DNA of 64,000 nt from Desulfovibrio piger ATCC 29098 (GTDB taxonomy: Bacteria; Desulfobacterota; Desulfovibrionia; Desulfovibrionales; Desulfovibrionaceae): contig NZ_DS996359.1 in NCBI RefSeq assembly GCF_000156375.1, forward strand, positions 117,065-181,064, in the 5' to 3' direction. Every line of letters starts with the position of its first letter. The stretch's first letter is position 1. Shown one piece after another: positions 1 through 64,000 of this stretch. Below the pieces are notes generated by a model that worked only from the letters and a program-made list of their open reading frames with translations, was not told the DNA's origin and did not search any database. The translations under genes were made by a program, and so were the position numbers.

Positions 1-281
1 GCCGGCATCCCAACCTTACTCCGATACGAAGGGTGGCCGGATCCGGTCGGGATTCCGCCTACAGGTGCCTCCCGCCTCTCCGGTGACAGCTCCGGCAAAG
101 GGGCCGTGGGAAGGCCGTACTCATGCCGGGCCCCGCAGGGACCTCGCCGGACCGGCGCCACACAGGCGGACACGGGGTGGCGGCGCCGCAGGAAAACCCA
201 TAACGACACCCCGCCCGGCCACGGCAGCCGGAGCAGGCCACCAGACAGCCGCTCTCAACCATACGAATAAAGGGGGACGCC
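1..281. other. Non-coding left edge
   Basis: No convincing gene is seen here. Short open frames on both strands lack ribosome binding sites and recognisable protein features. The last 20 bases hold the purine-rich ribosome binding site of the next gene. Confidence 0.4.
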
Positions 282-2822
282 ATGCCAGGACCAGTGCAGG
301 CACCGCAGACACGCTACATCAGCCTCGATACGGATTTCGGCTATGACGCCCTGGGCGGCATGGGCCGCCTTGGCAGGCACAGCATGGAAGTGCTGGAGCC
401 GGGCACACGGCAGACCGACCGCATCCCAGGCCCGCCCAGGACGGTGGGGCGCTGGTTCTCCAAACTTCTGGACAGCCTCACTCCGGCCGGCTGGCGTGCC
501 CAGGGCAAGTTCCGGCGCGGGCTGGAAGACTTCAGCGCCCAGACGGGCAGGATCCTGGGCCATCTGCGCAATGCCGCTGCCGGTGCGCCCGACGATCCCC
601 AGCGCCGTGCGGATCTGGAATCGGCCTTGCGGGAACTGGCCGGGCTGCGGCAGGCAGCGCGCCCCATGACCAGCCGGGGCACGGACTATGCCGAGCTGCT
701 CCAGACCCGTGTGCGCCGCAACATGGCCATCCTGCGCGAGGAAGCTCCGCAACGGGCCGAGGAACTGCGGCAATTGCAGACGAGCGGCCTGCTGGATGCG
801 GTCATCGCCGACCTCGATGAGGGACAGGCGGACATGGCCGCCGACCTGGCCCTGATCCGGGATGCCCTGCATACCGGGGCGGACGACATGGCCGCCCGCG
901 TGGAGGCCCGGGCCACCGATCTGGGAACGGCTCCTGCCGCAGCGGTCGATGACACGGCGCCCCCAACGGCCCCGCAGCCCTATCGTTCGCGTTTCAGCCC
1001 CGCCGCCCTGCGGGACTTTTTCCTGGGCCGCATCACCTTCAGGGAGGAAGCCCGGCAGGCCCTGCAGGAACGCCAGGCCACCCTGGCCCGGTTCACGGGC
1101 GAGGCCCGGGACACCCTGCAGGCCGCACTGGAAGCCGTGGATGCCGTCCTGCAGGACAGACTGACGGCCGATGCGGACAGCTTCGCCCACGTCCAGCATC
1201 AGGTGGACGCCAAGATGCGCCGGGCCATCCACTGCGCTTTGGACGATGTCTGCGGTCTGGCCCTGCGCCATCTGGATACGCCGGAGAGCGTGGGGCAGGA
1301 GGGGCAGGACTTCCGCCGCATCGACGCGGACTTCGTCCGGCAGGAGCTGGCCGCCCTCCAACGCGGTGACCGGCCCTCGACCGGAGACAGTGCCCCGGCG
1401 GATGCGGCTCGCCCCGACGCTGATCCGTTCCGGCAAGGCATCCGGCAGGCACGCCTTCAGATACGGGACATCTCCCGCCTGTACGGCCAGCTGACGGAAG
1501 GTCTGGGCGAGCTGGCCCAGCGGGACAGCCGCTGCCGGACCGGCCTGCTGCTGCACGAGCTGGCCGAGACCGACCTGCCCCCGGACATGGACCGTCAGGA
1601 ATGGGGCCAGGCCTGTGACACGCTCATCGAGGCCCTGCGCTCTCCCGCCACGGATCCCTGGGCCGTCAGGGACGCCCTGTCCCTCATCGACCGGAGGACG
1701 GGGGATGCCCGGATGCCGGAAGCCGTGCGCCAGCGCTTCCGGGAAGGGCGGGCCGATCTGCTGCGCCATCTCGAACCGGCCATGGATCGCCCCGTCTTCC
1801 AGCTTGCCGAGACCGGCCAGGCGGAGAGCCGCCTGGATGCCCTTGAGCAGGCGCGCGCCCTGCATCAGGTGGTGGGGCACGCGGGAGCACTGTTGCAGCG
1901 CGCCCGGCTGCCCCAGGCGGACAGCCTCATCTCCCAGGGGCTCCAGATCAGCCGTCTGGCCCTGCGCCTGCGTACCGACGGCCCGCGCGAGCCGGAACAC
2001 CGGCAGCAGGCCATCGTGGAGCTGCGCACCTCCGTGGCCCGCTTCATGGCCAACCTGACCCTGGCCCGCATGCAGACGGAGAACCCCACCGTGCGCAGCG
2101 CCCAGCCCGAAGCCCGGGGCCTGGACACCGACGGCGCCCGGGAGGGCCTCGATCTGATCCGGCAGAGCGTGGAACGCATCCTTGGCGGCCTGAAGGACCA
2201 GGAAGGCGGCGTGGTGGCACGCGCGGCCCTGCAGGACGGCCTGCGGCTGCTGGAGAAGGGCAGGGACGCGGCCGTGGCCTGCGGCAGGCTCCTCGACAAT
2301 GTCATCCATAAGGAAGCGAATGTGGCGGAACAGCTGGCCGTCTGCCTGGAATCCGGCCGGGACGATGCCGCCGCGGCCCTGCACGGCCTGCTGGAAGGCA
2401 GCCGCTGGGCCAAGGGCAAGCACGGCGAGGCAAAGGCCGCCATCGACGCCTTTCTGGCAGCCCTGCGCCCCGTGCAGGAAAGCCGGGGGCAGAGCCAGCT
2501 GCTGCGCTTCCTTGCCAACCGTTTGTCCGGCGCCTTCACCCCGCACGATGTCTACATGGGCTTCGACGGCAGCATCCACATGCTCATCAATACGGACAGG
2601 CAGGGCCTTGGCGGCAGCCGGAAGCTCCAGGGCACCCGCTGGATCACCCTGCCGCCGCCGGACCAGCTCCGGCCGGGCGTCACCACCGGCGTGCACCGTC
2701 TGGACCAGCTGCTGGATGCGGGGGACAACCGCACCACCTTCTACCCGCAGCTCCACCAGCTGCTGACGCGCTATTTCTCCGGCATCCCCTATGATCTCAG
2801 CCTTCCCGGAGACGGGCAGTAA
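282..2822 (+). CDS. Large uncharacterised helical protein (846 aa)
   Basis: I do not recognise this protein. It starts with ATG after an AAGGGGGA ribosome binding site and ends at TAA. It has no signal peptide or membrane segment. Most of its length is rich in Ala, Leu, Arg, Glu and Gln in helix-like runs, with Pro/Thr-rich linkers near residues 220-240 and 365-380. The C-terminal 110 residues change character and become richer in Gly, aromatic and Pro residues (YMGFDGSIHMLINTD region), which suggests a small globular domain. The gene stands alone with a terminator behind it. A soluble, multi-helical, possibly secreted or effector-like protein is one guess, but no secretion signal supports it. 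Confidence 0.75.
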   Translation: MPGPVQAPQTRYISLDTDFGYDALGGMGRLGRHSMEVLEPGTRQTDRIPGPPRTVGRWFSKLLDSLTPAGWRAQGKFRRGLEDFSAQTGRILGHLRNAAAGAPDDPQRRADLESALRELAGLRQAARPMTSRGTDYAELLQTRVRRNMAILREEAPQRAEELRQLQTSGLLDAVIADLDEGQADMAADLALIRDALHTGADDMAARVEARATDLGTAPAAAVDDTAPPTAPQPYRSRFSPAALRDFFLGRITFREEARQALQERQATLARFTGEARDTLQAALEAVDAVLQDRLTADADSFAHVQHQVDAKMRRAIHCALDDVCGLALRHLDTPESVGQEGQDFRRIDADFVRQELAALQRGDRPSTGDSAPADAARPDADPFRQGIRQARLQIRDISRLYGQLTEGLGELAQRDSRCRTGLLLHELAETDLPPDMDRQEWGQACDTLIEALRSPATDPWAVRDALSLIDRRTGDARMPEAVRQRFREGRADLLRHLEPAMDRPVFQLAETGQAESRLDALEQARALHQVVGHAGALLQRARLPQADSLISQGLQISRLALRLRTDGPREPEHRQQAIVELRTSVARFMANLTLARMQTENPTVRSAQPEARGLDTDGAREGLDLIRQSVERILGGLKDQEGGVVARAALQDGLRLLEKGRDAAVACGRLLDNVIHKEANVAEQLAVCLESGRDDAAAALHGLLEGSRWAKGKHGEAKAAIDAFLAALRPVQESRGQSQLLRFLANRLSGAFTPHDVYMGFDGSIHMLINTDRQGLGGSRKLQGTRWITLPPPDQLRPGVTTGVHRLDQLLDAGDNRTTFYPQLHQLLTRYFSGIPYDLSLPGDGQ

Positions 2823-2903
2823 TTACGTGAAACAGTCCCGGGGGAAGACGTTCTCCCCCGGGCTTCCGCAACGGTTGCGGCCACGCCCCCTGCTTCAGCA
2901 CAC

Positions 2904-2930
2904 AGCCCCTTCACAGGGGCTTTTTCTTTT
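2904..2930 (+). terminator. Rho-independent terminator after the 846-aa gene
   Basis: AGCCCC pairs with GGGGCT around a six-base loop and is followed by TTTTCTTTT. It lies 82 bases behind the stop codon of the upstream gene. Confidence 0.75.
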
Positions 2931-2952
2931 CAGGAGCGGGACAGGCCCCCGG

Positions 2953-3040
2953 AAAAAGTGCATTTGGAGGGGGATGGGGGGCTTGGGGGGGAAGGTACCC
3001 CCTTGGGGCACTGGTCAAAGGGGGTACCTTCCCCCCACAA
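2953..3040. repeat. Palindromic repeat family 1, short copy A
   Basis: A GGATGGGGG-containing flank leads into a long inverted repeat: a GGGAAGGTACCCCCTT arm at about 2988-3004 and its complement at about 3017-3034. The same flank plus arm design recurs at 21040-21120 (short) and, with an extra internal block, at 26401-26566 and 54090-54235. It lies between two terminators and contains no gene. Confidence 0.7.
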
Positions 3041-3051
3041 AAGCAGTGCTC

Positions 3052-3090
3052 AAAACGAACGCCCCGTGCGATGCACGGGGCGTTCGTTTT
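3052..3090. terminator. Bidirectional terminator hairpin
   Basis: A perfect 18-bp stem (AAAACGAACGCCCCGTGC and its complement) surrounds a three-base GAT loop. The A and T ends give a T-run on either strand. It can end transcription of the leftward M23 gene, whose stop is 30 bases away. Confidence 0.8.
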
Positions 3091-3119
3091 GGCATACTGC
3101 CCAACAAATATCATGACCG

Positions 3120-4568
3120 CTACCTGACGGAAGGCTCCACGTCGTCCACAGGCACGATGCTGTCCACATCGTATTCCAGCAACGATGTCTGGCCCAGCAG
3201 CAGGGCACGTTCCTTTTCCACGGTCTTGCGGAAGCGCTCCATGGAGGCCTTGCGCACGCTCTCGCCGCGCGGGTTGATGGCCTTGGCCGGATTGACGAAC
3301 TTGCCGTTCTGCCGCAGGCGGAAATCCAGATGCGGCCCGGAAGAAAGGCCCGTGCTGCCCACGAAGCCGATGACCTGGCCCTGCCGCACGCGCTGGCCGT
3401 TACGCAGGCCGCGGGCATAGCCGGACAGATGGGAATACATGGATTCCAGCCCGGCCGAATGCTTGATGATGACCTGGTTGCCGTAACCGCCGGCCCAGCT
3501 GCGCCGGGTGACCACGCCGTCGCCCACGGCCTTGACCGGCGTACCGGTGGGCGCGCCGTAGTCCACGCCCAGATGGGGGCGGCTGTAGCCCAGGATGGGG
3601 TGCTTGCGGTTGTGCGAGAAGCGGGACGTCACGCGGGTGAAGGCCAGCGGCGCCTGGAGCAGGGTCTTGCGCAGGTTCTCGCCCTTGGCATTGTAATGCT
3701 GCGGCCGGTTCTTGCCGTCACGGAACAGATAGGCCTCGTAGGTGGTGCCCGTATTGGTGAAGTGGGCGGCCAGCACGCGGCCATAGCCCTTGTACTCGCC
3801 GTCACGGTAGCGCTTTTCCACCAGCACCTTGAAACTGTCGCCGGGCTGCAGGTCGCGGATGAAGTTGATCTCCGAGCCGAACAGGTTGCCCAGGGTGAGG
3901 GCCAGCTGCGGGCTCTCGCCGATGTCGGCCACGGCCTGGAAGAGATTGTCGTCGATGGTGGCTTCCACCTGGGCGAGGGTGGTCACATATTCGATGGGCT
4001 CCACGCGGGCCACGGGCTCTTCCGCCCCTTCCACCACCAGACGGCGGCTGGCGTCGATCTCGTACTCGAAGCGCTTGAGCTGGCCGGAAGCCGGATCCAC
4101 CACGATGGTGTAAGGCTGGCCGGTACGGAAGGCCCGCATGGAGAAGACCTGCCGGGCGGCGCTCACATAGGGGTGGGATCCGGAAGACGTGTTGCCCTCG
4201 ATGATCTTGCTGACGGTATCGCCCTTTTCCACCGTGCCGTGCACCACGGCCTCGCCGTTGATGATCTCGGCCCCTTCGGGCAGCGGCACCGCGGGCTGGG
4301 CATCCTGATCCGCCGCTATCGCTTCCGTGGCGGCGGCTTCGGGAGCGTCGGGGGCTTCTGCCTGCCCGGCATCTTCCGCCCCGGTCGCAGAGGCCGTCGT
4401 CTCCCCATCCCGGGCCGGGGCCTCGGCGGCCTGCTCCGTCACGGCCTGGGCGGGAGCCGTATCTGCATCCTCCGAGCTCCAGGGCAGGTGGGCTATGCCC
4501 AGCTGCCCGGCCAGCAGGCCGAGAAGGATCACGAGGACGAAAAAGACTGCAAGTCCTGTTTTCTTCAT
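3120..4568 (-). CDS. M23 family peptidoglycan endopeptidase
   Basis: This is a murein peptidase of the LytM/M23 type (482 aa). An N-terminal membrane anchor (TGLAVFFVLVILLGLLAG) is followed by an Ala/Glu-rich linker. Next is an OapA/LysM-like segment (EKGDTVSKIIEG), and then a C-terminal M23 domain. The zinc motifs are visible as RPHLGVDYG and GPHLDFRL. The second motif reads HxD where HxH is usual. ATG at 4568 is preferred over an in-frame GTG nine bases upstream because GGAG sits eight bases before it. It probably acts in the periplasm on peptide cross-links. It is transcribed alone. Confidence 0.88.
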   Translation of the reverse strand: MKKTGLAVFFVLVILLGLLAGQLGIAHLPWSSEDADTAPAQAVTEQAAEAPARDGETTASATGAEDAGQAEAPDAPEAAATEAIAADQDAQPAVPLPEGAEIINGEAVVHGTVEKGDTVSKIIEGNTSSGSHPYVSAARQVFSMRAFRTGQPYTIVVDPASGQLKRFEYEIDASRRLVVEGAEEPVARVEPIEYVTTLAQVEATIDDNLFQAVADIGESPQLALTLGNLFGSEINFIRDLQPGDSFKVLVEKRYRDGEYKGYGRVLAAHFTNTGTTYEAYLFRDGKNRPQHYNAKGENLRKTLLQAPLAFTRVTSRFSHNRKHPILGYSRPHLGVDYGAPTGTPVKAVGDGVVTRRSWAGGYGNQVIIKHSAGLESMYSHLSGYARGLRNGQRVRQGQVIGFVGSTGLSSGPHLDFRLRQNGKFVNPAKAINPRGESVRKASMERFRKTVEKERALLLGQTSLLEYDVDSIVPVDDVEPSVR

Positions 4569-4837
4569 GCGGTACACTCCAAACAGTATGGCATATAGCC
4601 TGCGCGCCCGTCAGTTGTCCAGCAAGATGCCCGCCGTCATCTCCGGACGAGGAACACGGAACGCGCCATGCCCTCCCTGAGGGGTGTTCCTTGTGTCATC
4701 ATGTGCGTAAATATGATAACATACTGAAAATAAAGATAATAATAAAAACATTCGGACTTGATTTTCTTGCGCCTGCCGTATAGATGTTGCTCACGCAACA
4801 AACAATCATCATCGCAGCAGCGTCAGAGGACGCTTTC

Positions 4838-6085
4838 ATGGAGCTTTCCGTGTCTTTGCATCTTTCCTACAAAAAATGGCTGTTTTTCGTCCTGTCCTCA
4901 GCCTATCTGGTGGTTTTCATCCAGAACGTGGCCATCACCGTCGTCACCCCCGATGTCATGCGGGATCTCGGGCTCTCCTCCGGTGACATGGGCCTGCTGG
5001 GTTCCGCCTATCTGTATGCCTATGCCCTCACCCAGGTCTTTTCCGGCATTCTCTCCACCCGCTTCGGCCCGCGCCGCCTGCTGAGCTGCCAGTTCCTGGT
5101 GGCGGCCCTTGGCGGCTTCCTTTTCGCCACGGCCCACAGTCTGCCCATGGCCGTGGCCGGGCGCCTGCTCAACGGCCTGGGCATGGCGGGGGTCATGTCC
5201 TCTTCCTTCACCCTGTTCAGCCGCTGGTTCGCGCCCGAGACCTTCTCCCGCCTCTGCACCCTGTTCTTCATCGCGGGCGGCATGGGCGGCCTGCTGGCCA
5301 CCACGCCGCTCTCCCTGGCCAACCACTGGGTGGGCTGGCGGCTGGTCTTCCTGGCACTTTCCGTGCTGACCTGTTCCCTGACCGTCATCATCTATACCGT
5401 GGTGCGGGACTGGCCGCCCCATCTGGCCGCCACCTGCAACGGTATCCGCCTGGCAGACGTGCTGCGTGATGTGGCCGCCATGGCCAAACAGTCCGACTTC
5501 TGGAAGATGGTCGTCTGGTACCTGACCCTGCCGTCGCAGTATTTCGTGTTCCACGGCCTTTGGGGCGCGGTCTACATGGGCGGGACCTTCGGCCTTTCGC
5601 CCAGCCTCATCGGCAACATCCTGGCCATGGGCGCCGTGGGCTTCATCGCCGGGACGCCGCTTTTGACCTGGATCAGCGAAAAGCGCCTCAAGTCCCGCCG
5701 CAAGGCCATGGTCCTGGCCAGCCTGCTGGCCTGCGTCTCCGCTGCGGCCCTGAGCCTGGGCAGCGCCAGCCTGAGCGTGCCCCTGCTGTTCGTCGTTTCT
5801 CTGGGGCTGGGCATCGCGGCCAACGGTCCCTGCCCCGTGGGCTATGCCACCGGCCGGGAGCGCTTCGGCAATCGCATGGTGGGCAGCCTGAGCGGCATCC
5901 TGGCGTCCTCGGTCTTCGTGGGCGGGGCGCTGCTCCAGCTGGTCTCCGGGGCGCTGCTTTCCTTTGCCCAGCAGGCGGGCCTGTCCCAGCCCTGGACATG
6001 GGCCTTTGCCCCGCTGGTGCTCCTGGCTGCCGTCAGTGCTTTGGCCGCCTGGCTCCTGCCCGAGACATTCGTTGATAAAAAGTAA
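4838..6085 (+). CDS. MFS transporter
   Basis: This is a major facilitator superfamily permease of 415 aa with about twelve hydrophobic segments. Loop 2-3 carries a degenerate MFS signature (LSTRFGPRRLL). The N-terminal half resembles organic-anion/sugar-phosphate type carriers, but the substrate cannot be read from sequence. The start at 4838 has AGAGGA seven bases upstream; the longer in-frame start at 4784 has none. The gene lies immediately upstream of dnaA, flanked on both sides by unusually AT-rich DNA, and has its own terminator. Confidence 0.85.
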   Translation: MELSVSLHLSYKKWLFFVLSSAYLVVFIQNVAITVVTPDVMRDLGLSSGDMGLLGSAYLYAYALTQVFSGILSTRFGPRRLLSCQFLVAALGGFLFATAHSLPMAVAGRLLNGLGMAGVMSSSFTLFSRWFAPETFSRLCTLFFIAGGMGGLLATTPLSLANHWVGWRLVFLALSVLTCSLTVIIYTVVRDWPPHLAATCNGIRLADVLRDVAAMAKQSDFWKMVVWYLTLPSQYFVFHGLWGAVYMGGTFGLSPSLIGNILAMGAVGFIAGTPLLTWISEKRLKSRRKAMVLASLLACVSAAALSLGSASLSVPLLFVVSLGLGIAANGPCPVGYATGRERFGNRMVGSLSGILASSVFVGGALLQLVSGALLSFAQQAGLSQPWTWAFAPLVLLAAVSALAAWLLPETFVDKK

Positions 6086-6148
6086 TAAAAATAATATCTT
6101 AATAAAGATACGCACAAAAGTTTCATAAGTGACATAGTTAAGGATCCC

Positions 6149-6188
6149 GCCCCCGGCAGGCTGTACAGGCAGGCTGCTGGGGGCTTTT
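6149..6188 (+). terminator. Terminator after the MFS gene
   Basis: GCCCCCGGCAG pairs with CTGCTGGGGGC (one G-T pair) and is followed by TTTT. This separates the MFS gene from dnaA. Confidence 0.7.
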
Positions 6189-6293
6189 GTCAAACGCCGC
6201 CGTATCCCCCCACACAGAAGAAGGCAAAAAGGCTTACCGCCCAAATGCAAGCCTTCCTGACCCATCCGTCGCGTTGGAGAACCATCAGCGCAC

Positions 6294-6322
6294 TTGTTTA
6301 GCGGACGTTTTTATGCTATAAA
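6294..6322 (+). promoter_or_regulatory. Probable sigma-70 promoter of dnaA
   Basis: TTGTTT and TATAAA are separated by exactly 17 bases. The predicted start of transcription is about 40 bases before the dnaA ATG. Confidence 0.6.
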
Positions 6323-6372
6323 AACATCTTTGCGACGACCGGAAGAAGGTCCCGGATCGCAAGGGGCCGCTC

Positions 6373-7734
6373 ATGACAAATGCACATGTTTCCCTTCAGG
6401 ATTTTCGCCACCGCCTGCGCCGGCATCTGCTCGGCGGCATCCCCGGTGGCCCGGATGGCGGGGGAGCGCCCTGGCTGGATGGTCTGGTCATGGAGCACCT
6501 TCCGTCCGGCAATGTGTTGCGGATCACCTTTCCCCATATCTACTTCGCCCGCTGGTTCGCGCCGCACGAAACGGATTTTTCGGCAGCCGTGAAGGCCGCC
6601 TGGCCGGACGCCGACGCCCCCCGGCTGGAATATGTCCTGCCCGGGCAGCCCCGGCCCCAGGGCCCCGCGCCGCACACGGCCCCGGCCCGCATCCCGGACG
6701 CCCTCTTTTTCCATGATGACAGCAGGGACGAGATGCCGCTGCCGGGCGGTGCCCGCAATGCCTTCCCCCTGGCCATGGCCAGGGCCGTTGCCCTGCGGGA
6801 GCCCGGGCACAGCCCCTTCCTTCTCCACGGCGAAAAAGGCACGGGCAAGAGCCATCTGCTGCATCACATGGCCGCGGCCCTTGCCCGGCAGGACCTGCGC
6901 GTCATCCTGGCCCCGGCGGCCCGTTTTTTTCAGCACTGCCCTCTGGAGGAACAGACGGCCCCCCTGTTCTGGCAACAGGCCGATGCCCTGTTCCTGGACG
7001 ATATCCAGACCCTGGGCGGGCAGCCCCGTTTCCAGCGCCTGCTGGCGGCCCTGCTGGCGCATCGCCCCGAAAAGGCCCCGGTGGTCCTGGCCCTGGAGGG
7101 CGGCCCCGATGTTCTGGGAACGTGGGAGCCCGGTCCCGCCGCCCGCGTCCGGCAGCTGTTCTCCGCCGAGCTGACCCCGCCGGACATGGAAGCCCGCATG
7201 CGTTACCTGCAGCAGTGCTGCCGCGAGAACGCCCTGGACCTGCCCCGCGAACATCTGCGCCTCATGGCACGGCGCGCGGCCCATTTCCACGGCCTGCGTT
7301 CCCTGCTGCTCCGGGTCAAGGCGGCCTGGGAAGATGCCGCCGCACCGCGCCCCAGCCTGGACGATCTGGAACGTCTGGCCCGCACGGGCCCGGTGCAGTC
7401 CTGCCATGCCGGACACGAACAGATCCTGGCCGAGGCCGCACGCTGCTGCGACGCCGCCCCCGCCGACATCACCGGTACGGGCCGCCACGCGCGCCTGGTC
7501 ATGGCCCGGCAGGCGGCCATGTACGTCTGTCGCCGCCATCTGGGCCTTTCCTATCCCGAACTGGGCCGGGCCTTTGGCGGACGCGACCATAGTACCGTCA
7601 TCCATGCGGTCAAAAAGATTGGAAAAATGCTGGAAAGTAACAAAGATGTGCAACACCTTGTCGCCAGACTGGAAAAATGCGCACATCAGGAACAGCCGGA
7701 CGGCGCTCCCACGGATGACGTGTTCAGGGCGTAG
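6373..7734 (+). CDS. dnaA: Chromosomal replication initiator DnaA (divergent)
   Basis: This 453-aa AAA+ initiator has a short N-terminal domain I (to about 90), a linker, an ATPase domain and a clear DNA-binding domain IV. Domain IV carries the signature RDHSTVIHA at 404-412 within LGLSYPELGRAFGGRDH. Walker A is GEKGTGKS (153-160) and Walker B is LFLDDI (206-211). The ATPase part is unusual. Walker A differs from the common GGVGLGKT form. By eye alignment, the arginine-finger position of box VII (SRF in E. coli) is Leu262, and the sensor-1 region reads LEGG. AAGGGG lies six bases before the ATG. The gene leads into dnaN with 102 bases between. It may be a paralog of a more canonical DnaA elsewhere. 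Confidence 0.92.
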   Translation: MTNAHVSLQDFRHRLRRHLLGGIPGGPDGGGAPWLDGLVMEHLPSGNVLRITFPHIYFARWFAPHETDFSAAVKAAWPDADAPRLEYVLPGQPRPQGPAPHTAPARIPDALFFHDDSRDEMPLPGGARNAFPLAMARAVALREPGHSPFLLHGEKGTGKSHLLHHMAAALARQDLRVILAPAARFFQHCPLEEQTAPLFWQQADALFLDDIQTLGGQPRFQRLLAALLAHRPEKAPVVLALEGGPDVLGTWEPGPAARVRQLFSAELTPPDMEARMRYLQQCCRENALDLPREHLRLMARRAAHFHGLRSLLLRVKAAWEDAAAPRPSLDDLERLARTGPVQSCHAGHEQILAEAARCCDAAPADITGTGRHARLVMARQAAMYVCRRHLGLSYPELGRAFGGRDHSTVIHAVKKIGKMLESNKDVQHLVARLEKCAHQEQPDGAPTDDVFRA

Positions 7735-7836
7735 ACGGGCAGTGCTTAAAGGGCTTGCTAAAATTTCAAGTAAAAACAGCTTGTTGCAGAGGTTTCGCAC
7801 AAAAGCACAGGCATCAATTATTACAAGGATTCTTTT

Positions 7837-11390
<3,554 letters not shown>

Positions 11391-11408
11391 CTGCCGGAGG
11401 GACGACGC

Positions 11409-11720
11409 ATGCAGGAAACTGGCAAGGAAAAGAAGAGCTGCTTCGGCTGCTCCGTCATCGCTGTCTGCGGCTGGCTGGTCTGCGCGGCCATGTGCCTGTG
11501 GCTGACCATCTCGCTGGAAGGCTACCCCAAGGCCTACAGCCTGGCCTATCCGGCAGCCATGGCGGTGCTGTTCAGCAACATCTTCGTCTTCATCTTCACC
11601 AGCTCCCGCTGCGCGGGGGACGTGCGCCGTCTCCTGCCCGCCGTGATCCGTGTCTGCTTCGGTGAGGGGACCATGCTGCTGCTGGTCTGGCTCTGGGGCA
11701 GGTACTGGCTGGCTGCCTGA
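11409..11720 (+). CDS. Small three-helix membrane protein
   Basis: I do not recognise this 103-aa protein. It has a charged N-terminus ([10 protein letters not shown]) and then about three hydrophobic segments (around residues 15-35, 43-65 and 78-100). Several cysteines lie in or next to the first helix (CFGC, VCGWLVC). A GGAGGGAC ribosome binding site precedes the ATG. It sits 18 bases after gyrB and about 100 before gyrA, so it is probably co-transcribed with the gyrase genes. The topology recalls AtpI/small inner-membrane families, but nothing fixes a role. Confidence 0.8.
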
Positions 11721-11822
11721 GGACGCTCCCCGGCGGGGGCCGCCCGGCGGCTCCCCCGGTACATCCTTTGAGAAAGAATGCGGGACCCGCTCCCGATTTG
11801 ATATTTTACCTGCGAGGCAAAC

Positions 11823-14378
<2,556 letters not shown>

Positions 14379-14384
14379 ATACGC

Positions 14385-14416
14385 GGCGCGGCGCCCCTGG
14401 GGACGCCGCGCCCTTT
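14385..14416 (+). terminator. Terminator after gyrA
   Basis: GGCGCGGCG pairs with CGCCGCGCC and is followed by a short T-run. It lies seven bases behind the gyrA stop. Confidence 0.65.
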
Positions 14417-14546
14417 GGTTCCGCTCCCCGGCGGCTGCCGGGGCGGACCCGGGCAGGCACAGGACCGGGGAGACCCGGCCGTGCATCCCTTCTTTCCCTG
14501 TCCGGGACAGAGCAGGAGTCAGGGGAGGAACGGCGCGGGCGCGGAC

Positions 14547-14575
14547 TTGCATTGCGCGGCCCGCCGTTATATGAC
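14547..14575 (+). promoter_or_regulatory. Candidate promoter of the purF-fmt run
   Basis: TTGCAT and TATGAC are 17 bases apart. A transcript from here would have a leader of roughly 130 bases before purF. A very stable hairpin follows at 14606-14625. Confidence 0.45.
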
Positions 14576-14605
14576 ACGCCCTTTGTACCGCCGTGCGCTG
14601 GTCGG

Positions 14606-14625
14606 CCGCCTTGCCTGCAAGGCGG
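14606..14625 (+). promoter_or_regulatory. Leader hairpin upstream of purF
   Basis: CCGCCTTGC and GCAAGGCGG pair almost without a loop. A GC-rich second stem-like stretch follows before the purF ribosome binding site. No T-run follows, so it is not a plain terminator, and no known riboswitch class is recognised. Confidence 0.35.
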
Positions 14626-14710
14626 GCCCCGGAGCGGTGAGAGGGAAGACGGTCCCGCCGCAGGGCGGAGGAGACAACAACGCATTTTGCGCTGGCAGTG
14701 AGGAAACGCT

Positions 14711-16120
<1,410 letters not shown>

Positions 16121-16135
16121 TCCGAGGTTTTTCAC

Positions 16136-17407
16136 ATGGCTGTTATCGCTAATCGTATCAAGGGCTTCGCGGACATGTATCCGCCGCAGAGCTCGCTGTT
16201 CACCCGCATGGAGAATACCGCGCGCGAGATCTTCGGCCGTTACGGCTTCGTGGAACTGCGCACCCCCGTGCTGGAATACACCGACCTGTTCAAGCGCTCC
16301 ATCGGTGAAGAGACCGACGTGGTGCAGAAAGAGATGTTCACCTTCCCGGACCGCAAGGGCCGCATGATGACCATGCGCCCCGAAGCCACGGCCGGCGTCA
16401 TGCGCGCCTATGTGGAAGATGCCCGCTACAGCCGCGAGTCCGTGAGCCGCCTGTTCACCACCGGTCCCATGTTCCGCTACGAGCGCCCCCAGAAGGGCCG
16501 CATGCGCCAGTTCCACCAGATCAACTGCGAGTGCCTGGGCTCCCACAGCCCCTACGCCGACGCGGATCTGATCATCATGCTCACGCGCTTCCTCACCGCG
16601 CTGGGCCTCAAGGACCTGACGCTCAAGCTCAACTCCCTGGGCTGCGCCCACTGCCGCCCTCTGTTCAAGCAGGCCCTGGTGGACTATCTGCACCGTCAGG
16701 ACTGCTGTGACCAGCTGTGCGAGGACTGCACCCGCCGCATGGAGACCAACCCCCTGCGCGTGCTGGACTGCAAGCAGGAAAAATGCCGCTGCGTCACCGA
16801 CGAGGCGCCCCGCCTGCTGGACTACAACTGCCCCGAGTGCAAGGAACACTTCGACACCGTGCTGCGCCTGCTGGACGCCGCCGGGGTCAAGTACGAGATC
16901 GACCACCGTCTGGTGCGCGGTCTGGACTACTATTGCCGCACCACCTTCGAGGTGGTAAGCGGAAGCATCGGTGCGCAGGCCGCCGTGGCCGGTGGCGGCC
17001 GTTATGACGGCCTGGTCAAGAGCGTGGGCGGCCCCGACGTGCCCGGCGTGGGCTTTGCCTGCGGCATGGAACGCCTGGCCCTCATGCTCGGGGACGAAGA
17101 AGCCCCCCGCCCGGATTTCTATGCCGTGGCCATGGACGCGCAGAGCCGCGACCTGAGCTTCGGCCTGGTGCAGCGCCTGCGCGGCCTGGGCCTCAAGGGC
17201 GAGATGAATTTCAGCGATGCCGGTTTCAAGGGCCTGATGCGTCAGGCGGGCAAGTCCAATGCCCGTTTCTGCTGCATCATGGGTCCCGATGAAGCGGCCG
17301 CCGGCGCCGTGGTCGTCAAAGACATGGACAGCGGTGAGCAGCAGACCCTGTCCCTGGATGCCGCGGCGGACTTCCTTGCTGCCAATTCTGACAATGGGAA
17401 AAAATAA
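16136..17407 (+). CDS. hisS: Histidyl-tRNA synthetase
   Basis: This class II aminoacyl-tRNA synthetase (423 aa) charges tRNA-His. The start region GFADMYPP, the motif 2 region ([17 protein letters not shown]) and the histidine motif [13 protein letters not shown] are all present. The C-terminal anticodon-binding domain is complete. A cysteine-rich insertion ([21 protein letters not shown] and CPEC, roughly residues 178-240) looks like a metal-binding element found in some bacterial HisRS. Its stop overlaps the aspS start by one base (TAATG). Confidence 0.96.
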
Positions 17408-19263
17408 TGACTGAACAGACGCAAAGCCTGGACGTGCAGCAGGAGCACCAGAAGTTCATCGAAGACCTCGGCGACTGGACCCGCAGCCACACTTGCGGCC
17501 AGCTGACCCTGGACAACGATGGACAGACGGTCTGCCTCATGGGCTGGGTGCAATACCGCCGCGACCACGGCGGCCTCATCTTCGTGGACCTGCGTGACCG
17601 TGAAGGTCTGACCCAGGTCGTTTTCAGCCCCGATATCGCTCCCGCCGCGCACGAGAACGCGCACATCCTGCGTTCCGAATACGTGCTGGCCATCAAGGGC
17701 GTGGTGCGTCCCCGTCCCGAGGGCATGACCAACCCCAACCTGGTCACCGGTGCCATCGAAGTGGTGGTGCATGAGTGGAAGCTGCTCAACACCTCCAAGA
17801 CCCCGCCCTTCGCCATCGAAGAACGCTGCGACGCCGGTGAGAACCTGCGCCTGGCCTGGCGTTATCTGGACCTGCGCCGTCCGCGCATGCAGGCCAACCT
17901 GCGCCTGCGCCACAAGGTGGCCCAGGCCATCCGCCGCCAGCTGGACGACGACGGCTTCCTGGAAGTGGAGACCCCGGTCCTCACCAAGTCCACGCCCGAA
18001 GGCGCCCGCGACTTCCTGGTGCCCAGCCGTCTCAACCCCGGCCAGTTCTACGCCCTGCCGCAGTCGCCCCAGCTGTTCAAGCAGCTGCTCATGGTGGGCG
18101 GTTTCGACCGCTACTTCCAGATCGTGCGCTGCTTCCGTGACGAAGACCTGCGTGCCGACCGCCAGCCCGAATTCACCCAGGTGGATATCGAGATGAGCTT
18201 CGTGGACGAGGAAAAGGTCATGACCATGGCCGAAAACCTCATGGCCCGCGTGTTCCACGACGTCATGGGCATGGACATCCCCCGTCCCTTCCCGCGCATG
18301 AAGTATGAAGAAGCCATGCGCCGCTACGGTGTGGACAAGCCCGATACCCGTTTCGGTCTGGAGCTGGTGGACATCACCGACATCGTGCGCGGTTCCGGCT
18401 TCAAGCTCTTTGCCCAGGCCAAGCTGGTCAAGGCCATGAAGGTGCCCGGCGGCGAAGCCATGACCCGCAAGGAGATCGACGCCTACACCGAGTTCGTCAA
18501 GATCTACGGCGCCATGGGCCTGGCCTGGATCAAGATCAAGGAAAACGAGTGGCAGTCGCCCATCGCCAAGTTCCTGTCCGAAGAAGAACGCGCCGGCATC
18601 CGTGAGGCCCTGGACCTCCAGGTAGGCGACATCGTCTTCTTCCAGGCCGGCGAGCCCGCCATGGTCAACGCCGCCCTGGGCAACCTGCGCGTGCACCTGG
18701 GCAACCAGCTGGGCCTGATCCCCGAGAACACCTTCAACTTCCTGTGGGTGACGGAATTCCCGCTGTTCGAATACAGCGAGGAAGAAAAGCGCTACGTGGC
18801 CTGCCACCATCCCTTCACCTCGCCCGCGCCCGGTCATCTGGAGATCATGAACAGCGACCCGGCCCGTGCCCTGGCCCGTGCCTACGACATGGTGCTCAAC
18901 GGCAACGAAGTGGGCGGCGGTTCCATCCGCATCCACTCCGCCGAAGTGCAGCGCCACATGTTCCAGGCCCTGGGCTTCACGCCCGAGCAGGCCGAGGCCC
19001 AGTTCGGCTTCCTCATCCAGGCCCTGGAGCACGGTGCGCCGCCGCACGGCGGTCTGGCCTTTGGTCTGGACCGTCTGGTCATGCTGCTTTCCGGTGCGTC
19101 CAGCATCCGCGACGTCATCGCCTTCCCCAAGACCCAGAAGGCCACCTGCCTGATGACCGAGGCGCCCTCCACGGTGTCCGCGCGTCAGCTGCGTGAACTG
19201 GGCCTGCGCCTGCGCGAGACCGACAAGGAAGCCGCCAAACCCGCCGAGAACGCCCAGGCCTAG
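17407..19263 (+). CDS. aspS: Aspartyl-tRNA synthetase
   Basis: This bacterial-type AspRS (618 aa) has an N-terminal OB-fold anticodon-binding domain ([15 protein letters not shown]). The class II catalytic core carries motif 2 ([18 protein letters not shown]) and motif 3 ([14 protein letters not shown]), and a GAD domain is inserted between them. The length fits the bacterial family. Whether it also charges tRNA-Asn cannot be told from sequence. The start overlaps the hisS stop by one base, and def follows after 12 bases. Confidence 0.96.
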
Positions 19264-19275
19264 CGGGAGGATGCC

Positions 19276-19788
19276 ATGATTCTGGATATTGTGACCTATC
19301 CCGCTGCCAGCCTGAAGGAAAAATGCGTGCCCGTGACGGAGATCACCGACGAGATCCGCCAGCTGGCCGCCGACATGCTGGAGACCATGTACGAGGCCCC
19401 CGGCGTGGGGCTGGCCGCCCCGCAGGTGGGCCGTAATATCCGCATGCTGGTCATGGACCCCGCCGCGCAGGACGAGGAGAAGCAGCCCCGGGTCGTCATC
19501 AACCCCGAACTGACCCTGAGCGAGGAGACCGTGCTCAGCCGTCAGGAAGGCTGCCTCTCCGTGCCCCTCAACTACCGGGCCGACGTGCAGCGCGCCGAGC
19601 GCGTGCACCTGCGTTACATGGATCTGGACGGCAAGATCGTGGAAGAGGATCTGGAAGGCTTTGCGGCCATCGTCATCCAGCATGAGGCCGACCATCTGGA
19701 CGGCACCCTCTTCATCGACCGCATCGGCCGCCTGCGCCGTTCCCTGTACGACACCCGGGTGAAGAAATGGCTCAAGCGCAAAGGATAG
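19276..19788 (+). CDS. def: Peptide deformylase
   Basis: This metalloprotease (170 aa) removes the formyl group from nascent proteins. All three family motifs are present: GVGLAAPQ, EGCLS and QHEADHLDG, which give the Cys and two His metal ligands and the catalytic Glu. GGAGGA precedes the ATG. The last 22 bases overlap the start of fmt, the enzyme that adds the formyl group, so the pair is probably translationally coupled. Confidence 0.97.
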   Translation: MILDIVTYPAASLKEKCVPVTEITDEIRQLAADMLETMYEAPGVGLAAPQVGRNIRMLVMDPAAQDEEKQPRVVINPELTLSEETVLSRQEGCLSVPLNYRADVQRAERVHLRYMDLDGKIVEEDLEGFAAIVIQHEADHLDGTLFIDRIGRLRRSLYDTRVKKWLKRKG

Positions 19789-20756
19789 TCTTTATGGGTA
19801 CTCCGGACCTGGCCGCCGCCGTGCTGCGGCGGCTGGTCCGGTGGCCCGGCGGCAATGTGGTGGCCGTCTACACCCAGCCTGACCGGCCCGCCGGCCGGGG
19901 CCACAAGCTGACGCCCTCGCCGGTGAAAAAGCTGGCCCTGGAGCTGGGCCTGCCCGTGCACCAGCCCCTGAACTTCCGTCAGGAAGGCGCGGTGGACGAG
20001 CTGGCGGCCCTTGAGCCCGACCTGCTGGTGGTGGCCGCCTACGGCCTCATCCTGCCGCAGGCCGTGCTGGACATCCCCACGGTGGACACCCTCAACGTGC
20101 ATACCTCCCTGCTGCCGCGCTACCGCGGCGCCGCGCCCATCCAGCGCGCCGTCATGGAAAACTGGCAGCCCGGGGATGTGACGGGCGTGTCCATCATGCG
20201 CATCGTGCCCGCCCTCGACGCCGGGCCGGTCTACGCCCAGTGCGAGGTGCCCATCGGCGAGCATACGGCGGGCAGCCTGCATGACGCCCTGGCCGAAGCC
20301 GGGGGCGAGCTGCTGCTCACGGTGCTGGACCAGCTTCGCGACGGCAGCGCCCAGGCCCGGGAACAGGACGAGAGCCGCGTCACCTATGCCGCCAAACTGG
20401 CCAAGGAAGACGGCTATATCGACTGGGACCGTCCGGCCGCCGAGGTCCACGCCCGTATCCGCGGCGTGACGCCCTGGCCCGGTGCGCGTCTCCAGGCCCG
20501 TTTCGACGGGCAGGATGAGCTGCTGCCCCTGCTGCTCCAGCCCGGCCGCGTGGACGAGCCCTGCGACGGTGTGCGGCCCGGCAGCCTGCGTACGGACAAG
20601 AAAGGCCTGTGCGTGGCCTGTGCCGACCGCTGGTACCGTCTGCTGGTGGTGCGCCCCCAGGGCCGCAAGGACATGGAGGCCGCGGCCTTCGTCAATGGTC
20701 ATCTGCGTCCGGCGCAGTATGGCGTGTGCGGCATGGCCGTGCCTTTTGGCGAGTAG
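19767..20756 (+). CDS. fmt: Methionyl-tRNA formyltransferase
   Basis: This 329-aa enzyme formylates initiator Met-tRNA using 10-formyl-tetrahydrofolate. The N-terminal motif RIVFMGTPDLA, the catalytic HTSLLPRYRGAAPIQ region and the C-terminal OB-like domain (GVTPWPGARL) are typical. The only start that keeps the conserved N-terminus is the ATG inside def, 22 bases before the def stop. It ends the purF-fmt run; a palindromic hairpin and a terminator follow. Confidence 0.96.
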   Translation: MAQAQRIVFMGTPDLAAAVLRRLVRWPGGNVVAVYTQPDRPAGRGHKLTPSPVKKLALELGLPVHQPLNFRQEGAVDELAALEPDLLVVAAYGLILPQAVLDIPTVDTLNVHTSLLPRYRGAAPIQRAVMENWQPGDVTGVSIMRIVPALDAGPVYAQCEVPIGEHTAGSLHDALAEAGGELLLTVLDQLRDGSAQAREQDESRVTYAAKLAKEDGYIDWDRPAAEVHARIRGVTPWPGARLQARFDGQDELLPLLLQPGRVDEPCDGVRPGSLRTDKKGLCVACADRWYRLLVVRPQGRKDMEAAAFVNGHLRPAQYGVCGMAVPFGE

Positions 20757-20772
20757 GGCAGGATATTTTTTT

Positions 20773-20815
20773 GTGGGGGAAGGGGCGTTTTTGTAAAAAC
20801 TGCCCCTTCCCCCAC
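20773..20815. repeat. Palindromic repeat family 2, copy C
   Basis: GTGGGGGAAGGGGC pairs with its complement around an inner TTTTT/AAAAA stem. A nearly identical hairpin in the opposite orientation lies at 26839-26888. The T-run is inside the hairpin rather than behind it. Confidence 0.65.
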
Positions 20816-20911
20816 GCCCCCAACCCCGAAAAAATGTTATCCAGGTGACGTCACCCGTCCCCGTCGCTGACTGGCGGGCAGTGACAGCGCACATGGACCG
20901 AAAAGAGAGAG

Positions 20912-20950
20912 GAAAGGCCGCTCCTGACGGAGCGGCCTTTCTGTTTTTTG
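20912..20950 (+). terminator. Terminator of the purF-fmt run
   Basis: AAAGGCCGCTCC pairs with GGAGCGGCCTTT around TGAC and is followed by a T-rich stretch. It lies about 155 bases behind fmt. Confidence 0.8.
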
Positions 20951-21039
20951 CGGGTGGCTGCTGTCTGCGGCAGCAAGCTCTGGGTTTGGGGGATCCTCAG
21001 TGCAGGATGCGTCCCCCCTTAATCATATTGTCCTGAGTA

Positions 21040-21120
21040 AAGCGCATTTGGGGGAGGATGGGGGCTTGGGGGAAGGGACCCCCTTTTTGCGCTAGGCAAA
21101 GGGGGTCCCTTCCCCCAAAA
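21040..21120. repeat. Palindromic repeat family 1, short copy B
   Basis: A GCGCATTTGGGGGAGGATG flank leads into perfect 21-bp arms at 21066-21086 and 21098-21118, with an 11-base loop. It is the same design as 2953-3040. It abuts the 3' end of the leftward P-type ATPase gene (stop at 21128). Confidence 0.75.
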
Positions 21121-21127
21121 AACCTTC

Positions 21128-22996
21128 CTACCTTCCGGCCTCCTTGTGGCGCCAGTTCAGGAGCAGGGCCGAGTTGATGATGACCAGCACCGAACCGGCA
21201 TTGTGGACGAGGGCGCCCAGCACCGGCGAGAGCAGACCGCCCATGGCCAGGAAGATGGCCGCGAAATTGAGGATCATGGAGAAGGACAGATTGAGGGTGA
21301 TGGTGCGCATCATGCGCCGGGCCAGGGCAAAGATGTGCGGCAGCTCCTTGATGTCGTCATTGACCAGGGCCATGTCGGCGGCATCCACGGCGATGTCGCT
21401 GCCGATACCGCCCATGGCCACGCCCACGAAGGCTTTTTTCAGGGCGGGCGCGTCATTGATGCCGTCACCGATCATGCAGACGGGCCGTTCCTGACGCTGA
21501 CTGTCCGCGATCCATTCCAGCTTGTCGGCGGGCAGGCAGTTGGCGCGCACGCCGTCCAGGGCCAGGCCCGCGCTGACGCTGCGGGCGGCGGCTTCGTTGT
21601 CGCCGGTCAGCAGCATGGTGGATACGCCCGCGTCCCGCAGGCCCTGCAGGGTGGCGGCAGCCGTGTGGCGCAGGCTGTCGGCCAGGGCGATGAAACCGGC
21701 AAAACGTCCGTCCAGGGCCACATAGACGAGGCTCTGGCCCGCATCAAGGGCACGCTGTGCCGCGTCCCTTTCCGTGGGGGACAGCTCGATGCCGTTGTCC
21801 TGCAACAGGGCAGGGTTACCCGCCAGCAGCGCATGGCCGTCCACTCGGGCGAAGACGCCGCGCCCGGGCAGCATGCGGAAATCCTCGGCTTCGGGGATGT
21901 CCCGGGTGCCCGCGTCCCGCACGATGGCCTTGCCCAGCGGATGTTCGGAGCGCCGCTCCGCGGCCGCGGTCAGGACATGCAGCTGCTGCGGCGCGAGCTC
22001 GGGCAGGGCGCTGTGTACGGCGGCCACGCCGGGGGTGCCCCGGGTCAGGGTGCCGGTCTTGTCGAAAGCCACGACCTTGACGCGGGCCAGACGCTCCAGC
22101 GCGTCCCCTTCCTTGACCAGCACGCCGTGGCGGGTGGCATTGCCGATGGCGGCCATGATGGCCGTAGGCGTGGCCAGCACCAGGGCGCAGGGGCAGAAGA
22201 CCACCAGGATGGTCACGGCGCGCAGCACTTCGCCGGTCACGATCCAGGTGCCCGCAGCGGCGGTCAGGGCCGTGACCACGATCCAGGTGGCCCAGCGGTC
22301 GGCCAGGCTCACGATACGGGCCTTGCCCGCGTCGGCGGACTGCACCAGGCGGATCATGCGCTGCAGGGAGCTGTCCTCGCCCACCTTGACGGCGCGCATG
22401 TCGAAGGCACCGAACTGGTTCACCGTGCCGCTGGACACCGCATCGCCGGGGCCCTTGTCCACGGGCAGGGACTCGCCTGTCATGACCGACTGGTCGATGG
22501 CCGTCTGGCCGCTGACGATGATGCCGTCCACAGGGATGGTCTCGCCGGGCAGCACGCGCAGCAGGTCGTCCACGCGCACTTCTTCGGCGGGGATGATGCT
22601 CTCGGCGCTGCCGTCCAGGCGGCGGGCCGTGCGCGGGGTCAGGTGCACCAGCCGCTCGATGCCCGCCCGGGCCTTGGCCACGGTGCGTTCCTCCAGCAGG
22701 GCGCCCAGCTGCATGATGAAGGCCACCTCACCGGCGGCGAAGATCTCACCGATGATGACGGACGCCAGCAGGGCCAGCGAGACCAGCACGTCGGCCTTGA
22801 TGTCGAAGCGCGTGAACAGGCCTTCGGCGCCTTCCTTGATGATGGGCACGCCGCACAGCAGCACGGCCAGCCAGGCCGGGTCCACAGGACCGGGGACAAG
22901 TTCCAGAAAACTCAGCAGCAGGGCCACTGCCGATATGCCCAGGGCCAGTGCCTGCCGGGGCTCTTCCCTGAGCCATTCCTTGACGTCTGCCAGCAT
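21128..22996 (-). CDS. Heavy-metal P-type ATPase without metal-binding domain
   Basis: This P1B-type metal efflux ATPase has 622 aa from the ATG at 22996, which AAGGAGG precedes closely. Upstream in-frame starts lack such a site and run through the promoter. The membrane CPC motif (FCPCALVLATP), the phosphorylation site DKTGTLT, the SEHPLG motif and GDGINDAPAL are intact. No N-terminal HMA domain is present. The last helices read LVHNAGSVLVIINS, closer to the HNxxS group (CtpC-like) than to classic CopA or ZntA, so the metal is uncertain. It lies behind the csoR-type gene with an operator-containing promoter between the two. Confidence 0.9.
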   Translation of the reverse strand: MLADVKEWLREEPRQALALGISAVALLLSFLELVPGPVDPAWLAVLLCGVPIIKEGAEGLFTRFDIKADVLVSLALLASVIIGEIFAAGEVAFIMQLGALLEERTVAKARAGIERLVHLTPRTARRLDGSAESIIPAEEVRVDDLLRVLPGETIPVDGIIVSGQTAIDQSVMTGESLPVDKGPGDAVSSGTVNQFGAFDMRAVKVGEDSSLQRMIRLVQSADAGKARIVSLADRWATWIVVTALTAAAGTWIVTGEVLRAVTILVVFCPCALVLATPTAIMAAIGNATRHGVLVKEGDALERLARVKVVAFDKTGTLTRGTPGVAAVHSALPELAPQQLHVLTAAAERRSEHPLGKAIVRDAGTRDIPEAEDFRMLPGRGVFARVDGHALLAGNPALLQDNGIELSPTERDAAQRALDAGQSLVYVALDGRFAGFIALADSLRHTAAATLQGLRDAGVSTMLLTGDNEAAARSVSAGLALDGVRANCLPADKLEWIADSQRQERPVCMIGDGINDAPALKKAFVGVAMGGIGSDIAVDAADMALVNDDIKELPHIFALARRMMRTITLNLSFSMILNFAAIFLAMGGLLSPVLGALVHNAGSVLVIINSALLLNWRHKEAGR

Positions 22997-23111
22997 GGAG
23001 CCTCCTTGTCTGTCCGGGGCGTCATGAGCATCGCAAGTCCGGCATGTGCCGGAAGGCTCTGCGGCGGATGTGCGCGGGGACAGGCGGGTGGAAAAGTATT
23101 CGATCGGCCTC

Positions 23112-23140
23112 AAGATACCTATAGGGGTATAGGTAGTCAA
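23112..23140 (-). promoter_or_regulatory. P-type ATPase promoter with CsoR-type operator
   Basis: On the - strand TTGACT (23140-23135) and TATCTT (23117-23112) are 17 bases apart. The spacer region is occupied by a perfect inverted repeat at 23116-23135: TACCTATA, GGGG, then TATAGGTA. A G-tract flanked by A/T-rich arms is the known operator style of the CsoR/RcnR family. The position predicts repression by blocking polymerase. Confidence 0.75.
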
Positions 23141-23172
23141 GCAGGGGCCAAAAAAAAACCGGGCAAGCCCGG

Positions 23173-23448
23173 CTAGCTGCGACGGGAAAAATGTTCCACG
23201 GCCTTGGCAAAGGCTGCGATGGTGGCGTCGGCATCCCCGTGTTCGATGCCGTCGCGCACGCAGTGCTGCAAATGGCCTTCCAGCACGATCTGGCCCACCC
23301 GGTGCAGGGCGCCCTTGACCGCGTTGATCTGGATGAGGATGTCCTCACAGGGCACGTCCTTGTCGATCATCTGGTCGATGGCCTGCAGCTGGCCCATGAG
23401 CTTCTTCATCCGGCGGTGCAGGTTCTCCGCATCCATGCATTTTCTCAT
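23173..23448 (-). CDS. CsoR/RcnR family metal-sensing repressor
   Basis: This is a four-helix metal-responsive repressor (91 aa, DUF156). Ligand positions read by alignment are Cys in DKDVPCEDI and His and Cys in EGHLQHCV. This is the C-H-C set of Cu(I)-sensing CsoR, rather than the H-C-H-H set of Ni/Co-sensing RcnR. ATG at 23448 has AAGGAGGA just upstream. A second Met at 23436 is less likely. It sits directly upstream of the P-type ATPase gene, whose promoter carries the matching palindrome. Confidence 0.88.
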   Translation of the reverse strand: MRKCMDAENLHRRMKKLMGQLQAIDQMIDKDVPCEDILIQINAVKGALHRVGQIVLEGHLQHCVRDGIEHGDADATIAAFAKAVEHFSRRS

Positions 23449-24025
23449 ACGTCCTCCTTTCAGGGCAGGGGACATTATTGCGGGCCGTCTGTCAAGAGGA
23501 GGGCAGATACGGGGCCGGGGTATGCTCCGGCTCCTGTCCGCCTGCGGCTATTCCTCTCCGCGCCCTGAAGCCGGCGGCTGCGTCACACGGAGGGCAGAGG
23601 TGTTCCTGAGGGCGTTTTTTCCGGCGACGTGTCTGCCAGGCAGGGAGATGGCGCACGCCTTTTGTGTGCAGGGATAGGGAAGGGGCATACGGCCGGGCGC
23701 CGTTCGGAGGGCTGCCCTCCCGGAAGCGAACGGGGGCAAGCCCGCGTCTTCCCAAACGAATCACGGCAGGCACGGACCTCCGCTGTCACCGGGAGGGGAG
23801 CCCAGGGGCATCTGTTGTCCCGGCGGGCTTTGGTGTAGGATGGGGCGCTGCGACCGTGACGGTGAGCCTGTCTGGTGTGCCCTGAAGGGCCCTGTCATGG
23901 CGGGCCATATGAGCGCTTTTTTTTCTTTTTTTGATGCCCGGCATGGCTGATGGCCCAAAATGCCGTACAGGGCATCTGTGGGCCATCTCGGCCGTGTGGC
24001 CGTTTTTGGCCTTCACTGGAGTCCT
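23449..24025. other. 577-bp region without a recognisable gene
   Basis: Overlapping short open frames exist on both strands, but none has a good ribosome binding site plus protein-like composition. A small GGAGGGC/GCCCTCC hairpin lies near 23707-23721. No promoter-quality element is seen except the likely promoter zone for DUF116 near the right end. Confidence 0.35.
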
Positions 24026-24871
24026 ATGCTGCGAAAGTCTCCCTATTCCCTGCCTGCCAGCCAGTACGGCGGCGGGCGCAAGCGCATCTTCATCGGCCTG
24101 ATGCTGGCCTCCTGTTGCGTGGCCTGTCTGGCCCTGGCCTTCTTCCTCATCCTGCCCTGGTCGGACTATGGCCAGACCCTCACCTGGCTGCCGCTGTTGT
24201 GCATGCTGGTGGGCGGGGCAGGCATCCTGGCTCTGCTCTGGATGTGCGGCACGCTGGTCTGGCATGTCTACACGGGGCGTTACCTCCCCGGGGTGAGCAG
24301 CGTGCGCCATGTGACCATCCGGCTCTTCTTCCCGCTCATGGAGCTGCTGGCGAAAGTGGTGCGCATGGAGCGCAAGCGGGTGCGGCATTCCTTCATCAAG
24401 GTCAACAATGAGCTGGTGCTGGCCGACCGCCCGCGCGTGCGGCCGGAGCGCCTGCTCCTGCTGCTGCCGCACTGCATCCAGCGCAGTGCCTGCCCGCACC
24501 GGCTCAACCATAATGTGGACCTGTGCCGCCGTTGCGGGCAATGTCCCGTGGGCGGCCTGTTGCAGCTGCGGGACCGTTACGGTTTCCATCTGGCACTGGC
24601 CACCGGCGGTACCATCGCCCGGCGCATCGTGGTCCAGACGCGGCCCCGCATGATCATCGCCGTGGCCTGCGAACGTGACCTCACCTCCGGTATCCAGGAC
24701 AGTTACCCCTTGCCCGTCTTCGGCATCCTCAACCAGCGCCCTTGCGGCCCCTGCCTGGACACGCTGGTGTCCCTTGCGGCCGTGGAGGGGGCCGTACGCC
24801 TGTTCCTCGGGCTTGAGGATACGGGACAGTCCGAGGATAACACTAAAAATAATCATTTTATTTCAAAGTGA
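24026..24871 (+). CDS. DUF116 domain protein
   Basis: This 281-aa protein has two membrane segments near the N-terminus (about 25-50 and 57-80) and then a cytoplasmic DUF116 domain. Cysteines cluster in the C-terminal half (CIQRSACPHR, CRRCGQCPVG and CGPCLDT), which suggests metal or iron-sulfur binding. The family has no settled function. GGAG sits just before the ATG at 24026. The stop overlaps a GTG of the next gene (GTGA), so it is probably coupled with rsmB. Confidence 0.85.
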   Translation: MLRKSPYSLPASQYGGGRKRIFIGLMLASCCVACLALAFFLILPWSDYGQTLTWLPLLCMLVGGAGILALLWMCGTLVWHVYTGRYLPGVSSVRHVTIRLFFPLMELLAKVVRMERKRVRHSFIKVNNELVLADRPRVRPERLLLLLPHCIQRSACPHRLNHNVDLCRRCGQCPVGGLLQLRDRYGFHLALATGGTIARRIVVQTRPRMIIAVACERDLTSGIQDSYPLPVFGILNQRPCGPCLDTLVSLAAVEGAVRLFLGLEDTGQSEDNTKNNHFISK

Positions 24872-24876
24872 TACCT

Positions 24877-26394
24877 ATGATAGGAACAAAAAGGAAAGCA
24901 GGCCGGGATACGGCCGGTCAGGCCTTTGCCGCTGAAGGCAACGGTCATTTTACGGAAAGCCGCCGTCTGCGGCAGCTCCCGCCCGCGGCTCCGGCCTTGG
25001 CCCTGCGGGCCCTGTGCCTGCTGGACAGCGCCTTCAGCGCGGGCTGCACCATACAGGCGGCCCTGCAGCAGGTGCTGGAAGACACGGCCCGGCGGCAGGA
25101 GGGCGGTCTGGCCGAGCGTGACCGGCATCTGGCGGCGGAGCTGGCCTACGGCACCCTGCGCATGGAGAACCGTCTGGCCTTCGTGCTGGGCAAGGTGCTG
25201 CGGCAGCCGCTCAAGCTGCCCCTGCCGTTGCGGCGCCTGCTGGCGGTGGCCGCCTATGGCCTGCTGTTCCTGGATCGCCTGCCTGCCCATGCCGTGCTGC
25301 ATACGGCCGTGGATCTGGCCCGGCAGCTCTACGGGCCGGGGCTGGCCAAGGTGGTCAATGGCAGCCTGCGTTCCGTGCAGCGTCTGGGCGATGCCGTCCA
25401 GGCACCGGATTTCTATGCCGGGCCTGCGGATGAAGAGAGTTTTTTTGCCGAGGATGCGGCCGCAGCAAAAAAATTGCGTGGCCTCGCCTTGCCGGAGGAG
25501 GAACTGCGGCTGGCCCGCTTCCATGCCGTGTCGCGCTGGCTGGTGGCCCTGTGGCAGCAGGCCTACGGTGACGAGGCCTGCCGGGCCCTGCTGGCCCGTT
25601 CCGGGACGCGTCCCTGGCAGGCGCTGCGCGTCAATGCGTCGCGTCCTCAGGCCGCGGCCCTGAAACAGGCCTTGCTGGCCTGTGCCCCGGCGGACGGTCC
25701 CGCGCCGCAGGCCGTGGGGCGCTGGGGCGTGGCCTTCGCGCCCGGGAAGACGCCTGACGCCGTGCAGGGCGAGCCGCTGGCCCGTCTGCTGGAGCAGGGG
25801 GCCCTTTCGCAGCAGGCGGCGGCCTCACAGGAAGTGATGGCCGCGCTGGGGCTGGAAGACTGGCTGGGGCGTGGCTGGCCCGTCTGGGATGCCTGCGCCG
25901 GTTACGGCGGCAAGAGCGTGCAATTGCTGGAGCAGGGGGGAGATGTGCGCCTGTGCACGGACCGCAGTTTCTCCCGTCTGCGGCAGGTGCCGGGCCATTG
26001 CAGCCGTCTGGGCCTGGCGTTGCCGCATCTGGCCCTGGCCGATGCATCCCGGCCGCCCGTCTCCCGCTGGCAGGGCGGCATCATCGCCGATGTGCCGTGC
26101 AGCGGGCTGGGCGTGCTGGCTCGCCGTCCCGATCTGCGCCGTCGTCCCCGGACGGCCCTTGCCGAGCACGCCGACCTGCAACGGGCCATCCTCAAGGCTT
26201 TGGCTGCGCAGCTGGAGCCCGGCGCCGAGCTGGCCTACATCACCTGCACCCTGCATCCGCTGGAGAACGAGCAGGCCGTGGACTGGCTGCTGGCGGAAGA
26301 CAGCGGTCTGGAGCGCCTCGTGCAATGGCAGACGCCCCACGATCACCCCTGGCTGGAAGGCATGTTCGCCGCCCGCCTGCGGCGGCGTGGGTAG
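24877..26394 (+). CDS. rsmB: 16S rRNA m5C967 methyltransferase (RsmB/Sun)
   Basis: This SAM-dependent rRNA cytosine-C5 methyltransferase (505 aa) has an N-terminal NusB-like RNA-binding domain (about 30-160) and a Rossmann methyltransferase domain. Motifs seen are CAGYGGKSVQLL (SAM binding), DVPCSGLGVL (PCSG) and YITCTLHPLENE (the TC motif with the second conserved Cys). The start is ambiguous: ATG at 24877, or GTG at 24868 overlapping the upstream stop. Neither has a clear ribosome binding site, which fits coupling to DUF116. Confidence 0.9.
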   Translation: MIGTKRKAGRDTAGQAFAAEGNGHFTESRRLRQLPPAAPALALRALCLLDSAFSAGCTIQAALQQVLEDTARRQEGGLAERDRHLAAELAYGTLRMENRLAFVLGKVLRQPLKLPLPLRRLLAVAAYGLLFLDRLPAHAVLHTAVDLARQLYGPGLAKVVNGSLRSVQRLGDAVQAPDFYAGPADEESFFAEDAAAAKKLRGLALPEEELRLARFHAVSRWLVALWQQAYGDEACRALLARSGTRPWQALRVNASRPQAAALKQALLACAPADGPAPQAVGRWGVAFAPGKTPDAVQGEPLARLLEQGALSQQAAASQEVMAALGLEDWLGRGWPVWDACAGYGGKSVQLLEQGGDVRLCTDRSFSRLRQVPGHCSRLGLALPHLALADASRPPVSRWQGGIIADVPCSGLGVLARRPDLRRRPRTALAEHADLQRAILKALAAQLEPGAELAYITCTLHPLENEQAVDWLLAEDSGLERLVQWQTPHDHPWLEGMFAARLRRRG

Positions 26395-26400
26395 GGGAGA

Positions 26401-26566
26401 AGATTCTTGAGGGGGAAGGGGGGACCCTATCTCTGCTGTCGATGCCCGTAGCTTCCTTCGTCGCAACGGGCACGGCCCCAAGGGCCGCCATTCGGTCGCT
26501 GGCTAACGCACAAGGGTCCCCCCTTCCCCCTCAAACTCCCCCATCCCCCTCCCAACGCGCTTTATC
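26401..26566. repeat. Palindromic repeat family 1, long copy D
   Basis: Perfect 22-bp arms at 26407-26428 and 26513-26534 (TTGAGGGGGAAGGGGGGA... and complement) enclose an 84-base block. The block contains GATGCCCGTAGCTTCCTTC and ACGGGCACGGCCCC. A CATCCCCCTCCC flank ends in ACGCGCTTT. The same internal block and flank occur inverted at 54090-54235, and the flank and arms match the short copies. Confidence 0.75.
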
Positions 26567-26664
26567 AGGGAGGATGGTGGAGTCCGGTAACGCTAAGGGT
26601 ATCTCCTGGCTGCCGGTCTCCAGGGGGAGCCTGAATCTCCAGTGTGATTGACCTGAAAGATACG

Positions 26665-26718
26665 AACAGGGGGCACGGTGTATCTTGACCGGATACACCG
26701 TGCCCCCTGTTGTTTTTT
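26665..26718 (+). terminator. Strong terminator in the rsmB-parB gap
   Basis: A 20-bp perfect stem (AACAGGGGGCACGGTGTATC and its complement) is followed by a T-run. It is 270 bases behind rsmB and is the last strong stop for the rightward transcript. Confidence 0.75.
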
Positions 26719-26838
26719 GTCATTCTGGTGGGAAGGATTACTGCCCATTTTGACAGGGAGGGAATCACTGTCTTTCAGACAACGGCGGGGACTTTTGGCC
26801 CGGACCGGAAGAAAAGTTTTTTCAGGGATGGGGAGAGC

Positions 26839-26888
26839 GCGAGAGGGGAAGGGGCAGTTTTTACAAAAAACGCCCCTTCCCCTCTCGC
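26839..26888. repeat. Palindromic repeat family 2, copy E
   Basis: Seventeen-base perfect arms (GCGAGAGGGGAAGGGGC and complement) surround TTTTTACAAAAAA. It is the inverted twin of 20773-20815. It lies just behind the 3' end of parB. Confidence 0.65.
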
Positions 26889-26911
26889 CATGATCTTTCT
26901 TTGCCTCCCGG

Positions 26912-27925
26912 CTACTGACGGGGAGTCTTGGCGTCCACCGGGGCCGCGATGGCTTCCCCGGCGGGCTCGTCTTCGGGGATGTGGCAGTGCAGGCGGTTCA
27001 GCAGGGCTTCCAGCTCCTGGGGGCTGTTGTAGCGCAGGGTGATGCGGCCGCTTTCCATGTCGCCGCTGACGCGGGCCTTGCAGGGCAGGGCGGCGCAGAG
27101 GCTTTTTTGCAGGGCGGCGATCTGGGGCAGCTTTTTGCGCTTGCAGGGGGCGGGCCGCTGCTGGGCGGCTTCGCTGGCGGTGGTCCAGGGCAGGCGCTGT
27201 TCTTCGCGCCAGAGGGCCACGGCCTCTTCGGCCTGACGCACGCTCAGGGACTCGCTGATGATATGGCTGCGCAGCACTTCGGCGGCGGCCAGGGCGCGGT
27301 CGTCATTGCCCAGGGCCAGCAGGCAGCGGGCATGACCGGCGCTGAGGCGGCCGTGATGGAGATCGCCCTGCGCGGCGGGCGAAAGCTGGAGCAGGCGCAG
27401 GGCATTGGCGATGGCCGGGCGGCTTTTGCCAAGGCGGGCGGCCAGGGCCTCCTGCGTCAGCTTGAGGGTCTCGCGCAGCTGTTGCAGGGCCTGGGCCTCT
27501 TCCATGGGATTGAGGTCTTCGCGCTGCAGGTTCTCGATAAGGGCGGCGGCCATGACCTCGGCATCGCTCATCTCGCGCACGTGCACGGGCACCTGTCCGA
27601 GGCCGGCCTGACGGGCGGCCCGCCAGCGGCGTTCACCGGCCACGATCTGGTAGTGTCCGGGCCTGTCGGCCAGGGGACGCACCAGCAGGGGCTGGATGAT
27701 GCCCTGCTCACGGATGGAGGCCGCCAGTTCGGCCAGGGATTCGGCGTCGAAGGTCTGGCGGGGCTGGCTGGGATTGGCATGCAGATGGGACAGGGGCAGC
27801 AGGGTGGGGCTGTGTTCCGTGCCCGTCTCTTTTTCCGGCGTATCGTTCTTTTCCTGCCGGGCGGCGCCCATATCCGTACGGCGCAACAGGGCGTCCAGGC
27901 CGCGGCCGAGACCTTTGCTACTCAT
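26912..27925 (-). CDS. parB: Chromosome-partitioning protein ParB
   Basis: ParB (337 aa) binds parS and spreads along the DNA as a CTP-dependent clamp. It has an N-terminal GLGRGLDALL segment, which stimulates the ParA ATPase in this family. The ParB/Srx CTP-binding domain carries NPSQPRQTF and AGERRWRAAR. A central HTH (TQEALAARLGKSRPAIAN) and a C-terminal dimerisation region follow. Unlike usual parAB operons, parA lies upstream on the same strand but is separated by a + strand gene. Confidence 0.95.
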   Translation of the reverse strand: MSSKGLGRGLDALLRRTDMGAARQEKNDTPEKETGTEHSPTLLPLSHLHANPSQPRQTFDAESLAELAASIREQGIIQPLLVRPLADRPGHYQIVAGERRWRAARQAGLGQVPVHVREMSDAEVMAAALIENLQREDLNPMEEAQALQQLRETLKLTQEALAARLGKSRPAIANALRLLQLSPAAQGDLHHGRLSAGHARCLLALGNDDRALAAAEVLRSHIISESLSVRQAEEAVALWREEQRLPWTTASEAAQQRPAPCKRKKLPQIAALQKSLCAALPCKARVSGDMESGRITLRYNSPQELEALLNRLHCHIPEDEPAGEAIAAPVDAKTPRQ

Positions 27926-28005
27926 GCTCTCTCCTTGACATCATGCCGTGCTGGCGGCACTTTTTACGACAGTGATTGCCCCAAACCTTTTGACCAGAGG
28001 AAACC

Positions 28006-28407
28006 ATGTCCAACAAGCATCTTCTGTACCTGACCGATCGTCAGGGAAATCTGGAAGGGGTGCAGCTTTCTGCCGCCCTGTGGTCGCATTGCGAGGCGGC
28101 CGTCGTCAAGGCCCTGAAGGCCATGGAGCCCCCCCTGGAACACCTGAACGACGAGCCCGTGGCTGATTTCGAGCGCCTGCTCCAGTTCTGGGATTTCCGC
28201 TATCCGTACAGCCCCGAGGTCACCTGTCCGCATTGCGGCGCCCACACCGCCGACTGGCGCAACGACCCCGCGCATCCTTTCCATCTGACCACGGCCAATC
28301 TGGGCGGTCTGCTGGTCTTCCGCTGCAAGAGCTGCCAGTCCACGGTGCGCCAGAAGCATTTCCGCGACCACATGGCCGTGGAATGCACGCCCTACAATCC
28401 TGACTAG
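28006..28407 (+). CDS. Zinc-ribbon protein of unknown function
   Basis: This 133-aa soluble protein has paired cysteines CPHCGAH and CKSCQST about 35 residues apart, which probably bind one zinc. The N-terminal half looks helical (ALWSHCEAAVVKALKAMEPP). AGAGGA precedes the ATG. It lies between parA and parB on the opposite strand and has its own terminator. No function can be assigned. Confidence 0.8.
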   Translation: MSNKHLLYLTDRQGNLEGVQLSAALWSHCEAAVVKALKAMEPPLEHLNDEPVADFERLLQFWDFRYPYSPEVTCPHCGAHTADWRNDPAHPFHLTTANLGGLLVFRCKSCQSTVRQKHFRDHMAVECTPYNPD

Positions 28408-28439
28408 TCTTGCCGGCAGTGTACGCTGGCGCTGTTTTT

Positions 28440-28463
28440 GCCGGGCTTTGCCCGGCTTTTTTT
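28440..28463 (+). terminator. Terminator of the zinc-ribbon gene
   Basis: GCCGGGC and GCCCGGC pair around TTT and are followed by seven T residues. Confidence 0.8.
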
Positions 28464-28601
28464 ATGCCCGCGCCACAGCCATGACGGCGCGCATGGCCGC
28501 TGTTCCCGGCGATGGACCGTCCGCGCATTCCTGACCGTGGGAAGGAAAGAGGTCGCTGGGGGAGGGGCCATCAAGGGCTGGCGGCCGTCACGGAACTTTT
28601 T

Positions 28602-29387
28602 TTAGCGCGGCTGCGGCATGCGGGCGGGATCGCGCAGGGCCACTTCCTTGGCAAGGTTGAGGTAGGCGTCGGCGCCCTTGGACTTGATGTCGTAGTGGAT
28701 GATGGACTTGCCGTGGCTGGGCGCTTCGGAAAGGCGCACATTGCGCGGGATGACCGTCCCGAAAAGGTGGTCGGGGAAGCAGCGCTGCACTTCGTCGCGC
28801 ACTTCGCGGGTCAGGCGGTTGCGGGCATCATACATGGTCAGCACCACGCCCAGCAGGTTCAGCTTGGGATTGAGGCGTTTTTTGACCAGCTCGAAGGTCT
28901 GCAACAGTTTGACGATGCCTTCTAGGGCGAAAAACTCGCATTGCAGGGGGATGAGCAGTTCCTGCGAGGCGCAGAGGGCGTTGAGGGTCAGCAGGCCCAG
29001 GGACGGCGGGCAGTCGATGATGATGTAATCGTACTCCGATCCCAGCGGTTCGAGGCAGTCGCGCAGGTAGAACTCGCGGGCCATCTTGTCCACCAGTTCC
29101 AGCTCCACGGCCACCAGGTTGGTGCTGGCGGGCAGCACGTCGAGGAAGGGCGTGCGGGTGCTGCTGATGCTTTCGTGGATGTTTTCCGGCGTGTAGAAGG
29201 TGGAGTAGAGGTCGTGGTGCAGGTCTTCCTGGGCGATACCGATACCGCTGGTGCTGTTGGCCTGGGGGTCACAGTCCACCAGCAGCACGCGCTTTTCCAT
29301 GACGGCCAGTGCGGCGGAAAGGTTGATGGCGGTGGTCGTCTTGCCGACGCCGCCTTTTTGGTTGGCTATGGAAATGATGCGCGCCAT
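28602..29387 (-). CDS. parA: Chromosome-partitioning ATPase ParA
   Basis: This Soj/ParA-type ATPase (261 aa) moves ParB-parS complexes. It has the deviant Walker A (NQKGGVGKTTTAINL), the Walker A' region LVDCDPQANST and the Walker B motif IIIDCPPSLG. The correct start is the ATG at 29387 with GGAGGA upstream; the open frame continues back through the parS sites. Two parS-like 16-mers sit 17 bases before the start, so ParB could also control this promoter. Confidence 0.95.
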   Translation of the reverse strand: MARIISIANQKGGVGKTTTAINLSAALAVMEKRVLLVDCDPQANSTSGIGIAQEDLHHDLYSTFYTPENIHESISSTRTPFLDVLPASTNLVAVELELVDKMAREFYLRDCLEPLGSEYDYIIIDCPPSLGLLTLNALCASQELLIPLQCEFFALEGIVKLLQTFELVKKRLNPKLNLLGVVLTMYDARNRLTREVRDEVQRCFPDHLFGTVIPRNVRLSEAPSHGKSIIHYDIKSKGADAYLNLAKEVALRDPARMPQPR

Positions 29388-29403
29388 GCTGTCCTCCGGG
29401 CTG

Positions 29404-29419
29404 TGTTTCACGGGAAACA
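29404..29419. promoter_or_regulatory. parS-like ParB-binding site 1
   Basis: TGTTTCACGGGAAACA differs from the consensus parS palindrome TGTTTCACGTGAAACA at one central base. A second identical copy starts 23 bases on. Confidence 0.85.
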
Positions 29420-29426
29420 GGGGGGC

Positions 29427-29442
29427 TGTTTCACGGGAAACA
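29427..29442. promoter_or_regulatory. parS-like ParB-binding site 2
   Basis: This is an identical copy of the site at 29404-29419 in the same orientation, with starts 23 bases (about two helical turns) apart. Together they occupy the parA upstream region. Confidence 0.85.
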
Positions 29443-29665
29443 AACAAAAAAGTGAGGCCCCTCTGCCGGGGCCGCCATCTGCGGAACAAAATAAAGAAAA
29501 GCCCGGCAAATGGGAAGACGTGAACCGTCCGTGACAAAAAAATGCCGGTATGGCCGACAATATCGCGCTGACCGATGGCAGCCGCAGCACCCGGGACGGG
29601 GGGTCTTGCCCCGGATTCCGTTTCTGGCTAAAATCAGCGCCGCATTGCAACAAGGAGTTGGTTCC

Positions 29666-30067
29666 ATGGCTGATACGCGCATTCTTCTGGTGGATGACGA
29701 AAAGGAAGTGACGGCCCTGCTGGCCAAGCGTCTTGTACGGCGCGGCTACCAGTGTGCCACGGCGGCGGACGGCCAGCAGGCCGTGGACGCCATGCGCGAA
29801 CAGCCATTCCCCATCGTCGTCATGGACGTGAAGATGCCCAATATGGACGGCATCGCCGCCCTGAAAATCATCGTGGAGCAGTGGCCCACCGCCCAGGTGA
29901 TCCTGCTTTCCGGCCATGCGGACATGCAGCTTGCTGTGCAGGCCATGAGCGAAGGCGCTTTCGGCTACCTGATGAAACCTGTCGATTTTGATGAACTCCT
30001 GTTCAAAATCGAAGATGCCGCCATGCAGAGCCGGCTGGAAGGGCCGGAAAGCGACATGGCGCGATAG
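29666..30067 (+). CDS. Receiver-only response regulator
   Basis: This 133-aa protein is a CheY-like receiver domain with no output domain. The acidic pocket is seen in LLVDDEKE, the phosphorylated Asp in VVMDVKMPNMDG, and the conserved Thr/Ser and Lys in LLSGHAD and LMKPVDF. The ATG at 29666 has AAGGAG eight bases upstream. A DsbA-like gene follows after nine bases, so the two are probably co-transcribed. No cognate kinase is adjacent. Confidence 0.88.
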   Translation: MADTRILLVDDEKEVTALLAKRLVRRGYQCATAADGQQAVDAMREQPFPIVVMDVKMPNMDGIAALKIIVEQWPTAQVILLSGHADMQLAVQAMSEGAFGYLMKPVDFDELLFKIEDAAMQSRLEGPESDMAR

Positions 30068-30076
30068 GATCTTTGC

Positions 30077-30892
30077 ATGAAGAAACTGTTCCGTCCTCTG
30101 GTGCTGGGCGGTGTCCTTTTGCTGGCGGTGGGCCTGGCTCCCGTCATGGACACGACTCCCGCCCGTGCCGCCACCGTCACCGACGCCAACCTGAAGCAGA
30201 TGCTGGAGGATCTGCTGCGCGAACATCCCGAGATCGTCCTGGACGTGCTGCGCTCCCACAGCGAAGACGTGCTGGACATCGCCCAGGCGGGCGCCAATGC
30301 GCGCCGCAAGGCCGCTCTGGAAGCCCAGTGGCACAAGGAAGTGAAGAACACGCCGCAAAAGCAGATCTCGCTGGCTGGCCGCCCGGTCAAGGGCAATGCG
30401 GCGGCGCCGGTGCGCATCGTGGCCTTTTCGGACTTCACCTGCCACTATTGCCAGCAGGCCACCCATGTGCTGGACGAGATCATGAAGAAATACGGCAAGA
30501 ACGTCAGCCTGGTCTACAAGCACATGCCGCTGGACGAGCAGGGCCCGGGCATGCTGGCCGCCCGCTACTTCGTGGCTGTGGCCGCGCAGAGCGAGAGCAA
30601 GGCCTGGAAGTTCTATGATGCCATGTATGCCGACCGCGACCGCCTGCTGCTGGAAGGCCAGAAGTTCGTGGACGAGGTCTGCGACAAGCTGGGCCTGGAC
30701 AAGGCTCGTCTGCAAAAGGACGCCTCCAGTGACAAGACGGCCCGGATCATCGCCCAGGATCTGGATGATGCCAAAAAGCTGAAGATCGACGGCACGCCCT
30801 GCTTTTTGGTCAACGGCCTGATGGTGCGGGGCGCCCTGTCCGAGCCCCTGTTCGAAGCGGCCGTGGACACCGCTCTGGAAGCGGCGCGCTAG
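30077..30892 (+). CDS. DsbA/Com1-like periplasmic thiol-disulfide oxidoreductase
   Basis: This 271-aa protein has a cleavable signal peptide (LFRPLVLGGVLLLAVGLAP to about residue 32, ending ARAA). A helical region follows, then a thioredoxin-fold domain with the active site DFTCHYC and the cis-proline loop DGTPCF. It probably oxidises or isomerises disulfides of exported proteins. The N-terminal extension resembles the Com1/DsbA family in which a helical segment drives oligomerisation. A terminator follows directly. Confidence 0.88.
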   Translation: MKKLFRPLVLGGVLLLAVGLAPVMDTTPARAATVTDANLKQMLEDLLREHPEIVLDVLRSHSEDVLDIAQAGANARRKAALEAQWHKEVKNTPQKQISLAGRPVKGNAAAPVRIVAFSDFTCHYCQQATHVLDEIMKKYGKNVSLVYKHMPLDEQGPGMLAARYFVAVAAQSESKAWKFYDAMYADRDRLLLEGQKFVDEVCDKLGLDKARLQKDASSDKTARIIAQDLDDAKKLKIDGTPCFLVNGLMVRGALSEPLFEAAVDTALEAAR

Positions 30893-30909
30893 TTTTTCGT
30901 AAGTGTACG

Positions 30910-30948
30910 AAGACCGGTTGCGGGATGCCCCGTAGCCGGTCTTTTTTT
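30910..30948 (+). terminator. Terminator after the DsbA-like gene
   Basis: AAGACCGG and CCGGTCTT form the base of a stem with an internal bulge, followed by a T-run. Confidence 0.75.
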
Positions 30949-31422
30949 ATGCCTTTTGCCGGGGGCGACGTGCGGCGGGCCTTTCCTTCGGGGAAACGGG
31001 GGCTGGAACACTCTGTGACGTTTTTTCCGGGGCAGGGGCTTGATACCGCGCATCTTGTGCGAAGAGCCGGGTGGTCTTGTAAGGGGTATGTGAGGCGGTC
31101 CGTCCCCGTTGCCGGGGGTGGGGCGAGCGTACGGATGCCGCCGTTATGGGGCCGTCGTCATGCCCGGGGCGGGAGGAAGCGGATAGCGGATGCAAGAGGG
31201 CGGACAAGGCAAAGGACAGCCCGGAGGCTGCCCTTTATGTGAAGGCCGGGCGTGGCGAAACGCCCGTCAAGATTAGCTGGGATAAAAAAGTGGAAATCTC
31301 ACTGCAACGCTACGTCAAAAAACTCCTGATGGCAAGATGCCAGCCCGTATGCCCGAAGAGGAAAAAGACAGGTATGCGGAAAAAAGCGGTCTGCCCGGCC
31401 GGACACCTGGGAAAAAGGCATG
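30949..31422. other. Region without a recognisable gene
   Basis: No open frame here looks protein-like. A hairpin AAAGGACAGCC / GGCTGCCCTTT lies at 31211-31236 and might end a short RNA, but it has no clean T-run and no promoter is evident. Confidence 0.3.
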
Positions 31423-31451
31423 AAAAAAGCGCGGATGACCGCGCTTTTTTT
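31423..31451. terminator. Terminator behind the NlpC/P60 gene
   Basis: AAAAAAGCGCGG and CCGCGCTTTTTT pair around ATGA. It works in either direction and lies just behind the leftward gene ending at 31473. Confidence 0.8.
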
Positions 31452-31472
31452 CGTACTTTCCAGCAAAAGGGA

Positions 31473-31955
31473 TCAGATGACGATGCGGCGTACCGCGATG
31501 AGTCTGTTGCCCCAGTAGGGCTCCATGTTCTCCCGGCGCACGGTCTTGCCGCGGCTGGGGCTGTGGATGAAGGTATTGTTGCCCGCATAGATGCCGGTAT
31601 GCAGGCCGCGGGGGCCGCTGCTGGTCCTGAAGACCATGATGTCGCCGGGCCGGGGCGCGCTCTTGGGCACGGCATAGCCGGCACGGGCCTGGTCCACGGT
31701 CACGCGCGGGACCTTGAGGCCGTTCTGGCGGTAGGCCCACCAGATGAGGCCCGAGCAGTCGAAGCCGCGGGAGGGGGAGGCCCCGCCCATGCGGTATTGC
31801 TTGCCTTCCTGGCTAGAGGCCGTGCGTACGATGTTCTGGGCCCGCTGGGGATTGTTGTAGCCGGGATCATCCGGCTGGAACATGGCACAGCCCGATGCGC
31901 TGCCCAGGATCAGGGCCAGGAAAAATATCTGCAAAAGACGGCGATAGGTTCTCAT
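31473..31955 (-). CDS. NlpC/P60 family lipoprotein (Spr-like)
   Basis: This 160-aa cell-wall endopeptidase is related to E. coli Spr/MepS. The signal peptide ends in a lipobox-like SASGC, so it is probably lipid-anchored. The catalytic Cys is in FDCSGLIWWAY, the catalytic His in GLHTGIYAG, and a third polar residue is likely the His of FIHSPSRG. It would cleave peptide stems of peptidoglycan in the periplasm. It is transcribed alone. Confidence 0.92.
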   Translation of the reverse strand: MRTYRRLLQIFFLALILGSASGCAMFQPDDPGYNNPQRAQNIVRTASSQEGKQYRMGGASPSRGFDCSGLIWWAYRQNGLKVPRVTVDQARAGYAVPKSAPRPGDIMVFRTSSGPRGLHTGIYAGNNTFIHSPSRGKTVRRENMEPYWGNRLIAVRRIVI

Positions 31956-32397
31956 GATCCGCTCTGCCTGAAAGTTTGAAAGTCACGGCGTGGAGATGCC
32001 GTCGGAAAAACTGTTTTCCAGATGCAAAGCAAATAGCGGGCCAAAAAGGCACGTTTGGGGAAATTTTTATAAATAGCAAGTAAAAACAGGTGGATGAGGC
32101 TCAAAAGAACAGCATGACGGCCTGCAGGAGCAGACAAAAATCCGTCATCCTTTTCGCATGAAACGGGGCGCGCGTCAAAGTTTCCACGCCGTCGGGGCCG
32201 TCGTGCGGCTGTAGCGGGGGCAAAAAAAGGCCCCGTGCGGGGCCCCGAGGGTGGAGGATAGCGGCATGGCCGGGCGGGAACCGGACCGTTGCATGCAAGG
32301 CCGGGGAGGGGGAGGGGAATCCCCTCCCCGGGCTGAGGTCTTCCTCATGATGAGGGGGACCGGCAGGGGCCCGGTCCCTTTCCCGGACCGAGAGGCC
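31956..32397. other. Intergenic region between nlpC-type gene and nrfA
   Basis: The right part holds the nrfA terminator and two more GC-rich palindromes (32301-32331, CCGGGGAGGGG type; 32356-32378, GGGACCGG type). The left part has an AT-rich stretch (32060-32090) that probably carries the promoter of the leftward lipoprotein gene. No gene is seen. Confidence 0.4.
32222..32244 (-). terminator. Terminator of nrfHA
   Basis: GGCCCCG and CGGGGCC pair, and on the - strand seven T residues follow. It lies about 150 bases behind the nrfA stop. Confidence 0.75.
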
Positions 32398-33960
32398 CTA
32401 GCGGGCGCTCAGTTCCTGACCGTCCCACACCTGTTCGGCCTTGGGCAGCACGGGCAGGAGCCGCGTCCAGGGATGCTGCTGCAGGAAATCGGCATCCTGC
32501 TGCAGCTTGCGGCTCATGTTCAGGATGGGCGGCACGATCTGCTTGATGTCCCCGGCCAGGGCGGGGCTGATGCTGTAACCGGTGGCCTGTTCGGCCAGGG
32601 CCACGGCCTTGTGGCTGAACTCCATGGAGCTCATGAGGGTGTCCAGGGCCTTGGCGGGGTTATGGAAGCCCACGCTGTTCTCGGCGGACACGTAGTCCCA
32701 GTAGAGCTGGCCCTTGCGGACCATCTCGCGGGCCTCGGCCATCAGGCTGTCATAGTTGGCGGCGCGCTGTTCGGCGGGCACCGCGTTGGCCAGGCGCACG
32801 GCCTCGTGGGCGCGCACGGATTCTTCCTGGGCCTTGAGCAGCTGCGTGAAGGTCTTTTCCTGGGTGTAGAGCACGCGGCCGCGCAGGTAATCGGCGGTCT
32901 TGTCGGCATGGCACTGGCGGCAGGCGCGCAGCTCGGGATCCTTGAGGGGCGAGGTCATCCAGTGGCTGGAGACCTTCTTGCCGTCCACGCGCTGGTAGGG
33001 CATGTGGCAGTCCGCGCAGGAGACGCCGGCGGCGCCGTGGGTGCCGTCGATGAAGGTCTCGTACTCGGGATGCTGCATCTTGATCATGGGCACCTTGGAG
33101 GCCGCATGCACCCAGTCGGTGAAGGGCGCGCTGCTGCCGTCGGCCTGCTTGGGACCGTGGCTCTTGTAGTATTCATACATGTCGCCGGGGCCGAAGCCAT
33201 TGTCCCAGGGGAAGACGGGACGGCCCGCGGGCCCGTTGTCCTTGTGGGTGAAGTAGTATTCCACATGGCACTGGGCGCAGACCAGGGTGCGCTTTTCGTT
33301 GCGGGAGAGCTTGTTCCAGTCCTTGCCGGAACGCTTCAGCCAGTCCTTGAGCGGTTCGGAGTAGGGGCGCAGCTCCATGGTGGCCGGATCGTGGCAGTTG
33401 CTGCAGCCGATGGTCTCGTCCATCTCGCTGATGGCGTCCTTGCCGCGGAAGGTGTTGACGTCCTTGCTCCAGAAGGCGTCACCGTACTTGCCGACCCATT
33501 CCATCATCTTGGGGGTCTTGCAGTTCCAGCAGGTGGCGGGCAGGCCGCCCTTTTCCCCGTAGCGGTTGATGCGGTCGATGTTGACGAAGTCCTTGACGGC
33601 ATAGGTATGGCCGCGGGCCTCGTTGTATTCGTACATGAAGGGATAGCCCAGCCAGAGGTTCTTCAGGTAGGGCTGGGCGTGCTTGTAGCCCTTGGGCAGG
33701 GGATTCACGTCGTCGTTCTTGTGGAACGGCACCGAACCCTTGTACTCGGTCATGACGGACGTCTCGTTGTTTTTCTGGTACGAGGCGTACTGATGCGGGA
33801 AGGCCTCCTTGTAGGCCGAGATGCGGGTCTCGCCCGCGGGCAGGCCGGTCTTGTATTCCGGGGCCTTCAGTTCGGTGTCCACGTCCTGGCAGCCGCCCAG
33901 CAGGGGCAGTGCCAGCAGGGCCGCGGCCGCAAGGGTGAGGCCGAAGAGTCGATTAGTCAT
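32398..33960 (-). CDS. nrfA: Pentaheme nitrite reductase catalytic subunit NrfA
   Basis: NrfA (520 aa) reduces nitrite to ammonium with six electrons in the periplasm. The five heme sites are CWNCK (the lysine-ligated catalytic heme), CSNCH, CAQCH, CADCH and CRQCH. The signal peptide ends in LLGGC at Cys24, so the enzyme is a lipoprotein, as known for desulfovibrios. The true start is the ATG at 33960, inside the last codons of nrfH; the open frame further upstream is a shadow of nrfH. AAGGA lies nine bases before the start. Confidence 0.96.
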   Translation of the reverse strand: MTNRLFGLTLAAAALLALPLLGGCQDVDTELKAPEYKTGLPAGETRISAYKEAFPHQYASYQKNNETSVMTEYKGSVPFHKNDDVNPLPKGYKHAQPYLKNLWLGYPFMYEYNEARGHTYAVKDFVNIDRINRYGEKGGLPATCWNCKTPKMMEWVGKYGDAFWSKDVNTFRGKDAISEMDETIGCSNCHDPATMELRPYSEPLKDWLKRSGKDWNKLSRNEKRTLVCAQCHVEYYFTHKDNGPAGRPVFPWDNGFGPGDMYEYYKSHGPKQADGSSAPFTDWVHAASKVPMIKMQHPEYETFIDGTHGAAGVSCADCHMPYQRVDGKKVSSHWMTSPLKDPELRACRQCHADKTADYLRGRVLYTQEKTFTQLLKAQEESVRAHEAVRLANAVPAEQRAANYDSLMAEAREMVRKGQLYWDYVSAENSVGFHNPAKALDTLMSSMEFSHKAVALAEQATGYSISPALAGDIKQIVPPILNMSRKLQQDADFLQQHPWTRLLPVLPKAEQVWDGQELSAR

Positions 33961-34420
33961 AAGCAACCGTCCTTGTGCTGATGGGCTTGTGGCGCATGTG
34001 GGCCATATTGCGGTGGCAGTCCACGCAATAGGGCTTGGCATCCATGCTGGCGACTTCGCTGTTGGTGGCAAAGTGGCAGGCCTTGCAGTTTTCGTTGACC
34101 ACGTCGCGGGTGCGCGCGCTGAGCGGGCGGGGGATGTCCTTGCCGGACACGTTGCCCATGAAGTCGCGCAGCCCTTCCTGTGCCTTGAACGGCAGCTTGG
34201 CCAGCAGGTTGTGCGGGGCGTGGCATTCGTTGCAGGCGAGCTTGGCATGCGTGGACAGCTTGTGCGTCACGGCGGCCTCCTGCATGATGTGGCAGCTGGC
34301 GCAGAACGGACGCTGGTCCGTCGAGACCATGGCAAAAGCCATCACGGCCAGCAGTGCCGCGCCCGCTGCCAGACCACCCAGAAAGACTTTGAGCCAGGGT
34401 CCTGTGCGGGGTGTACCCAT
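33953..34420 (-). CDS. nrfH: Tetraheme quinol dehydrogenase subunit NrfH
   Basis: NrfH (155 aa) anchors NrfA to the membrane and passes electrons from menaquinol. One membrane helix (about residues 9-30, VFLGGLAAGAALLAVMAFAM) is followed by four heme motifs: CASCH, CNECH, CKACH and CVDCH. It is a NapC/NirT family member. The ATG at 34420 has AAGGAGG five bases upstream. It overlaps nrfA by eight bases. A sigma-54 promoter sequence lies about 100 bases upstream. Confidence 0.96.
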   Translation of the reverse strand: MGTPRTGPWLKVFLGGLAAGAALLAVMAFAMVSTDQRPFCASCHIMQEAAVTHKLSTHAKLACNECHAPHNLLAKLPFKAQEGLRDFMGNVSGKDIPRPLSARTRDVVNENCKACHFATNSEVASMDAKPYCVDCHRNMAHMRHKPISTRTVAYD

Positions 34421-34521
34421 AAAGAGCCTCCTTCGTTGATATCGTCGCCTGTCCCGCACCAAGGGGCAGGTGTGACGATCTGAGCATGACGCCGGTCCCC
34501 TCCGGCGTTTGTTCCAAAAAG

Positions 34522-34537
34522 AGCAAGGGGCGTGCCA
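34522..34537 (-). promoter_or_regulatory. Sigma-54 promoter of nrfHA
   Basis: On the - strand the sequence reads TGGCACG, CCCC, TTGCT, a full match to the sigma-54 -24/-12 consensus with correct spacing. It points at nrfH, and a sigma-54 activator gene is two genes away on the other side. Confidence 0.85.
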
Positions 34538-34546
34538 GTCTGGACG

Positions 34547-34566
34547 AATGTGAGCATATTCACATT
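34547..34566. promoter_or_regulatory. CRP/FNR-type palindrome in the nrfH-kinase gap
   Basis: AATGTGA, six bases, TCACATT is a perfect inverted repeat of the TGTGA-N6-TCACA type bound by CRP/FNR-superfamily regulators. It lies just upstream of the sigma-54 promoter and about 170 bases before the kinase gene. Confidence 0.5.
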
Positions 34567-34648
34567 TTTCCTTGTCTTATCAGTGTATTATTGAATGAGT
34601 CGTCGTTATGGCCCTGGCGGGGCTCTTGTGATTTTCAGAAAAAAAAGA

Positions 34649-34668
34649 CAGATTTTCCGAAAAATCTG
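34649..34668. promoter_or_regulatory. Candidate enhancer for the sigma-54 activator
   Basis: CAGATTTT, CCGA, AAAATCTG is a perfect 8-4-8 palindrome about 145 bases upstream of the expected nrfHA transcription start. That is a usual distance for an NtrC-type activator site. Confidence 0.5.
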
Positions 34669-34733
34669 ACAACTCCGGCCCTGTTTTCGCCGCCGGGAAC
34701 ACCGGCGTGTCCGGACGGGCCGACGGAGGAAGC

Positions 34734-37073
34734 ATGTCCGACCCCGTGCGAGTCCCGCCCTCCGGCGGGCCCGGGCACTGGCGGCGCTGGCTGTTGCCCG
34801 TGCTGGCCAGTGTCGCCTGGCTGGTCCTGACCTTTTTCCTGTACCGCCATGCCGTGCAGGGCGAGCAGGCCCACCTGCTGGAACTTTGCCATACCCGGCT
34901 GGCGGCCACGGCCCATCAACTCATGGATGCCCGTGACTGGAACGCGGGCCATGGCGGCGTCTATGTGCCCCTGAGCGCTTATGGCGAGCCCAATCCCTGG
35001 CTGCCGGAAAAGGACAGGACCCTGCAGACCGCCGACGGGCGGACGCTGGTGCTCATGAACCCCGCCTACATGAGCCGCCAGATGGCCGAACGCCTCACCG
35101 AGCCCGGTTTCCGTCTGGCCATCGTGGGCCAGGATCCCCTGCGTCCGGGCAACCGGGCCGACGACTGGGAACGGCGGATACTGGCCACGGCCACGCAGGG
35201 CGGGCAGGTCTTCTTCAGCGGGGAGGATTGTCTGCCGCAGGGCCGCCTGCGCCTGCTCAGGACGCTGGCCGCACAGGAAAGCTGCCTGCGCTGTCATCAG
35301 AGCCACAGGGAAGGGGACATGCTGGGCGGCATCAGCATCAGCATGGATGCCGCCGCCTATGTGCACGATCTGGAGCGGAAGCAGCGTGAGCTGGGCCTGC
35401 TCTATGGCCTGCTGGCCCTGACCGGGGTGCTGGCCGTGGGCGGCATCACCAGCAACCTGACCCTGCGGCGCCTGCAGGCCGAAGAGAAGAGCCGCCTCAA
35501 GAGCGCCTTCATGGGGCGCCTCAGCCACGACATGCGTACCCCGCTGGCGGCCATGCTGGGCATGAGCGATCTGCTCGACCGCCGGGACTGCGGGCCGGAG
35601 CAGCGGCATACGGCCCTGTCCTATCTGCGCCGGGCCTGCGGGGCCCTGCTGGAGATGGTGGACGACATCACCGACCACGCCTCGCTGGAGCAGGGAGAAG
35701 TGCGCCTGCGCTGCCGGACCTTCGATCTGCCCGCCTGTTTGCGGGCCTGTGCCGACCTGTACAGACCGGCGGCGGAGGCCAAGGGGCTGGAGCTGCAGCT
35801 GCATCTGGCGCCGCAGCTGCCCCGGCAGGTCTCCGGGGACAGCTTCCGCCTGCGGCAGGCCCTGGGCAATCTGGTGAGCAATGCCGTCAAATTCACGGAA
35901 CAGGGCCGCATAGACGTGACGGCGGGCGGGGAGCGTCTGGCCTCCGGTGTCTTCCTGTTGCGGTTGGACGTCCGGGACAGCGGGCCCGGGCTGGAGCCCG
36001 GCGAGGAAAAGGCGGTCTTTGAGAGCTTTCACCGGGGCAGTGCCGCCGGCGGCAAGCCGGGCACCGGTCTGGGCCTGAACATCGTGCGCACCATCGCCCG
36101 CCGTATGGGCGGAGACGTGCTGGTGCGCTCCTGCCCCGGACAGGGTTGCACGTTCACGCTGGAAGTACGGCTGGCGATGGCGGCCGGCGGCCCCGGGGCG
36201 AAGTCCGGGACTCCGTGCCCGGCGGAAAAGGACGCCGAGGCTCCGGCCCCTGCGGCGGGCCCCTTGCAGGGCCTGCGCGTGCTGGTGGCCGAGGATGACG
36301 CCGCGGGCCGTTATCTGCTCGAGGTGCGCTTGCGGGAACAGGGCTGCACCGTGGGGCTGGCCGCTGACGGGGAACAGGTGCTGGACATGCTGGCCGCCCC
36401 GTGGGACGTCATCCTGCTGGATGCCGGCATGCCCCGCATGGACGGCCTGACCGTGCTGGAGCGCGTCCGTGCCGGACGGAGCGCCGCGCCCCGGCAGCAG
36501 GCGGTGATCGTCCATTCCGCCGGTCTGTCCCCTGATGAGGAGGCGCACTTCCGCTCCTTGGGAGTGCGGGCCCTGCTGGACAAGCCGGTGCCCCCGGCCA
36601 TGTTGCTGGCTGCGTTGCGGGATGTGCCCCGCGGCAGCTCCGGCGGCGGGCAGCAGGAGCCGCCGGTGCCCTGTGGCGCGGAGGAGACCGCTCCCGTCAT
36701 CTGGGACAGGGCGGCCGCGCTGGCGGCCACGGAGCAGGACGAAGAGCTGTTGCGTACCTTGGTCACGGCCTTGCGGGACGACTTGCCGCGGCTGCAAGCG
36801 GGCCTGGAAGCTGCCCGGGAACTGGCCGCCGATCCCGCGGCCCCGGCGGCCCATACGGCGGAGGCCCTGCGCCGGGCGGCCCATGCCCTGAAGAATTCCG
36901 CGGCCACGCTCTGTTTTGAGGAGCTACGTCTCAGGGCGGCGGCCCTGGAACAGGCGGCACGGCAGGCGCCGGCGAGCACGCCGGAGAAGGCGGAAGAGCT
37001 GGCACCTTTGGCGGCGGCCTGTGCCGAGGCCCTGGCGCGTGCCGAAGAAGTCCTGCGGCGGGGAGACGTCTGA
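34734..37073 (+). CDS. Heme-binding hybrid histidine kinase
   Basis: This membrane sensor kinase (779 aa) has TM1 at about 20-37 and a periplasmic Tll0287/DUF3365-like sensor with a c-type heme motif CLRCH at 184-188. TM2 is at about 220-238. HisKA follows with the phospho-His at 265 (LSHDMRTPL), then HATPase (NLVSNAVKF, DSGPGL, GTGLGL). A receiver has Asp563 (LLDAGMP), and a C-terminal Hpt domain has His717 (AHALKNS). ATG at 34734 has GGAGGA upstream. Divergent from nrfHA and followed by a sigma-54 response regulator, it is probably a nitrite or redox sensor for that operon. Confidence 0.92.
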   Translation: MSDPVRVPPSGGPGHWRRWLLPVLASVAWLVLTFFLYRHAVQGEQAHLLELCHTRLAATAHQLMDARDWNAGHGGVYVPLSAYGEPNPWLPEKDRTLQTADGRTLVLMNPAYMSRQMAERLTEPGFRLAIVGQDPLRPGNRADDWERRILATATQGGQVFFSGEDCLPQGRLRLLRTLAAQESCLRCHQSHREGDMLGGISISMDAAAYVHDLERKQRELGLLYGLLALTGVLAVGGITSNLTLRRLQAEEKSRLKSAFMGRLSHDMRTPLAAMLGMSDLLDRRDCGPEQRHTALSYLRRACGALLEMVDDITDHASLEQGEVRLRCRTFDLPACLRACADLYRPAAEAKGLELQLHLAPQLPRQVSGDSFRLRQALGNLVSNAVKFTEQGRIDVTAGGERLASGVFLLRLDVRDSGPGLEPGEEKAVFESFHRGSAAGGKPGTGLGLNIVRTIARRMGGDVLVRSCPGQGCTFTLEVRLAMAAGGPGAKSGTPCPAEKDAEAPAPAAGPLQGLRVLVAEDDAAGRYLLEVRLREQGCTVGLAADGEQVLDMLAAPWDVILLDAGMPRMDGLTVLERVRAGRSAAPRQQAVIVHSAGLSPDEEAHFRSLGVRALLDKPVPPAMLLAALRDVPRGSSGGGQQEPPVPCGAEETAPVIWDRAAALAATEQDEELLRTLVTALRDDLPRLQAGLEAARELAADPAAPAAHTAEALRRAAHALKNSAATLCFEELRLRAAALEQAARQAPASTPEKAEELAPLAAACAEALARAEEVLRRGDV

Positions 37074-37346
37074 TGCCGGTGTCTTTGCGGTGGACGCTCC
37101 CCCGTGCGGGAAGCGTGACGGGCAGGGAAAGGCTCCGGGCCGTACTGCCGCTTGCCGGGGGCGCTGGAGCGCGCACCAGCCGCAGGAAGGCCGACGGCAG
37201 CCAGAAATGCTTTTGTATTTGGCCCATCAGCCGGAGAGCGCAGGAAAAAGAGAACGATATGCCGGGCAGCAGGCGCGCCCCTGTGCCGTGCCCGGGAATG
37301 GCCACAGGGGAGGCTCCGGGACACAGGCCCGGGCAGGGAGGCGAGG

Positions 37347-38792
37347 ATGGCCCGTGTGCTGGTAGTGGATGACGAGAACCTGATGCGCACCATGGTGGAG
37401 GTGGCCTGCCGCCGTCTGGGGCACGAGGCCCTGTGCGCGGCCACGCTGGCGGAAGGGCGGCGTCTGGCGGCCGCGGGCGTGGACGTCATCCTTCTGGACA
37501 TGCTTTTGCCCGACGGCAATGGTCTGGATGCGCAGCAGGAGCTGGCGGCCCTGCCCGATGCGCCGGACATCGTGGTCATCACGGGCCACGGCGACGGCGA
37601 TGCGGCGGAAAAGGCCCTGCGCGGCGGTGTCTGGGATTTCCTCATGAAGCCCGTGCGGGTGCGCGATGTGGAAGAGACCCTGAGCCATGTGCTGGAGGCC
37701 CGTGACAGACGGCGCTCGCGCCGGGGCCTGGAACTGGAGCCGGGGCAGGTGGCGGGGAGCGGCCCGGCCATGCAGGCGGCGCTGGCCCAGCTGGAACAGG
37801 CGGCGCACAGCGACGTCAATGTCCTGCTGCTGGGCGAGACCGGCGTGGGCAAGGAGCTGTTCGCCCGCACCCTGTACCGCAACAGCCACCGGGCCTCGCG
37901 GCCTTTCGTGGCCGTGGACTGCGCCTCGTTGCCGGAAACGCTGGTGGAGAGCCATCTGTTCGGCCATGCCCGGGGGGCCTTCACCGGTGCGGAGCGGGCC
38001 AGCGAGGGCCTGCTGCGGGCGGCGCATCAGGGCACGCTCTTCCTGGACGAGGTGGGCGACCTGCCGCAGGGCATACAGGGGGCTTTTTTGCGGGCGCTGG
38101 AATTGCGCCGCTTCCGTCCCGTGGGCGAGGTGCGCGAGGTGGAGAGCGATTTTCGCCTGGTGGCGGCCACCAATCAGGATCTGGAAGCCATGAGCGAGGA
38201 CGGGCGCTTCCGCAAGGATCTGCTCTACCGCCTGCAGGGCATGACCATCGTGATCCCGCCCCTGCGCCGGCGCCGGGACGAGATACCCCTGCTGGCACGG
38301 CAGGCGGTCATCCGCTGCTGTCGCCGCAACGGTATGGAGGAGAAGGAGCTTTCCCCCCTGTTGCTGGAGATGCTGGACGAATACGACTGGCCGGGCAATG
38401 TGCGCGAGCTGTTCCACACGCTGGAGCGGGCCTGTCTTGCGGCGGAACATGCGCCCCTGCTGCTGCCCGCGCACCTGACCACCGGCCTGCGTGTGGCTGT
38501 GGCCCGCAGCCGGGCCGGACAGGGACGCGGCACGGGCGACGGGCCCGGCGGCAGGGAGGCCTGCCTCCCGCTGGCCGATGCCGGGGCCCGGGCCTGTAGC
38601 GCGCCTGTCCTCCCCCCCATGCCGGAGGAGGGGCAGTCCTTCCCGTCATTGCGCAGCTGGCGGCATGAGGCGGAGCGGCACTACGTGGCCCAGGTACGGG
38701 CGCTGTGCGGCGATGATGCCCGGGCGGCGGCACGCATGGCCGGGGTCTCCCGCGGACACTGGTACGAACTGCTGAAAAAATACGGCTTCTAG
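37347..38792 (+). CDS. Sigma-54-dependent response regulator (NrfR-like)
   Basis: This NtrC-family activator (481 aa) has a receiver domain with Asp51 (VILLDMLLP), an AAA+ domain with Walker A GETGVGKE (163-170), the sigma-54-contacting loop GAFTGA (210-215) and an arginine-rich C-terminal part of the AAA domain. A variable Gly/Pro linker leads to a Fis-type HTH (AARMAGVSRGHWYELLKK). The start at 37347 follows GGAGGCGAGG. From memory, D. vulgaris has a similar regulator (NrfR) of nrfHA; the sigma-54 promoter before nrfH fits that. Confidence 0.93.
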   Translation: MARVLVVDDENLMRTMVEVACRRLGHEALCAATLAEGRRLAAAGVDVILLDMLLPDGNGLDAQQELAALPDAPDIVVITGHGDGDAAEKALRGGVWDFLMKPVRVRDVEETLSHVLEARDRRRSRRGLELEPGQVAGSGPAMQAALAQLEQAAHSDVNVLLLGETGVGKELFARTLYRNSHRASRPFVAVDCASLPETLVESHLFGHARGAFTGAERASEGLLRAAHQGTLFLDEVGDLPQGIQGAFLRALELRRFRPVGEVREVESDFRLVAATNQDLEAMSEDGRFRKDLLYRLQGMTIVIPPLRRRRDEIPLLARQAVIRCCRRNGMEEKELSPLLLEMLDEYDWPGNVRELFHTLERACLAAEHAPLLLPAHLTTGLRVAVARSRAGQGRGTGDGPGGREACLPLADAGARACSAPVLPPMPEEGQSFPSLRSWRHEAERHYVAQVRALCGDDARAAARMAGVSRGHWYELLKKYGF

Positions 38793-38902
38793 GCCCGCAG
38801 GGTGCTGCCTGAAAAGGGCGCAAAGGCTTGCGGCAGGCCGGGAAAGCGGATACAAGGGGAGAAGGGACATTTCCCAGCTTTGTGAGAAAGGATTACCTAG
38901 GC

Positions 38903-39163
38903 ATGAGCAATCCCATTACCGTGAAAGGCTATGTCTGTTCTGTGCCCCGTGCCGCCGACGCGCGGCAGGCCAGTGTGGCTGTGGTGCAGGACGATGTGGA
39001 ATATCGCATCATCCCTCGTGGCGCCGGTGCCGATCTGGCCGACGAGGTGAGCGCCCTGGTGGAAGTGACCGGCCTGCTGGAGCAGGTGGACGAGGTCAAC
39101 TACATCCAGGTCCGCGGCTATACGCTGGTGGACGATACTTCTTCCTGGGACGACGACGAATAG
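38903..39163 (+). CDS. Small acidic protein of unknown function
   Basis: This 86-aa protein looks like a small beta-rich domain, with alternating segments such as VKGYVCSVPR, VEYRIIPRG and VNYIQVRGY. It ends in an acidic tail (SSWDDDE). No signal peptide or metal motif is seen. The ATG at 38903 has a weak ribosome binding site (AAGGA about nine bases farther up). The function is not recognised. Confidence 0.7.
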   Translation: MSNPITVKGYVCSVPRAADARQASVAVVQDDVEYRIIPRGAGADLADEVSALVEVTGLLEQVDEVNYIQVRGYTLVDDTSSWDDDE

Positions 39164-39324
39164 CGCTTTCACGGAACGCTCGCCGGGCCGGTGCTGACCG
39201 ACGGCGGGCGTTGCCGCGCTGTTTCCCGGTTACCGCAGGACGGCCTGGCCGTCATGTCCGCTGCACGTCAGGCGTGCGGGTCTGGACGTGCGTCCCCGGG
39301 AACGTCCCTTGTATTGTTATATAA

Positions 39325-39410
39325 GGCGAGGCATGCCGCATGCCCCGCCTGTTTCCGCGCGATATGCGAAGACGGCGGGAACGCGTGATGCGTTCCCGCC
39401 GTCTTTTTTT
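39325..39410 (+). ncRNA. Candidate small RNA ending in a strong terminator
   Basis: An AT-rich TTATATA box at about 39317-39323 is followed by a hairpin (GGCATGC / GCATGCC, 39330-39344). A 16-bp perfect terminator stem at 39369-39405 with a T-run comes next. No open frame is present. The terminator could simply serve the 86-aa gene, 200 bases upstream. Confidence 0.3.
39369..39410 (+). terminator. Strong Rho-independent terminator
   Basis: AAGACGGCGGGAACGC pairs perfectly with its complement around GTGAT and is followed by seven T residues. Confidence 0.85.
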
Positions 39411-39492
39411 ATGGGCGTCAGTCCGTTGGGCGCCACGGCCCGGAACCAAAGACCACCCGCATGGCGGGTGGCCCTGATGTCTCAAATATCCC

Positions 39493-40947
39493 CTAGCGGC
39501 GGCGGATCACGGCCGGCAGGGCAAAGTACAGGCGCGCGGCCAGATCGAAGCAGGCCCCGGGCAGATGGCTGGCCCACCAGAAAAGGCGGTATTTGCGCGA
39601 CTCGTCACGCCAGGGCCCGATGACGGCGCGGGCCTCGCTGCCGCGTCCTTCGCGCCACAGGCTCACGGCCTTCTGGAAGGCGGCGCGGCGCGTCAGCAGG
39701 CTGACGAGCTCGGGATGCGCCGCATCATAGCCGGGCCAGAGGCGGCGGTGTTTTTCCAGGATGTACAGGGTCTCGTCCGCGAACTGGCCGAATTTGCGGA
39801 AGGTGGTGTTGTTGCCGTGTACCCGCCACAGGGTCAGGGGCGCGTCCACATGGTCCAGTTCCCAGTCGTGGGCCACGCGGTAGAAAATGTCGGCTTCCTC
39901 GCAGACGTTGAGGCTCTCGTCGAACCAGACCGGCGCGCCGCCCTCCCGGGCGGGCGGACAGACCACGCTGTCCAGGGCCGCGCGGGAAAGCATGGCCGAG
40001 GACATGGAGATCCACTGCCGTTCCATGAGGGCGGCAAAGGCCTTGCCGCGCTGGGGGCGGGATTCGGCGAACAGGCGCTTTAGCACATGCTTGCCGTCGA
40101 AGATCTCGGTATCGGTGCAGACCAGGCCCACATGCGGATCGGCTTCGAAGCAGGCCACCTGACGGGCCAGCTTTTCGGGCCGCCACAGGTCGTCGCAGTC
40201 CAGAAAGGCCACATAGCGCCCCTGGCTTTGGGCGATGGCCAGGTTGCGGGCCGCGCCCAGGGGCACGGTCTCTTCACCGCGAAAGTAGCGCAGGCGCCCG
40301 GCCAGCCCGGCATGGCCCCGGGCTATCTGCGGGCTGCTGTCCGTGGAGCCGTTGTCCCAGAAGATGACCTCGAAATCGGTGAAGGTCTGGGCGGCCAGGC
40401 TGTCCAGGGTCTCCTGCAAATGTTCGGAGCTGTTCAGGCAGTTCATGATGACGGAGACCACGGGGGCCTCGGACGTGGGGACATGATGCATGGATGTACC
40501 TCGGGATGACGGGGACGACAGGTTCATGGCGCGCATGGGCCGGAAGACCCAGAGACGGCACAGCAGATAGAGGAAGAGCGGGGCCGCCAGGGAGGCGGCG
40601 GGCAGGGCCAGGCCGTGGGGGACGCCGCACCAGCCCAGCCCCCGGGCGAACAGCTCGCCCAGCCAGAGGCCCGCGCCCTGCACCAGGGCGAAGCGGGGCA
40701 GCATGCGGGCGTGGTCGCCGCGCCTGATGCCGAACGTCCAGAAGCAATGCCCCGCATAGGCGGCCAGCAGGGCCAGCAGCCCGGCAAGGGCCTGGGCCGC
40801 CGGAGCGGGCCAGTGCGCACCGCGGACGAGCAGATGCGCGGCCCAGAGATAGCAGAGGGTGGCGGTGCTGCCCACCATGCCGAAACGGAGCAGGGGACGG
40901 GACAGCAGGCTGCGGGCAAAGGCCGTGGTCTCGGACAGTATGGTCAT
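39493..40947 (-). CDS. GtrA-like / GT2 glycosyltransferase fusion
   Basis: One 484-aa frame joins two proteins that are usually separate. Residues 1-140 are a four-helix GtrA-type membrane domain (ending LYLLCRLWVFRP), which moves polyprenyl-linked sugars. Residues about 158 onward are a family 2 glycosyltransferase (VSVIMNCLNSSEHL, FWDNGSTDSS and the DxD-like FLDCDDLWRPEK). The start chosen is ATG at 40947, with a weak ribosome binding site. An internal ATG at 40491, preceded by GAGG, could also make the GT2 part alone. It lies downstream of a DegT aminotransferase and is probably for surface glycan assembly. Confidence 0.85.
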   Translation of the reverse strand: MTILSETTAFARSLLSRPLLRFGMVGSTATLCYLWAAHLLVRGAHWPAPAAQALAGLLALLAAYAGHCFWTFGIRRGDHARMLPRFALVQGAGLWLGELFARGLGWCGVPHGLALPAASLAAPLFLYLLCRLWVFRPMRAMNLSSPSSRGTSMHHVPTSEAPVVSVIMNCLNSSEHLQETLDSLAAQTFTDFEVIFWDNGSTDSSPQIARGHAGLAGRLRYFRGEETVPLGAARNLAIAQSQGRYVAFLDCDDLWRPEKLARQVACFEADPHVGLVCTDTEIFDGKHVLKRLFAESRPQRGKAFAALMERQWISMSSAMLSRAALDSVVCPPAREGGAPVWFDESLNVCEEADIFYRVAHDWELDHVDAPLTLWRVHGNNTTFRKFGQFADETLYILEKHRRLWPGYDAAHPELVSLLTRRAAFQKAVSLWREGRGSEARAVIGPWRDESRKYRLFWWASHLPGACFDLAARLYFALPAVIRRR

Positions 40948-41005
40948 GGCATGTTCGGGATGGCATGCGCCGGGCATGGCCCTGTACCGGCGGGACGCCG
41001 GACGT

Positions 41006-41030
41006 ACGGAGCCGCCTGCGGCGGCTCCGT
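41006..41030. other. Hairpin between aminotransferase and glycosyltransferase genes
   Basis: ACGGAGCCGCC and GGCGGCTCCGT pair perfectly around TGC. There is no T-run on either side, so it may be an mRNA-stability or partial-stop element. Confidence 0.45.
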
Positions 41031-41041
41031 AGCGGGAAAGG

Positions 41042-42184
41042 TCAGGCCAGTGTGGCCGTGATGACGTCGCAGATGTGTTCCACATCGGCGGCGCTCAGGC
41101 CGGGGTGCATGGGCAGGGTCACCAGCTCGCCGTAGAGCTGTTCCGTCACAGGCAGGGGCAGGGAGCCCGGAGCGGGGCGGAACAGGCTCAGCAGATGGTT
41201 GGGCTTATAATGGACGCCCACCGGGATGCCTGCGGTGGTGAGGGCGGCCTTGAGCTCGTCCTTGCGGCCGTCGAGCACACGCACGCAGACGATGTGCGGC
41301 ACCACGAAGTCCTGCGGATCGGTCTGCAAGAGGCGCAGGCCGTCCAGCCCGTCCAGACGCTTCCGGTAGATGTCGCCCAGGGCGCGGCGGGCCGGGATGA
41401 ACTCCCCGTCCAGACGCGAGAGCTGCACGCGGCCGATGGCGGCCATGATGTTGCTCATGTGGAAACGCCAGCCGATGCGCTTCACGTCCGGGTCCCAGGT
41501 GCGGGTACCGGCAAAGCGGGAGCGGGTGTCGCCCTCCACGGAGAGCAGACGGGCATCGGCGGCATACCCGGCTTCCGTGGCGTTGAAGAAGACGGCGCAG
41601 CCGCCTTCGCCGGACGTGATGTTCTTGATGCCGTCGAAGCTGAAGCAGACCACGTCCCCGAAGCTGCCGATCTTGCGGCCGTGATGCAGGCAGCCGAAGG
41701 CATGGGCGGCGTCTTCGATGACGCGCAGGCCGTGCTCCCGGGCGAAGGCATGGACTTCATCCAGATGCCAGGGGTTGCTGGCGTAATGGACGGGCATGAT
41801 GGCCAGCGTGTCGGGCGTGATGCGGCGGGCGGCGTCCTTGAGGTCGATGGTGCCGGTCTCGGCCAGCACGTCACAGGCCACGGGCTCGCAACCGGCGGCC
41901 TCGATGGCCTGGAAGGAGGCCACGAATGTCAGGGACGGCACCAGGATCTGCGGCTTGCGGGCGGCATCGCGCGGGGCGATGGCGTCCACGGCCAGGGTCA
42001 GGGCCGCAGTGCCCGTGTTGGTGGTCACCACCTGTTCGGGCGCCACGCCCAGATAGGCGGCCAGTTCCTGTTCGAACAGGCAGGTCTCGTGTCCCATGCC
42101 CAGATAACCGTCCTCGACGATGACGCGCCGGACGGCTTCGGCCTCGGCTTCGCCCACGATGGAACGGGAAAGACGCATGCTCAT
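41042..42184 (-). CDS. DegT/DnrJ/EryC1 sugar aminotransferase
   Basis: This PLP-dependent nucleotide-sugar aminotransferase (380 aa) has the PLP lysine in FSFDGIKNITSGEGG and the family motifs TNTGTAALTLA and EDAAHAFG. Such enzymes make amino sugars for O-antigen, capsule or protein glycosylation; the exact sugar is not readable. GAGGAT precedes the ATG at 42184, and a second Met lies two codons on. It is upstream of the GtrA-GT2 fusion gene on the same strand. Confidence 0.92.
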   Translation of the reverse strand: MSMRLSRSIVGEAEAEAVRRVIVEDGYLGMGHETCLFEQELAAYLGVAPEQVVTTNTGTAALTLAVDAIAPRDAARKPQILVPSLTFVASFQAIEAAGCEPVACDVLAETGTIDLKDAARRITPDTLAIMPVHYASNPWHLDEVHAFAREHGLRVIEDAAHAFGCLHHGRKIGSFGDVVCFSFDGIKNITSGEGGCAVFFNATEAGYAADARLLSVEGDTRSRFAGTRTWDPDVKRIGWRFHMSNIMAAIGRVQLSRLDGEFIPARRALGDIYRKRLDGLDGLRLLQTDPQDFVVPHIVCVRVLDGRKDELKAALTTAGIPVGVHYKPNHLLSLFRPAPGSLPLPVTEQLYGELVTLPMHPGLSAADVEHICDVITATLA

Positions 42185-42465
42185 GGCATATCCTCATGTT
42201 TCATGGAAAAGTACCGGGCAGGGGCAGCCCGGAACTCTGCAATACGCCCTATCGTACGGCTGGGCAAGCCGGCTGTGGGGGGCTTCCGCGCACGGTACGG
42301 GGCGGAAGGGCGGGCGGCCGTGCCGAGGCGGCCCCCTGCGGTATGTGCGCGGACGGGCTGCTCTTTTGCTCGACCTTTTGCTCCGGCTTTGGCATGCTGC
42401 TGCGACGCACGGAGGCCCGGGCAGGCCGCGCCTCCGGCCCCGGCTACCGAGGAGGAGATATCGTC

Positions 42466-43380
42466 ATGTGGGTTCGCATCTGGCCGCATCTGGCCCTGCT
42501 GCTGGCCATGGTTTTCTGGAGCACGTCCTATGTGGCCCTGCGCATCGCGCTCAGCGCGCTGGATCCGTTCACGGTCATGGCCGGGCGCATGGGCGTGGCC
42601 ACGCTGCTGTTCCTGCCGCTGTGGGGCGGGCTGCTGCGCGACTTGCGCCGCAAGGGGCAGTGGCGCTGGCTCCTGCTCATGGCCTTTGCCGAGCCCTGCT
42701 GCTACTTTTTGCTGGAGACCCGCGCCCTGTGCCTGACCACGGCCTCGCAGGCGGGCATGATCATCTCGCTGCTGCCGCTCATCACCGCCGTGGTGGCCTG
42801 GCGTCTGCTGGGCGAAAGGGTCAGCCTGCGCGGCTGGATAGGCTTTGCCCTGGCCGTGGCCGGGGTGGTCTGGCTCTCCCTGCAATCGGCCGTGGACGAG
42901 ACCGCCACGGCGCCTGTGCTGGGCAATTTCTTCGAGGGGCTGGCCATGGTCTGTGCCGCCCTCTATACCGTGCTGGCCCGGCGTCTTTCCGCCGCCTATT
43001 CGCCCCTGCAGATCACGGCCGTGCAGTCCTTCGTGGGCATGAGCTTTTTTGCCGGGCTGCTGGCGCTGGCGCCCCTGGACTACACGCCCGTGCTGCTGCA
43101 TGTGGAGGTGCCGGACTGGGCCCCCTGGGCCAGTGTGGTCTATCTGGGCGGGGTGGTCTCACTGGGGGGCTACGGCCTGTACAACGTGGGGGTCAGCCGT
43201 CTTTCGGCCGCCGGTGCCGCCGCCTACACCAACCTTATCCCCATCCTGACCCTGGCCAGCGGCGTCATCCTGCTGCGCGAGGTCTTCCTGCCCGGCCAGT
43301 ACATGGCCTCGGTGCTGGTGGTGGCCGGGGTGCTGCTCAGCCAGTGGGGCGGCCAGAAAGGCCGGCGCGAAGACAGCTAG
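42466..43380 (+). CDS. EamA/DMT family transporter
   Basis: This ten-helix drug/metabolite transporter (304 aa) has two EamA repeats, each ending in a typical helix (RLLGERVSLRGWIGFALAVAGV and ILLREVFLPGQYMASVLVVAG). The conserved APLT-like positions fit an exporter, and the substrate is unknown. The start at 42466 has GAGGAGGAGA upstream; longer frames lack support. It is followed by a terminator shared with the opposing gene. Confidence 0.9.
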   Translation: MWVRIWPHLALLLAMVFWSTSYVALRIALSALDPFTVMAGRMGVATLLFLPLWGGLLRDLRRKGQWRWLLLMAFAEPCCYFLLETRALCLTTASQAGMIISLLPLITAVVAWRLLGERVSLRGWIGFALAVAGVVWLSLQSAVDETATAPVLGNFFEGLAMVCAALYTVLARRLSAAYSPLQITAVQSFVGMSFFAGLLALAPLDYTPVLLHVEVPDWAPWASVVYLGGVVSLGGYGLYNVGVSRLSAAGAAAYTNLIPILTLASGVILLREVFLPGQYMASVLVVAGVLLSQWGGQKGRREDS

Positions 43381-43459
43381 GGGCTGTGCGGATGCTGGGG
43401 CCTGCCGTTTTCGCCGGGTTTTGGAGAAGACGTCCGGCAGGCTCGGAATTATGAATGGC

Positions 43460-43499
43460 AAGGCGCCCGCCTCCTGAAGGAGACGGGCGCCTTGTTTTT
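43460..43499. terminator. Terminator between convergent genes
   Basis: AAGGCGCCCG and CGGGCGCCTT pair, with an inner CTCCT/AGGAG stem, followed by GTTTTT. It serves the rightward EamA gene and possibly the leftward gene. Confidence 0.8.
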
Positions 43500-43515
43500 G
43501 GTCTGTGGACAGGGA

Positions 43516-43890
43516 TCAGGCATTGCCCGCGTAGAACACGTGGCGGGCGCTGCGGGCCGCGCTGATGCGGTAGATCTGGATGATGTAGCGCCCTTTGCCG
43601 CCGCACAGGGGGCAGGAATCGGTGATCAGCACGCAGCTGGCGTCCAGTTCCAGCGGGTCGATGCCCACGGCCGCCAGCAGGCGGCGGGTACGGCCCTTTT
43701 CCCAGACGATGGGCGCGCCGCAATGGCCGCATTCCACATAGAGCATGTCGGGGTCGAAGACTTCCGGCTGCGGCAGCACGGGCACGTTGACCGTATGGGG
43801 GGCCTCCTGCCGCGCGCTCAGGGAACGGCTGCCGTGCAGCAGGGGGCGTCTGCGATTGAGGGGGCGCCGGAGGGCGCGCTTGCCTTGCAT
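43516..43890 (-). CDS. Zinc-ribbon protein of unknown function
   Basis: This small basic protein (124 aa from ATG 43890, or 139 aa from 43935) has two cysteine pairs, CGHCGAP and CPLCGGKG, forming a likely zinc ribbon in the C-terminal half. The N-terminus is Arg-rich. The longer start would overlap the divergent mutL gene by 21 bases, so the shorter is preferred. Neither has a strong ribosome binding site. The function is not recognised. Confidence 0.65.
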   Translation of the reverse strand: MQGKRALRRPLNRRRPLLHGSRSLSARQEAPHTVNVPVLPQPEVFDPDMLYVECGHCGAPIVWEKGRTRRLLAAVGIDPLELDASCVLITDSCPLCGGKGRYIIQIYRISAARSARHVFYAGNA

Positions 43891-43914
43891 CTGGCGGCCG
43901 GATAGAGTGGCCGC

Positions 43915-46092
43915 ATGTCTGGAGTATCTCGTCATATTCGTTTGTTACCGCCTGAGTTGCGCAATCAGATCGCCGCCGGCGAGGTGGTGGAGCGCCCGGC
44001 CAGTGTGGTCAAGGAACTGGTGGAAAACAGCCTGGATGCCGGAGCCACGCGCGTGGACGTGTTTTTGGAGAACGGCGGCCAGAGCTGCATCCGCGTGCAG
44101 GACGACGGTGCGGGCATCGCCCCCGGCGAACTGGAACTGGCCGTGACCCGTCACGCCACCAGCAAGATCGCCAGCATGGACGACCTTGAGCATATCGCGT
44201 CCTACGGCTTCCGCGGCGAGGCCCTGCCGAGCATCGCCTCGGTGGCCCGTTTCAGCATGGAATCCGCCGTGACCGGAGCCGACGGCGGGACGGAGGCCAG
44301 CCGCATCGTGGTGGAATTCGGCCGCCTGCTGGCGGTGGAGCCTTCGGCCCTGCATCGGGGCACCATCGTGGAAGTGCGCGATCTGTTCACCAATATACCC
44401 GCACGGCTCAAGTTTTTGAAGACCCCGGCCACGGAGCTCAAACGGGCCCAGGACTGGCTGGTGCGTCTGGCGCTGGCCCGCTGCGACGTAGGCTTCACGC
44501 TCCGGGCCGGAGAACGCGAGGCCCTGCGCTTTTTGCCCGGGCAGAGCCTGCGCGACCGCCTGGCCCAGCTGTGGCCGCGCCTGGTGGTGGAGGCCCTGCG
44601 CCCCTTCGATGCCGAACGTCACGGCATCCGGGCCCGGGGTCTGGCGGCCCTGCCGTCGGTGAGCCAGCAGCGCGGGGACCGCATCCTGCTGTACGTCAAC
44701 GGCCGCAGCGTCAGCGACAAGCGCCTGCTGGCCGCCGTGCGCGAGGCCTACAAGGGCCGCATCACCAGCCGGGATTACCCGCAGGTGGTGCTCTTCGTGG
44801 ACATGCCGCCCGACATGGTGGACGTCAACGTGCATCCGGCCAAGAGCGAGGTCCGCTTCCGTGACGAGTCCTCGGTCTTTTCCGCCGTGCTCCATGCCGT
44901 GCAGGGGGCGCTGGTCAGCGATGTGGAAAGCGTGCTGGACGCGGCCCGCGAGGCCGATGATGCCCGCCCGGTGGCGGCGCAGTCCCGCCTGTGGGACGAC
45001 CTGCCTCCGCGCCCGCAGGGCTTTTGGGGCAGTGCCGATGCCGCGCCCCTGATGCGGCATGAGGAGGACGAAACGCGGGAAGACGAAGGCCAGTGGCAGG
45101 TGCGGCGGCCCGATGCGGACGACGGTACGTGCCCTGAGTCCATGACGGGCACGGGAGAGGTAGCGGATGCCCCGTCCGTGCCGTCATCGTCCGGCAGTGC
45201 GGCGGCCTTCGCCTCCAGGCGGACGGCCCCCGTGGGCCTGCGGGAAGCCGTGGCCCCTTCTGCGTTTTCGGCCGCGTCCTTCGCGGAGGACGGGGACGGA
45301 GCGGGACGTTTGTCCGCCGACAGACAGGAATTTTTCGAGAGCGCCCGGCAGACGGCCCGCACGGCCATGCCGCCCGAGCATGTGGCGCCCATGGCGGGGC
45401 AGGATGACGCAGGCCATGCGGCGGAACAGGCCCATACGCCGGAGACGGACGGGACGGAAGTCCTGCCGGGAGCCGGGGATGCCGCCTGCGGGCCTGATAC
45501 TGCCGTGACGGACGAAAGCGCCGCCGGACGGCATGAGCTGGTGGTGGGCGGCCTGACCTATCTGGGGCAGGTGGCCGAGACCTATCTTGTTTTGCGTGAT
45601 GCGTCCGGCGCCCTGATGCTGCTGGACCAGCACGCGGCGCACGAGCGCGTGCTCTACGAGCGTTTGCGCAAGGGGGCCTTCGCGGGCACGGCCCAATGCC
45701 TAGCCCTGCCGCTGGAACTGGCCCTGCAGCCGGTGGAAGAGGAGCGCTTTCTGGAAGTGCGGGACAATCTGGAGCGCATGGGCTTCGATGTCTCCTGCTC
45801 CGGCGGCCGTCTGCTGGCCCGGGGCATCCCGCCCTCCCTGTCCCGCAGCGAGGCCGGGGAGTTCCTGCGCGAGGTGCTGGCCGGTCGCAAGGACGACATC
45901 CGCGCCATGTTCATTTCCCTGTCCTGCAAGGGCGCCATCAAGGCCGGGCAGCGTCTGGCCGATGACGAGGCCGCGGCCCTGCTGCGGCAGTGGCTGCATA
46001 CGCCGGAGCGGGAATACTGCCCGCATGGCCGCCCCAGCATCCTGCGCTGGGATGCCGTGGCGCTGGAGAAACTGTTCAAGCGCCGCCAGTGA
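43915..46092 (+). CDS. mutL: DNA mismatch repair protein MutL (endonuclease type)
   Basis: MutL (725 aa) links mismatch recognition to strand removal. The N-terminal GHKL ATPase carries LVENSLDAGA, DDGAGI and SYGFRGEALPSIASV. A low-complexity linker (about 360-535) follows. The C-terminal domain has the endonuclease motif DQHAAHERVLYE together with SCKGAIKAGQ and CPHGRP, so this MutL should nick DNA itself as in MutH-lacking bacteria. It is divergent from a zinc-ribbon gene. No terminator was noted directly behind it. Confidence 0.95.
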   Translation: MSGVSRHIRLLPPELRNQIAAGEVVERPASVVKELVENSLDAGATRVDVFLENGGQSCIRVQDDGAGIAPGELELAVTRHATSKIASMDDLEHIASYGFRGEALPSIASVARFSMESAVTGADGGTEASRIVVEFGRLLAVEPSALHRGTIVEVRDLFTNIPARLKFLKTPATELKRAQDWLVRLALARCDVGFTLRAGEREALRFLPGQSLRDRLAQLWPRLVVEALRPFDAERHGIRARGLAALPSVSQQRGDRILLYVNGRSVSDKRLLAAVREAYKGRITSRDYPQVVLFVDMPPDMVDVNVHPAKSEVRFRDESSVFSAVLHAVQGALVSDVESVLDAAREADDARPVAAQSRLWDDLPPRPQGFWGSADAAPLMRHEEDETREDEGQWQVRRPDADDGTCPESMTGTGEVADAPSVPSSSGSAAAFASRRTAPVGLREAVAPSAFSAASFAEDGDGAGRLSADRQEFFESARQTARTAMPPEHVAPMAGQDDAGHAAEQAHTPETDGTEVLPGAGDAACGPDTAVTDESAAGRHELVVGGLTYLGQVAETYLVLRDASGALMLLDQHAAHERVLYERLRKGAFAGTAQCLALPLELALQPVEEERFLEVRDNLERMGFDVSCSGGRLLARGIPPSLSRSEAGEFLREVLAGRKDDIRAMFISLSCKGAIKAGQRLADDEAAALLRQWLHTPEREYCPHGRPSILRWDAVALEKLFKRRQ

Positions 46093-46249
46093 GGCCTTTG
46101 GCCCTGTGCGCGTGCGGCGGCGTTTCCGCCGTGTGCGTGATCGCAGAGCCTTGTGCTGACGGGCCTTACCGCAGGATACGTTCGCGATCATGTCCGGCGG
46201 GCAGTGGTTCCGGCCGCTCCGGCAAAGCAGGCATCAGGTGCCGTATAGA

Positions 46250-46291
46250 TAAAAAAGACCGGGACAGTCCCTCAGGGGGCTGTCCCGGTCT
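46250..46291 (-). terminator. Terminator of the His-rich P-type ATPase gene
   Basis: AGACCGGGACAG and CTGTCCCGGTCT pair, and on the - strand a T-run follows. The stop codon of the gene is about 85 bases away. Confidence 0.8.
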
Positions 46292-46374
46292 GTCATTCAT
46301 GGCGTGGGAAGGATCCGGGCCCCACAGGTGCGCATGGCGCCATGGAGCGGGGATGCCGCTCCGCATCCGGGCCG

Positions 46375-49062
46375 CTATTGCCGCATGGCCCGTAGGCCGT
46401 TGGCCACCACCAGCAGGGCCGTGCCCACGTCGGCAAAGACGGCCATCCACATGGTGGCGTGACCGGTGAAGGTCAGGGCGAAGAACAGCGCCTTGACGCC
46501 CAGCGCCAGCGTGATGTTCTGCACCAGGATGGCGAAGGTGGCCCGGGACAGGCGGATGAAGCGGGGGATCTTGCGCAGGTCGTCGTCCATGAGCGCCACG
46601 TCGGCGGTCTCGATGGCGGTGTCCGTGCCGTTGCCGGCCATGGCGAAACCGACGTCGGCCCGGGCCAGCGCCGGGGCGTCGTTGATGCCGTCGCCCACCA
46701 TGCCCACCTTGTGTCCCCGGGCTTCCAGTTCCTCGATGACGGCGAGCTTGTCCGCCGGGAGCAGACCGGCCTTGAAGCTGTCCACGCCCACCTGACGGGC
46801 GATGGCCGCCGCCGTGTGTTCGTTGTCGCCGGTGAGCATGACCGTGGTCACGCCCAGTTCCTTCAGTTCCCTGACAGCTTCCAGGCTGCTTTCCTTGAGC
46901 GTGTCGGCCACGGCCAGCAGGGCCCGGATGCCGTCGTCGCCCACGAGCGCGACCACGGTCTTCCCCTGCCGTTCCAGCCGGGAGATCCGCTCGTCGATCT
47001 CTGCCGGGCAGCGGCCCAGCGATGCCGCAAGGGCGCGGTTGCCCAGGTACCAGCGACGGCCGGCCATGATGCCGCTGACGCCCTGACCGGGCAGGGCCGT
47101 GAAGTCGTCCACGTCCCGCAGGGGGATGTGGTCTTCCGCGGCGGCCTGGGCGATGGCGCCGGAAACCGGATGGTCGGAACGGGCCGCCAGGCTGGCCGCC
47201 AGCGAGCGGACTTCCGCCTCATCTTCCTGCCCGGTGCACAGGCAGTCGGTCTGGCGCGGCTTGCCGTGGGTGAGGGTGCCGGTCTTGTCCAGAGCCAGGC
47301 AGTCCAGACGTCTGCCCTGTTCCAGGAACATGCCGCCCTTGATGAGGATGCCGTAGCGGGTGGCGGCGGCCATGCCGCTGACGATGCTCACCGGCGTGGA
47401 GATGACCAGGGCGCAGGGGCAGCCGATGACCAGTATCACCAGCGCGGTATAGATGGCGTCCGTCCAGGCGCTGCCCAGGAACAGGGGCGGCACCACGGCG
47501 GCCAGCAGGGCCACCAGGAAGACGGCCGGGGTGTAGTAGCGCGCGAAGGTATCCACAAAGCGCTGCATGGGGGCGCGGCTGCCCTGGGCCTCTTCCACGG
47601 CGTGGATGATGCGGGCCAGCGTGGTGTCCGTGGCCGCGGCGGTCACCCGGAATTCGAAGGAACCGGAGGTGTTGAGGGTACCGGCGTAGACCGTGTCCCC
47701 GGCCTGCTTTTCCACCGGCATGCTCTCGCCGGTGATGGGCGACTGGTCCACCATGGAATGGCCGTCCAGCACCAGACCGTCCAGGGCGATCTTCTCGCCG
47801 GGGCGCACGCGTACGCGGCTGCCCACGGCCACCGTGCGGATGTCGGCTTCCTGCCAGCTGCCGTCCTCGCGCAGCACCGTGGCCGTATCGGGCGCCAGGG
47901 CCAGCAGGTCCTTGATGGCGTTGCGGGCCCTGTCCAGGGCCTTGGCCTCGATGGCTTCCGAGACGTTGAACAGCACCATGACCATGGCGGCTTCCGGGAA
48001 CTGCCCGATGAGCACGGCCCCGGTGACGGCCACGGACATGAGGGCATTGATGTTCAGGTCGAGGTTGGAGACGGCCAGCCAGCCCTTGCGGTAGGTGGTC
48101 AGGCCGCTCAGCAGGATGGCGATGATGGCGCAGCACAGGGGCAGGAGCGTCAGTACGGGCCAGCCGCCCACGCTCCAGGAGGCCATGTCGAGGCCGAAGG
48201 GACGCGCCCCCCAGTGCTGGATGAGCTCCAGGATCTCGGAAAGGGCGGCAAAGCCGCCGGCCACGGCCAGGCGCTTCCAAGGGATGCGGGGGGCCGGGAT
48301 GGCGTCCTGCGTCCGGTCCGTCCCTTCCAGCAGCCGGGCGCCCATGTCCAGCCCTTCCAGAGCGGCGGTGATGGCCGGGAGGGCCGCGGGCTCGTGCCGC
48401 ACGCGCACATGGCGCTGCATCAGGTCGATCTCAAGGCCGAGCAGCCCCGGCAGGCCGTCCAGGGCCTTGCGGATGAGGCGTTCTTCCGTGGGGCAGTCCA
48501 TGCCGCTCACCGCAAAGACGGCCGTGGCGCCTGCGGCGGCATCCAGAGGCTCCGGCGTCATGTCGATGGCCTTCAGGGCGGCCTCGATGGAGGCGGTGGA
48601 CGGGAGCTCATGCTCTACGGTGAGCACGCGCTGCATGAGATTGAAGCTGAGTCCGGTGATGCCGGGCACGGTGGCCAGCTTTTTTCTGATGAGCGCCTCT
48701 TCCATGGGGCAGTCCATATTGAGGATGCGGTACACGGCGCGCGTGGCGGAAGGGGCCGCCAGCGTGCTCCAGTCCACGGCCTGGGGCGCGTCATGGCCGC
48801 AGCAGCCGTGCTCGTGCGCATGGTCGTGGTCGCAGCTTTCGTGTTCGTGCGCGTGGCAGCTTTCCGCATGGCCATGCGAGTGGTCGCCGTGCTCATGATC
48901 ATGGCCGCAGCACGCGTGGCCGTGGCCATGGCTGTGGTGATCATGCTCGTGGCCGTGGGCGGCGTGTTCGTGTCCGGCGGGCAGGGTGGCTGCCTTGTCA
49001 CATACGAAGCCTTGCGGGTGCCAGGCACCGCAGGGGCATAAAAACAGTGCGTCACTGCTCAT
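46375..49062 (-). CDS. zntA: Zn/Cd/Pb-type P1B ATPase with His-rich N-terminus
   Basis: This metal efflux ATPase (895 aa) begins with CPCG, and residues about 30-90 are extremely rich in His and Asp/Glu with several Cys. Two HMA domains follow with DCPMEE and DCPTEE in place of CxxC, the acidic variant seen in ZntA-type pumps. The core has CPC (IGCPCALVIST), DKTGTLT, SDHPVSG and GDGINDAPAL. The last helix has Asp (FADVGTALLVVANGLR), as in Zn/Cd/Pb pumps. GGAGGAA precedes the ATG. The gene is divergent from a CadR-type MerR regulator with a 19-bp-spacer promoter. Confidence 0.94.
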   Translation of the reverse strand: MSSDALFLCPCGAWHPQGFVCDKAATLPAGHEHAAHGHEHDHHSHGHGHACCGHDHEHGDHSHGHAESCHAHEHESCDHDHAHEHGCCGHDAPQAVDWSTLAAPSATRAVYRILNMDCPMEEALIRKKLATVPGITGLSFNLMQRVLTVEHELPSTASIEAALKAIDMTPEPLDAAAGATAVFAVSGMDCPTEERLIRKALDGLPGLLGLEIDLMQRHVRVRHEPAALPAITAALEGLDMGARLLEGTDRTQDAIPAPRIPWKRLAVAGGFAALSEILELIQHWGARPFGLDMASWSVGGWPVLTLLPLCCAIIAILLSGLTTYRKGWLAVSNLDLNINALMSVAVTGAVLIGQFPEAAMVMVLFNVSEAIEAKALDRARNAIKDLLALAPDTATVLREDGSWQEADIRTVAVGSRVRVRPGEKIALDGLVLDGHSMVDQSPITGESMPVEKQAGDTVYAGTLNTSGSFEFRVTAAATDTTLARIIHAVEEAQGSRAPMQRFVDTFARYYTPAVFLVALLAAVVPPLFLGSAWTDAIYTALVILVIGCPCALVISTPVSIVSGMAAATRYGILIKGGMFLEQGRRLDCLALDKTGTLTHGKPRQTDCLCTGQEDEAEVRSLAASLAARSDHPVSGAIAQAAAEDHIPLRDVDDFTALPGQGVSGIMAGRRWYLGNRALAASLGRCPAEIDERISRLERQGKTVVALVGDDGIRALLAVADTLKESSLEAVRELKELGVTTVMLTGDNEHTAAAIARQVGVDSFKAGLLPADKLAVIEELEARGHKVGMVGDGINDAPALARADVGFAMAGNGTDTAIETADVALMDDDLRKIPRFIRLSRATFAILVQNITLALGVKALFFALTFTGHATMWMAVFADVGTALLVVANGLRAMRQ

Positions 49063-49122
49063 GGTCGTTCCTCCACGGGGATGCCGGTGGCCGACGCCCC
49101 CGGTCGTTCTTGCTATAGACAG

Positions 49123-49153
49123 ACCATAGGGCCTATAGTCGCTATAGGGTCAA
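49123..49153 (-). promoter_or_regulatory. MerR-type operator promoter of zntA
   Basis: On the - strand TTGACC (49153-49148) and TATGGT (49128-49123) are separated by 19 bases. The 19-base spacer (49147-49129) carries most of a perfect dyad at 49132-49148 (CCTATAG, 3 bases, CTATAGG). The overlong spacer with a central dyad is the hallmark of MerR-family activated promoters. Confidence 0.88.
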
Positions 49154-49231
49154 GAGGGGAGGACGCGTCGGGAAAAAATTTTTCCGGCAACTGCCGTTCC
49201 ATCCCGGACAGGCCCGGACCGGAGGACAGGC

Positions 49232-49681
49232 ATGAAAGTGAAGATAGGCGAACTGGCAAAGATGACCGGCTGTCAGGTGGTCACCATCCGCTATTACGAG
49301 AAGGAAGGGTTGCTGAAACGCCCGGAGCGCACGGAACGGAACTATCGTCTTTACGGGGACGAGGACATCGCGCGGTTGCGCTTCATCCGGCATTGCCGCC
49401 AGCATGGCATGAGCCTGGACGAGATCCGCACCCTGCTGGTGTACAGTGACCATCCCACGGGCAGCTGTGACTGGATCAACAGGCTCATCCGCACGCACAT
49501 CGAAGCGGTGGAGCAGCAGATACGGGATCTTGAGCACCTCAAGGCGCATCTTGAATCCCTGTACCATAAATGCGACGGCAGCCGGGAAGGGGGCTGCGGC
49601 ATCCTGAAGAGCCTTATCGACGGCGAAAACTGCCAGTATTGCCAGACACGGCAGCAGCGTACGGGACAGGAGCATCCCTGA
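49232..49681 (+). CDS. MerR family metal regulator (CadR/PbrR type)
   Basis: This regulator (149 aa) has the MerR HTH (KIGELAKMTGCQVVTIRYYEKEGLL), a long dimerisation helix and cysteines at the metal-binding positions (GSCDWIN, HKCDG and GGCGILK). These match the Cd/Pb/Zn branch. A Cys-rich tail (ENCQYCQ) follows. It should underwind the divergent zntA promoter when metal is bound. The ATG has GGAGGACAGG upstream. Confidence 0.93.
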   Translation: MKVKIGELAKMTGCQVVTIRYYEKEGLLKRPERTERNYRLYGDEDIARLRFIRHCRQHGMSLDEIRTLLVYSDHPTGSCDWINRLIRTHIEAVEQQIRDLEHLKAHLESLYHKCDGSREGGCGILKSLIDGENCQYCQTRQQRTGQEHP

Positions 49682-49725
49682 ACCTCGCAGGGCCGTCTTT
49701 GGGACCCTCTGCATTCGGACGGGAA

Positions 49726-49765
49726 GAAAAAAACGGGGCGGACCAGACAAGCTGATCCGCCCCGT
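49726..49765 (-). terminator. Terminator of the sugar transferase gene
   Basis: ACGGGGCGGA and TCCGCCCCGT pair, with CAG/CTG inside, and a T-run follows on the - strand. Confidence 0.75.
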
Positions 49766-49789
49766 CGTGCATGTACCGGGATGTCCGGC

Positions 49790-51139
49790 CTAGCGCGCGC
49801 CCTTGGGGAAGAGCACCACGCCCACGGTCTTGAAGATGATGTGGATGTCCAGCAGGATGGAGATGTTCTTCACATAGAACAGGTCGTATTCCAGCTTGTG
49901 GCGGGCATCTTCCTCATTGGCGCCGTAGGGGTAGCAGACCTGGGCCCAGCCGGTGAGGCCGGGCTTCACGGTATGGCGCAGGCTGTAATAGGGGATGTGT
50001 TCCTTGAGCTGCTTCACGAAGGTCATGCGTTCGGGACGGGGGCCGATGAAGCTCATGTCGCCCTTGATGATGTTCCAGATCTGGGGCAGCTCGTCGATGC
50101 GCACCTTGCGGATGAACTTGCCCACGCGGGTCACGCGGGCGTCGTTGGCGGCGGCCCAGACGGCGCCGTTCTTTTCGGCGTCGGTACGCATGGAGCGGAA
50201 CTTGTAGACCGTGAATTCCTTTTCATACAGGCCCACACGATCCTGACGGTAGATGACCGGGCCCGGCGATTCCAGGCGGATCAGCAGGGCGGTGATGAGC
50301 ATGATGGGCGCGGCCGGGATGAGCAGCATCAGGGACAGGAACAGGTCGAAGGCGCGCTTCAGGCGGCGCAGGCTGCCGCGGGTGTTGAGCGAGAAGCCTT
50401 CGGTCTGCAGCAGCCATTCCTCGGTGATCTGGGAAAGGGGCAGGCGCTGCACCACATGCTCGTAGAAGGTGCGGATGTCCACCACCATGGCGCCGTGCAG
50501 CTTGGCTTCCAGCAGGTCATGGGCGATGTCGTCGTCGATGGGGGCGTCGGGCAGGAGCACGATCATGGTCGCGTCGTGCTGCTTGGCGGCTTCCAAGGCC
50601 ATGAAGGGCGGGCCGAAGCATTCACCGGCGTCGGGGTCCTGGTCCTTTTCGCCCACATAGCCCAGGATGCGGGCCTTGGGCAGGCCTTCGGCCAGCAGCT
50701 TGCGCACCTTGCCGCCGCGGTCCACGCCCACCAGCAGGACGCGCAGGGGATGGGTCAGCTTGTCGGCATTGAGATAGTAGAGGAAGCGCCAGCCCAGGCA
50801 GAACACGAAGGAGAGCGCGAAGAGCAGGAGCACGGTCACGCGGTCGAAGCGCCAGTTCTCCAGGGCGAAGGACGCCGTGGCCGAGCTGATGATGCCCAGC
50901 ACGCAGGCCACCAGGATGCGGCCCAGGGTGTCCTTGAAGTCTTCCATGCCCACGCTGTAGGCGTCGAGGATGTAGAAGAACAGCAGATAGAAGAAGATGG
51001 TGAACAGGGAGGCGCCGGTATAGTCGTCAAAGACGCTCAGGTCGGGCGCGATGGTCACCATGCCCGAAACGGCCAGGGCCAGCAGGATGCAGCACAGGTC
51101 CACCACCTGCATCAATGCCATGCGGTAACGGCTGATCAT
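49790..51139 (-). CDS. Polyprenyl-phosphate sugar-1-phosphate transferase
   Basis: This initiating enzyme for a surface polysaccharide (449 aa) has four or five N-terminal helices and a CoA-binding-like Rossmann middle (RVLLVGVDRGGKV). The C-terminal bacterial sugar transferase domain carries KRAFDLFLSLMLL, YKFRSMRTDAE, RKVRIDELPQIWNI and SFIGPRPE. It transfers a hexose-1-phosphate from a UDP-sugar to undecaprenyl phosphate. GGAG precedes the ATG. It follows the GT4 gene on the same strand. Confidence 0.94.
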   Translation of the reverse strand: MISRYRMALMQVVDLCCILLALAVSGMVTIAPDLSVFDDYTGASLFTIFFYLLFFYILDAYSVGMEDFKDTLGRILVACVLGIISSATASFALENWRFDRVTVLLLFALSFVFCLGWRFLYYLNADKLTHPLRVLLVGVDRGGKVRKLLAEGLPKARILGYVGEKDQDPDAGECFGPPFMALEAAKQHDATMIVLLPDAPIDDDIAHDLLEAKLHGAMVVDIRTFYEHVVQRLPLSQITEEWLLQTEGFSLNTRGSLRRLKRAFDLFLSLMLLIPAAPIMLITALLIRLESPGPVIYRQDRVGLYEKEFTVYKFRSMRTDAEKNGAVWAAANDARVTRVGKFIRKVRIDELPQIWNIIKGDMSFIGPRPERMTFVKQLKEHIPYYSLRHTVKPGLTGWAQVCYPYGANEEDARHKLEYDLFYVKNISILLDIHIIFKTVGVVLFPKGAR

Positions 51140-51283
51140 AGTTTCTCCATTTTTTCGTACAGTGGACGGGACAGGCCCGTGGGCTGCCGGTGGCGGGCGG
51201 GCTGTCCCTGTGACCGCGAGACACCGTCGTCCCGGCAGCGCCGGGACAGGAGCGGGCCGCCCCGGGCCCGCGTCGTTGCTTGT

Positions 51284-52474
51284 TTATCCGGCCGCGCGGG
51301 GCACGCGCATGTCGGCAAGGATCTTCTCGGCCACGACTTCGGCATCGAACTCGCGGCAGGCCAGATCACGGCCGGCGGCCCCCATGCGGACCAGCAGTCC
51401 GGGATCGTCCAGCAGGCGGCGCATGGCGGCGGCCAGCGCGCGGGGATCGTGCGCGGCGCAGATGCAGCCGTTGACGCCGTCTTCCACCACTTCGCGGCAG
51501 CCGGGCACGTCCGTGACCACGGCGGCACGGCCCATGCTCATGCCTTCCATGATGGACGTGGGCGTGCCTTCACGCCACGAGGGCAGCACCAGCGCGTGGC
51601 AGGCCGCCACATAGGGGCGCACGTCGCGGGTCTCGCCCAGGTATTCGATGCTGCCTTCGTCCTGCCAGCGGCGCACCTGATCCAGGCCCACGCTGCCCAG
51701 ACCCTGTTCCGGCGGGCCCAGCAGCTGGAAACGGGCGGCGGGGTACTGCGTTTTCAGTTCCCTGGCCGCGGCGGCGTATTCGGGCAGGCCCTTGGCCTCC
51801 AGCAGACGGCCCACCAGCAGGAAGATGATCTCCCGCTCTTCGGGGGCGCAGCCCTCGGCGGGCAGGGGCGGCAGGGGCGCTTCGGCAAAGCGGCGGATGT
51901 CCACACCGGTGCCGCGCGCCATGAGCACGCGCGCGCTGCGGCGCAGGATGCCGACCTTGCGGAACAGCTCCGCATCGTCGCGGTTTTGGAAAAACACGCC
52001 TTCGGCCCCGGCAAGGGCGCAGTGGTACAGGCCGATGCTCAGGCGGTTGACGCATTTCTTGAAAAAGGTGTCCGCCTCGAAGGCGTAGCCCAGGCCGGTG
52101 ATGGTGGCGTAGATGTGCGGCACCCGCGCCAGACGCGCCGCCATGCAGCCGTAGATGACGGGCTTGATGGTGGTGGCGAAGAGCAGATCCGGCTTTTCCC
52201 GTTTGAACAGGCGGTACAGGGCGTGCATGGTGGCCATGTCGCGCAGGGGATTGAGGCCCTTGCGGTCCAGGGGATAGTGGCACAGGCGCACGGCCGGGCC
52301 TTTTTGGAAGGCGGGATCTTCTTCGCCGATGGCGCGGATGGCGGCCTCGGCAGCGTCGTCGCCCGCGGGCACGGCGCAAAGGACCTCATGCCCGGCGGCA
52401 CGCATGCGGCGCATGAGGACGGTCCAGAAATTGGAAGTGGAACGGGCCTGATTGCCCAGGATGAGTATTTTCAC
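51284..52474 (-). CDS. Family 4 glycosyltransferase
   Basis: This GT-B fold glycosyltransferase (396 aa) has an N-terminal acceptor domain and a C-terminal GT1/GT4 donor domain (FLLVGRLLEAKGLPEY, then PSWREGTPTSIMEGMSMGRAAV with the E-x7-E type motif). The likely start is GTG at 52474, six bases after AAAGGA, giving VKILILGN. There is no ATG in a suitable place. It is probably in one operon with the sugar transferase and acts in the cytoplasm on lipid-linked sugar. Confidence 0.92.
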   Translation of the reverse strand: MKILILGNQARSTSNFWTVLMRRMRAAGHEVLCAVPAGDDAAEAAIRAIGEEDPAFQKGPAVRLCHYPLDRKGLNPLRDMATMHALYRLFKREKPDLLFATTIKPVIYGCMAARLARVPHIYATITGLGYAFEADTFFKKCVNRLSIGLYHCALAGAEGVFFQNRDDAELFRKVGILRRSARVLMARGTGVDIRRFAEAPLPPLPAEGCAPEEREIIFLLVGRLLEAKGLPEYAAAARELKTQYPAARFQLLGPPEQGLGSVGLDQVRRWQDEGSIEYLGETRDVRPYVAACHALVLPSWREGTPTSIMEGMSMGRAAVVTDVPGCREVVEDGVNGCICAAHDPRALAAAMRRLLDDPGLLVRMGAAGRDLACREFDAEVVAEKILADMRVPRAAG

Positions 52475-52874
52475 GGCATATCCTTTGCCCACCTGTCCGG
52501 CGGGTACGCTCCGTGATGGGGCGCTGTCTGTCCTGCGGGGCAAAGAGCATCCCCGCCTGGCCGGACCGGAAAGGGAGACGTGCCGGCCAGGTCTGGCCGG
52601 TCTCCTGTGTGGTGGGCTCTTCACGGGCTATACCAGCATCCCTTGCCGCTGAAAAGAGGCAAAGGGGCCCTGCGGGCGGGGGCAGGCCACGGACAAAAAA
52701 ACGCGATTCCGGCAGGATGCGCAAAAAAGCCCCTGCCGGGGCAGGGGGCGCGTCTTTTGACAGCGGCGTCGGCACAGCGTACAAGGAAAGCACGCCGTCT
52801 GTGCCGCGAAGGCGGGATCTCCCGTTTTCGCGGCCTCCCGGCGGGCAACTACGACCTTTGATAAGGAAGGCAAT
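52475..52874. other. Divergent gap between GT4 and epimerase genes
   Basis: No gene is seen in these 400 bases. A GCCCCTGCC/GGCAGGGG hairpin at 52730-52747 has a T-run on the - strand, about 250 bases upstream of the GT4 start. It could be a leader attenuator or an unrelated terminator. Confidence 0.35.
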
Positions 52875-53897
52875 ATGAGCGCCTATACCCAACTGTGCGA
52901 AAAGATGCGTGCCGAACCCTCCACCTGGCTGGTGACCGGCGTTGCCGGTTTCATCGGCTCCAACCTGCTGGAACATCTGCTCAAGATGGGGCAGACCGTG
53001 GTGGGCCTGGACAACTTCCTCACCGGTTACCAGAAGAACCTGGACATGGTGGAGGCCCTGGTGGGCCCCGAAGCCTGGAGCCGCTTCACCTTCATCGAAG
53101 GCGACATCCGCGATCTGGATACCTGCCGCAAGGCCTGCGAAGGCGTGGACCATGTGCTGCATGAGGCCGCCCTGGGTTCCGTGCCGCGTTCCATCGACGA
53201 TCCCATCCTGTCCAACAGCTGCAACATCACCGGTTACCTCAACATGCTGGTGGCCGCGCGTGATGCGGGCGTGAAGAGCTTCGTGTACGCCGCCTCCTCC
53301 TCCACCTACGGCGATTCCCCCGAACTGCCCAAGGTGGAAGACAAGATCGGTCATCCCCTGTCGCCCTATGCCGTGACCAAATATGTGGACGAGCTCTACG
53401 CCGACGTCTTCGCCCGTTGCTACGGCTTCACCACCGTGGGCCTGCGTTACTTCAACGTTTTCGGCCAGCGTCAGGATCCCTACGGTGCCTATGCCGCCGT
53501 CATCCCCCAGTGGTTCGCCAGCCTGCTGAAGAAAGAGACCGTCTTCGTCAACGGCGACGGCGAGACCAGCCGCGACTTCTGCTACATCGACAACGTGGTG
53601 CAGGCCAACCTGCTGGCCAGCTTCGCCGCGGACGAAGCCCGCAACAAGGTCTACAACGTGGCCTTTGGCCAGCGCACGACCCTGAACGAGCTGTTCGACC
53701 TCATCCGTGAGGAAGTGGTGCGCCATATGCCCGAGGCCGCCACGGCCACGGCCACGCATCGCGATTTCCGCGCCGGTGACGTGCGCCACTCCCTGGCCGA
53801 CATCACCCGCGCCCGCACCCTGCTGGGCTATGAACCCCAGTTCGACGTGCGCACCGGCCTGCGTCTGGCCGGCGACTGGTACGCCGCCAACCTGTAG
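52875..53897 (+). CDS. NAD-dependent UDP-sugar epimerase (WbpP/Gne-like)
   Basis: This short-chain dehydrogenase/reductase (340 aa) has the nucleotide-binding motif GVAGFIGSN, the catalytic Ser region ASSSTYGD and YAVTK (YxxxK). The sequence around SVPRSIDDP resembles UDP-N-acetylglucosamine 4-epimerases of the WbpP/TviC group. It would supply a UDP-amino sugar for the glycan made by the neighbouring genes. AAGGAAGG lies before the ATG. Confidence 0.9.
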
Positions 53898-53920
53898 GCT
53901 GTCCTTTCGTTTTTGATGCC

Positions 53921-53958
53921 AAGGCCCCCGGCACTGGAAAGCGCCGGGGGCCTTTTGT
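53921..53958 (+). terminator. Terminator after the epimerase gene
   Basis: AAGGCCCCCGGC and GCCGGGGGCCTT pair around a ten-base loop and are followed by TTGTTT. Confidence 0.8.
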
Positions 53959-54044
53959 TTCATAGGAGAGAGATAGTGCAGAGGGAGGGCGTCTTTTCCC
54001 TCACAGGCCATCCGTTCCGTGGTCTATCGTCCTGTTCCATGGGA

Positions 54045-54086
54045 AACGGCCGGGCCTTCCTGCAAAAGCAGAAGAGCCCGGCCGTT
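54045..54086. other. GC-rich hairpin next to repeat copy F
   Basis: AACGGCCGGGC and GCCCGGCCGTT form the base, with CTGC/GCAG at the tip. There is no T-run. It abuts the long palindromic repeat behind apt. Confidence 0.45.
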
Positions 54087-54089
54087 GGA

Positions 54090-54235
54090 TAAAACGCGCT
54101 GGGGAAGGGGAGCTTGAGGGGGAAAGCCCTCTCGCGCGAGTAGCGACCGGATGGTGGCCCGCGGGGCCGTGCCCGTTGCGATGCAGGAAGCTACGGGCAT
54201 CACAGCAGAGATGAGGGGGGTACCCCCTCAAAATA
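54090..54235. repeat. Palindromic repeat family 1, long copy F
   Basis: It is oriented opposite to the copy at 26401-26566. ACGCGCTGGGGAAGG flanks TTGAGGGGG. The internal block reads, on the - strand, CTCTGCTGTGATGCCCGTAG followed by CTTCCTGC and CAACGGGCACGGCCCC. CCCCCTCAAA closes it. It shows more divergence in the arms than copy D. It lies 18 bases behind the apt stop. Confidence 0.75.
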
Positions 54236-54252
54236 AAAAACGAAGCTCCCGG

Positions 54253-54765
54253 CTACACGTGCAGCAGCACGGACAGGGGGATGTCGCCCAGCACCTTGCG
54301 GCCGCCCAGGGCATCCAGTTCCATGAGCATGCAGCAGCCCGCCACGGTGGCGCCGCTCTGGCCCACCAGACGGATCATGGCGTCCAGGGTACCGCCGGTG
54401 GCCAGCACGTCGTCCACGATGAGGACGCGGTCCGCCGGGGTCAGGGCATCCTTGTGCAGGCACAGGGTATTGGAGCCGTATTCGAGGTCATAGCTGGCTT
54501 CGAAGGCTTCACAGGGCAGCTTGCCGGGCTTGCGTACCGGGGCCAGGCCCACGCCCAGACGCCGGGCCAGCGGCGCCGCGAACAGAAAGCCCCGCGCTTC
54601 GGCAGCCACGATGCGGGTGGGCCGTAGGGGCTGGGCCGCGTCGGCCATCCGTTCGATGACCTCCCCGAAGGCTTCGGGCGAGGCCAGCAGGGGCGTGATG
54701 TCGTAGAACAGGATGCCGGGCTTGGGGTAGTCGGGGACGTGACGGATGAAGGCGGCGATATCCAT
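54253..54765 (-). CDS. apt: Adenine phosphoribosyltransferase
   Basis: This purine-salvage enzyme (170 aa) converts adenine and PRPP to AMP. The family segments KPGILFYDITPLL, AEARGFLFAAPLA, VRKPGKLP and the PRPP loop VLIVDDVLATGGT are all present. The ATG at 54765 has AAGGAG five bases upstream. The next gene up on the same strand ends 48 bases away, so the two may be co-transcribed. Confidence 0.96.
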   Translation of the reverse strand: MDIAAFIRHVPDYPKPGILFYDITPLLASPEAFGEVIERMADAAQPLRPTRIVAAEARGFLFAAPLARRLGVGLAPVRKPGKLPCEAFEASYDLEYGSNTLCLHKDALTPADRVLIVDDVLATGGTLDAMIRLVGQSGATVAGCCMLMELDALGGRKVLGDIPLSVLLHV

Positions 54766-54812
54766 GCGGGCTCCTTGGGGAAAAGTGGGGAAAAAGGGCG
54801 ATGATCCCGGCA

Positions 54813-55154
54813 TCAATGGCCGGAATAGTCCAGGACGTTGTTCAGGGGCGCGCTGCTGCTTTTGACCTGTCCGCCGGCGAACACATGCCGGGTCAGACGC
54901 CAGCCGTCCATGTCGAGCACGTCCAGCTTGCCCTGCATGTCCGGCGTCAGATGGGCACGGAAGGCCTCCACCACCTCGTCTTCGGGAAAGTAGGAACCTT
55001 CCATGGAGATGCGGGCCATGTCGCCTTCCTGGCAGAGCAGGGGCACGTCCTCATCTTCGTTGAGGGCATCGCGCAGGGCCGATTCCAGCGCCGCGTACAG
55101 GGCGGGCGTCACAGGATAGACATGGCCGTAGGCCTTGACCAGGGGATCGCGCAC
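54813..55154 (-). CDS. Small protein of unknown function (113 aa)
   Basis: I do not recognise this protein. The start is inferred as GTG at 55154, six bases after GGAG; the frame upstream is a shadow of the lipoprotein gene. It looks soluble and mixed helix/strand, with an acidic centre (NEDEDVPLLCQEGDMARI) and a C-terminal DMDGWRLTRHVFAGG. It sits between apt and the lipoprotein gene. Confidence 0.65.
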   Translation of the reverse strand: MRDPLVKAYGHVYPVTPALYAALESALRDALNEDEDVPLLCQEGDMARISMEGSYFPEDEVVEAFRAHLTPDMQGKLDVLDMDGWRLTRHVFAGGQVKSSSAPLNNVLDYSGH

Positions 55155-55255
55155 AGCAGGCTCCGGGGAAAGGGGTTGGGCGGGCGGACGGCAGGAAGCG
55201 GTCGTCCGCGGCCGGGACAAGGCATCATTTTGGGGCAAGTATCCCAAAAAAGAAA

Positions 55256-55306
55256 GGCCCCGCTTGCGGCGGGGCCCCGGAAAACGAAGGGCTCCCGAAG
55301 GAGCCC
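55256..55306 (-). terminator. Double hairpin terminator of the lipoprotein gene
   Basis: Two hairpins, GGGCTCC/GGAGCCC (55289-55306) and GGCCCCGC/GCGGGGCC (55256-55276), are each followed by T-rich sequence on the - strand, directly behind the gene ending at 55321. Confidence 0.75.
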
Positions 55307-55320
55307 CTGAGATATCCTGT

Positions 55321-55920
55321 TTACTTGCCGTCCACGATGGCCTTGATCTTGCGGGCCATGGGCTGCACCAGTTCGCGCATGCTGTTGAGCATGATCTCTT
55401 CCGCGGCACCGCCGGAGGGGATGCCGCTGCGGTTCTGGCTGGAGTTGAGGGTCTCCTTGACCACACGGCCGTTGCGGGGCGCCAGACGGTAGGTGGCGCG
55501 CATGGAGGTGGCCAGTTCGGTGGCGGAGACTTCACGCAGCCAGGCCTGTTCCACGGTACCGGTGACGATGTAGTCGGGGTTACCGCTGCGGGCCTGGTTC
55601 TCGTCCATGGCATAGGAGACCTGCACGCCCTGGCGGCGCAGCTCGTCGGCCAGGCCGCGGCTCACCCACTGGGCCAGGTCGTCGCTGGCCACGAAGGCGC
55701 TGCCGTCACGACGCACGCCGAGGTTGGTGGTATCCTGACGGTTGTCGGTGAAGGGCACCACGGTCACGCGCGGGGCATTGGGAGCGGGCAGCACGGGATT
55801 GACCGCGGGCGCGGGCGAAAGCAGGCGCACGGTGTTGCTGGGACCGCAGGCAGTCAGGAACATGGCCAGCATGAGCGCCAGCGAAAGGAAAAGAAGGCGT
55901 GTGATACGGGCGGATTTCAT
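55321..55920 (-). CDS. YajG-like outer-membrane lipoprotein
   Basis: This 199-aa protein has a signal peptide ending in the lipobox LTAC (Cys25). The mature part has an N-terminal Pro-rich stretch. It then has a domain with VTVVPFTDNRQ, LADELRRQGVQV and DYIVTGTVEQ, reminiscent of YajG/LpoB-type domains. No enzyme motif is seen. Its exact role is unknown; envelope assembly is an inference. It is divergent from serS. Confidence 0.85.
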   Translation of the reverse strand: MKSARITRLLFLSLALMLAMFLTACGPSNTVRLLSPAPAVNPVLPAPNAPRVTVVPFTDNRQDTTNLGVRRDGSAFVASDDLAQWVSRGLADELRRQGVQVSYAMDENQARSGNPDYIVTGTVEQAWLREVSATELATSMRATYRLAPRNGRVVKETLNSSQNRSGIPSGGAAEEIMLNSMRELVQPMARKIKAIVDGK

Positions 55921-56051
55921 GGCAAGGTCTCGCAGGAAAGATGTTTTAAAAAGTTTTGAGACTTTTTATATACGCAATGCCCTTGTCTTGCAAGGTCTGG
56001 GGGCTCGTGGTAGCGTGGCCTCCACATTGCGCATGCTATGCAGGAGTTTTT

Positions 56052-57329
56052 ATGATCGACCTCAAACTGGTGCAAAAACAGCCCGAAGTGCTGGCCAAGG
56101 CCCTGGCCGACCGGCAGTCGCCGCTGAAAGTAGATGAGTTCCTCGAACTGGACGGCCGCCGTCGTGCGTTGCTGGCCGAAGTGGAAAGCCTGAAACAGCA
56201 GCAGAACGCCGCCTCCCGTCAGGTGGCCCAGATCAAGCGTGAGGGCGGGGACGCCTCCCACATGATGGAAGAACTGGGCGCCCTGTCGGCCCGCATCAAG
56301 GCCCTGGACGTGCAGACCGCCGAAGCCAAGGCCGCTGTGGAAAACTGGCTCATGGGGGTGCCCAACATCCCGGACGCCAGCGTGCCCGTGGGCAAGGACG
56401 AGACCGAGAACGTGGAAGTGCTCCGCTGGGGCACGCCGCGCCAGTTCGATTTCGAGATCCGTCAGCACTGGGAGCTGGGCGGCGCCGCCCTGGATTTCGA
56501 GCGCGCCACCCGTCTGGCCGGCAGCCGCTTTGCCCTGTACATGGGCTGGGCCGCCCGTCTGGACCGCGCCCTGGTCAACTTCTTCCTGGACCAGCATGTG
56601 AAGCACGAGGACTACATCGAAGTCTGTCCTCCCTTCATGGTCAACCGCGCCACCATGACCGGTACGGGCCAGCTGCCCAAGTTCGAGGAAGACCTCTTCA
56701 AGATGCCCGCCTGGGACTACTACCTCATCCCCACCGCCGAGGTGCCCCTGACCAACATCCACGCCGGTGAGGTGCTGGACGAGGCCGACCTGCCCCGCGC
56801 CTACTGTGCCGCCACGCCCTGCTTCCGTTCCGAAGCCGGTGCCGCCGGCAAGGACACGCGCGGCCTGATCCGCCTGCACCAGTTCACCAAGGTGGAGATG
56901 GTGCGCTTTGCCCATCCTGACGACAGCTTCAACCAGCTGGAGATCATGGTGGGCCATGCCCGTACCCTGCTGGAAAAGCTGGAGCTGCCCTACCGCGTCA
57001 TCACCCTGTGCACGGGCGACATGGGCTTCGGTTCCGCCAAGACCTACGACCTGGAAGTCTGGCTGCCTGCCCAGAACACCTACCGCGAGATCTCCTCCTG
57101 CTCCAACTGCATCGATTTCCAGGCCCGCCGTGCGGACATCCGCTTCAAGCCCAAGGGCGGCAAGAGCACCTACTGCCATACCCTCAACGGCTCCGGCCTG
57201 CCCACGGGCCGCGCCATGGCCGCCATCCTGGAGAACGGCCAGCAGAAGGACGGCAGCATCGTACTGCCCAAGGCCCTGGTGCCCTATATGGACGGCGTGG
57301 AAGTCATCGAGCCTGCGGGCAAGAAGTAA
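56052..57329 (+). CDS. serS: Seryl-tRNA synthetase
   Basis: This class II synthetase (425 aa) has the N-terminal coiled-coil arm (about 30-105) that contacts the tRNA-Ser long arm. The catalytic core carries [30 protein letters not shown] (motif 2) and [17 protein letters not shown] (motif 3). The start is ATG at 56052 with CAGGAG upstream; the frame's longer upstream part is non-coding. A terminator follows. Confidence 0.97.
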
Positions 57330-57355
57330 TCCACGGTCGAACAGCGAATCCGATA

Positions 57356-57389
57356 AGGCGGTGCCCCTCGCGGGGTGCCGCCTTTTTTC
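57356..57389 (+). terminator. Terminator after serS
   Basis: GGCGGTGCCCC and GGGGTGCCGCC pair (two G-T pairs) and are followed by six T residues. Confidence 0.8.
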
Positions 57390-57500
57390 GTGCCTGGGAT
57401 GTGGAAAACTCAGCGGGCTCGTTCCGGGAAACGGCAGCGTTGCCGGAGCCGCGAGATGAAGAGGGAAGGGGGATGCCTGGCGGCCGCCCGGCATGTGCAT

Positions 57501-57535
57501 AAAAAAAGCGGCCTGCCGCGTGGCGCGGCAGGCCG
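57501..57535 (-). terminator. Terminator of the Hsp20 gene
   Basis: CGGCCTGCCGC and GCGGCAGGCCG pair, followed on the - strand by seven T residues. Two further GC-rich hairpins lie between this and the gene's stop (57541-57590). Confidence 0.8.
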
Positions 57536-57609
57536 TGGAGTCCGCCCGTTGCGGGCGGTCCGGCTCCCCGAGGAGTGGGAGCCGGAGGAGGGTCCTTCAA
57601 GAGGGGGGA

Positions 57610-58146
57610 TTACTGTTTCTGCACCGTGATGGAACGGGCGGCGGGGGCTTCAGGCTGTTTGCGGGGGATGACGATGGTCAGCACACCGTTCTTGTGGCTG
57701 GCGCTGATGTTTTCCACATCAGCATCTTCAGCCAGGCCGATCTGGCGGCAGAAGGAGCCGTAGACGCGTTCCTGCACATGGCAGACGGGTTCCTTGGCTT
57801 CCGCCTTTTCGCCTTCGGCGGCAGGGGCGGCGCAGCTTTCCATCTTCTTTTCACCTTCAACGGTCAGCATGCCGTCACGGACTTCGACCTTGACTTCATC
57901 GGGATCCACACCGGGCACTTCCATGTGGATGGTGTAGGCCTTGTCATCGCTGTGGATGTCCAGGCTGGGACGGATGTCGGCCTGCGGCTTGTCCATCAGG
58001 CTGGTCGGCCAGCCGGGCGTGAAGAAACCATTGAACAGACGGTCGATATCGTGATGCAGGCGATCCAGGGGCTGGAAGCTCTGTTCGGGCTGCTGGGCGT
58101 TGCGGGGAGAGAACCAATGCTGGGGATATACACGGATAAGGCTCAT
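57610..58146 (-). CDS. Hsp20/alpha-crystallin family small heat-shock protein
   Basis: This holding chaperone (178 aa) has an alpha-crystallin domain from about residue 60 (IRPSLDIHSDDKAYTIHMEVPG to GVLTIVIPRK). The loop between VEGEKK and ERVYGSF is enlarged to about 25 residues and contains two cysteines (ESCAAP and PVCHV). The C-terminal ITV may act as the I-x-I/V anchor. ATG at 58146 has GGAGG seven bases upstream; the much longer frame upstream crosses the riboswitch and is not coding. Confidence 0.92.
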   Translation of the reverse strand: MSLIRVYPQHWFSPRNAQQPEQSFQPLDRLHHDIDRLFNGFFTPGWPTSLMDKPQADIRPSLDIHSDDKAYTIHMEVPGVDPDEVKVEVRDGMLTVEGEKKMESCAAPAAEGEKAEAKEPVCHVQERVYGSFCRQIGLAEDADVENISASHKNGVLTIVIPRKQPEAPAARSITVQKQ

Positions 58147-58172
58147 TTCAATGCCTCCTGATATTTTTCCTT

Positions 58173-58210
58173 GTTGACATAGAGGTAAGGTGGGATGGCT
58201 AGTTGTCAAC
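58173..58210. promoter_or_regulatory. Inverted repeat in the Hsp20 upstream region
   Basis: GTTGACA (58173-58179) and TGTCAAC (58204-58210) form an inverted repeat with a 24-base spacing. The right arm also supplies a TTGACA -35-like box for the leftward gene; the matching -10 is weak. Confidence 0.4.
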
Positions 58211-58345
58211 ATGTTGTGGAAAACTTTTTTCAAAAATGGGGAAAGACGCCACCGCGCGTCCCGGCCTGTCCCCGGCAGCCGGGGAGGCTTCCGTCTTTTA
58301 TGGCCGGGGATTGCCAAATGCCGGAGGCGGGCGTATGGTGGCTCC

Positions 58346-58493
58346 ATTCTCAGGGCGGGGTGCAAGTCCCCACCGGCGGTGATGGCGGTTTTCCGCATGA
58401 GCCCGCGAGCGCCGTACCATGCAACGTGGTGCGGGTCAGCAGATACCGGTGAGATCCCGGAGCCGACGGTAACAGTCCGGATGAAAGAGAACG
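58346..58493 (+). ncRNA. FMN riboswitch (RFN element)
   Basis: The conserved RFN blocks are all present in order: CTCAGGGCGGGGTGCAAGTC, CCCACCGGCGGTGAT, AGCCCGCGAGCG, GGTCAGCAGATACCGGTGAG, then GAGCCGACGGTAACAGTC and GGATGAAAGAGAAC. It lies about 120 bases upstream of ribB and should switch off expression when FMN is plentiful. Confidence 0.97.
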
Positions 58494-58613
58494 GTTCGTT
58501 TTTCTGCCGTGTGGGGCGCAAAAAAGGACGGTCTTGGCGGCCGCCCCGCAGCGCGCACGGCAGCCGTGCCCTGATGCACATCTTCCGGCCCGTCCGGGCC
58601 GACCAAGGAGACG

Positions 58614-59273
58614 ATGATGCATCAGTCCCCCGATATCCTGGCTTCTTTTGGTGATTGGGAAACGCGTATGGAACGCGCCCTGGCCTCCGTGCGTGCGGGC
58701 AGGGGCGTCCTGGTGGTGGACGACGAGGATCGCGAGAACGAAGGCGACCTTATCTATCCCGCCCACAGCCTGACCGATGCGCAGATGGCCCGTCTCATCC
58801 GCCATTGCAGCGGCATCGTGTGCCTGTGCCTCACCGATGAGCGCGCCACCCGCCTGGGCCTGCCGCCCATGGTGGCCCACAACACCAATACCCAGCAGAC
58901 CGCTTTCACCATCTCCATCGAGGCCGCCGAGGGCGTGACCACCGGCGTTTCCGCCGCCGACAGAGTGACCACCATCAAGGCCGCCGTGGCCGAGGGTGCG
59001 CGTCCCGAGGACCTGCGCCATCCCGGCCATGTGTTCCCGCTGCGTGCCCGTCCCGGCGGCGTGCTGGAACGGCGCGGCCATACCGAGGCCACCGTGGACC
59101 TGATGTCTCTGGCGGGCCTGCCGCCCTGCGGTGTGCTGTGCGAGCTGACCAACGATGACGGCACCATGGCGCGTCTGCCGCAGGTGGCGGACTTTGCCCG
59201 TGCCAACGACCTGCCCCTGCTGGCCGTGGCGGACATCGTGCGCTGGCGTGAACGGCAGGAAGGCCGGGCCTGA
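58614..59273 (+). CDS. ribB: 3,4-dihydroxy-2-butanone 4-phosphate synthase
   Basis: RibB (219 aa) makes the four-carbon unit of riboflavin from ribulose 5-phosphate. The family motifs [42 protein letters not shown] and CELTNDDG are intact. There is no fused GTP cyclohydrolase II domain. Two adjacent ATG codons are possible starts; the second (58617) has better spacing from AAGGAG. It is controlled by the FMN riboswitch just upstream. Confidence 0.97.
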
Positions 59274-59387
59274 GCCCCAGCCGTCTGATCCCCTTTTCCT
59301 GTCCCAGGACAGGGCTTGCCGTGGTCGCCGGCTGGAGTTGATGAATACCAGGAAAGAAAGCTGCCGGCGGCCGGCCGGGCAAGTATG

Positions 59388-59419
59388 AAAAAAAGGACGC
59401 TGTACGGCGTCCTTTTTTT
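59388..59419. terminator. Bidirectional terminator between ribB and the EamA gene
   Basis: GGACGC and GCGTCC pair, flanked by seven A and seven T residues, so it works on both strands between these convergent genes. Confidence 0.85.
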
Positions 59420-59471
59420 CATGCCCGGGCCTGATCCCGGCGGGGGACGGAGGAGGGGCGCCCCCGCAGGA

Positions 59472-60446
59472 TCAGTGCTGGCGGTGCAAGATTCGGTCGA
59501 TGAGGAAGGGACGCACGGCCAGGAGCGTCTCCCAGGTGGGGATCATGGAGACCACGGAGGCCACCAGCATGAGGCCGATACCGGCCCACATGTTCCAGGG
59601 GATCTCTTCGCCAAGGATCAGCATAGCCAGGATGGGCGCCAGCACGGGCTTGAAGAAGAAGACCAGCGAGCCCTGCATGGCGGAGGTGGCTTCCATGCCC
59701 ATGAAGTAGCAGGCATAGCCGCCCGCGGTGACGAAGACGCAGATGTAGAGCACGTTGAGGAGGTTGCCCGTGGTGTAGCCGCTGAAGAAGGGCATGGCGG
59801 CGAACATGGGCAGACCGGCGGCCTGGAGGGCATCGGCCACGGCGGGGATGTGGCTGATGAGCATGAGGACGATCATCTCGGCGCTGGCGGCCAGGCAGCT
59901 GAAGCAGGTGACGGCCACGCCGGAATACTGGGCGCACTGCTTTTTGCCCAGCACGGCATAGAGCGCGAAGGTGGCGGCCGAGAGCAGCACCAGGGTGACG
60001 CCCGTGGGGTCGAGCGTGGTGTGCAGCGGGTCGATGATGATCAGGGCGGCCAGCACTTCCATGACCAGGGCGGCGATGTGCTGGGGCCGGATGTCGGCGC
60101 GCAGGATGAGATAGGCGAAGGCCAGCACCAGCACGGGGTTGCAGCTGAACAGCACGCTGACCACCGAGGCCGGGGCGTAGAGGATGGACATCTGGTAGAA
60201 CATCATGCTCACCACCAGGCCCACGAAGCCGAGCCAGGCAAAGCCTTTCCACGCGGCGGCGGTGACCCGTGCCCCGTGCTGGCGCAGGCCGCGCAGGGCA
60301 AAGGGGATGAGCAGCAGGCCGCCCACGAGGAAGCGGGTGCAGTTGAGCTGCATGGGATTGAAATCATGGGCCACGGTCTTCAGGGCCACTTCCATGGAGC
60401 TGAAGAAGACGGTGGCAAGAAAGATGAAAATGTATCCGCGGTTCAT
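59472..60446 (-). CDS. EamA/DMT family transporter
   Basis: This ten-helix transporter (324 aa) has two EamA repeats; the second ends in VLAPILAMLILGEEIPWNMWAGIGLMLV. The N-terminus MNRGYIFIFLATVFFSSMEVALK is typical. The substrate is unknown. It is divergent from a LysR-type gene, and the gap holds a perfect palindrome, so it is the likely target of that regulator. Confidence 0.92.
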   Translation of the reverse strand: MNRGYIFIFLATVFFSSMEVALKTVAHDFNPMQLNCTRFLVGGLLLIPFALRGLRQHGARVTAAAWKGFAWLGFVGLVVSMMFYQMSILYAPASVVSVLFSCNPVLVLAFAYLILRADIRPQHIAALVMEVLAALIIIDPLHTTLDPTGVTLVLLSAATFALYAVLGKKQCAQYSGVAVTCFSCLAASAEMIVLMLISHIPAVADALQAAGLPMFAAMPFFSGYTTGNLLNVLYICVFVTAGGYACYFMGMEATSAMQGSLVFFFKPVLAPILAMLILGEEIPWNMWAGIGLMLVASVVSMIPTWETLLAVRPFLIDRILHRQH

Positions 60447-60491
60447 CGTTCAAGGTCCCTGGTTGGAAACTGTTGCTGGAGAAGTGCTGCG

Positions 60492-60506
60492 CTTGCCTAT
60501 AGCAAG
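60492..60506. promoter_or_regulatory. Small inverted repeat near the EamA start
   Basis: CTTGC, CTATA, GCAAG is a perfect 5-5-5 inverted repeat 46 bases upstream of the EamA start codon. It could be a second regulator half-site or part of the promoter. Confidence 0.3.
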
Positions 60507-60532
60507 GGCCCCTGATACGGTAAAATGCTTAG

Positions 60533-60553
60533 TTGATATCGTAGATATATCAA
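60533..60553. promoter_or_regulatory. Probable LysR-type binding site
   Basis: TTGATAT, seven bases, ATATCAA is a perfect dyad with the T-N11-A type layout of LysR regulators. It lies 21 bases before the LysR start and about 90 before the divergent EamA start. Confidence 0.65.
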
Positions 60554-60574
60554 AAATGCATGACAGGAGAGCGC

Positions 60575-61483
60575 ATGGAGCTGAACTGGGAGCTTTGCCG
60601 GATATTCTATCAGGTGGCGCGTTGCCGCAATTTCAGCCGGGCGGCGGCCATGCTGTTCACCAGCCAGCCCGCGGTATCGCGCTCCATGGCGGCCCTGGAG
60701 CGCGAGCTGGGCTGCCGTCTGTTCATCCGCAACCGGCGCGGCGTGGAGCTTACGCCCGAAGGCCGCATGTTCTACGCCCATGTGGAGGCGGGCTGCGAGC
60801 AGTTCCGCCGGGGCCGGGAAGAGCTGGAACAGGCCGTGGGCCTGCAATCGGGCAGCATCGCCCTGGGGGCCAGCGAGACGGCTCTGCGCCACTGGCTGCT
60901 GCCGCGGCTGGACCGCTTCCATGCCCTGTATCCGGGGGTGCGGCTCCGGCTGTTCGGCGGTACGTCCCGGCAGGCCATCGATGAACTCAAGTCCGGGGCC
61001 ATCGACTTTGCCGTGGCCGCCGTGCCCGGTGGCGGCTTCCGGGCCCTGAAGGAGACGCGCCTGTGCCCGCTGCGGGATGTCTTCGTGGCCTCGTCGGCCT
61101 TCGGGCAGCTGCGCGGCAGGGACGTGCCCCTGGATGAGGTGATGCGGCATCCTTTCATCTGCCACAAGCAGGGCAGCCTCACCTTTGAATTCCTGGAAAG
61201 CATGTGCAAGGCGCGGGGCGTGGACTTTGCCCCGGCCATGGAGCCGGACACCACGGGCCTGGTGCTGGATCTGGCCCGGCACGGCCTGGGCATCGGTTTT
61301 TTACCGGAAGTGGCCGCCAGAGAGGCCTTGGCCGCCGGGGAGGTGTTCGCCCTGCGGCTCGCGGAGGAACTGCCGTCGCGCAGCATCAGCCTGCTGGAGT
61401 ACGACGGCCATACCCTGAGCCTGGCCGCACGCCGCCTGCGCGACATGCTCACCGAAGACGCGGCGGCCGGGGACGCGCTGTGA
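60575..61483 (+). CDS. LysR family transcriptional regulator
   Basis: This regulator (302 aa) has an N-terminal winged HTH (FYQVARCRNFSRAAAMLFTSQPAVSRSMAALERELG) and a periplasmic-binding-protein-like effector domain from about residue 90. ATG at 60575 has CAGGAG upstream; an in-frame ATG five codons earlier lacks one. It probably controls the divergent EamA transporter gene and itself. The ligand cannot be inferred. Confidence 0.94.
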   Translation: MELNWELCRIFYQVARCRNFSRAAAMLFTSQPAVSRSMAALERELGCRLFIRNRRGVELTPEGRMFYAHVEAGCEQFRRGREELEQAVGLQSGSIALGASETALRHWLLPRLDRFHALYPGVRLRLFGGTSRQAIDELKSGAIDFAVAAVPGGGFRALKETRLCPLRDVFVASSAFGQLRGRDVPLDEVMRHPFICHKQGSLTFEFLESMCKARGVDFAPAMEPDTTGLVLDLARHGLGIGFLPEVAAREALAAGEVFALRLAEELPSRSISLLEYDGHTLSLAARRLRDMLTEDAAAGDAL

Positions 61484-61595
61484 GGACTGAGGCCGACCAG
61501 GCACGGGCCCACAGGCTTTTTGCCGACCCTCTTTTCCAGGGGGACGGCACGGTGGCCGCTCCTGCGAGATCTGCCGGACGTTGACGGCATGACGA

Positions 61596-61628
61596 AAGGC
61601 CTTCCCGGGGGAAGGCCTTTTCCTTTTG
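61596..61628 (+). terminator. Terminator after the LysR gene
   Basis: AAGGCCTTCC and GGAAGGCCTT pair around CGGG and are followed by TTCCTTTT. Confidence 0.75.
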
Positions 61629-61670
61629 GCGCGGTTTTGCCCTTCCGGGCAGGAGAAGTGTCAAAAGGCC

Positions 61671-62141
61671 CTAGGCCTTGCCCACGGCTGCCAGGAAACG
61701 CTGGCCGAGGATGGCCGGAGCCACGGTGCGCAGGGCCGTGCCGCCAAGCTCCAGGCTGTTTTCCTCATGCATGGGGCGGCTGGCCCCGGCCCGTTCCAGT
61801 TCTTTTTCAAAGGCTTCGCGCAGCAGGCGGAAGGAGGCCTCCACCTCGGGATAGCTGTTGTCCTCGCGCCAGGGCAGGCGCAGGCTCTGGCTGCCGTGCC
61901 GCCCTTTGTGGGACGGGATGGAGAGCTGGTAGCACGGCCGGTCATCAGTGTCCTGTCCGGCCCGTTCGTGCTGCCCGGGCCAGCAGTGTTCCTGCCAGGA
62001 TTCCGGCGGTTCGGGGATGAGCGAGGTGATGCTCAGCGGCGGTGTGGCCAGCTCTCGCTCGAAGTCTTCCAGGGTGACGGCATAAGTCAGGACAGGGCGC
62101 AGGTTGCCGCGCTTTTTCTCTATTTTCCAGGTGATCCGCAT
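61671..62141 (-). CDS. Protein of unknown function (156 aa)
   Basis: I do not recognise this soluble protein. It starts MRITWKIEKKRGNLRPVLTYAV, has a Pro/Glu-rich middle and an amphipathic helical C-terminal part (EVEASFRLLREAFEKELERAGA). AAGGAG precedes the ATG. It is 16 bases downstream of the VWA-like gene on the same strand, so it is probably the third gene of a MoxR/VWA-like operon. Confidence 0.75.
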   Translation of the reverse strand: MRITWKIEKKRGNLRPVLTYAVTLEDFERELATPPLSITSLIPEPPESWQEHCWPGQHERAGQDTDDRPCYQLSIPSHKGRHGSQSLRLPWREDNSYPEVEASFRLLREAFEKELERAGASRPMHEENSLELGGTALRTVAPAILGQRFLAAVGKA

Positions 62142-62157
62142 ACGGGCTCCTTGATGG

Positions 62158-63723
62158 TCAGGCTCCGGCGGGCAGACGCAGCAGCTCGCCGAAGGGGGGC
62201 TGTTCCCCTCCCTGTCCCCAGACGGCCCAGAGCAGGGGGCAGGCGGGTTCGTCGGGGAAGGAGGAACATTCCAGATCCGTGAACCAGAGCAGGCAGGCCG
62301 GGCGCAGGCCGTTGTCGTCCAGCCAGCGGCCCACGGGCTTAAAGTCCGTACCGCCGCCGCCCACGGGGCTCAGATGCAGGGGCAGGTCCTGCCGCCGAAA
62401 GGTCCGCACGGCCTGCACGCGGCTGTCGTGGAAGATGACCACCAGCTCCGTCTCGTAGGCCGCCAGGATGGACGACAGCTCCGCGCAGAACAGGGAGAGA
62501 GCGGCATCGTCCACCGATCCCGAGCAGTCCACGGCCACGGCCAGCTGCGGGATGCGCTGCTCCTGCCGCCCGGGCAGGTAGATGCCGTGATGCAGGTAAC
62601 GCCGGTTGGGCGCGCTCCAGGTATAGTCATTGAGCGCGCAATTCTCCAGGAAGCGGCGCAACAGGCCGCGCCAGTCCGTGCCGCCGTCGTGGCGGCCGCC
62701 GCGCAACAGGCGACTGAAGCCCGCAGGCTCGCGGCCCATGTGCCGCGCCCGTTGCAGGGCCTGTTCCAGGCGCAGTTCGGCCTCCTGTTCCGCCTTGTGG
62801 CGCGCGTCTCCCTGCCCGTCCTCCAGCAGGGGATGGTCGCGGACCTCACCGGAAAAATACGGGACAGGCTGTTCTTTTTCCGGCTTGTCCCCGGCGGGGC
62901 GGGCCTTGCCTGCGGCTTCCGGGGCGGCATCATCCGTTTTTCCTTCACGGGAAGGGGCGGCCGCAGGGGTGTCCTGCCGCTCTTTCCCGTCATGTTCTTG
63001 CCGGCTGGCCTCCTTTTCCCGGGGCCTGCGCCCGGCGGCCTGTTGCTGCGCACCGCCGTGCAGGGGTGTGTCCTGCAGGGCGGCAAGGCGGCCATAGACC
63101 TCGTCCACGCTGAGCCCCGCATATTCGGGATGCTCCAGATGTCCCTGCGGCAACCGGAAACCGGCGCCGAGCAGCAGGGCATCCACCACCACGTCGCAGG
63201 CTTCGTTCCAGAGCCGGGCATCGCGCCCGTTGCGCCGGACATGGTGGGCGCAGGCAAGATGCATGACCTCGTGGGCCTGGGCCCCCACCAGCCGCTCGTG
63301 GGGCAGGGTGGCCGCCCAGACAGGGTTGAAGCCCAGCGTGCGGCCGTCGGTCCAGAGGTGGCGGCAGGAGCTGTCCGCTTTCAGCTCCAGATGCAGGGCC
63401 AGGGAGCCGAAAAAGGGCTGCCGGAGCACCAGTTCCGCCCGGGCCCGGATCATGGCCGTGAGGGCTCGCTGCTGCAGGGGGGTGGCCGGAACGTCCGCCG
63501 CAAGGCCGTGGCGCATACCTTGTGGTGCGGACGGGCGTTCCGGCCGGGGTCCCTGCCCTGCTGTCCCGGGCGTTTCCGGGGAAGGCGGGCATACCGCGGC
63601 GTCTGGTTTGGAGCGGGTGTCTTCGGCCGTTGGGACGGCATCCCGGCGGCTGACGGAGGAGGGGACACGCACGCCCCGGGAGAGGGGGGCTCGGTGCAGG
63701 GCAGGAAGATCGTCCCTGTTCAC
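62158..63723 (-). CDS. DUF2201-type metallopeptidase-like / VWA-like protein
   Basis: This 521-aa protein has an N-terminal half with HExxH (GAQAHEVMHLACAHH) and WNEACDVVVDALLL, typical of putative metallopeptidase domains fused to VWA-like domains. A charged low-complexity linker (about 240-320) follows. The C-terminal half carries a MIDAS-like set: AVDCSGSVDD, GGGGTDF and WFTDLEC. It starts with GTG at 63723, overlapping the upstream AAA+ gene stop (GTGA). Such proteins work with MoxR AAA+ ATPases, possibly as chaperone or metal-insertion systems. The substrate is unknown. Confidence 0.88.
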   Translation of the reverse strand: MNRDDLPALHRAPLSRGVRVPSSVSRRDAVPTAEDTRSKPDAAVCPPSPETPGTAGQGPRPERPSAPQGMRHGLAADVPATPLQQRALTAMIRARAELVLRQPFFGSLALHLELKADSSCRHLWTDGRTLGFNPVWAATLPHERLVGAQAHEVMHLACAHHVRRNGRDARLWNEACDVVVDALLLGAGFRLPQGHLEHPEYAGLSVDEVYGRLAALQDTPLHGGAQQQAAGRRPREKEASRQEHDGKERQDTPAAAPSREGKTDDAAPEAAGKARPAGDKPEKEQPVPYFSGEVRDHPLLEDGQGDARHKAEQEAELRLEQALQRARHMGREPAGFSRLLRGGRHDGGTDWRGLLRRFLENCALNDYTWSAPNRRYLHHGIYLPGRQEQRIPQLAVAVDCSGSVDDAALSLFCAELSSILAAYETELVVIFHDSRVQAVRTFRRQDLPLHLSPVGGGGTDFKPVGRWLDDNGLRPACLLWFTDLECSSFPDEPACPLLWAVWGQGGEQPPFGELLRLPAGA

Positions 63724-64000
63724 ATCAGGACCTCGGCGTTGTCGCGGGCCCAGCGGGCAAAGGGCTCGCTCTCCACCACGGCGGGATCCTGACGGACGGC
63801 ATCGCGCATGAGCAGCACGCCGAACTCGGCGGGCAGGCGTCCGGCATAGGCGGCCAGGGCTTCCATGGTGGCGGGCGCGGTACGCAGGGCCAGGGCCTCG
63901 CACAGGGCATAGAGGGAGGCCGGGTCAACGGGCACGGGGGCTTCTTCGGGAGCGCTGAGGACGCTCTCCACGCTGGGCAGATGGCGCCATTCCCGCAAAA
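63720..64000 (-). CDS. C-terminal part of a MoxR-like AAA+ ATPase (cut by window)
   Basis: Only the last 93 or so residues are inside the window; the frame stays open to the edge. The sequence (LREWRHLPSVESVLS, then MEALAAYAGRLPAEFGVLLMRDAVRQDP) fits the helical C-terminal tail of MoxR-type ATPases that sit before VWA-like partners. No Walker motif is visible here, so the call rests on the tail and on its coupled position (TGA overlapping the next GTG). Confidence 0.6.
   Translation of the reverse strand, partial: LREWRHLPSVESVLSAPEEAPVPVDPASLYALCEALALRTAPATMEALAAYAGRLPAEFGVLLMRDAVRQDPAVVESEPFARWARDNAEVLM

Follow-up and report, generated by a model that had tools for sequence, protein, structure and literature searches.

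A NrfSR-nrfHA nitrite-reduction switch in Desulfovibrio piger with a likely second input from HcpR

A stretch of 64,000 nucleotides from Desulfovibrio piger ATCC 29098 (hereafter, the window) contains a sigma-54 promoter, a kinase with a heme motif and a regulator with a GAFTGA loop, which together constitute the NrfSR-nrfHA circuit known from D. vulgaris. The core of that circuit is already known; the likely participation of HcpR and the family to which the sensor domain of NrfS belongs make this form of it worth testing. On balance we lean towards a Desulfovibrio NrfSR-nrfHA switch that would carry a second input, through HcpR. That reading draws on the conservation of the promoter (28 of 28 loci), of the enhancer repeat and of its distance from the promoter (22 of 22 each), on the published sites of NrfR and LurR, and on several lines of evidence concerning an HcpR-type site; counting against the HcpR input are the loss of that site from a close relative (L167) and its absence from 9 of the 19 NrfS(R)+ loci whose genomes encode HcpR. 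NrfHA protects sulfate reducers from nitrite, and from the HcpR-type site one would expect the regulons for NO defence and for nitrite reduction to be directly connected within Desulfovibrio, a link that was not found in the literature searched. The genus provides natural replicates for its study, with both inputs, one, or neither.

The nrfHA genes face a divergent two-component system of the NrfS-NrfR type (Table 1), an arrangement that had been proposed in a first-pass annotation of this DNA and that was borne out by sequence and Pfam matches. Profile searches place nrfH in the NrfH/NapC families and nrfA in the cytochrome c552 families; nrfH scores 101 bits against TIGR03153 (NrfH), which is below that model's cut-off of 134, and its start is read as the ATG at 34420, with GGAGG directly upstream. 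The heme site and the intact GAFTGA loop that the same annotation had assigned to the kinase and the response regulator are both present, the former as CLRCH (a CxxCH motif) at 35283-35297 and the latter at 37974-37991. The C-terminus of NrfR displays a Fis-type helix-turn-helix, read by eye, and sequence comparison indicates that its C-terminal SRGHWYELLKKY is kept in relatives. Two further genes lie about 1.5 kb past the end of nrfA, at 29663-30892; the first encodes a stand-alone receiver-domain protein and the second a DsbA-like protein.

Table 1. Genes and regulatory features of the nrf region, in positions of the window.
Feature	Position	Strand	Basis or remark
nrfA, pentaheme cytochrome c nitrite reductase (Cytochrom_C552)	32398..33963	-	Pfam PF02335, 411 bits
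nrfH, membrane cytochrome partner of nrfA	33953..34420	-	Pfam PF03264, 55 bits
Hairpin ACGCCGG-AGGGGA-CCGGCGT, nrfHA leader	34489..34508	-	3 nt after predicted start (about 34511)
Sigma-54 promoter TGGCACG-CCCC-TTGCT of nrfHA	34522..34537	-	exact match, conserved
HcpR-type site, TGTGAATATGCTCACA on minus strand, A and T flanks (wTGTGA-N6-TCACAw)	34549..34564		exact
Candidate sigma-70 -10 hexamer TATTAT of nrfSR	34586..34591	+	22-27 nt after HcpR-type site
Predicted NrfR enhancer, direct 17-mers TGTCAGATTTTTCGGAA-AATC-TGTCTTTTTTTTCTGAA, 21 bp apart	34634..34671	-	conservation
8-4-8 palindrome CAGATTTT-CCGA-AAAATCTG	34649..34668		exact
nrfS, hybrid sensor kinase: Tll0287-like heme sensor, HisKA, HATPase, receiver, Hpt	34734..37073	+	Pfam
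nrfR, receiver and sigma-54 activator	37347..38792	+	Pfam PF00158 208 bits, PF00072 68 bits

For comparison, NrfR was searched for in 199 genomes of the family and NrfH in 79 genomes of the genus, 63 of which gave a match (64 loci). Sorting by tblastn yielded 28 loci with NrfS beside nrfHA, comprising 22 from the genus (the window included) and six from outside it; L011 and L172, in which the fetched stretch ends before NrfR, were counted among these. A further 42 genus loci are without NrfSR, 41 of them usable and one (L208) too short and left out. The three nearest relatives of the window (L165, L166 and L167) display NrfH identities of 100, 100 and 99% and the same gene order, and L021 (Desulfovibrio sp. 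MES5) and L117 are one locus. The nrfS frame of L118 (genome G196) is broken just past CxxCH, through either a gene defect or a sequencing error, and genome G225 harbors two nrfH loci (L183 and L184), both without NrfSR and without an HcpR-type site.

The promoter aimed at nrfH, described in the first-pass annotation as a full-consensus sigma-54 element, is the sole exact match to TGGCACGNNNNTTGCW in the window (34537-34522). At two mismatches or fewer the sigma-54 pattern is matched 13 times in the window, against a mean of 16.1 in shuffled sequence, so that only exactness and conservation set this promoter apart. A box within two mismatches of TGGYAYG-N4-TTGHW was found in 28 of 28 NrfS(R)-nrfHA loci and one within a single mismatch in all 22 NrfS(R)+ loci of the genus, and the letters TGG.A......TTG are kept in 19 of 19 rows of an alignment of the region (A1). 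In scans that spanned 700 bp for NrfS(R)+ loci and 420 bp for loci without NrfSR, the best score among the 41 genus loci of the latter kind was two mismatches in 7 and three to five in 34. The accompanying statement that nrfHA is controlled by a sigma-54 regulator in D. vulgaris agrees with published work, the available portions of which report that nrfHA of that organism is activated by NrfR (DVU0621), which binds upstream of these genes (PMC3333781, PMC4641369, PMC6456213, PMC5701242). That NrfSR fires nrfHA through sigma-54 is well supported.

Also in the gap between enhancer and promoter is aTGTGAATATGCTCACAt (34549-34564), a match to wTGTGAnnnnnnTCACAw, the consensus that has been published for HcpR in Desulfovibrio (PMC1274295, in the text available). 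The features that had previously been described in this gap are real, and the account of it missed this site together with the class II -10 box and the leader hairpin. Perfect HcpR-type sites number three in the genome, a mirrored control giving none: the second lies upstream of hcp, with its end 70 nt from the ATG, and hcp is directly followed by a Crp-family gene (hcpR), and the third TGTGA-N6-TCACA (L224:5973-5988; contig C36:55973 of the same genome) lies at the start of a gene for a TauE/SafE-family exporter. Among the three HTH_Crp_2 proteins of the genome only the hcp-linked one possesses an RE...R helix, which is kept in 30 of 30 genus homologs examined, from 44 genomes with a homolog. 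The best 30 hcp loci were scanned for a site with at most one mismatch upstream of the gene; such a site was present in 18 of the 20 whose genomes encode HcpR versus 2 of the 10 whose genomes do not, and the motif is thereby tied to the regulator.

At nrfHA itself, an HcpR-type site is present within 300 bp in 29 of 63 genus loci (12 of them perfect), against a mean of 0.42 and a maximum of 3 under shuffling, and 0 and 2 for two control patterns. Across all loci the site accompanies nrfHA in 26 of 38 cases with HcpR versus 3 of 25 without, and among NrfSR-less loci in 16 of 19 with HcpR versus 1 of 22 without (Fisher 1.4e-7, kinship being ignored). On the NrfH tree the site changes 8 times, and a kinship-aware test of its association with HcpR, which affords four independent pairs on well-supported branches and so places significance out of reach, gave averages of 1.4 with HcpR and 0.1 against. 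Within the NrfS(R)+ loci the site is not associated with HcpR (10 of 19 with the regulator, 2 of 3 without). In the NrfSR-less loci L192 (G232), L195 (G162), L202 (G230) and L203 (G224), each of which has an HcpR-type site at nrfHA, an hcpR-like gene lies approximately 2.2-2.3 kb from nrfH and is convergent with nrfHA.

The uneven distribution of the site bears on a simpler account, in which the circuit is as plain as that of D. vulgaris, only NrfR and sigma-54 act, and the TGTGA motif is there as a relic or by chance. Consistent with that account, the site is found in L165 and L166 and lost in L167, is missing from 10 of the 22 NrfS(R)+ loci of the genus, and is not reported for D. desulfuricans ATCC 27774 in the available text of PMC5701242. 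However, the site in the window is perfect, carries the published flanks and is one of only three in the genome, the others being at hcp and at the TauE/SafE gene, and sites at nrfHA outnumber those in shuffles and control patterns as given above; we regard the plain circuit as doubtful.

Within the window, the favoured target of HcpR is nrfSR. The candidate -10 hexamer of nrfSR (Table 1) predicts a transcription start at about 34598, and TATTAT recurs with the same spacing toward nrfS in L165 and L166. The spacing corresponds to the class II position: when 20 hcp promoters are averaged, the -10 score is highest at an offset of 22 nt from the site. The single best hexamer, however, stands at that offset in only 11 of the 20, and TCTAGT, the hexamer at hcp in the genome of the window, is weak. 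A strong class II hexamer toward nrfS was found in only 3 of 12 site-bearing NrfS(R)+ loci, and those three are closely related.

The site might instead serve nrfHA directly, since only 11 nt separate it from the -24 box downstream, and HcpR occupying about -38 to -53 relative to the sigma-54 start would either block or assist the polymerase. In L192, L195 and L202 the -10 hexamer at class II distance does point to nrfH, and an hcpR-like gene is encoded about 2.3 kb from nrfH. Against this, the window, L165 and L166 have TATTAT toward nrfS and no -10-like hexamer at class II spacing toward nrfH, and direct action on nrfHA appears unlikely here. A different geometry was observed in L177-L181, L187, L188 and L190, where the HcpR-type site is located at about -90 to -110 of nrfH and in most loci a -10-like hexamer follows it at 15 nt instead of 22; a hexamer that is 7 nt nearer is not class II, and HcpR perhaps acts there as a repressor.

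A different regulator, such as Rex, is very improbable as the owner of the TGTGA site. Rex is encoded in this genome, and according to the available portion of PMC5701242 it is said to bind sites identical to those of HcpR1 and has been raised for the nap and nrf loci; nevertheless, a Rex-type domain is encoded by 73 of the 79 genomes of the genus, and its distribution does not track that of the site, which occurs in only 1 of the 17 loci in Rex genomes among the 22 that have neither NrfSR nor HcpR.

The unit that is conserved in the enhancer consists of two T-rich 17-mers in direct orientation, TGTC-N3-TTTTTC-N-GAA, spaced 19-21 bp apart. The pair scores at least 22 of 26 in all 22 NrfS(R)+ loci of the genus, the pattern having itself been derived from these loci, so that the window's own score is not independent; the six NrfS loci outside the genus score 17-21 (spacing 21-23), 40 loci without NrfSR score at most 19, and 200 shuffles of the window gave a mean of 14.2 and a maximum of 19. 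The letters GTC-N3-TTTTTC-N-GA match the LurR sites published as targets of NrfR, which are 16 bp long and of the GTC...GAC type, as in GTCCGCTTTTTCAGAC (PMC6456213, in the text available), save that the last base here is A and not C. The repeat stands 120-134 bp from the -24 box in 22 of 22 genus loci, those with long leaders included, which upholds the earlier proposal of an enhancer at a usual distance. A conserved repeat at a fixed distance argues that the enhancer is real and that the palindrome at 34649-34668, formed where 17-mer 1 overlaps with the beginning of 17-mer 2, results from two sites lying side by side.

That the palindrome itself is the NrfR enhancer unit, as had first been suggested, is barely credible: its symmetry is exact and the genome has no other exact copy (with three mismatches or fewer allowed, a match turns up in 6 of 100 shuffles), but all 8 pairs are formed in 1 of 28 loci, the window alone, with 7 of 8 in six loci (L118, L124, L126 and, contrary to its expected retention in close relatives of the same gene order, L165, L166 and L167) and 1-5 in the remaining 21, while the tandem repeat persists and the published NrfR/LurR sites are units of another type. 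With nrfSR starting where predicted, its leader would include the NrfR repeat, and NrfR may accordingly restrict expression of the operon that encodes it.

The sensor domain of NrfS matches sCache_heme (PF11845, DUF3365/Tll0287) with 48.2 bits against a curated cut-off of 24.1, a match that also exceeds the cut-off in 10 of 10 NrfS orthologs scanned. Its CxxCH motif is present in 28 of 28 loci, the 24 aligned proteins having been extracted by a filter that required CxxCH and the 4 left out having been checked and found to carry it also, and its Cache fold is closest to Tll0287. Judged by sequence, the domain is a member of the Tll0287/DUF3365 c-heme Cache family; the PF11845 match and CxxCH are in line with the earlier proposal of a heme-carrying sensor domain. 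NO binding has recently been measured in the sCache_heme family (PMC12889525, available text), with which NrfS shares the Pfam match, CxxCH, fold and fusion to a kinase. Whereas that text gives no target operon for the members it describes, NrfS has a known one, its heme and ligand being putative. The signal of NrfS is stated to be unresolved in the available part of PMC5701242, and its membership in an NO-binding family with a known target operon renders the question testable on one purified domain. We tentatively advance, as a possible extension, that nrfHA is an NO-response operon in which cytoplasmic HcpR would act on nrfSR and periplasmic NrfS would sense NO derived from nitrite and fire nrfHA by way of NrfR and sigma-54; two independent heme sensors in series would, if this is true, form a feed-forward gate and name the signal of NrfS.

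In the switch with an HcpR input that we favour, HcpR, a Crp/Fnr-family regulator of nitrosative stress, would bind at 34549-34564 and activate nrfSR at a class II, sigma-70 promoter with its -10 at 34586-34591. NrfS, as a periplasmic c-heme Cache kinase, would then detect NO or nitrite, and its phosphate would pass, as its family suggests, from HisKA to the receiver, to Hpt and to NrfR. NrfR on the tandem 17-mers would in turn drive sigma-54 polymerase at 34522-34537, such that nrfHA is made from an mRNA that begins with a possibly protective hairpin; this NrfR step was demonstrated by others in D. vulgaris, and the site architecture is shown here through conservation. Bound within the nrfSR leader, NrfR might also restrain its own operon.

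Several elements of this switch are shared with known systems, in each case as described in the available portions of the papers cited. D. vulgaris Hildenborough (DVU0621, DVU0624-0625) has the same divergent two-component system, GAFTGA regulator, sigma-54 promoter and NrfR sites (PMC3333781, PMC4641369, PMC6456213). Unlike that organism, D. piger has an HcpR-type site in the gap, and its genome yielded neither a NapA over the cut-off nor a second copy of the tandem NrfR 17-mers at three mismatches or fewer. In D. desulfuricans ATCC 27774, which encodes NrfSR, HcpR1 and HcpR2, NrfSR is likewise taken to drive nrfHA and HcpR1 binds TGTGA-N6-TCACA; however, the two regulators act there on separate promoters, an HcpR site at nrfHA is not reported in the available text, and hcpR1 and hcp are not neighbours (PMC5701242), whereas here hcpR adjoins hcp and a site lies in the nrf gap. 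HcpR was predicted to control nrfHA in the regulons of Geobacter and Desulfuromonas, but through a different motif, TTGAC-N4-GTCAA, and the Desulfovibrio list in the same text holds hcp, frdX, apsBA and sat, and not nrfHA (PMC1274295). At the Escherichia coli nrf promoter, a Crp/Fnr-family factor (FNR) and two-component regulators (NarL/NarP) similarly converge (PMC5434802, PMC12285233); there both act at one promoter, whereas here sigma-54 and an NtrC-type regulator are employed and the two inputs may act in series.

The leader hairpin of nrfHA may protect the nrfHA mRNA. The window and L165-L167 have a stem of 7 bp, and 14 other loci (13 distinct rows) have, in the same place, an 8-bp stem with an ATGGG-like loop; in a scan for stems of at least 6, the six loci outside the genus gave no such hairpin, bar an unlike one in L132. 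In rows that are related and were picked for having the hairpin, the window's stem with its other loop length being left out, pairing amounts to 89.4% of cells versus at most 68.3% when slid, the covariation score of 0.41 was reached by 0 of 500 shuffles, and 4 pairs are changed on both sides, a number that 52 of 500 shuffles reach. Elsewhere, the sigma-54 box of L117, L118, L124 and L172 lies 363-494 nt before nrfH, so that their nrfHA leaders are some hundreds of nucleotides longer than that of the window, and these long leaders contain strong hairpins of the GCCCTG...CAGGGC type.
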